Virus record (IMG/VR): IMGVR_UViG_3300028398_000015
Coordinates: 1 to 24,588 of that record
DNA length: 24,588 nucleotides
From: a virus
Reading direction: 5' to 3' (one strand)
The notes beneath the pieces were generated by a model. The model was not told the DNA's origin, did not search any database, and was given only the letters and a program-made list of their open reading frames with translations. Below are positions 1 through 24,588 of this stretch, one piece after another (positions within the stretch are counted from its first letter, which is position 1; each line of letters starts with the position of its first letter). Position numbers and translations under genes: made by a program.

Positions 1-261
1 GAAATTCCCTAAGTACATAGTCTTTACAAACCCAGCATTTCCACTTACCACTACTGGAAGACCACTATTAATTATATTCTGAATACTATCAACTGTATCA
101 AACCCTACAATTCTACCGGCCATTGAATATTTAGTTGACTTACTTCCAAAATGATGAATTATAGAACTATTTCCTCCTAAATTATTTAGTTCCGCATATA
201 TCGCATCTTTCTTTGGTCTAAATCTTTCTACAAAAATTCTTATTCCGTTTATAGTCCACAT
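1..261 (-). CDS. Tail or baseplate protein, N-terminal part (runs off left edge)
   Basis: An open frame of 87 codons with no stop runs off the left edge of the window. It starts at an ATG (259-261) one base after the TAA of the tape measure gene, with an AGAGG-like ribosome binding site inside the end of that gene. The visible protein begins MWTINGIRIFVERF and contains HHFGSKSTKY and SMAGRIVGFDT, an arrangement of short beta strands and a glycine turn. By position, the gene after the tape measure in siphoviruses usually encodes the distal tail protein or another tail-tip component. The segment is loosely reminiscent of the N-terminal domains of phage tail-hub or 'DNA circularisation' proteins, but I cannot assign a family with confidence. 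Role at the tail tip is inferred from gene order only. Confidence 0.6.
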   Translation of the reverse strand, partial: MWTINGIRIFVERFRPKKDAIYAELNNLGGNSSIIHHFGSKSTKYSMAGRIVGFDTVDSIQNIINSGLPVVVSGNAGFVKTMYLGNF

Positions 262-262
262 A

Positions 263-3200
263 TTACACTACCTCTACAGATTTATTGAAACTTCCACCTC
301 TTACACTTGCCAATAATTGATTTCCAAGGTATTTAGATACTACTTGTGCTATTACTTGTCCATCTAGAGTTATAGTAGACCTGTTAGTAAGTTCTAGATT
401 GAAATTTATCGGTTGCTGTTCGTTCCCTAAACTACTAATTCTTCCTAATTCTTTTACATCTGGTAATTTTTCAAATTTACTTTTTTCACGTTCCTTTGAT
501 AAACTTCCACCAAGAATACTAAATGCTCTTTCCATATTATTTACAAATTTATCCAGTATTGATGGTAATGAAGATTGTTTATTATCATTTCCTATTAATC
601 CAAGCATCAATGGAGGTAGGAATGCTTTAGTTATAAATCCTATATCTTTTTCTGGTTCTTGCTTCCAAGGTTCACTATGATAAAAATCACGTCTTTCTTG
701 TTGTGGCTCTATAGGTAGAGATTTCAAATACTTAAGTTGGCCAATTTCGTCTTGTAGTTTAGTCTGATTATATAGTTCATTGTACGCTTGATAATCCCTC
801 CTATCTTGGTCTAATAACCCTTGGTAATTGTCAGTAACAGTAGGCTGCTGTTCTTCACCAGGTTTGTTTTCTTCTTCTGTCGTAGAAGTAGATTTTCCAT
901 TAAATCCACCACCCCCCTGGGCATTGAATTGCATAGCAAAGGCCTGGTATGGAACCCAGAAAGTAGCATTTGATGGAATATTGTAAATACCATCTAATTG
1001 TTTCTGGTTTATTTCTACAAGTTTATTTATAGCCATCTGTAAAATAAGATTATCTTCATGTAATATCTCAGTTCCATTATCACTATAGATTAACCCTACT
1101 TCTTGTGGTTTTAGTTTATAATCAGGAAAATTAGTTTTTATAAAATTTCTAGCCCAATCAAGTGCAGCATGTAATTCAGCACTTCTAGTAGAAGGAAAAT
1201 TGACAGTTTGTATTCTCATTTGTTGAGATGATTTTTTCATCTCTGGACTAAGTTTATTCTCTTGTAGTAATTCTTTTCTAGCAGTTTCCCAAGCATCTCT
1301 GGTTATACCCTTAGTTAATAATATTCCTTCTTTGAAGTCAACAAGCATTTCTCTTAGAGATTTAAGATACGCTTGCCATTCATCTGCTGTTAAAACACCA
1401 GCCTCTATAAGTTTATTTCCAAACTCTTGCATTTTCTCTTTTGCTCTTTCATAAATAGCATTAGCATCACTTTCTGTAGCATTCTTTTCTTTGATTACTT
1501 CTGGCATATTGAAATTTCTTACATGAATGTTTTGAAGTGTGTTATTGGCGTAGTCTATGACCTGCTGTTCCAAGTCTTTTTCTTTTAGTCTTAATTCAAC
1601 AGGAATTATAACCCCCTTGGAACTCATATCATCTATTTTCTGCTGTACTTTCTCAAGTTCAGTTAATAGAGATGTCATCTTAGAGATTTCTTCATCAGTC
1701 CCTTTTACATAAATTTCTGATAGTTTCTCCAATCCTTCTGCTGAATCTTTAGTTTTATACCCAACCAATTCTAGACTATCTCCAAGAGAATAATAAATAA
1801 ACGGAAGATTTGAAGATAGATTTGATATTCTTTCTAATCTTTTTTCATATTCAGCAGCAGAAATATTCCCTCTCTGAAATGCGTCTTTTACTCCCTTTTC
1901 TAGTCTAGAAATAATTGAAGAAAATTCCCCTTGATGTGATTTAGCCGCAGCCACAACATTTTTATCAAATGGTGTAACAGGGTTTTCTAATCTATTTCTT
2001 GGGATAACATTATCTGCTTCTATTCTGCTTGCTTTTAGTAATTCAATAGCAAGTTGTTGTTTATCCTTTCCAAAAAATGCACCCGTTTCAGCAACAAATT
2101 TGGCAAACCCCCATCTATATCCCTTTCCTCTATCAAATATGTCTACATCTTTTTGCGCAGTCTTGTTGCCTAGAACAGCCAATAATTTTATCACCGTATC
2201 TACACTTGCCTTAGAAGCCCATCCTAGAGCCCGTGTAAAGAAACTGCTATAAAATTTTTCTTCTAAAGTTTTAGATTCTTCTGTTACATTTGGCTTTTGC
2301 TCCTCTTTCTTTTTATTAAATTCTTCGGCCATCATTTGGGCAATAGTTCCGCTATCTTTATTTACAGACCTCACAAATCCACTTGCAATTGTATCGCCCG
2401 CTGACATTAGTAAAGGTGCTAACTCTGGTTGCCCAAAAGCAGTCGCCAATATGCCCCCAATCGTCATTCCTGCGATACTTCCAATAGCCTCTTGCTTGTC
2501 GTTTTCATTTCCACTAAAATACTTGGAAGCAGCCCCACCAATAATAGCAGTTCCTACTAACCCAGTTGCTACCATATTAGGGGTAAGTTTAAATCTTGGC
2601 TGTTTAACCCATCCCTGGGAAGTAAACTCTTTTCCTGAGTACCCAAATAATTTTCCAGATAAAGTGTTTATAGGAGCAGCAATCGCACCTAATCTATTGC
2701 TACGTCTTAAATACCCAATTAGAGGTAACAAAGTCATTAATGTTACCCCTGCTCTACCAGTTGTATCTACAAATACATCCATTAGTTTTATTATATCAGA
2801 TAAAACTGTAGAAAGATTTGAAAATAAATCTAATACCCCACCATCACTTCCGATTGTTTCGGCAAATTTTTGAAAAGAATTTGCAAGTCTGGTTAAAGAA
2901 GACCTAGCAGTATCTAATTTTACCTTCAATGCTTTTTCAGATTCACCAAAAGCATCGTTTGAAATCTTAGCAATACCTAATGCCTTTCCATATACTTTTA
3001 TCATGTTGATAAATGGGGCAGCCCTTCTAGAACCACCTGCAAGACTTCTGGCTAATTCTTTCAATTTTGTATCGTCTATAATTCCAGCAGAATATCTAGA
3101 AGCAATCTCATCTAAAATATCACCAAAATCTCTAAATTCCCCCTTTAAATCTCTTACGGCAATGCCAATTTCATTAAGTTGTCTTTCTGCTTCAGAAGAT

Positions 3201-6076
3201 TGAACATTTGAGATAAACGACCGCAAAATATTACCAACTTCTTTACCACTATAGGGGGTAGATTCTACCAGTGCCGCTACAATACCGTTTAGTTTGTCTA
3301 CACTAAACCCAGAATTTAAGGCCGCCGCACCAACTACTGAATATGCTTCTGCTAAATCATTTATTCCAACTTGGGCATTTTTACTTACTGCTATCCACTT
3401 ATCTAATAATTTTTCTGCCTGAGATAGAGGCATATTTGCTTGTCTCAAAGCACCTACTAATATATCAATTGCTTCTGCCTGGTCAATAGAAGCAAGTTTT
3501 GAAAGTATGAGAGATGTCTTTAGTACTTTTAGTGCTACAGCAGTTCTTTGAAATTGATTACCTAACCCAGCAGTAGCCCTATAAGCAGCAGAAAATCCCT
3601 CAATAGCATCATTAATTGATGTAGCAGTTTCATCTGCAACATCTGCAATTTGTTTGAATACTCTTCCACTTTCTCTCATATTAGTATTCAAAGCAATTGC
3701 CACATTTGCTAATTTTGATTGATTATCTATAGAAATATTTATAAGTTCGTTTAGTTTCTGAAGAGGAACATAAGTAAGTTGAATAGCAATTGCCCATTTG
3801 GAGGCCTCGACAATATTTCTCATTACCCCATCAAGAAATCCTTGATACTTTCTTTGTACATCTCTTAATACGTTTCCGTATTTGTCCATAGAGAGGGATA
3901 ACATTCTTGTTTCTCCATTTAATCCCTCCATAGCAAATGTAAATCTAGTAATACCCGTAGAGGCTTCTGTGTGAATTTTCTTTAGATTTTCAATTTTAAA
4001 TCCGTATTTTTCTGCTTTTTCTATTACTGAAGAATATATTCTTTTTACTCTTTCCAATTCTTCTGTAGAAAACCCTCTTCCGCCTAAATCTTTTTTACTA
4101 AACCCAACACGACCTGCTTCGTCAGTAAAAACAGAAAATTGCTTTATTTCACCGTTGGCGTCTTTTATAGCAAATACGAGTTCTGTAATTTTAGTCTTCT
4201 CATCTCTTATAACACCAACAAGATTTTTCACGCTACCACCAAATCTATTGGCAGCATCCATAGCATTTTTATACGCCGAAGAAATTCTTAGAGTTTCTTC
4301 TACTGTTAATTGTGACGCCTGTCTTGAGTCTTCAAATATTCTTCCTTGTGCATCTCCGTATAATTTCTTAGTATACGGCATATTATTTTCGTCTTTTGCC
4401 GTAAATGAAATTTCTGTAATATTACCAAATTGCCTTATTCCGCTAATATCTTTCAGAGAGGCACCATATTTTTCTATTTCTTTTGTTAGGTTCTTAAATC
4501 TATCCGCCAATCTGTCAAGAACTTCTGTAGGAAGTTGTCTCCTCATTTCTGATAAAGACCTTCCTATTCTTCCCATCTTATCTGCGTATAAAGTTAACTT
4601 CCCTATTTCTTCATTATGTAGAGTAACTTTTGCTACATTTCCACCTTGAAGTCTTTCTATATTTATTACATCTTCAAGACTATATCCATATTTGAAAACT
4701 TCTTCTCTTAGATGTTGAAAATCTACTGCAAGTTTTCCTATTTCATCTCTCGTTACTTTAGAAATATTATTTAAATTCTCATGTACTTTACCTAATCTAT
4801 CTACATATAAGACTACTTTCTTTATTTCTTCCCCTTCTTTTTCGTATCCAGTTACTTTATACACCCCGCTCTGAAGTCTTGTTACATTGAAGTTATTTCC
4901 AAATCTTGAGTTAATATCATAGCGCAATTTAGGAAATTCCTTTGTCATTTCATCAAATAACGCTTTAGATTGTAATGCTAATTCTTCTTTTCTGCTTCTT
5001 ATAACTCTTCCTTGTTCGTCCAATTTAAGAGTAAGTTTTTCTACCACGCCCTCGGCGTTTTTAGTTACAAATGTAAATTGTCTTACTCCAGCAGAAGCAT
5101 TGTGATAGGCATTTTCAAGATTTTTTACAGAAAGATTATGTTGCTCCACAAATTTCTGTAATTCTGGAAATTGACCCAATAGAGTATTAAATTGTTCTTC
5201 TGTAAATCCTTTTAGAAATTCCCTTTTAGTAAACCCAATTCTTCCTTCTTTATCAATATAAACAGACTTCTTGAAATTTCTTCTTTCATCCCCAAGAGTA
5301 ACTTGCAAAGCGTCAGGTGAAATATCAGGACGTGCAGAAACGTTGAGGATATTTTTCTCTGTCATCCCCAATTCTCTCAATACTTCTGCAAGTCCTTTGT
5401 ATTGTTTCGTTAGTTCCGATACTTGTTCACTTGTAAGTCTTGAAGCAAATGCAAGATTTGAATGTACTTCCCCAAGTCTATCAATATAAAATGAAACTCT
5501 TTTGGCTTCTTCCCCTTCTTCTTTTATTTGCTCACCAATAACTCTATAAATACCTTTGCCTATCTGTTTCGGCTCTTCTACTATACTAACAATATTAAAC
5601 TCATCTTTTAGTTTCTTCATTATCCCAGAAAACGCTTTTTCTAATTTTTCTGCATAAATATCTACATTAGAAATAGCAATCTCTGGAGTAATTATAATTT
5701 CTTCTTGATTAAGTTTAGACACTTCTTGTTTGGCTTTCTCTACTTCTTTTGCTATAACATCAGCATTGATTTTTGGTTCTTTTATCTTTTCTACTTCTCT
5801 CTGTATTTGAGAAATAGCATTAGATACTGTAGTAAGCCTGTCTATAGTATCCTGAGGTATATTTATAACTGGAGACTTCCCAGAAGATAGTCTATTTATA
5901 GTTTCTATGTATACATTAATTATTTCTATAAAAGTTTTCATTCCTCTCTCTGAGGTAGAAAACTTTTCAACCATAGAGGCAAGAGAATTGGTAAGTCCAC
6001 TAATTGCTGGATTTACTTTTTCTATGGTACTGGCTATCTCTTTTAATATTGATACAAATTGTTCTAGTTCATTCAT
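263..6076 (-). CDS. Tail tape measure protein with N-terminal repeat array
   Basis: At 1937 aa this is by far the largest gene. It follows the tail chaperone genes, which is the standard tape measure position. Such proteins set tail tube length and are threaded through the tube lumen. Residues 1-160 are helical and charged. Residues about 165-745 hold eight diverged modules of about 76 aa, each with a D-x2-G-[RKEN]-[VI] turn, starting at D199, D275, D353, D426, D499, D575, D652 and D731. Residues about 760-1060 match the TP901-type core in character (for example TATSINDAIEGF, QRTAVALKVLKTS, STPYSGKEVGNILRSF). Hydrophobic glycine-rich stretches near 1100-1122, 1165-1185 and 1198-1215 could be membrane-active. 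The C-terminal third is coiled and charged. The ATG lies 8 bases after a GGAG that overlaps the previous gene's end. The assignment is secure; the repeat function is unknown. Confidence 0.95.
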   Translation of the reverse strand: MNELEQFVSILKEIASTIEKVNPAISGLTNSLASMVEKFSTSERGMKTFIEIINVYIETINRLSSGKSPVINIPQDTIDRLTTVSNAISQIQREVEKIKEPKINADVIAKEVEKAKQEVSKLNQEEIIITPEIAISNVDIYAEKLEKAFSGIMKKLKDEFNIVSIVEEPKQIGKGIYRVIGEQIKEEGEEAKRVSFYIDRLGEVHSNLAFASRLTSEQVSELTKQYKGLAEVLRELGMTEKNILNVSARPDISPDALQVTLGDERRNFKKSVYIDKEGRIGFTKREFLKGFTEEQFNTLLGQFPELQKFVEQHNLSVKNLENAYHNASAGVRQFTFVTKNAEGVVEKLTLKLDEQGRVIRSRKEELALQSKALFDEMTKEFPKLRYDINSRFGNNFNVTRLQSGVYKVTGYEKEGEEIKKVVLYVDRLGKVHENLNNISKVTRDEIGKLAVDFQHLREEVFKYGYSLEDVINIERLQGGNVAKVTLHNEEIGKLTLYADKMGRIGRSLSEMRRQLPTEVLDRLADRFKNLTKEIEKYGASLKDISGIRQFGNITEISFTAKDENNMPYTKKLYGDAQGRIFEDSRQASQLTVEETLRISSAYKNAMDAANRFGGSVKNLVGVIRDEKTKITELVFAIKDANGEIKQFSVFTDEAGRVGFSKKDLGGRGFSTEELERVKRIYSSVIEKAEKYGFKIENLKKIHTEASTGITRFTFAMEGLNGETRMLSLSMDKYGNVLRDVQRKYQGFLDGVMRNIVEASKWAIAIQLTYVPLQKLNELINISIDNQSKLANVAIALNTNMRESGRVFKQIADVADETATSINDAIEGFSAAYRATAGLGNQFQRTAVALKVLKTSLILSKLASIDQAEAIDILVGALRQANMPLSQAEKLLDKWIAVSKNAQVGINDLAEAYSVVGAAALNSGFSVDKLNGIVAALVESTPYSGKEVGNILRSFISNVQSSEAERQLNEIGIAVRDLKGEFRDFGDILDEIASRYSAGIIDDTKLKELARSLAGGSRRAAPFINMIKVYGKALGIAKISNDAFGESEKALKVKLDTARSSLTRLANSFQKFAETIGSDGGVLDLFSNLSTVLSDIIKLMDVFVDTTGRAGVTLMTLLPLIGYLRRSNRLGAIAAPINTLSGKLFGYSGKEFTSQGWVKQPRFKLTPNMVATGLVGTAIIGGAASKYFSGNENDKQEAIGSIAGMTIGGILATAFGQPELAPLLMSAGDTIASGFVRSVNKDSGTIAQMMAEEFNKKKEEQKPNVTEESKTLEEKFYSSFFTRALGWASKASVDTVIKLLAVLGNKTAQKDVDIFDRGKGYRWGFAKFVAETGAFFGKDKQQLAIELLKASRIEADNVIPRNRLENPVTPFDKNVVAAAKSHQGEFSSIISRLEKGVKDAFQRGNISAAEYEKRLERISNLSSNLPFIYYSLGDSLELVGYKTKDSAEGLEKLSEIYVKGTDEEISKMTSLLTELEKVQQKIDDMSSKGVIIPVELRLKEKDLEQQVIDYANNTLQNIHVRNFNMPEVIKEKNATESDANAIYERAKEKMQEFGNKLIEAGVLTADEWQAYLKSLREMLVDFKEGILLTKGITRDAWETARKELLQENKLSPEMKKSSQQMRIQTVNFPSTRSAELHAALDWARNFIKTNFPDYKLKPQEVGLIYSDNGTEILHEDNLILQMAINKLVEINQKQLDGIYNIPSNATFWVPYQAFAMQFNAQGGGGFNGKSTSTTEEENKPGEEQQPTVTDNYQGLLDQDRRDYQAYNELYNQTKLQDEIGQLKYLKSLPIEPQQERRDFYHSEPWKQEPEKDIGFITKAFLPPLMLGLIGNDNKQSSLPSILDKFVNNMERAFSILGGSLSKEREKSKFEKLPDVKELGRISSLGNEQQPINFNLELTNRSTITLDGQVIAQVVSKYLGNQLLASVRGGSFNKSVEVV
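3842..5584 (-). repeat. Eight tandem ~76-residue coding repeats inside the tape measure gene
   Basis: The encoded protein segment (residues about 165-745) is built from eight diverged copies of one module: a short beta hairpin, a turn with D-x2-G-[RKEN]-[VI], then a helix ending near a KYG- or RFG-like motif. The turn sequences are DRLGEV, DKEGRI, DEQGRV, DRLGKV, DKMGRI, DAQGRI, DEAGRV and DKYGNV. Distances between successive aspartates are 76, 78, 73, 73, 76, 77 and 79 residues. The last copy is incomplete because it runs into the TP901-like core. The copies are too diverged to be seen as DNA repeats. Confidence 0.85.
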
Positions 6077-6081
6077 ATAAG

Positions 6082-6357
6082 TTACTCCACATCATTAATA
6101 TCAATTATTATTCCATCTACTTGGTTTGATTTCTTTGTATCAAATACTTTATCAAACCATTTATCTATATCCTTTTTCTTCCCGTCCCAGATTAATTTTT
6201 CTGGGGGACGTTTTTCTCTCGGTAATTCATTATAAGATTCTACCTGCATCCTCTTTCTTATGACAAAAGAAATTGTGTATGGCATATAATTAATATTTTC
6301 AAGTTTTCTATCTAAAGGATAGCGCAACGCCTTGGCTACTGCCCATATAGAAGCCAT
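6082..6357 (-). CDS. Tail assembly chaperone, frameshift extension (T-like part)
   Basis: This 91-codon frame from its first ATG sits between the first tail chaperone gene and the tape measure gene, the place of lambda T. The frame is open further upstream, to a TAG at 6481-6483, so it overlaps the preceding gene by about 108 bases. The ATG at 6355-6357 has no recognisable ribosome binding site. A -1 slip on the A AAA AAA at 6375-6381 enters this frame and adds residues IARSNA before the ATG, giving a 236+6+91 = 333-aa fusion. By analogy with lambda gpG/gpGT, the fusion would coat and fold the tape measure protein and recruit tail tube subunits. The protein is basic and begins MASIWAVAKALRYPL. 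It is most likely made only as the frameshift extension rather than alone. Confidence 0.8.
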   Translation of the reverse strand: MASIWAVAKALRYPLDRKLENINYMPYTISFVIRKRMQVESYNELPREKRPPEKLIWDGKKKDIDKWFDKVFDTKKSNQVDGIIIDINDVE

Positions 6358-6381
6358 AGCGTTGCTTCTGGCTATTTTTTT
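6324..6381 (-). promoter_or_regulatory. Programmed -1 ribosomal frameshift signal
   Basis: Reading the minus strand, the zero frame ends TTA AAA AAA TAG, so the heptamer A AAA AAA (6375-6381) lies directly before the stop codon. After a 9-base spacer (6366-6374) comes a hairpin at 6324-6365. Its outer stem is GCAACGC with GCGTTGC, then a U-G wobble and an A-A mismatch, then an inner stem TGGCT with AGCCA, and a 14-base loop. A GGAAG that could act as a Shine-Dalgarno-like stimulator lies just upstream of the heptamer. Slippery heptamer, spacing and stem match the layout of known bacterial and phage -1 signals. The frameshift rate cannot be read from sequence. Confidence 0.85.
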
Positions 6382-7082
6382 AATTCTTCCATAGGTATAT
6401 CTATTGACATATAAGAAGTTACAAATTGTTCTCTTATCTTGGAGGGAAGTTTTGATACCTGCTCTGGAGAAGTGAATAATCTATCTCTATATTCTTTATC
6501 TTTATATGTAGCATAGTAAACACAAGAATCCATAAATTTGTTTTCAAGTTCCTTTGTAACAAAAGTTTCAATAATTCTATTCTCCAGTAAACCCTTTAAT
6601 ACTTCTTTATGCTTTTCATTTAATTGTTTCTTTCTTCCCCTAATAATTTTATTAAGATTTTTTCTGATTTCCTCTGAAACAAGTTGTGGATATTGGTCAA
6701 CTTTTTCCTGGTATTCAACCCATTCTATAGTGCTAGCGTCTTCGTCAGGCTCTTTTGGAAATGGAATATCAACTTCAGAAGTTGCTTTTTTATGCAAGTC
6801 AGGAAGTTCATACATAATTATCGTGTCAATTATTTCTTCCTTTTTCATTCTGTTCATATTAGGAAGATATGCTTTATGTTCGTCTGTTCCTTTCTTATAA
6901 ATCTTTTCTTTTAGTTCACTGGCCTTTCTTAGTGCATATACTCTTGACCGATTCAACTCTTCATCAGAAACCACTCTCATATATACGTCAAAACTTTTTC
7001 CATCGGGTAATATAATAGTAAATACATCCCCCCAATGAAATAGTTTCTCAATATCAACATCATTCTTTTCTGGTGTTATCAT
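6372..7082 (-). CDS. Tail assembly chaperone, N-terminal (G-like) protein
   Basis: This 236-aa acidic and basic, mostly helical protein lies between the major tail protein gene and the tape measure gene. In siphoviruses that is the position of the G-type tail chaperone. It starts at an ATG 7 bases after AAGGAGG and ends at a TAG that directly follows the A AAA AAA slippery run, so part of translation should continue into the next frame. The N-terminal region (for example DVFTIILPDGKSFDVYMRVV, residues about 18-38) looks like a small beta-rich tail-chaperone domain, and the rest is helical. It is longer than lambda gpG (about 140 aa). It lies directly downstream of an intrinsic terminator, so its transcript level is probably lower than that of the major tail protein. 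Function is assigned from position and the recoding signal, not from a recognised domain. Confidence 0.8.
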   Translation of the reverse strand: MITPEKNDVDIEKLFHWGDVFTIILPDGKSFDVYMRVVSDEELNRSRVYALRKASELKEKIYKKGTDEHKAYLPNMNRMKKEEIIDTIIMYELPDLHKKATSEVDIPFPKEPDEDASTIEWVEYQEKVDQYPQLVSEEIRKNLNKIIRGRKKQLNEKHKEVLKGLLENRIIETFVTKELENKFMDSCVYYATYKDKEYRDRLFTSPEQVSKLPSKIREQFVTSYMSIDIPMEELKK

Positions 7083-7103
7083 CCTTTCCTCCTTAGTGTC
7101 TGT

Positions 7104-7147
7104 AAATAAAAAAGGGGCTAGTCTTCTTATAAAATAAGACTAGCCCC
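7104..7147 (-). terminator. Rho-independent terminator after the major tail protein gene
   Basis: On the minus strand a perfect 12-bp stem (GGGGCTAGTCTT with AAGACTAGCCCC, 10-base loop, 7114-7147) is followed at once by six T residues and TATTTA. It sits 33 bases after the stop codon of the major tail protein and before the ribosome binding site of the tail chaperone gene. No promoter is seen between it and the chaperone gene, so downstream tail genes must be reached by read-through. The plus-strand reading has no T tract, so the element is directional. Confidence 0.9.
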
Positions 7148-7180
7148 TCAAAAATCCCTTTATGCTAAAACTATTATAAA

Positions 7181-8377
7181 TTATTGTCTATTACCACTAT
7201 ATACCATTACCACAGCATCTTCAGACCGGAAGTTGAACTCCACAATACCATTTTCATTTACATTGAATGTATGAGTATCACCGACAATAGAAATGCTTGG
7301 TAAATAGTATGTCTTTAGGACATTACCACTTACAGTAGTATCACATGGGTCATATAATTTAATCTCTAAATCAAGCCCACCTGCAGTGCATCCTTCACCA
7401 ACTGAAAACTCAGTCTCTCCAGAATTGGTGCTGCCGTTTAGTAACAGGTCAATTAATTCTGTATCGGTGTCAAGAACTCTAATTCTACCTTCTACAGTAG
7501 GAACTTGTCTTTGGTATCCAATAACACCCCGGCTACCCATTTCTTTTACTTCTTGTACTCTCATATTACCGTTAATAGTAACAGATTGTACTCTAGGAAC
7601 ATTGGTTGCAGAAATCACAATTTTTACATCACCACCTTTTATAGCCGCGGGCATAGTGTCATCACTAATGTCTGACCAATTATCACCAGAAGGATTTGCA
7701 TGATATACGGCTAGTAGTTGTTCAGTTCTGCTATCACCAGTGGTAATAGTATTAGTACCGGGGTCATAAGAATATTCACCGCTTCCTGGTGTTCCACTTA
7801 CTTCAGTTAAGTAATTACCATCTAAAATTACAGATAGTAAGTATTCTCCATTCTTCAGTTGAATTGGTGTTTCGCTAAGAGTAAAGGAAGTAGTGCCACT
7901 AGTAAATTTGTCTACTACTACATCATATTTGAATAATCTTTTGGTAGAACCAACAGCGGTATAATTTTCTTCGGCCTCACCATCTACAGAAAAATTATAA
8001 GAAAAATCTCTAATTTGCATTCTCTTTACATGAATGCTTTTCACATAATCACTTTTCTTAGCATCTTTTACATAGATAATAAAATCTGCTTCCCCTAATT
8101 CTTGTGTAGAAACACCACTAGATGGATAGTTATTAGCATCTACACCAGTAAGTACAGAAAATAATTTTACACCAGTATCAAAAGCAGAAAACGTAATGGT
8201 AGAAGTCTTTGGGTCTTTTACAATACCAGCATGATTTGGGTTACCAAGTTCATCTACATCATTTACGGGAACATTTTCTTCTGAAGATAATCTCTGTACT
8301 CTAGGAATAAATGCAGCGTCTCTTGGGCCTACAATTCGTAAAGCAACCTCTTTTGAGGCAACTGCTAATCTCGTCAT
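7181..8377 (-). CDS. Major tail (tube) protein
   Basis: This 398-aa beta-rich protein is followed by a terminator and then the tail chaperone cassette, the expected place of the tail tube subunit. It begins MTRLAVASKEVALRIV and is rich in Thr, Ser, Val and Gly with many short predicted strands, as in tube proteins. It has the segment RVQSVTINGNMRVQEVKEMG and near the end TFNVNENGIVEFNFRSEDAV, which fits a tube-forming beta sandwich. It is longer than many siphovirus tube proteins, so it may carry an inserted or added beta domain in the middle (for example FTLSETPIQLKNGEYLLSV to TNTITTGDSR). The ATG is preceded by AAGGAGG. The strong terminator immediately downstream suggests high-level expression of this gene relative to those after it. 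Tube role is inferred from order and composition. Confidence 0.8.
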   Translation of the reverse strand: MTRLAVASKEVALRIVGPRDAAFIPRVQRLSSEENVPVNDVDELGNPNHAGIVKDPKTSTITFSAFDTGVKLFSVLTGVDANNYPSSGVSTQELGEADFIIYVKDAKKSDYVKSIHVKRMQIRDFSYNFSVDGEAEENYTAVGSTKRLFKYDVVVDKFTSGTTSFTLSETPIQLKNGEYLLSVILDGNYLTEVSGTPGSGEYSYDPGTNTITTGDSRTEQLLAVYHANPSGDNWSDISDDTMPAAIKGGDVKIVISATNVPRVQSVTINGNMRVQEVKEMGSRGVIGYQRQVPTVEGRIRVLDTDTELIDLLLNGSTNSGETEFSVGEGCTAGGLDLEIKLYDPCDTTVSGNVLKTYYLPSISIVGDTHTFNVNENGIVEFNFRSEDAVVMVYSGNRQ

Positions 8378-8391
8378 TTTACTTTTCCTCC

Positions 8392-8847
8392 TTAGTCGCT
8401 CTTATAAGTGGCAGTATAATAAACTTCTGCCGCTCTATAAAACATCGTGACTAAATTTGGGTCTATTTGTGGTATCTTTACAACAACTCTTCTAGGTTCT
8501 ATACACCCAATTTGAGAAGGATTTGTATCTGGTGGGAAACCTTCATCGTAATTGTAAACTGGAACTTTATTTTTGAAGAGTTGCTTCGCTATTAGATAGG
8601 CTAAGTAGTCTCTTTGAGTCTTGTTCTTTGCATAGATATATATTATCCACCCCCTGTTTACTAAACTTGCTTTCGTACCTAATTCAAAATTGGAAAACTC
8701 AGCAGTCCTATTTTCTACTGCTATAATTGGTATATCATCCTCTGTAACTCTAGTTTCTGGAAATCCATCAACTACAGTTACAGAATTGGGAACAATACTT
8801 TTTATATACTCTACAACAGATATATCTTGTAATCTTTCTTCTATCAT
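8392..8847 (-). CDS. Probable tail terminator / tail completion protein
   Basis: This 151-aa protein is encoded immediately upstream of the major tail protein gene, where siphoviruses place the tail terminator, which caps the tube and joins it to the neck. The pattern is typical: an N-terminal helix (MIEERLQDISVVEYIKS), an alternating strand with a central helix (NKTQRDYLAYLIAKQLFKN) that resembles the core of tail terminators, and a C-terminal strand RRVVVKIP followed by YRAAEVYYTATYKSD. The start ATG overlaps the end of the preceding gene by four bases (ATGA type), indicating translational coupling. I recognise the shape rather than a named family; a minor tail protein of the gpU or gpZ type would be the alternatives. 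Confidence 0.6.
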   Translation of the reverse strand: MIEERLQDISVVEYIKSIVPNSVTVVDGFPETRVTEDDIPIIAVENRTAEFSNFELGTKASLVNRGWIIYIYAKNKTQRDYLAYLIAKQLFKNKVPVYNYDEGFPPDTNPSQIGCIEPRRVVVKIPQIDPNLVTMFYRAAEVYYTATYKSD

Positions 8848-9857
8848 ATTCTTTTTCTCTTATTTAGTGCAAATGAATACCTTACACCTAATCTCCCAGC
8901 CTTAGTTTTAATTACGTCATAATATTTACCTTCAATATTAATTATAACACCAATAGACTCATTTATGTTAGCCTTTTTACCTTTTTCTATCATTTCTACA
9001 GTTTCTTTATATGATAATTTCTTAACAGCAGTACTGAGTTTATCAGTAACTTCCACACCATACTTTTTCAGCATCTCAATGCTTCTTTGAAGCATATCGT
9101 AAGATTCTCTGAAAATATTTCCTACTATGGATGATAAAAAAGTCTCTATCCTATTTCTAAATAATTCTGTAAATGTTCCTTTTGATGAATATATTGGTGT
9201 AGGAAATCCACCTTCACCAACGAGAGTTTCTAGTACACCACCTGTTCCACTTTCCAATGCAAATATAAATGCTGCTGAATCTTCTGGTAAAAAACTCAAT
9301 CTAAGTTCTTCTGTAGTATCAAATTCCTGATTAGGGTAGACTATATTTCTCCAATAGTGAGACCTTAACAATGGAAGTATTTTTTGGTAACCTCTGTTAT
9401 TTACATATTTTTCATTTGGTGGTCTTCTAAGCAACTTTCTCGCTGATAATATCGCTGACGCCCAGTCTCTTATACTTCCAAGAGTATCTTCGTATACTTC
9501 AACCTCAACATCCAGGTCTTTTGATATTCTAACATCAAAATAAAATTCGCCAATATCAAATACTTCTTCTATTCTATATACAAATCCTTCATACTTCTCA
9601 AATTCTGTTCCAGAAGCCATTCCTAGAAATACTATCTTTGATAAAGTATTTACAGCGTCGCGTATCTTACCTTCCTTATCATTTAATATATAATCATAAA
9701 CGAAATCATATGCAATTTCATATAAAACTTCATCAATTGTATCATCAGACCTTATATTTTCAGCAGCATTTTCTACGTACGGTAAAATATCATTTACTAT
9801 ACTACGCTCTATATTATTTAGTTTATCTAATAAATCATTTATCTTCTTCATTATCAA
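8844..9857 (-). CDS. Neck-region structural protein of unknown function
   Basis: This is a 337-aa acidic, largely helical protein in the neck gene cluster, between a 79-aa gene and the probable tail terminator gene. I do not recognise a family. Visible features are a helical N-terminus (MKKINDLLDKLNNIERS), a mixed region with YFDVRISKDLDVEVEVYE, a lysine/arginine-rich piece (SARKLLRRPPNEKYV) and a strand-rich, basic C-terminus ending KRKRI. Two starts are possible: TTG at 9855-9857, with AAGAG 6 bases upstream, or ATG at 9849-9851, which would give 335 aa. I list the longer form, but the choice is open. The start overlaps the 79-aa gene by 23 bases or 17 bases. Its position suggests a minor tail, neck or tail-completion role; this is inference only. 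Confidence 0.6.
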   Translation of the reverse strand: MIMKKINDLLDKLNNIERSIVNDILPYVENAAENIRSDDTIDEVLYEIAYDFVYDYILNDKEGKIRDAVNTLSKIVFLGMASGTEFEKYEGFVYRIEEVFDIGEFYFDVRISKDLDVEVEVYEDTLGSIRDWASAILSARKLLRRPPNEKYVNNRGYQKILPLLRSHYWRNIVYPNQEFDTTEELRLSFLPEDSAAFIFALESGTGGVLETLVGEGGFPTPIYSSKGTFTELFRNRIETFLSSIVGNIFRESYDMLQRSIEMLKKYGVEVTDKLSTAVKKLSYKETVEMIEKGKKANINESIGVIINIEGKYYDVIKTKAGRLGVRYSFALNKRKRI

Positions 9858-10074
9858 ACAATGCTCTTAGCATAGTTCTAGAATGTTCGTTAAATCCATC
9901 TAATACGTATTTTCTTATTAACTTGTATTTTGCATCGTTAGACAGAGTATTATCTTTCCATACATTCTCAATATTGTTGAGAGTAATTCTTATATATCTT
10001 CTATTTATATTATCAATAATCTCTAACAGTCCAAGAAAATCAATTCCATGAATAGTTACATTAAATTCTCCCAT
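9835..10074 (-). CDS. Small neck-region protein, unknown function
   Basis: This 79-aa protein begins MGEFNVTIHGIDFLGLLEII and continues as helices with KYKLIRKYVLDGFNEHSRTM. The ATG follows a GAGG motif within the end of the upstream gene, and its 3' end overlaps the start of the 337-aa gene, so it is a tightly packed member of the structural operon. I do not recognise a domain. Small proteins in this place are often head-tail connector or tail-completion components, but nothing in the sequence proves this. The real coding status is supported by close packing with its neighbours and its ribosome binding site. Confidence 0.6.
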   Translation of the reverse strand: MGEFNVTIHGIDFLGLLEIIDNINRRYIRITLNNIENVWKDNTLSNDAKYKLIRKYVLDGFNEHSRTMLRALFDNEEDK

Positions 10075-10077
10075 CCT

Positions 10078-10521
10078 CTATTCCTCCTCATATTCTTTAA
10101 GTACTAAAATTATTCTGTTTATAGTAGGAACCCCTCTATATATTCTTTCTTCCACTTCAAACTTTTTATTATCAACAACTACATAATCTGTTCTGTCTAA
10201 TATACTATCAATATTTCCAGAATATTCTATTTGTGCAGTCACATCTCCATCTAAAATAGTTCCTGTAGGAAGCCAATCTATTTCCTGACCTTTCTTCCAG
10301 AATATATGTGCTTTTCTTACTTCACCACTATATATCGGTATCCAATAATTTCCAGAACAAACGGGACAAAATGGGTCTGTTGAGGTATTATTTATTGGGT
10401 CTAAAGAACAGACACTACATCCGCTCTTAGTTACAAAATAATGGATATAAATATCTCTTCCAATAGCGTCACGAATTGCATTTATAACCTGCATTGTATT
10501 AGATGGAAATGTAATCTGCAT
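10078..10521 (-). CDS. Head-tail connector (neck) protein with zinc ribbon
   Basis: This 147-aa protein has two CxxC pairs near its N-terminus: C35-S-V-C38 and C52-P-V-C55, a four-cysteine zinc-ribbon layout. The rest looks like a small beta barrel: GEVRKAHIFWKK, GDVTAQIEYSG, TDYVVVDNKKFEVEERIYRG and RIILVLKEY. Such barrel proteins at this place in siphovirus genomes close the head or join the connector to the tail. An added zinc ribbon is known in some phage neck proteins but is not universal. Its stop codon lies 3 bases before the 79-aa gene, and its start lies directly after the glycosyltransferase gene. The role is inferred from fold pattern and position. Confidence 0.6.
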   Translation of the reverse strand: MQITFPSNTMQVINAIRDAIGRDIYIHYFVTKSGCSVCSLDPINNTSTDPFCPVCSGNYWIPIYSGEVRKAHIFWKKGQEIDWLPTGTILDGDVTAQIEYSGNIDSILDRTDYVVVDNKKFEVEERIYRGVPTINRIILVLKEYEEE

Positions 10522-11646
10522 TTAGAACTCTCTCCAAAAATCTCTTGCTATTCTATTCCAGTCAAAGAAATCAGAATTAAATTTTTCTTCTGTTGCTTTA
10601 GAAACTCTATAATAGTAATCTGAATCATAATATAAACTATTAAGTGCGATTGCTACGTCTTCTGGGTGTACTACACTAAATTCAGCATTAGTTCCTGGGG
10701 CAATAGATTTAATTATTGGGTCAACGGTAACACCAATATCACCAAATAATTCACCACTGGCAGAATTATTGGGGACAACTTGTGGTTTTCCGAGTTTACC
10801 CATCTCTATTTGAACTAAGCCGTACCCCTCGCCCTCACTACTATTAATTCCGACAGTTGCAGAATTGAAAATTGCATTTAATACATTCTGAGAAACTCTT
10901 TGTATCCCTCTTTCTTTATTTGTAATAATGAGTTTATCTTCAATTCCATATCTTTTTGCAAGTTTAATAATATTCCATCCACTATCTACAACCCCCATGT
11001 GTAGATATAATCTTACATCGTCCTTACCTTTTGCAAAAATTGAAAACGCTTCTATAGTTATATCTATTCTCTTTCTTGGTTGATTTCTATTCGCATTTAA
11101 AACTACAAATAAATCTTTTCCACCAACAAGTTTTTCTCTCTGGGCTTCAAAATTATTAAGTTTATAAAATCCTTCGTCAACACCATGTGGAAGTAAAATA
11201 GTATCTGTTTTATATACTCTATTAGTTTCCTCTCTTCCAAACTCTGTATAAACAAATACCTTTTTTACATACTTTGGAAATAGAGAAAAATAATCTGGGT
11301 CTATGTATTTTGAATCAACAGGATAATATACATATACTGGAATATTATTTATATTGTTTTGTAATAGCGAAATTAAGTATTTGTTTATAATTCCAATATC
11401 ATTGAACAAAAATACAACATCAGGTTTTAGTAGATTTACTAATTGTGGTAATCTTTTAAATCCGTAAATATCCCCTCCTGGGTATGCTGGGTAAATCTTA
11501 TGTTTATAATTATGGGGGTCACCATAATAATTAATAGCCAGATGGTGTACTTCTATATCATCTGGCACTCTACTAATTAAATTATGTGCTACTCTACTAA
11601 ACCCCGTTGGTACTACACCATCGGATACCCATAAAACCTTTTTCAT
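10522..11646 (-). CDS. Glycosyltransferase, GT4-type (group 1)
   Basis: The protein is 374 aa from the ATG at 11644-11646. An in-frame TTG directly before it (11647-11649) is possible, but the ATG has better spacing (7 bases) to AAGGAG. It shows the two-lobed layout of GT-B enzymes: an N-terminal lobe with KVLWVSDGVVPTGFSRVAHN, a linker strand and a C-terminal lobe with VVLNANRNQPRKRID and the family signature E-x7-E in GEGYGLVQIEMGKLGKP (E274 and E282, numbered from the TTG). A retaining sugar transferase using a nucleotide-sugar donor is expected. It sits among neck genes, between the holin-like gene and the zinc-ribbon connector gene. Possible targets are phage capsid or tail proteins, or host surface glycans, but the sequence does not tell which. 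No signal peptide or membrane segment is visible, so it probably acts in the cytoplasm. Confidence 0.9.
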   Translation of the reverse strand: MKKVLWVSDGVVPTGFSRVAHNLISRVPDDIEVHHLAINYYGDPHNYKHKIYPAYPGGDIYGFKRLPQLVNLLKPDVVFLFNDIGIINKYLISLLQNNINNIPVYVYYPVDSKYIDPDYFSLFPKYVKKVFVYTEFGREETNRVYKTDTILLPHGVDEGFYKLNNFEAQREKLVGGKDLFVVLNANRNQPRKRIDITIEAFSIFAKGKDDVRLYLHMGVVDSGWNIIKLAKRYGIEDKLIITNKERGIQRVSQNVLNAIFNSATVGINSSEGEGYGLVQIEMGKLGKPQVVPNNSASGELFGDIGVTVDPIIKSIAPGTNAEFSVVHPEDVAIALNSLYYDSDYYYRVSKATEEKFNSDFFDWNRIARDFWREF

Positions 11647-11670
11647 CAATCCTCTCCTTTTGGTATTTTA

Positions 11671-11940
11671 TTACTGTTTTGGAAATCTACTATCTACTAA
11701 ATCATAAAGACCATTTGCAGCAAGTCCACCCACAACAATTACCATAAATAAAATTACATAGGACTGAGCATCTGGATAATTTACGTACACCCACCCAATA
11801 CCTGCAAGAACACCACCAATTACAAACGAAATAGTCATTAATGCTTTACCAGTAACTCCGAATTTTTTTGTAAATTCAACTAGTCCCATAATAATAGGCA
11901 TTACTGCAAGTACGATAGCAAGTATATTTTGTAAATCCAT
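11671..11940 (-). CDS. Small membrane protein, holin-like
   Basis: This 89-aa protein has three hydrophobic segments: residues about 6-22 (ILAIVLAVMPIIMGLVE), 34-53 (ALMTISFVIGGVLAGIGWVY) and 62-80 (YVILFMVIVVGGLAANGLY), with short charged linkers and a charged C-terminus. This size and topology fit phage holins, which form holes in the cytoplasmic membrane to time lysis. No endolysin gene is visible next to it. It lies inside the structural operon, between a neck gene and the glycosyltransferase gene, which is unusual for a holin. The start directly follows the stop of the upstream gene (TAAATG) with GGAGG upstream. Alternatives are a virion membrane protein or a superinfection factor. The membrane topology is well supported, the holin role only moderately. 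Confidence 0.6.
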   Translation of the reverse strand: MDLQNILAIVLAVMPIIMGLVEFTKKFGVTGKALMTISFVIGGVLAGIGWVYVNYPDAQSYVILFMVIVVGGLAANGLYDLVDSRFPKQ

Positions 11941-12501
11941 TTAGTTTCCTCCTTCATCTTTCCATGGTTCGGATTTAGTATCCATCTCAATATCATTTCT
12001 AAATCCTGATAATAATACGCCTTTTCCTTTACGTGCTTTGAAAGCAATCTTCTTTGTTGGTGGTCTTAGATAATATAGTAATGTTTCCCAATCTCTCTTT
12101 AATGATTCTATGGCCGCTTTTCCGCCTTCTACATTGGAATAATAAATCTCTGCGTCTCTCCAAGTTCCAACATTCCATACATTATTCTGTAAAACACCGC
12201 TCTTTATCAAAATACTCGCCATAAGAATAATTGGCATCTCATCATCTTGTTCAACCACTGGTGGCTCTTCAAATTTCCATATTTTGACATAATTAGGGTT
12301 GCGAGTAACATTACAATTTTCATCCAATAGATACTTTTGATTCCACCAAGGTGATAGGGAATTAATAGCAGAAGCCAATGAGTTTAGCAACCATTGGTCA
12401 GTATATTTATATTGAGATTGGTCTAAATCCCATAAGTACTGTCTCAACGGTTGGAGAAATTGCGATAAATTACTATCTGTAGGTACTTGTAAACACGCCA
12501 T
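11941..12501 (-). CDS. Probable head-tail adaptor or head completion protein
   Basis: This 186-aa protein lies two genes after the major capsid protein, in the usual place of the head-tail adaptor that docks on the portal. Its N-terminus (MACLQVPTDSNLSQFLQPLR) leads into helices with WLLNSLASAINSLSPWW, a linker with FEEPPVVEQDDEMPIILMAS, and a basic C-terminal part (RPPTKKIAFKARKGKG). No named domain is recognised. Its stop abuts the next gene (TAAATG) and its start lies 3 bases after the end of the 201-aa gene, so it is in the same operon. Function is inferred from order; a minor capsid role is equally possible. Confidence 0.55.
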   Translation of the reverse strand: MACLQVPTDSNLSQFLQPLRQYLWDLDQSQYKYTDQWLLNSLASAINSLSPWWNQKYLLDENCNVTRNPNYVKIWKFEEPPVVEQDDEMPIILMASILIKSGVLQNNVWNVGTWRDAEIYYSNVEGGKAAIESLKRDWETLLYYLRPPTKKIAFKARKGKGVLLSGFRNDIEMDTKSEPWKDEGGN

Positions 12502-12504
12502 AAG

Positions 12505-13110
12505 TTATTTTTCCTTGTTTTTCTTTGGTCTTCCTGGTTTCCCTTTTGGCTTTGGTTCTTCTTTCTTTCTTTTCATTTCTTTTCGTTCTTCTTCGTATTC
12601 CTCAACTGTTTCAACATCATCTAAAGAACGAACCATTGATAGAGTATCAATTCTTCCCTCAATAGCCTTGATATAAGATGGTAAAGCATCAATTTCTTTA
12701 CCAATTTCTCTAAGAGAAAATAGAAAATCTAAGTCAGTAACCCTATTCACAAATCCACGAAAAGAACTATAAGATTGATTGAATAATTCTTTCTTTTCCT
12801 TGTCTGTATAATTGCTTGATTTCAGTTCTCTTTTCTTTACTTCAATATCCTCACGGCTGGTTTCAGATAACCATCCACTTTCAATCAGACTTTGATTCAT
12901 TCTTTCAAAATACACTACTTGTTTATCAGACCATAAATCAATGATTGAAGTCTCTTCATACTTATGTGGATTACCGTGAAGAATAACTTCTATAGGTTCA
13001 TCATTGAAAGGATTGAGTGCCTTTACTACTAATTTACCAAGTTGGGTCTTAATATAAGTTTTCTTTGGTTCCCCAGTTTGCATTGCAGAATAAATCTGTA
13101 CTTCTTCCAT
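12505..13110 (-). CDS. Structural-operon protein with AT-hook-like C-terminus, unknown function
   Basis: This 201-aa protein follows the major capsid gene and a GC-rich hairpin, and starts 6 bases after AAAGGAGGAA. The first half is mixed strand and helix (for example IKTQLGKLVVKALNPFNDEP and HKYEETSIIDLWSDKQ). The second half is helical and charged (KEKKELFNQSYSSFRGFVNR). The last about 30 residues are extremely basic, with PKGKPGRPKKNKEK. The GRP core flanked by Lys fits the AT-hook minor-groove binding motif. A DNA-contacting role near the portal or in the capsid is possible, but low-complexity Lys tails also arise without such a function. I do not recognise a family. Confidence 0.6.
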   Translation of the reverse strand: MEEVQIYSAMQTGEPKKTYIKTQLGKLVVKALNPFNDEPIEVILHGNPHKYEETSIIDLWSDKQVVYFERMNQSLIESGWLSETSREDIEVKKRELKSSNYTDKEKKELFNQSYSSFRGFVNRVTDLDFLFSLREIGKEIDALPSYIKAIEGRIDTLSMVRSLDDVETVEEYEEERKEMKRKKEEPKPKGKPGRPKKNKEK

Positions 13111-13135
13111 TCCATTCCTCCTTTGAATTTATTAT

Positions 13136-13159
13136 GGGGGAGGAAGTTTTTCCTCCCCC
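13136..13159 (-). terminator. GC-rich hairpin after the major capsid gene (terminator-like, no U tract)
   Basis: A perfect 10-bp stem (GGGGGAGGAA with TTCCTCCCCC, 4-base loop) lies just after the stop of the major capsid protein and before the ribosome binding site of the next gene. On the minus strand it is followed by ATAATAAATTC rather than a run of T, so it is a poor intrinsic terminator. It may attenuate, protect the capsid mRNA 3' end, or be a processing site. Confidence 0.5.
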
Positions 13160-13170
13160 TTATTACATCC

Positions 13171-14082
13171 TTATGAAGTAATTTCAATTACATGAATACC
13201 CATTGCCTTATCAATAATTAGACCAAACTGTTGATAAACTCTTAGATACCATTGAGGTGGAATCTTATTTCTTTCAGTCCACTCGTCCCATTTAGGTTCG
13301 CCAAAGGTAATAAACTCACCAACATTTTCACCAATCACAAGAACGTACTTATCAGGAATTAGAGGATTATAGTCTTCAGGATTATCATATTCTTGTGGAA
13401 TGGCTACAATAGGAGCACCATAATAATTACCAAGAAAACCAGTTCTCATTAGTTCCTTGATGTTGTCATCTACGCCCCATACGTCAGAACCATCTTTTAC
13501 AAAAGCACCAAATTCAGTAATTGGGGTTAGCGCAGCACGAGTACCAACTACAGCACGAACCTTACCTACAGTATTGTTAATATTCTGAATGGCATCTTTT
13601 AGAGCAGTAGCGGTTAAAGCACCACTTACTTGTGTGTAGTTACTTGGGGTATTACCAGCATTCCATACAGTAGAAAGTGCAGTAAATACCTTACCAAGAT
13701 AAAAATCTCTCAGTTTGGCCTGCATATCCTGGCGAATATCTTGGACAGTACCAATATCACCTTTCTCTAGTTCCCATTCATTAGCGGTTACTTGAATATA
13801 AGCACCATCTAGTTGCCAGTTAATTCTTTCACCAACTACTAGTTCTTCTGATAGAGTATCAGTACCAGGAACCAGAGTTCTTACTTTCTTTACGCCTTTG
13901 CGAACTTTCTTTACTAAAGCATCACCTGGTTTTAGACTTCTGGCGTTTAGTAGTAGTTTTACAAAGTCAGTAGTAATATGAGTAGGATTTACATATTCTA
14001 CAACTAGTTCAGCAAATGCGTTCTTATCCTTTTGTGCAACCTCGGCTAATGCCTCTAGTAGTTCTTTATCTTTATTTTCCAT
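13171..14082 (-). CDS. Major capsid protein (HK97-fold, by context)
   Basis: This 303-aa protein is encoded directly after the protease-scaffold and probable decoration genes. It starts MENKDKELLEALAEVAQKDKN, an acidic and helical N-terminal arm, then shows strand-rich stretches, including KVRTLVPGTDTLSEELVVGE and NWQLDGAYIQVTANE. A long central helix region (GDIGTVQDIRQDMQAKLRDF) and a strand after it (RAVVGTRAALTPITEFGAF) fit the P and A domains. The C-terminal piece RVYQQFGLIIDKAMGIHVIE is typical of HK97-type capsid proteins, and the size agrees. A GGAGG lies 7 bases before the ATG. Assignment rests on order, size and fold pattern rather than an unmistakable motif. Confidence 0.85.
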   Translation of the reverse strand: MENKDKELLEALAEVAQKDKNAFAELVVEYVNPTHITTDFVKLLLNARSLKPGDALVKKVRKGVKKVRTLVPGTDTLSEELVVGERINWQLDGAYIQVTANEWELEKGDIGTVQDIRQDMQAKLRDFYLGKVFTALSTVWNAGNTPSNYTQVSGALTATALKDAIQNINNTVGKVRAVVGTRAALTPITEFGAFVKDGSDVWGVDDNIKELMRTGFLGNYYGAPIVAIPQEYDNPEDYNPLIPDKYVLVIGENVGEFITFGEPKWDEWTERNKIPPQWYLRVYQQFGLIIDKAMGIHVIEITS

Positions 14083-14110
14083 TTTTCCTCCAAATAATTA
14101 ATTTTTGGCG

Positions 14111-14650
14111 TTATCCATAAATCCGAATAGTTAAGGTATCGTCGTCATTCTTTCTCACAACTTGGAATTGTGTTTGAGTGCCATACCCAGCAGGGGCAAA
14201 TTTACCACTGGCGTCAACAGATAGATATTCACCTGGCTTTGGGGAACCAGTATAAGAATCAGTCCCAACAGTAAATACAGTTTCAGGGCCTAGTGCTACG
14301 GCAAGGTTTCCAGATTTTACTACCTGGTTTCCTTCCATTACGGCAGGGTCAGTTAGATAAACAGTAGCCTGAAATGGGGTATTTGCAGGGCGGTCAAATC
14401 CACCTCTTAGTGCCCAATCATATCTTGGAACAGGCTCATAGAGTGGATAATCTCTATTATCTGGAGCAAGCATAATCACAAATGCCATTAGACTGCCAGC
14501 GTCTGCCTTTACAACCTTTGGAATATCTTTACGAGAACCAAAATCCCAATCATCTGCGTAATCGCCAGTAAATTTAATAGGCGTACCTTCTACAATATCT
14601 TCATCAGCAATTACTGGAAAAGTATTACCGAATTTGTTAACTTCTAACAT
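14111..14650 (-). CDS. Probable capsid decoration / head-stabilisation protein
   Basis: This 179-aa beta-rich protein lies between the protease-scaffold gene and the major capsid gene, the place of lambda gpD-like decoration proteins. It starts MLEVNKFGNTFPVIADEDIV, with repeated Gly/Asp turns and strand segments such as NTPFQATVYLTDPAVMEG, QVVKSGNLAVALGPETVFTV and FQVVRKNDDDTLTIRIYG. There are no cysteines and no hydrophobic segments long enough for a membrane. The ATG is preceded by AGGAGG at 7-8 bases. It could equally be a head fibre or a capsid cement protein without homology to gpD. The function is inferred from position. Confidence 0.6.
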   Translation of the reverse strand: MLEVNKFGNTFPVIADEDIVEGTPIKFTGDYADDWDFGSRKDIPKVVKADAGSLMAFVIMLAPDNRDYPLYEPVPRYDWALRGGFDRPANTPFQATVYLTDPAVMEGNQVVKSGNLAVALGPETVFTVGTDSYTGSPKPGEYLSVDASGKFAPAGYGTQTQFQVVRKNDDDTLTIRIYG

Positions 14651-14667
14651 TTGTTTTTCCTCCTAGT

Positions 14668-15060
14668 CTATTTTCTATTCCGAAGAAGTTTCTTTACTTT
14701 TTCTACTGGGTCATCTTCGTCGCTATTAGTAGAAAAATCTGGAATGCTGGCAGAAGTCTCCTTATCATTCTCTTCTTTATTGACTTCTGCTAAAGCAGCG
14801 ACCATTTCTTGTAGTAGAAATTCAATAGCATCTTCGCTCATAGAAAGCAGTCTCTCACGGTTGCTTTCAAAATATTCGTTATCTTTTTCTACGCCAGCCT
14901 CTTTGAATTTCTTCTTGATTTCATCAAATCTTTCTGCTTCGGCTTTTTCTTTTTCAACCTCTTCTTTAAAACTTCTAAGTTCTGAAAGTTCTTCCTCGTA
15001 TTCTTTTAGTTTAGCCTCTAGTTCTTCAATTCTTTTCTTGGCTTCGGCTAATTCTTCCAT
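14668..15060 (-). CDS. Nested scaffold protein from an internal start (predicted)
   Basis: Inside the protease-scaffold gene, in the same frame, codon 271 is ATG (15058-15060) preceded 8 bases earlier by AGGAGG (15069-15074). Translation from here gives a 130-aa acidic coiled-coil protein (starting MEELAEAKKRIEELEAKLKE) without the protease, as lambda Nu3 arises from gene C. The AGGAGG comes from Glu codons GAG GAG, whereas most Glu codons around it are GAA, which may hint at selection. Because a Glu-rich segment can create the motif by chance, this is a prediction. Confidence 0.45.
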   Translation of the reverse strand: MEELAEAKKRIEELEAKLKEYEEELSELRSFKEEVEKEKAEAERFDEIKKKFKEAGVEKDNEYFESNRERLLSMSEDAIEFLLQEMVAALAEVNKEENDKETSASIPDFSTNSDEDDPVEKVKKLLRNRK

Positions 15061-15870
15061 CTCGGATTCCTCCTCTTTTACTTTTTCTAATAGTTTTCGT
15101 GCTTTTTCTAAAAGACGGTTTCTTAGTTCTTCTGTGAGCCATTTCTTACCAGTATTTTCCTGGCTTAGTCTAGTAATAGCATTTCTAAGATGAGGTAAAT
15201 CAATCTTTCCTTCCTTGTTTTTGTATGGAAGATGTCTTAAACTTCTAGGAACAGTTTTCCCCTCTTCGTCTTTTTTACCACCTGGTTCAATATAAAGAAA
15301 AGCACTATCTGGTAAATCGTTAATATATTTCTTGTCCCATTTCTCTGAATTGTCTATTTCGGCTACAGAAAGAATTGGAGTTCTACCTTCGTATGCTGGA
15401 ATATCTACAATCGTAGTTCCGAGAAGCGCCACGTCTTTTAGAACTTCTACACCACTTTCTTCTATTTCGCGGTCAGAATAAGCAATTTCCCACGATAAAT
15501 CAATTTGTTCTCCGTTCTTTACCGCTTCTACTATCTTTTCTACGTCCTCAGGTCTTTCCTTTTCCCATAAAGCAGCCAGACCTAATACTTTATCATCCTC
15601 AATTTTTAGATGAGTGATAGCGCCAATTGGGCCGGCGTTGAAATGTCTTTTTTCAACACTATCCATTGGTGCAGTCTTTATTGGCATATAAAGCCCGGTC
15701 TTGATTAAGTTTGAAAATTCCTCTCTTGGTATTCTTTGGTTATTAGCATTTGGCTTATCGTCTGTAAGAATAAACTTTACCCATCTTACTAATGGATTTA
15801 AATTAACCCCAGCGAATGCTATGTTATCTTCACCAAGAAGAGAAACCTCTTTAGCAACTAATTTGTTCAT
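14668..15870 (-). CDS. Capsid maturation protease fused to a scaffold domain
   Basis: The 400-aa protein has three parts. Residues about 1-170 look like a prohead protease: H87 in GPIGAITHLKIEDDK and S126 in QIDLSWEIAYSD are the likely catalytic pair, and DIPAYEGRTPILS closes the domain. Residues about 185-262 form a compact module (LPDSAFLYIEPGG, PRSLRHLPYKNKEGKID, LPHLRNAITRLSQ) that resembles a small phage domain I know as DUF6582-like, from memory only. Residues about 263-320 are a Glu/Lys coiled coil and the remainder is helical and acidic, typical of a scaffold. The gene starts 4 bases inside the end of the portal gene and lies before the decoration and capsid genes. It would cleave itself, the scaffold and possibly the capsid during head maturation. 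Confidence 0.85.
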   Translation of the reverse strand: MNKLVAKEVSLLGEDNIAFAGVNLNPLVRWVKFILTDDKPNANNQRIPREEFSNLIKTGLYMPIKTAPMDSVEKRHFNAGPIGAITHLKIEDDKVLGLAALWEKERPEDVEKIVEAVKNGEQIDLSWEIAYSDREIEESGVEVLKDVALLGTTIVDIPAYEGRTPILSVAEIDNSEKWDKKYINDLPDSAFLYIEPGGKKDEEGKTVPRSLRHLPYKNKEGKIDLPHLRNAITRLSQENTGKKWLTEELRNRLLEKARKLLEKVKEEESEMEELAEAKKRIEELEAKLKEYEEELSELRSFKEEVEKEKAEAERFDEIKKKFKEAGVEKDNEYFESNRERLLSMSEDAIEFLLQEMVAALAEVNKEENDKETSASIPDFSTNSDEDDPVEKVKKLLRNRK

Positions 15871-17294
15871 TCTTCCTCCTTAGTATTTCCCATCAATGGA
15901 GGTTCGTTTGAATGGGGCGTTGGCGGAAATGCGGTCAAATTGTATCTCCCCATTAATTTCTCTTCTTCACTTCTCTTTGATAATTCGTTTTGTAAATCAA
16001 ACCCAAATTTAGTCAGTATACTTTGTCTAGAAACCCCACCAGTTTCATATAAGAACTGTAAAAGATTAACCATGTCTTTTACAGACTCAAAGGTTATTGG
16101 CTCAAATCTAATAGCGTTAGGTTCGCCTTTGAACCTATTCATCTTAATTATATCATAAATTATATGTATTATGGTAAGTAATAAATCTCTTCTTACAGGT
16201 TCCAAAATAATTCTAGGAATTTGTGTAGTTGCCAAATCATTTTTTGCATTACTTCTTAGACTTTCACCGACAATTGCTGAGGGTGGAAATCCTAAACCAT
16301 AAAGGATTTCTTGATTAATAGGGTCATATTTCTTATCGTCTAACAATGCCTCTATTGGGGGAACAACCCATTCAATTTGTAAAGTATGGTCAGCAAATAA
16401 TTGTATAACTCTTTCAAACTCTATTGAAGAAGTACCGGACGATGTTTGTGCTCTAAGTTGCATTTCAATATTGTCAAAAGCATCTTCATCATCTTCTGTC
16501 AAAGGAAATTTATCATTACCTATTTTTACAAGCATGATAGAAGTAATTACTCTAGAAGCAAGAGAATAATCCATTCTTCTGAGATTTCTTTTATACGCAG
16601 CATGTTCAATTACTGGGGATAAATAAGGTACTGGGTAATATGAATTAGGGTGTACCTCTTTTCTGATTACCCCGTATTTTGGAACAACTGGTATAGTAAC
16701 CTCGCCTTTCTTTATCTTTTTAACTATTTCTGGATATTCATTAACAATTCTTTCATATAATTCTTTGTCTTCAGTTCCATCTTCGTACTTACCTTTATTC
16801 TGAATAAACTGAATAAATGATTGTGGAACTTTTATGTAGTACCTAGCATCGGAAGAATTTACACCAGGTTTTATTTCTATGGTTTCCGGGTTTCTAAGCC
16901 AGATTTTATAAGGCAATTTCATTGAAGGATAATTTTTTATCCCAAGCATTCTAAGTTCGTCTTTAGAATACTTCTTGAAATCAACTTCAGGATAAACTAT
17001 TCCAGAAATCAAAAGTTCTCTTGTCGCATTTCTTACAAATTCCATAAATATTGGAAGTATTGCATTTAATGCTTGAAATTCATTCTTCCTTAAATTGCCT
17101 TTCTCTATAATAATATTAGTAGCAGCCATATCTGATAATCTATTTACAACTGCTGAAATTATTGGGTCTTTTTTGTAATAGAATCTACATGCTTTTATGA
17201 GTTTATGATAATCATCAATATTGATGTCAAACATATCAACTTTAGCAAAGTTGGTCATTCCAGCAGTAGAAATTTTCTTTGAAACTCTACTCAT
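15867..17294 (-). CDS. Portal protein
   Basis: This 475-aa protein is encoded between the large terminase and the protease gene, which is the invariant portal position. It starts MSRVSKKISTAGMTNFAKVD and contains KKDPIISAVVNRLSDMAATN near residue 45, a pattern common to phage portals (a helix that describes the preceding segment of the stem and wing). The middle is strand- and helix-rich, with PYLSPVIEHAAYKRNLRRMD and the loop IEWVVPPIEALLDDKKYDP followed by QEILYGLGFPPSAIVGE, a portal-type helix-turn region. The dodecameric portal forms the DNA entry vertex and docks with the terminase. The C-terminal end is charged and disordered. The start lies 12 bases before the terminase stop with a GGAG upstream. 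Confidence 0.9.
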   Translation of the reverse strand: MSRVSKKISTAGMTNFAKVDMFDINIDDYHKLIKACRFYYKKDPIISAVVNRLSDMAATNIIIEKGNLRKNEFQALNAILPIFMEFVRNATRELLISGIVYPEVDFKKYSKDELRMLGIKNYPSMKLPYKIWLRNPETIEIKPGVNSSDARYYIKVPQSFIQFIQNKGKYEDGTEDKELYERIVNEYPEIVKKIKKGEVTIPVVPKYGVIRKEVHPNSYYPVPYLSPVIEHAAYKRNLRRMDYSLASRVITSIMLVKIGNDKFPLTEDDEDAFDNIEMQLRAQTSSGTSSIEFERVIQLFADHTLQIEWVVPPIEALLDDKKYDPINQEILYGLGFPPSAIVGESLRSNAKNDLATTQIPRIILEPVRRDLLLTIIHIIYDIIKMNRFKGEPNAIRFEPITFESVKDMVNLLQFLYETGGVSRQSILTKFGFDLQNELSKRSEEEKLMGRYNLTAFPPTPHSNEPPLMGNTKEEE

Positions 17295-17306
17295 CTAAAA
17301 TCTCCT

Positions 17307-18872
17307 TTACATAATAACTAATTTAGTTCTTCTTCTTAGTCTATTTTTCTTTTTTATATTTGATAGCACTTGCTTTGAAAATAGTCCGAATGTAAAGCAC
17401 AATAGCGCAGCGGTAAAATGGTCAGCACCACCTTTACTTCTTATACCACCACTCTCACCAAGAACTTTGAAAACTATATCCCCATTAGGTTTCTTTACAT
17501 AAGTCATCTTTTCAAGTTCATTAATAGTCTCCATATCCGTACTAGAGAATACCAATGTTTTGTTGTTCACAAGATTTTGTAACTGCTCCATAGAGACTAT
17601 TTTCAATCTCTGTTTTATTTCTTTATCGCCATCATAACCTACTACAACGTGCTCCCCAAATGCTACTGGAATTATTCTTTCTTTATAATTTCTATCTTTA
17701 TATTCGCTATTGTTTATTAAATTCTGAACAACTGCTTTTCCAGCATTACCTTCATCTATTGCTATAAATAACGGGTCGTACTTGGTGTCAAGAAAATATA
17801 TTATTTGTTGCTGTATTGGGTATTGAACCTTCGTTAGTTTTATCTTAGAGTGCATCCTATATCTTCCCTTTTTGTCTTCCCATATGACAAATATAGCAGT
17901 AGGTTCAGTATACCCCAAGTCTATTCCAATATAAGTTTTAACTGCATTTTCTGGCACAGGTGGAAGAAGATTCATTTTTGATATATAACTTGTAATATCA
18001 TTTCCCTCTTTTAGTCCATTTAAACTTATTTTATAGACTGGATAATTTTCTATATCCATTAGTTCTCTATCAAATAAAGCAAATGATGGGTTACCATGTT
18101 CACCAAGAACAAAGTGAATATAATCATCGCTATCTTTCCCACCGTAAGATTCAATATCTTTCTTGTGCTGTTCTTCAGTATATCTTGGATTGTCAAAAGC
18201 ATTGAACTTGTGTTTATTAAACTCTTTTGACTCAACAGTAGCAAAAAATAGAACATTCTTTTCTCTAAGTCCAGTAGGAACACCAGACACCATTAATTGA
18301 TGTCCTGGCTGCCAGTAGTTCAATGTTGGTAAAAGTTCTTTCCACGTCCCCCAAGGATAAAATCCCGCTTCGTCCACAATCACACAAGGAGTATGTAACC
18401 CTACTACATTAACACCATTTCCAGCCGTACCTGCAATACGGCATAATAATCTTGAACCAACTTTAGTTTGAATTTGATGAGAAGACGAATTTAATCCCCT
18501 ACTTTTATCTATAAGATGACTAAGAAATGGATGTCTTCTAAAACTAGAGACTAAATTATTCCACACAGGCTCTAAATGAACTTTATTGGGCACAGTATAG
18601 ACTATATATTCCCCAGGATATACATCAAAAGCCAATAACCATAATATTTTCTTAGTAAGAGAAAATGTTTTACCAGAGGCGCGTGACGCCTGAATTGCAA
18701 CTTGGTTTCCAAAATCTGTCAAAATATCTATTTGGTATTGATATGGATAATCTCTATTTTCTATTGGTGTATCTTCCTGTTCATAATCAACTAACAGCAT
18801 CCAGAATAATACTGGATTTCTTAATACCTCATATAACTTTAATTCATCTTCAGTAATTCTCTCTTTAATCAT
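17307..18872 (-). CDS. terL: Terminase large subunit
   Basis: This 521-aa packaging motor and nuclease has all expected motifs: a Walker A-like QASRASGKT (K68), Walker B CVIVDEAG (D167, E168), a coupling motif SGVPTG near 196-201, and the RNase H-like nuclease acidic residues in YIGIDLGYTE (D318), AIDEGN (D373) and GGADHF (D484). The C-terminal tail is basic (KKKNRLRRRTKLV) and may contact the portal or DNA. Its first codons overlap the end of the small terminase gene by four bases (ATGA), so the two are coupled. The protein cuts concatemeric DNA and drives it into the prohead with ATP. The packaging strategy (cos or pac) cannot be read from this window. Confidence 0.96.
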   Translation of the reverse strand: MIKERITEDELKLYEVLRNPVLFWMLLVDYEQEDTPIENRDYPYQYQIDILTDFGNQVAIQASRASGKTFSLTKKILWLLAFDVYPGEYIVYTVPNKVHLEPVWNNLVSSFRRHPFLSHLIDKSRGLNSSSHQIQTKVGSRLLCRIAGTAGNGVNVVGLHTPCVIVDEAGFYPWGTWKELLPTLNYWQPGHQLMVSGVPTGLREKNVLFFATVESKEFNKHKFNAFDNPRYTEEQHKKDIESYGGKDSDDYIHFVLGEHGNPSFALFDRELMDIENYPVYKISLNGLKEGNDITSYISKMNLLPPVPENAVKTYIGIDLGYTEPTAIFVIWEDKKGRYRMHSKIKLTKVQYPIQQQIIYFLDTKYDPLFIAIDEGNAGKAVVQNLINNSEYKDRNYKERIIPVAFGEHVVVGYDGDKEIKQRLKIVSMEQLQNLVNNKTLVFSSTDMETINELEKMTYVKKPNGDIVFKVLGESGGIRSKGGADHFTAALLCFTFGLFSKQVLSNIKKKNRLRRRTKLVIM

Positions 18873-19417
18873 AATCCCTCTGGAACATTATCAGATGAAT
18901 TTCTTTTCTTTTTTCTCGCAAGAGTTCCTGGGTTAAAAAAGTGATATTTATTACAATGTGGACAAAATATATTTACCTTATGCTGACCTTTCTTATTAGC
19001 AACCCAACAAGTGGCTAATAATTTATTTGTTTCTGGACAATATAAATAAATCATTTCTCTATCATATAATTTTGACGCTCTCTTTTTCAAATCTTTTATA
19101 AATTCTGCTACACTTGATTCTTCTGTTGCCTGTCTATTTTTTCTTGTAATTCCGAGTCTATCTTGATAGGATATTATATCCTTTCTAACAGAAGACGCTA
19201 AATCTTGAAGTTTTTTATAGAGTTCCAAATTTCCTTCTTGACTTGCTTCATATAACTGTTTTTCTAAATCATCCATTTGCAACATTAGATATGCTAATTG
19301 TTTTAGCATGAAAATATCATTTGCTTTCATTCCTTCAATATCATAATCTTTTACTATTTCTTTATATTTTTTCTCTATTTCTTTTTTTCTCTTTGTATCG
19401 TCTAAGTATTTTGGCAT
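18869..19417 (-). CDS. terS: Terminase small subunit with C-terminal zinc ribbon
   Basis: This 182-aa protein is encoded immediately before the large terminase and overlaps its start. The N-terminal 120 residues are helical, with a charged start (DDTKRKKEIEKKYKEI), and the segment SYQDRLGITRKNRQ at residues 83-96 resembles the helix-turn (LGL/I-T-x-R) seen in phage P27-type small terminases. The last about 55 residues hold C127, C137, C152 and C155 (LYCPE, ATCWV, FCPHC), a likely zinc ribbon. This would bind the phage DNA start site and regulate the motor. The start ATG overlaps the stop of the 51-aa gene (TAATG). The overall role is strongly supported by position; the finger is a visible addition. 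Confidence 0.8.
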   Translation of the reverse strand: MPKYLDDTKRKKEIEKKYKEIVKDYDIEGMKANDIFMLKQLAYLMLQMDDLEKQLYEASQEGNLELYKKLQDLASSVRKDIISYQDRLGITRKNRQATEESSVAEFIKDLKKRASKLYDREMIYLYCPETNKLLATCWVANKKGQHKVNIFCPHCNKYHFFNPGTLARKKKRNSSDNVPEGL

Positions 19418-19572
19418 TACTCCTCCATGTTATCTAGTTTTAGAGTCATTTCCAATTCACTTGGAAGACTAATATCTTTATCCTCACACTTAGAATATCC
19501 ACATGCAATACAAGTAGAGCAACCACCTTCTTTTACTAATGTATTGTTTCCACAAACTGGGCAAGTTTCCAT
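19417..19572 (-). CDS. 51-aa six-cysteine zinc ribbon, like the C-terminal tail of class II ribonucleotide reductase
   Basis: This short gene starts at an ATG (19570-19572), 8-10 bases after AAAGGAG, which lies in the end of the upstream gene. Its TAA overlaps the start of the small terminase gene (TAATG), so it is part of the operon. The protein begins METCPVCGNNTLVKEGGCS and continues TCIACGYSKCED, with Cys at 4, 7, 18, 21, 24 and 29. The spacing CPxCG...GC-x2-C-x2-CGYSKC is that of the C-terminal zinc-binding tail of B12-dependent ribonucleotide reductases (NrdJ). In this window no reductase is found. It could be a stand-alone zinc-binding adaptor or nucleic-acid-binding protein. Coding status is well supported, function is not known. 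Confidence 0.75.
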   Translation of the reverse strand: METCPVCGNNTLVKEGGCSTCIACGYSKCEDKDISLPSELEMTLKLDNMEE

Positions 19573-19576
19573 ATCT

Positions 19577-19984
19577 TTACTCTCCTTTCAAAATTTGAAG
19601 AATTATATCTCTTTCTGATTCATCAAAACTTATAAGTGTCATAAAATAAATAATAGACGCTAATGTTTCTTTTGGTGGAAACTCTGTAGTTACATGAGCA
19701 CCTAAAATAATATCCCAATCAGTAGCCTCCAATGCAAGAAACTTCGCATTTCCTGGCTTGACAAGAAGAGAATCTATGATAAAATTATTTGAATGTAGGT
19801 TTTCACCAATAGTTATTACAATATAATTATTATTTTTTACATTACTAATACGTGCTAAAATGTCAGAATAAAATTTTTTATATTCTTCTACTCTGTTATT
19901 TGTATACGATAATTTTGACACTATTATATTTGTTACACTATCAATATCATCTTTGAACTTTATAAATAAATCTTTTACTCTCAT
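19577..19984 (-). CDS. Conserved phage protein, DUF6557-like
   Basis: This 135-aa protein begins MRVKDLFIKFKDDIDSVTNI and has a middle strand NYIVITIGENLHSN. The C-terminal half has LALEATDWDIILGAHVTTEF and SIIYFMTLISFDESERD. The W-x2-ILG and the later F-M-T-x2-S/G-F-D pattern resemble a family I recall as DUF6557, found in phages and mobile elements of Firmicutes; this is from memory and unverified. Its start overlaps the stop of the CxxC gene (ATGA) with GGAGG upstream, and its end supplies the ribosome binding site for the 51-aa zinc ribbon. Function unknown. Confidence 0.65.
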   Translation of the reverse strand: MRVKDLFIKFKDDIDSVTNIIVSKLSYTNNRVEEYKKFYSDILARISNVKNNNYIVITIGENLHSNNFIIDSLLVKPGNAKFLALEATDWDIILGAHVTTEFPPKETLASIIYFMTLISFDESERDIILQILKGE

Positions 19985-20190
19985 TCTTCCTCCAACAAAA
20001 TTCTACTTCCATTACAGAGAGAATTAATATTATCAACATCAAGAGAATCAATCATATCTAGAATTATATTTCTACATGAATTTCTATGAACATATAAATT
20101 ACAATACGGAACCTCAAATGCTATCATAAAAGAATTATCTTTTCCTAATTTCTTACCGCAAACTGCACAAACTTCAGGTCTTTTACTCAT
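19981..20190 (-). CDS. Small CxxC protein, likely zinc-binding
   Basis: This 69-aa protein begins MSKRPEVCAVCGKKLGKDNS. It has C8-A-V-C11 near the N-terminus and further Cys and His in VPYCNLYVHRNSCRN, which gives enough ligands for one zinc site. The remaining residues form a short acidic C-terminal helix (ILDMIDSLDVDNINS). The start codon overlaps the end of the C2H2 gene and it is followed by an ATGA overlap with the DUF6557-like gene. No catalytic motif is seen. A treble-clef or ribbon role in binding nucleic acid or protein is a reasonable guess. Confidence 0.65.
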   Translation of the reverse strand: MSKRPEVCAVCGKKLGKDNSFMIAFEVPYCNLYVHRNSCRNIILDMIDSLDVDNINSLCNGSRILLEEE

Positions 20191-20440
20191 TCCAGAAATC
20201 CTTGGATAGAAGATAACCTAATCTAAAAAATTCTCTTAATTCAGAAGATTCTGGGCACTTTGACGAAAGAATGAATTGCTGTATTTTTGAAAAATCTTCT
20301 TTCGTTATAGGAACCATAACAGCATCGTGTTTTTTAATTAAATGATATTTATAATCATTTAAGTTGGTAAATCTTTCACCACAATATTTACACGTATATA
20401 ATTTTAGTTTTCTTCCCTTAAATTTGTATAATCTTGTCAC
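20183..20440 (-). CDS. Small C2H2 zinc-finger protein, GTG start
   Basis: I chose the GTG at 20438-20440, 8 bases after AAAGGAG, giving 85 aa. An upstream TTG at 20537-20539 would lengthen it to 118 aa, but that codon is part of the -35 box of a perfect promoter, so it cannot be on that transcript. The protein has a classical single C2H2 finger: LYTCKYCGERFTNLND and YKYHLIKKHD, with C-x2-C and H-x4-H spacing, near residues 16-38. The N-terminal basic stretch (KFKGRKLK) may contact DNA. It is the first gene of the leftward transcript and could be a regulatory or DNA-binding accessory factor. The remainder is helical, with LREFFRLGYLLSKDFW. Confidence 0.75.
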   Translation of the reverse strand: MTRLYKFKGRKLKLYTCKYCGERFTNLNDYKYHLIKKHDAVMVPITKEDFSKIQQFILSSKCPESSELREFFRLGYLLSKDFWNE

Positions 20441-20470
20441 TTTTAATCTCCTTTTAGACAGTTTCATATA

Positions 20471-20482
20471 TATTATAACACA
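20471..20482 (-). promoter_or_regulatory. Candidate second leftward promoter (extended -10 only)
   Basis: On the minus strand TGTGTTATAATA includes a TATAAT with a TGTGN extension, identical for 12 bases to the copy in the stronger leftward promoter. No TTGACA lies 17 bases upstream. If used, the transcript would begin about 25 bases before the GTG of the C2H2 gene. Confidence 0.4.
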
Positions 20483-20521
20483 AAATCTCATTTCCATGTT
20501 GCTGTTGCGTATTATAACACA
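20471..20521 (-). repeat. 12-bp direct repeat TGTGTTATAATA
   Basis: Two identical copies on the minus strand, at 20471-20482 and 20510-20521, 39 bases apart. The right-hand copy carries the -10 box of the consensus leftward promoter; the left-hand copy lies near the start of its transcript. Confidence 0.7.
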
Positions 20522-20539
20522 TTTGTATCTAACTGTCAA
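20511..20539 (-). promoter_or_regulatory. Leftward promoter, consensus sigma-70/A type
   Basis: On the minus strand: TTGACA (20534-20539), a 17-base spacer ending AAATGTGT, then TATAAT (20511-20516). Both hexamers are perfect and the TGTGN extension is present. The transcript should start near 20504 and read through the C2H2 gene into the terminase operon. This is the best candidate for the main leftward promoter. Confidence 0.9.
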
Positions 20540-20603
20540 TTGTGTACGTATATTAAAGTTAATAGGTTTATTTTTGCTCCCAGTATGCTTGGCTTAAATT
20601 AAT

Positions 20604-20632
20604 TTAATACCAGATTACAAAAATCTTGTCAA
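20604..20632 (-). promoter_or_regulatory. Candidate upstream leftward promoter
   Basis: On the minus strand: TTGACA (20627-20632), 17-base spacer ending CTGG, then TATTAA (20604-20609). The -35 box is perfect and a TGN extension is present, but the -10 box matches only four of six positions and lacks the final T. Confidence 0.5.
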
Positions 20633-20642
20633 GGGTTTTTGA

Positions 20643-20660
20643 ATAGTACTTTAGTACTAT
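20643..20660. promoter_or_regulatory. Operator-like dyad in the divergent region
   Basis: ATAGTACT and AGTACTAT form perfect 8-bp inverted arms around a central TT. The site lies 11 bases upstream of the -35 box of the candidate leftward promoter and 44 bases upstream of the first rightward one. It has the size and symmetry of a dimeric repressor or activator site. The cognate regulator is not in the window. Confidence 0.6.
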
Positions 20661-20703
20661 TTTTACAAACTATATGTACTCAGGAAAAACTCTTACAGAT
20701 TCC

Positions 20704-20732
20704 TTGACAAATAGAGTAAAATGTGGTATAAT
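20704..20732 (+). promoter_or_regulatory. Rightward promoter 1, consensus
   Basis: TTGACA (20704-20709), a 17-base spacer ending AAAATGTGG, then TATAAT (20727-20732). Both hexamers and the TGTGN extension are perfect. The transcript would start near 20739, leaving a leader of about 125 bases before the DNA polymerase gene. An SD-like GGAGG at 20753-20757 in the leader has no start codon behind it. Confidence 0.9.
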
Positions 20733-20807
20733 CAAAACTATAAGTTTTACTTGGAGGCCTTTTAATAATTAATTAAAATTAATAAGCAGTGACATTCTTC
20801 AGAACTC

Positions 20808-20836
20808 TTGACAAGATGTGGATGTTGTGGTAGGAT
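20808..20836 (+). promoter_or_regulatory. Rightward promoter 2, directly before the DNA polymerase gene
   Basis: TTGACA (20808-20813), 17-base spacer ending GTTGTGG, then TAGGAT (20831-20836). The -35 box is perfect and a TGTGN extension is present; the -10 box matches four of six positions. Its start near 20843 gives a leader of about 22 bases with AGGAGG at 20855-20860. Confidence 0.7.
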
Positions 20837-20848
20837 GTGTGTATCCTA
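20831..20848 (+). promoter_or_regulatory. Dyad overlapping the -10 box and start of rightward promoter 2
   Basis: TAGGAT, six bases GTGTGT, then ATCCTA: perfect 6-bp inverted arms. The left arm is exactly the -10 box and the right arm covers the expected transcription start, so a bound repressor would block this promoter. It could also be a short 5' hairpin in a transcript from promoter 1. Confidence 0.5.
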
Positions 20849-20864
20849 AGTCACAGGAGGACAC

Positions 20865-22742
20865 ATGATAATTAATCATCATTACGAACTTCAACCTTTC
20901 TTTGATTCTCTAAAAAAGACAGATAAAATAGGATTTGACATAGAAACCTCAGGTCTTGATTTTATAGATGATAATATTTTGTCTTTACAGTTTTTAGTAA
21001 ATGATGATATTTTTGTCTTTACAAATCCAGAAATGTTTAATTATATTATTAGTCTTGTAGAAGATAAATTGTTAATTGGACATAATATTAAATTTGATAT
21101 GAAATTTGTCTTTAGTAAATTTGGAATTTTACTTAAAAATGTATACGATACAATGATTGCTAATGCAATCTTAAATGCTGGAATTAATGGGTTTAATTAT
21201 ACTTCTCTCAATTCTCTTGTTGAAAGATATTTTGGAATTAGTCTAGAAAAAGAAATTAGAAAAGAATTTGAAAATGCTTCTGAATTAACAGATGAAATGA
21301 TAGAATACGCTGGTAATGATGTAAAATATCTTATTGATATTTATAATATTCAGAAAAAAGAAATTTCCGATAATAAATTAAACAGAATTTTAGATATGGA
21401 GATGAAGTTACTTCCAGTTGTTGTTTCTATGGAAGTAGAGGGAATAAATCTTGATATAGACAAATGGCTATCTATTTCTGAAGAAAAAAGAGAATTAGCA
21501 ACTAAACTAGAAAATAAACTTAAAAATATACTATTATCAAGAGCACTATCTTCTCTTAGTTACAATAATTTATTTGAACTCATGGAAAAATTATCAATTC
21601 CAGTAACTAGAAAGAGAGATAGAGAATTATACGAATCAATTCGTCCTGGTGATAAAAATTTTATTGAAATATTATCAAGTAAATTAAACATCGGAAGTAC
21701 AAAGCAATTAAAGACATTACTAAATATTTATGGCATTGGTGTTGATTCAACTTCCTCAAAGGCACTTTCTGATTACGAATTGAAACATAAATTGACAGAA
21801 GACCAAAAAGAGTTATTTGAAACCATTTCAAAATACAGAGAAGCAAGTAAAAGAGCAACTGCATTTGGTAAAAAATATATTGAAAAATATGTAAAATCAG
21901 ACGGAAAAATCCATGCTGAGTTTAATCAATTAGGAACTGCTACTGGAAGATTTAGTTCTTCTAATCCAAACTTACAGCAAATTCCTCACACTATGGATTA
22001 TAGAAGTTGTTTTATTGCTAGCCCAGGAAAAAAGTTAATTACAGCAGATTATTCTCAAATGGAATTGAGAATTATGGCTGCTGTTTCAAATGAGCATAAG
22101 ATGATAAACGCTTACAAGAATGGGAAAGATTTACATAGATTAACTTCATCATTAATTTTCAATAAACCTGAAGAAGAAATAGAGAAAGAAGAACGCTCAG
22201 TCGGTAAGATGATTAATTTTGCTGTCTTATATGGTGCTGGTGCTTATAGAATTTCCTTAGCACTTGATATTTCTAGAAATGAAGCAGAAGAAATCTTAAA
22301 TAGATTCCATTCTGGATACAATAAGATGTATAATTTTATTGAGGAAGCCAGAAAAATTATTTTGAATAAAGGATACTCTGTTACAGTATACGGTAGAAAA
22401 AGATTTTTTGAAAAGCCAGATGTATATACAGATTATAAAGAGAAAAATAGAATTGAGCAAAGTATTATGAGGGAGGGTGTAAATCATATTATTCAAGGCA
22501 CTGGAGCAGATATTATGAAAGATGCCATGGTCAAAATGTTCTATCAGAATCCTTTTGGACACAATAAATTTAAGATTTTACTTCAAGTACACGATGAAGT
22601 TGTAGTAGAGGTTGATGAGGATATTGCTGAGGAAGCGAAAGAATTTATAAAATCAACAATGGAAAAAGCAGAATGCGTAGCACTTGGTAATAAACTTCCG
22701 TGCGAAGTAGACGCTAAAATAGCAGATACTTGGGTAAAATAA
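20865..22742 (+). CDS. polA: DNA polymerase, family A, with 3'-5' exonuclease
   Basis: This 625-aa replicative polymerase has an N-terminal proofreading domain: GFDIETSGLD (D25, E27), LIGHNIKFDMKF (N74, D78) and YAGNDVKYL (Y148, D152) carry Exo I, II and III. Then TGRFSSSNPNLQQIP (residues 360-374) leads into the polymerase core. Motif A is LITADYSQMELR (D395), motif B RSVGKMINFAVLYG (R444, K448, F452, Y456) and motif C QVHDEVV (H576, D577). The 5'-3' exonuclease of E. coli Pol I is absent, as in phage enzymes. Phe at the position of E. coli F762 predicts normal discrimination against dideoxy nucleotides. The ATG lies four bases after AGGAGG and is driven by at least two promoters. It opens the rightward replication module. 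Confidence 0.96.
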   Translation: MIINHHYELQPFFDSLKKTDKIGFDIETSGLDFIDDNILSLQFLVNDDIFVFTNPEMFNYIISLVEDKLLIGHNIKFDMKFVFSKFGILLKNVYDTMIANAILNAGINGFNYTSLNSLVERYFGISLEKEIRKEFENASELTDEMIEYAGNDVKYLIDIYNIQKKEISDNKLNRILDMEMKLLPVVVSMEVEGINLDIDKWLSISEEKRELATKLENKLKNILLSRALSSLSYNNLFELMEKLSIPVTRKRDRELYESIRPGDKNFIEILSSKLNIGSTKQLKTLLNIYGIGVDSTSSKALSDYELKHKLTEDQKELFETISKYREASKRATAFGKKYIEKYVKSDGKIHAEFNQLGTATGRFSSSNPNLQQIPHTMDYRSCFIASPGKKLITADYSQMELRIMAAVSNEHKMINAYKNGKDLHRLTSSLIFNKPEEEIEKEERSVGKMINFAVLYGAGAYRISLALDISRNEAEEILNRFHSGYNKMYNFIEEARKIILNKGYSVTVYGRKRFFEKPDVYTDYKEKNRIEQSIMREGVNHIIQGTGADIMKDAMVKMFYQNPFGHNKFKILLQVHDEVVVEVDEDIAEEAKEFIKSTMEKAECVALGNKLPCEVDAKIADTWVK

Positions 22743-22753
22743 AGGAGGATATT

Positions 22754-22993
22754 GTGAAATACTGGCACTATATTTTAGCAAAAAGAAAAATCGGTGATAT
22801 TGATGAATATTCTATTAGAGAAGCATACTATAATAGCAAGGATGAAATAGTTGCTATTACAGAAAATCCTTCTGTTGTAATAGGGGAATCAAGAGAGGAA
22901 ATTATTAATATATTAGATGGAATGTTGAAAGACGTGCAATCTTATGATGTGGTTGATTTAGATAATCTAAAATTCGGAAAGTTAGATGATTAA
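22754..22993 (+). CDS. Small conserved phage protein, unknown function
   Basis: The protein is 79 aa from the GTG at 22754-22756, five bases after AAAGGAGG, which directly follows the polymerase stop; I prefer it over a TTG at 22730 that lies inside the polymerase gene and lacks a ribosome binding site. The sequence begins MKYWHYILAKRK and contains YSIREAYYNSKDEIVAITEN, PSVVIGESREEIINILDGML and VVDLDNLKFG. The pattern (KYWxYxx, an IREAYYN strand, an ITENP motif and a GESxEEI helix) is common in small phage proteins of Gram-positive hosts, but its function is not known to me. Confidence 0.75.
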   Translation: MKYWHYILAKRKIGDIDEYSIREAYYNSKDEIVAITENPSVVIGESREEIINILDGMLKDVQSYDVVDLDNLKFGKLDD

Positions 22994-23177
22994 ACATTGT
23001 CCCAAATGTGGAAGTAAAGATACTCAATTATCAATAAGAGAAAAAGGGAGATTATTTGAATCATTTGTATTTTGTTCAAAATGTGGTGCGACAACTATTA
23101 AGTTTTATTCCACTAATATAGAAAACGCTAGAAATCTTGCAGTTAATTATTGGAATAATAGAATGGAGGTAAAATGA
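22986..23177 (+). CDS. Lar-like zinc ribbon protein
   Basis: This 63-aa protein has the arrangement HCPKCGSKDTQLSIREKG, then FVFCSKCGATTIKFYSTN and NARNLAVNYWNNR. Two CxxC pairs (about residues 5-8 and 30-33), an aromatic-and-basic strand between them and a terminal helix ending WNNR match the Lar family of restriction-alleviation-type proteins and related small phage zinc ribbons. Its ATG overlaps the stop of the previous gene (ATGATTAA), with only a weak GGAAAG upstream, so translation is probably coupled. Lar proteins are known in some prophages to relieve host type I restriction. Many relatives in phages have no shown function, so this role is a hypothesis. Confidence 0.7.
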   Translation: MIKHCPKCGSKDTQLSIREKGRLFESFVFCSKCGATTIKFYSTNIENARNLAVNYWNNRMEVK

Positions 23178-24157
23178 ATATTGAAGATTTTATTAATCGT
23201 GTTGAAAAAGAATACGGTAAAAATATATATGTCCCTATGGATACGGAAGAAGATTTTGATGTTATTAGCACTGGCTCATTAAGTCTTGATATTGCTTCTG
23301 GAATTGGTGGACTTCCAACAAGAAAAATGATTGAAATTTATGGGGCTGAAGGTTCGGGAAAATCTACTCTAAGCCTCATAGTTTCTAAGAATTATATAGA
23401 ATCTTATGATAAGCACGTTGCTTATGTTGATGTTGAAAATATGACATTTCCAGATTATGTAAAGCAAATTTTTGGATATGACCCTAAAGACAGATTTCAT
23501 CTATTTCACCCACTAACTAGTGAAGATTCATTATCAATCGCTGAAGAAAGTATTAAATCTGGGTTATTTGGTGTTGTAGTTATTGACTCTATTGGTGCAT
23601 TATCACCAAGAAAAGAGGTTGAATCTGATTTAGATAAAGATTCTTACTCTGGTTCAGCGAAACTTCTTGCCAGATTTCTTAGAAGAATTACACCATACGT
23701 TAATCATAACAATGTAATGGTTATCTTTATCAACCAGGTAAGAGATAATGTAGGAAGTTATGTTGGTGGGTACACTACCCCTGGTGGTCATAGTCTAAAA
23801 CATTTTACCACTATCAGACTAATGTTATCAGCGTCAACTAAAATTCAGGATGATAAAGATATAATCGGAAACTATGTAAAATTCGTCTACAAGAAAAATA
23901 AAGTAGCGCCACCGTTTATGTCTGGTGAATTTCCACTCATTTTTGGAAAAGGGATTGATTATATTACCGATGTAATTAATGTTGCTACGAAATTTGGTAT
24001 CCTAATTAGAAGAGGAAGTTACTATTACTTTGAAGGGGAACAAATAGGTCAGGGTAGTAAGCAAGTAGCGGATAAGTTAGGAAGTGATAACGAAATCCTT
24101 GACAGAATCATTAAAATGTGCTATAATATAGCCAACATTGGTACTGAGGAGGTATGA
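23174..24157 (+). CDS. RecA-like recombinase
   Basis: This 327-aa protein has the RecA core. Walker A is GAEGSGKST (K63). The catalytic glutamate is in YVDVENM (E88). Walker B is VVVIDSIGAL (D138). Further on, VIFINQVRDNVGSYVGGYTT and PGGHSLKHFTTIRLML match the L2 region and following strand of RecA (INQxR ... TTGGxALKF). It is shorter than bacterial RecA and lacks its long C-terminal acidic tail, as in phage UvsX- or RecA-like proteins. It would pair homologous DNA during replication or repair and act with the ssDNA-binding protein encoded two genes later. The start overlaps the stop of the Lar-like gene by four bases (ATGA) with GGAGG upstream. Its 3' end contains a promoter. Confidence 0.9.
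   Translation: MNIEDFINRVEKEYGKNIYVPMDTEEDFDVISTGSLSLDIASGIGGLPTRKMIEIYGAEGSGKSTLSLIVSKNYIESYDKHVAYVDVENMTFPDYVKQIFGYDPKDRFHLFHPLTSEDSLSIAEESIKSGLFGVVVIDSIGALSPRKEVESDLDKDSYSGSAKLLARFLRRITPYVNHNNVMVIFINQVRDNVGSYVGGYTTPGGHSLKHFTTIRLMLSASTKIQDDKDIIGNYVKFVYKKNKVAPPFMSGEFPLIFGKGIDYITDVINVATKFGILIRRGSYYYFEGEQIGQGSKQVADKLGSDNEILDRIIKMCYNIANIGTEEV
24099..24127 (+). promoter_or_regulatory. Consensus promoter inside the 3' end of the recA-like gene
   Basis: TTGACA (24099-24104), a 17-base spacer ending TAAAATGTGC, then TATAAT (24122-24127). Both hexamers are perfect, and eight bases before the -10 box match the motif in the strong promoters at 20704 and 20511. It reads toward the 91-aa gene and the probable ssDNA-binding protein gene, so those two can be expressed without the upstream genes. 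The codons here spell LDRIIKMCYNI. Confidence 0.85.
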
Positions 24158-24432
24158 TGTCAACAATTAGTGTAGAAAGAACATATAATGTAGGTCAATA
24201 TCAATCGTTAAAAGTGTGGACAAATATTGATAATATTGATATTAGTGATATTGATGATGTACTAACTGCCGTAAAGTATTTGACAATTTTACTTGATGTG
24301 GCTTATTTTAATTATATTTCTACAAGTCCTGTGGTAAACAATTCATTAACTAAAGATGTTATTGAACAATACAAGGAAGCATTAAGTAAACTAAAGCCGA
24401 AAATTCATATTGAACAAAAGGAGGAAAAATGA
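24157..24432 (+). CDS. Small protein between recombinase and ssDNA-binding genes, unknown function
   Basis: From the ATG at 24157-24159 (four bases after AGGAGG), the protein is 91 aa. The preceding ATG at 24154 has only one base of spacing, so it is less likely. It begins MSTISVERTYNVGQYQSLKV and is followed by repeated Asp/Ile in NIDNIDISDIDDVLTAVKYL, then helices and a basic-acidic C-terminus. The start with an ERTYNVGQYQSLKV strand pair is a pattern I associate with small phage replication-module proteins, but I know no function. It is transcribed from the promoter in the recA-like gene and its stop overlaps the next start (ATGA). Confidence 0.65.
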   Translation: MSTISVERTYNVGQYQSLKVWTNIDNIDISDIDDVLTAVKYLTILLDVAYFNYISTSPVVNNSLTKDVIEQYKEALSKLKPKIHIEQKEEK

Positions 24433-24588
24433 GTTTCGTAAAAATGCCAGAAAGAACCCAAAGTAATAGTGGTCAGGTAGGCAAAAAGAAATTGTACTTT
24501 AGATGGATTCCTGGGGTACATAAAGTTAGATTTCTTGATGAAGAGGGTGTTGGATTTGCGTATGTCCATTGGGTAAATGGTGCTTATG
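24429..24588 (+). CDS. Probable single-stranded-DNA-binding protein, N-terminal part (runs off right edge)
   Basis: The first 53 codons are visible from the ATG at 24429-24431, which overlaps the stop of the previous gene (ATGA) and follows AAAGGAGG. The protein begins MSFVKMPERTQSNSGQVGKK and continues KLYFRWIPGVHKVRFLDEEG and VGFAYVHWVNGAY. A short unstructured start, then paired strands with the aromatic residues F/W/Y in KLYFRWIPG and YVHW, resembles the N-terminal part of some phage ssDNA-binding proteins. Its place directly downstream of a RecA-like gene and a DNA polymerase supports this. With the rest cut off by the window edge, the assignment stays tentative. Confidence 0.5.
   Translation, partial: MSFVKMPERTQSNSGQVGKKKLYFRWIPGVHKVRFLDEEGVGFAYVHWVNGAY

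Follow-up and report, generated by a model that had tools for sequence, protein, structure and literature searches.

A conserved, predicted -1 frameshift signal between two putative tail-chaperone reading frames of a divergent phage

Programmed -1 ribosomal frameshifting is the ordinary way in which long-tailed phages make two tail-assembly chaperones, and a well-supported candidate, judged from sequence, is described here in a viral contig. The window, that is the whole stretch of 24,588 nucleotides analysed (IMG/VR record IMGVR_UViG_3300028398_000015), very likely carries on its minus strand a predicted cassette of the phage lambda G/GT type, in which a slippery heptamer and a downstream stem-loop would join two short reading frames into one fusion protein. 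A related phage, in which the heptamer, the spacer, the stem and the -1-frame peptide were all found again, lends strong support to the original prediction that a G/GT-like -1 frameshift would make a chaperone fusion.

The frame pair lies between the predicted major tail protein gene and the tape measure gene, in the order tube-like protein, ORF1, ORF2 in the -1 frame and tape measure. The tape measure gene (263..6076, minus strand, 1937 aa) was recognized by Pfam PhageMin_Tail with an E value of 3.7e-22. The 398-aa gene upstream of ORF1 (7181..8377, minus strand) probably encodes the major tail (tube) protein, as suggested by gene order, by a match to the protein at the same position in phage GX15bay and by a weak match to a PHROG structural family. 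ORF1 and ORF2 gave no significant match to a tail-chaperone family in Pfam, PHROGs or PDB sequences, and the AlphaFold models of ORF1 (low confidence, pLDDT 57) and of the tube protein were too poor for structure search. A terminator-like hairpin followed by a T run was observed between the tube-like gene and ORF1 (7105-7146, minus strand, z -6.7), and in the relative the matching place is occupied by a hairpin whose sequence differs (z -5.2); this element perhaps sets tube protein expression above that of the chaperone. Finally, the structural gene module includes a GT4-type glycosyltransferase gene (10522-11649, minus strand), and an ORF of the same size is present at the matching place in the relative.

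ORF1 (6372..7082, minus strand, 236 aa) would be the first, gpG-like chaperone frame and is preceded by a strong Shine-Dalgarno sequence, AAGGAGG. Its 3' end reads GAA GAA TTA AAA AAA TAG, with TTA AAA AAA TAG at 6383-6372 on the minus strand, and the heptamer A AAA AAA (6375..6381, minus strand) thus abuts the zero-frame stop TAG (6372..6374, minus strand), just as had been claimed. The ORF2 frame is -1 relative to ORF1 and is open across the junction, from 6480 down to its stop at 6084-6082 (minus strand), which bears out another part of the original prediction. After a shift, this frame (6082..6375, minus strand, 97 codons and a stop) would encode the peptide IARSNA followed by ORF2, a gpT-like domain, whereas ORF2 as called from its ATG (6082..6357, minus strand) counts 91 aa. 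A shift at the heptamer would give a fusion of 236+97 = 333 aa, in agreement with the 236+6+91 = 333 aa predicted earlier. The box in which the two frames overlap measures 109 nt in the window and 79 nt in the relative, and within it an in-frame heptamer of the X XXY YYZ type, A AAA AAA, is kept in both phages. In-frame heptamers of a shifty type occur at 12 of the 7751 codon positions of the window, which gives a chance of about 5% that one lands in the 109-nt box.

A predicted stimulatory stem-loop (6324..6365, minus strand; arms 6365-6352 and 6337-6324) begins after a 9-nt spacer, TAGCCAGAA (6366..6374, minus strand). According to RNAfold, the stem is formed by GCAACGCU/GGCGUUGC and then by UGGCU/AGCCA, that is an 8-pair helix (seven Watson-Crick pairs and a U-G), an A.A mismatch and a 5-pair helix, with 13 of 14 positions paired and a folding energy of -22.6 kcal/mol. 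The pair counts and the spacing proposed for this hairpin were right, but the mismatch between the wobble and the upper five pairs had been left out; likewise, the ATG at 6357 had been named without the fact that it sits within the 5' arm of the stem. The MFE of the 47-nt stem segment (-22.9) was matched or beaten by three of 7034 codon windows, itself included, which represent two loci, and one of 200 dinucleotide shuffles was as stable. When the region was recoded synonymously, with the -1-frame protein held and codons drawn from the phage's usage, the folding energy of the stem was reached by 2 of 5000 recodings for the window and by 0 of 5000 for the relative, and about 0.1% of recodings in each phage reached its pairing count. 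A pseudoknot between the loop and downstream sequence (UCUA/UAGA), weighed by eye, was too short to claim.

The relative, a 76.8-kb IMG/VR contig (IMGVR_UViG_3300005095_000173), was found by a terminase search; its terminase is 78% identical and its ORF1 64% identical to those of the window. When viral contigs were scanned with ORF1, ORF2, major capsid protein and terminase as queries, no relative beyond this one came up, and scans of genome contigs found none. The two junctions align without a gap over 72 nt, TTAAAAAAA is identical in both, and the relative has the same heptamer (L003, 1507-1501) and a spacer of equal length, followed by a stem of 12 contiguous perfect pairs. At stem pair 11 both sides have changed, from G-C in the window to A-U in the relative, while the A.A of position 9 is U-A and the U-G of pair 8 is U-A; because one informative relative was found, the covariation rests on the one double change. 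In the -1 frame, the relative has IARSNALASMWAV where the window has IARSNAMASIWAV. The peptide IARSNA, upstream of the window ATG, is conserved, the ATG itself is TTA in the relative, and all three base differences between the slip site and the ATG fall at third positions of the -1 frame. These third-position differences, together with the TTA, argue that ribosomes enter the -1 frame at the slip site rather than start it at the ATG. The conserved heptamer, spacer, stem and IARSNA peptide, the third-position differences and the rarity of equally stable recodings together make a G/GT-type -1 frameshift very likely.

Such conservation is not the default between the two phages, since two other strong slip or hairpin features of the window are lost in the relative. 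The first is a stronger hairpin (-28.8 kcal/mol) in the gene at 8392-8847, located at 8735-8790 on the minus strand and very stable (z -6.0 for 8720-8800). The second lies in the DNA polymerase gene (22028-22085, plus strand), where A AAA AAG precedes a hairpin and a -1 shift would yield a truncated enzyme; it was rejected as a second signal, the heptamer being absent in the relative. At the chaperone junction, the relative also has GGAGG 5 nt before the first slip lysine codon (L003, 1512-1516, minus strand) where the window has the weaker GGAAG, a difference with a possible modest influence on shifting.

On the proposed mechanism, ribosomes translating ORF1 would meet the stem 9 nt past A AAA AAA, and in a minority of them the two lysine tRNAs would slip back by one base. 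The slipped ribosomes would miss the TAG, read on into IARSNAMAS... and yield the 333-aa fusion, while most ribosomes would stop at the TAG, with the short form of 236 aa as their product. We infer the chaperone role of ORF1 and of the fusion by analogy with lambda: the tape measure protein would be coated by the short form, and the tail tube protein would be brought in by the extra domain of the fusion. In E. coli, A_AAA_AAA shifts far less readily than A_AAA_AAG (PMC5009743); a 7-A cassette of another gene family gave 10% shifting in that host, and the values for two cassettes from phage chaperone genes were 6 and 7% (PMC3711429). Given this weakness and these published cassettes, the rate would probably lie between a few and about 10 per cent.

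The original prediction had gone further and taken the abutting stop and the clean stem as signs of a high-efficiency or stop-dependent shift, in which the TAG would stall the ribosome and drive the slip. The TAG does adjoin the heptamer, and in pea enation mosaic virus, the one exception where a nearby stop helps frameshifting, a stop 3 nt past the shift site matters strongly (PMC5009743). The relative nevertheless has TTG in place of TAG with all other elements kept; its zero frame runs on as KK-LRGATL, six codons past the slip, before its stop. The stop next to the slip is thus not conserved together with the slip signal, and a single T/A difference, with a zero frame that continues in the relative, places the TAG outside the conserved signal. 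Moreover, in mammalian and bacterial tests, including those of the HIV site, shifting fell when a stop took the place of the codon next to a -1 slip site (PMC4373837), and A_AAA_AAA is the weaker bacterial slip site. Stop dependence or special efficiency therefore seems improbable. A stop directly after the slip site is already known from Rous sarcoma virus and barley yellow dwarf virus (PMC5009743, PMC4373837) and from some bacterial dnaX genes (PMC5009743). Chaperone frameshifts make up most of the SEA-PHAGES training set, in which the mean slip-to-stop distance is 26 nt (PMC10885494); the stops at 0 nt in the window and at 18 nt in the relative are close to the slip site, as usual. It is similarly doubtful that in the window lineage the abutting TAG has joined the signal, in which case the ratio of short to fused protein would vary with the level of release factor 1 and with the state of the host, in contrast to the relative.

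A similarly improbable alternative to the frameshift is that two separate proteins are made without a fusion, ORF2 being translated by termination at the TAG and coupled re-initiation at the ATG 6357. The distances would suit coupling, as this ATG stands 14 nt past the stop and the relative has an ATG 5 nt past its own ORF1 stop. Nevertheless, the relative has TTA where the window has this ATG, and the -1-frame residues ahead of the ATG are conserved with third-position differences only. In addition, the ATG lies within a stable stem, and ORF2 is devoid of a Shine-Dalgarno sequence, as had been stated originally; its duplex energy of -0.2 kcal/mol is the weakest among the listed ATG-start genes. 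Least probable of the three is transcriptional slippage, in which an A added to the A7 run of some mRNAs would bring ORF2 in frame: the run is present in both phages and runs longer than seven As have been linked to slippage (PMC3711429), but seven As are at or below the usual threshold, and it is not obvious what a slipping polymerase would gain from a conserved downstream RNA stem placed at ribosomal spacing. Readthrough of the TAG was rejected, a second in-frame TAG following 12 codons downstream.

Phage searches with the terminase and the tube protein matched only the distant phage GX15bay, and a phage tblastn with ORF1 gave no match. The GX15bay region is syntenic, with ORF2 in the -1 frame and G GGA AAA in frame close to the aligned position, and a weak profile match links its ORF1 to that of the window. 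Its ORF2 similarity to the window ORF2 was not significant, and the stem that follows G GGA AAA does not stand out from shuffled sequences, 30% of which reach its stability. GX15bay thus lends weak support to a -1 frameshift, by position alone.

These findings place a conserved, predicted tail-chaperone frameshift in a divergent phage lineage, hardly any of whose proteins have annotated matches, and they allow a single recoded gene to be annotated in place of ORF1 and ORF2. The window and its relative, which share heptamer, spacer and stem but differ in the next codon (TAG in the window, TTG in the relative), also form a small natural experiment that bears on how a stop beside a -1 slip site affects the rate.

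Among known systems, the tail assembly chaperones gpG and gpGT of phage lambda are made by a -1 shift at G GGA AAG. In the window, as in lambda, a pair of frames immediately precedes the tape measure gene, the predicted -1 shift falls towards the end of the first frame and a zero-frame stop lies near the slip site; the window differs by its A AAA AAA heptamer, by a stem directly downstream, by a stop that abuts the slip and by ORFs without a detectable sequence family match. The -1 frameshift of E. coli dnaX, at A AAA AAG with a stem-loop, offers the same combination of an A-run heptamer and a simple downstream stem-loop; however, the dnaX shift shortens the product, uses an upstream Shine-Dalgarno stimulator and has another purpose. 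In the gpG/gpGT pair of TP901-1, which slips at GGGAAAG (PMC4493119), the genetic layout and the presumed role are alike, whereas the heptamer differs and no sequence family is common to both. Finally, in the Chlorobium-type dnaX candidates (PMC5009743, PMC3711429) a stop comes right after an A-run slip site and the shift would give a longer product, as predicted for the window, although these are cellular genes with a putative mechanism.
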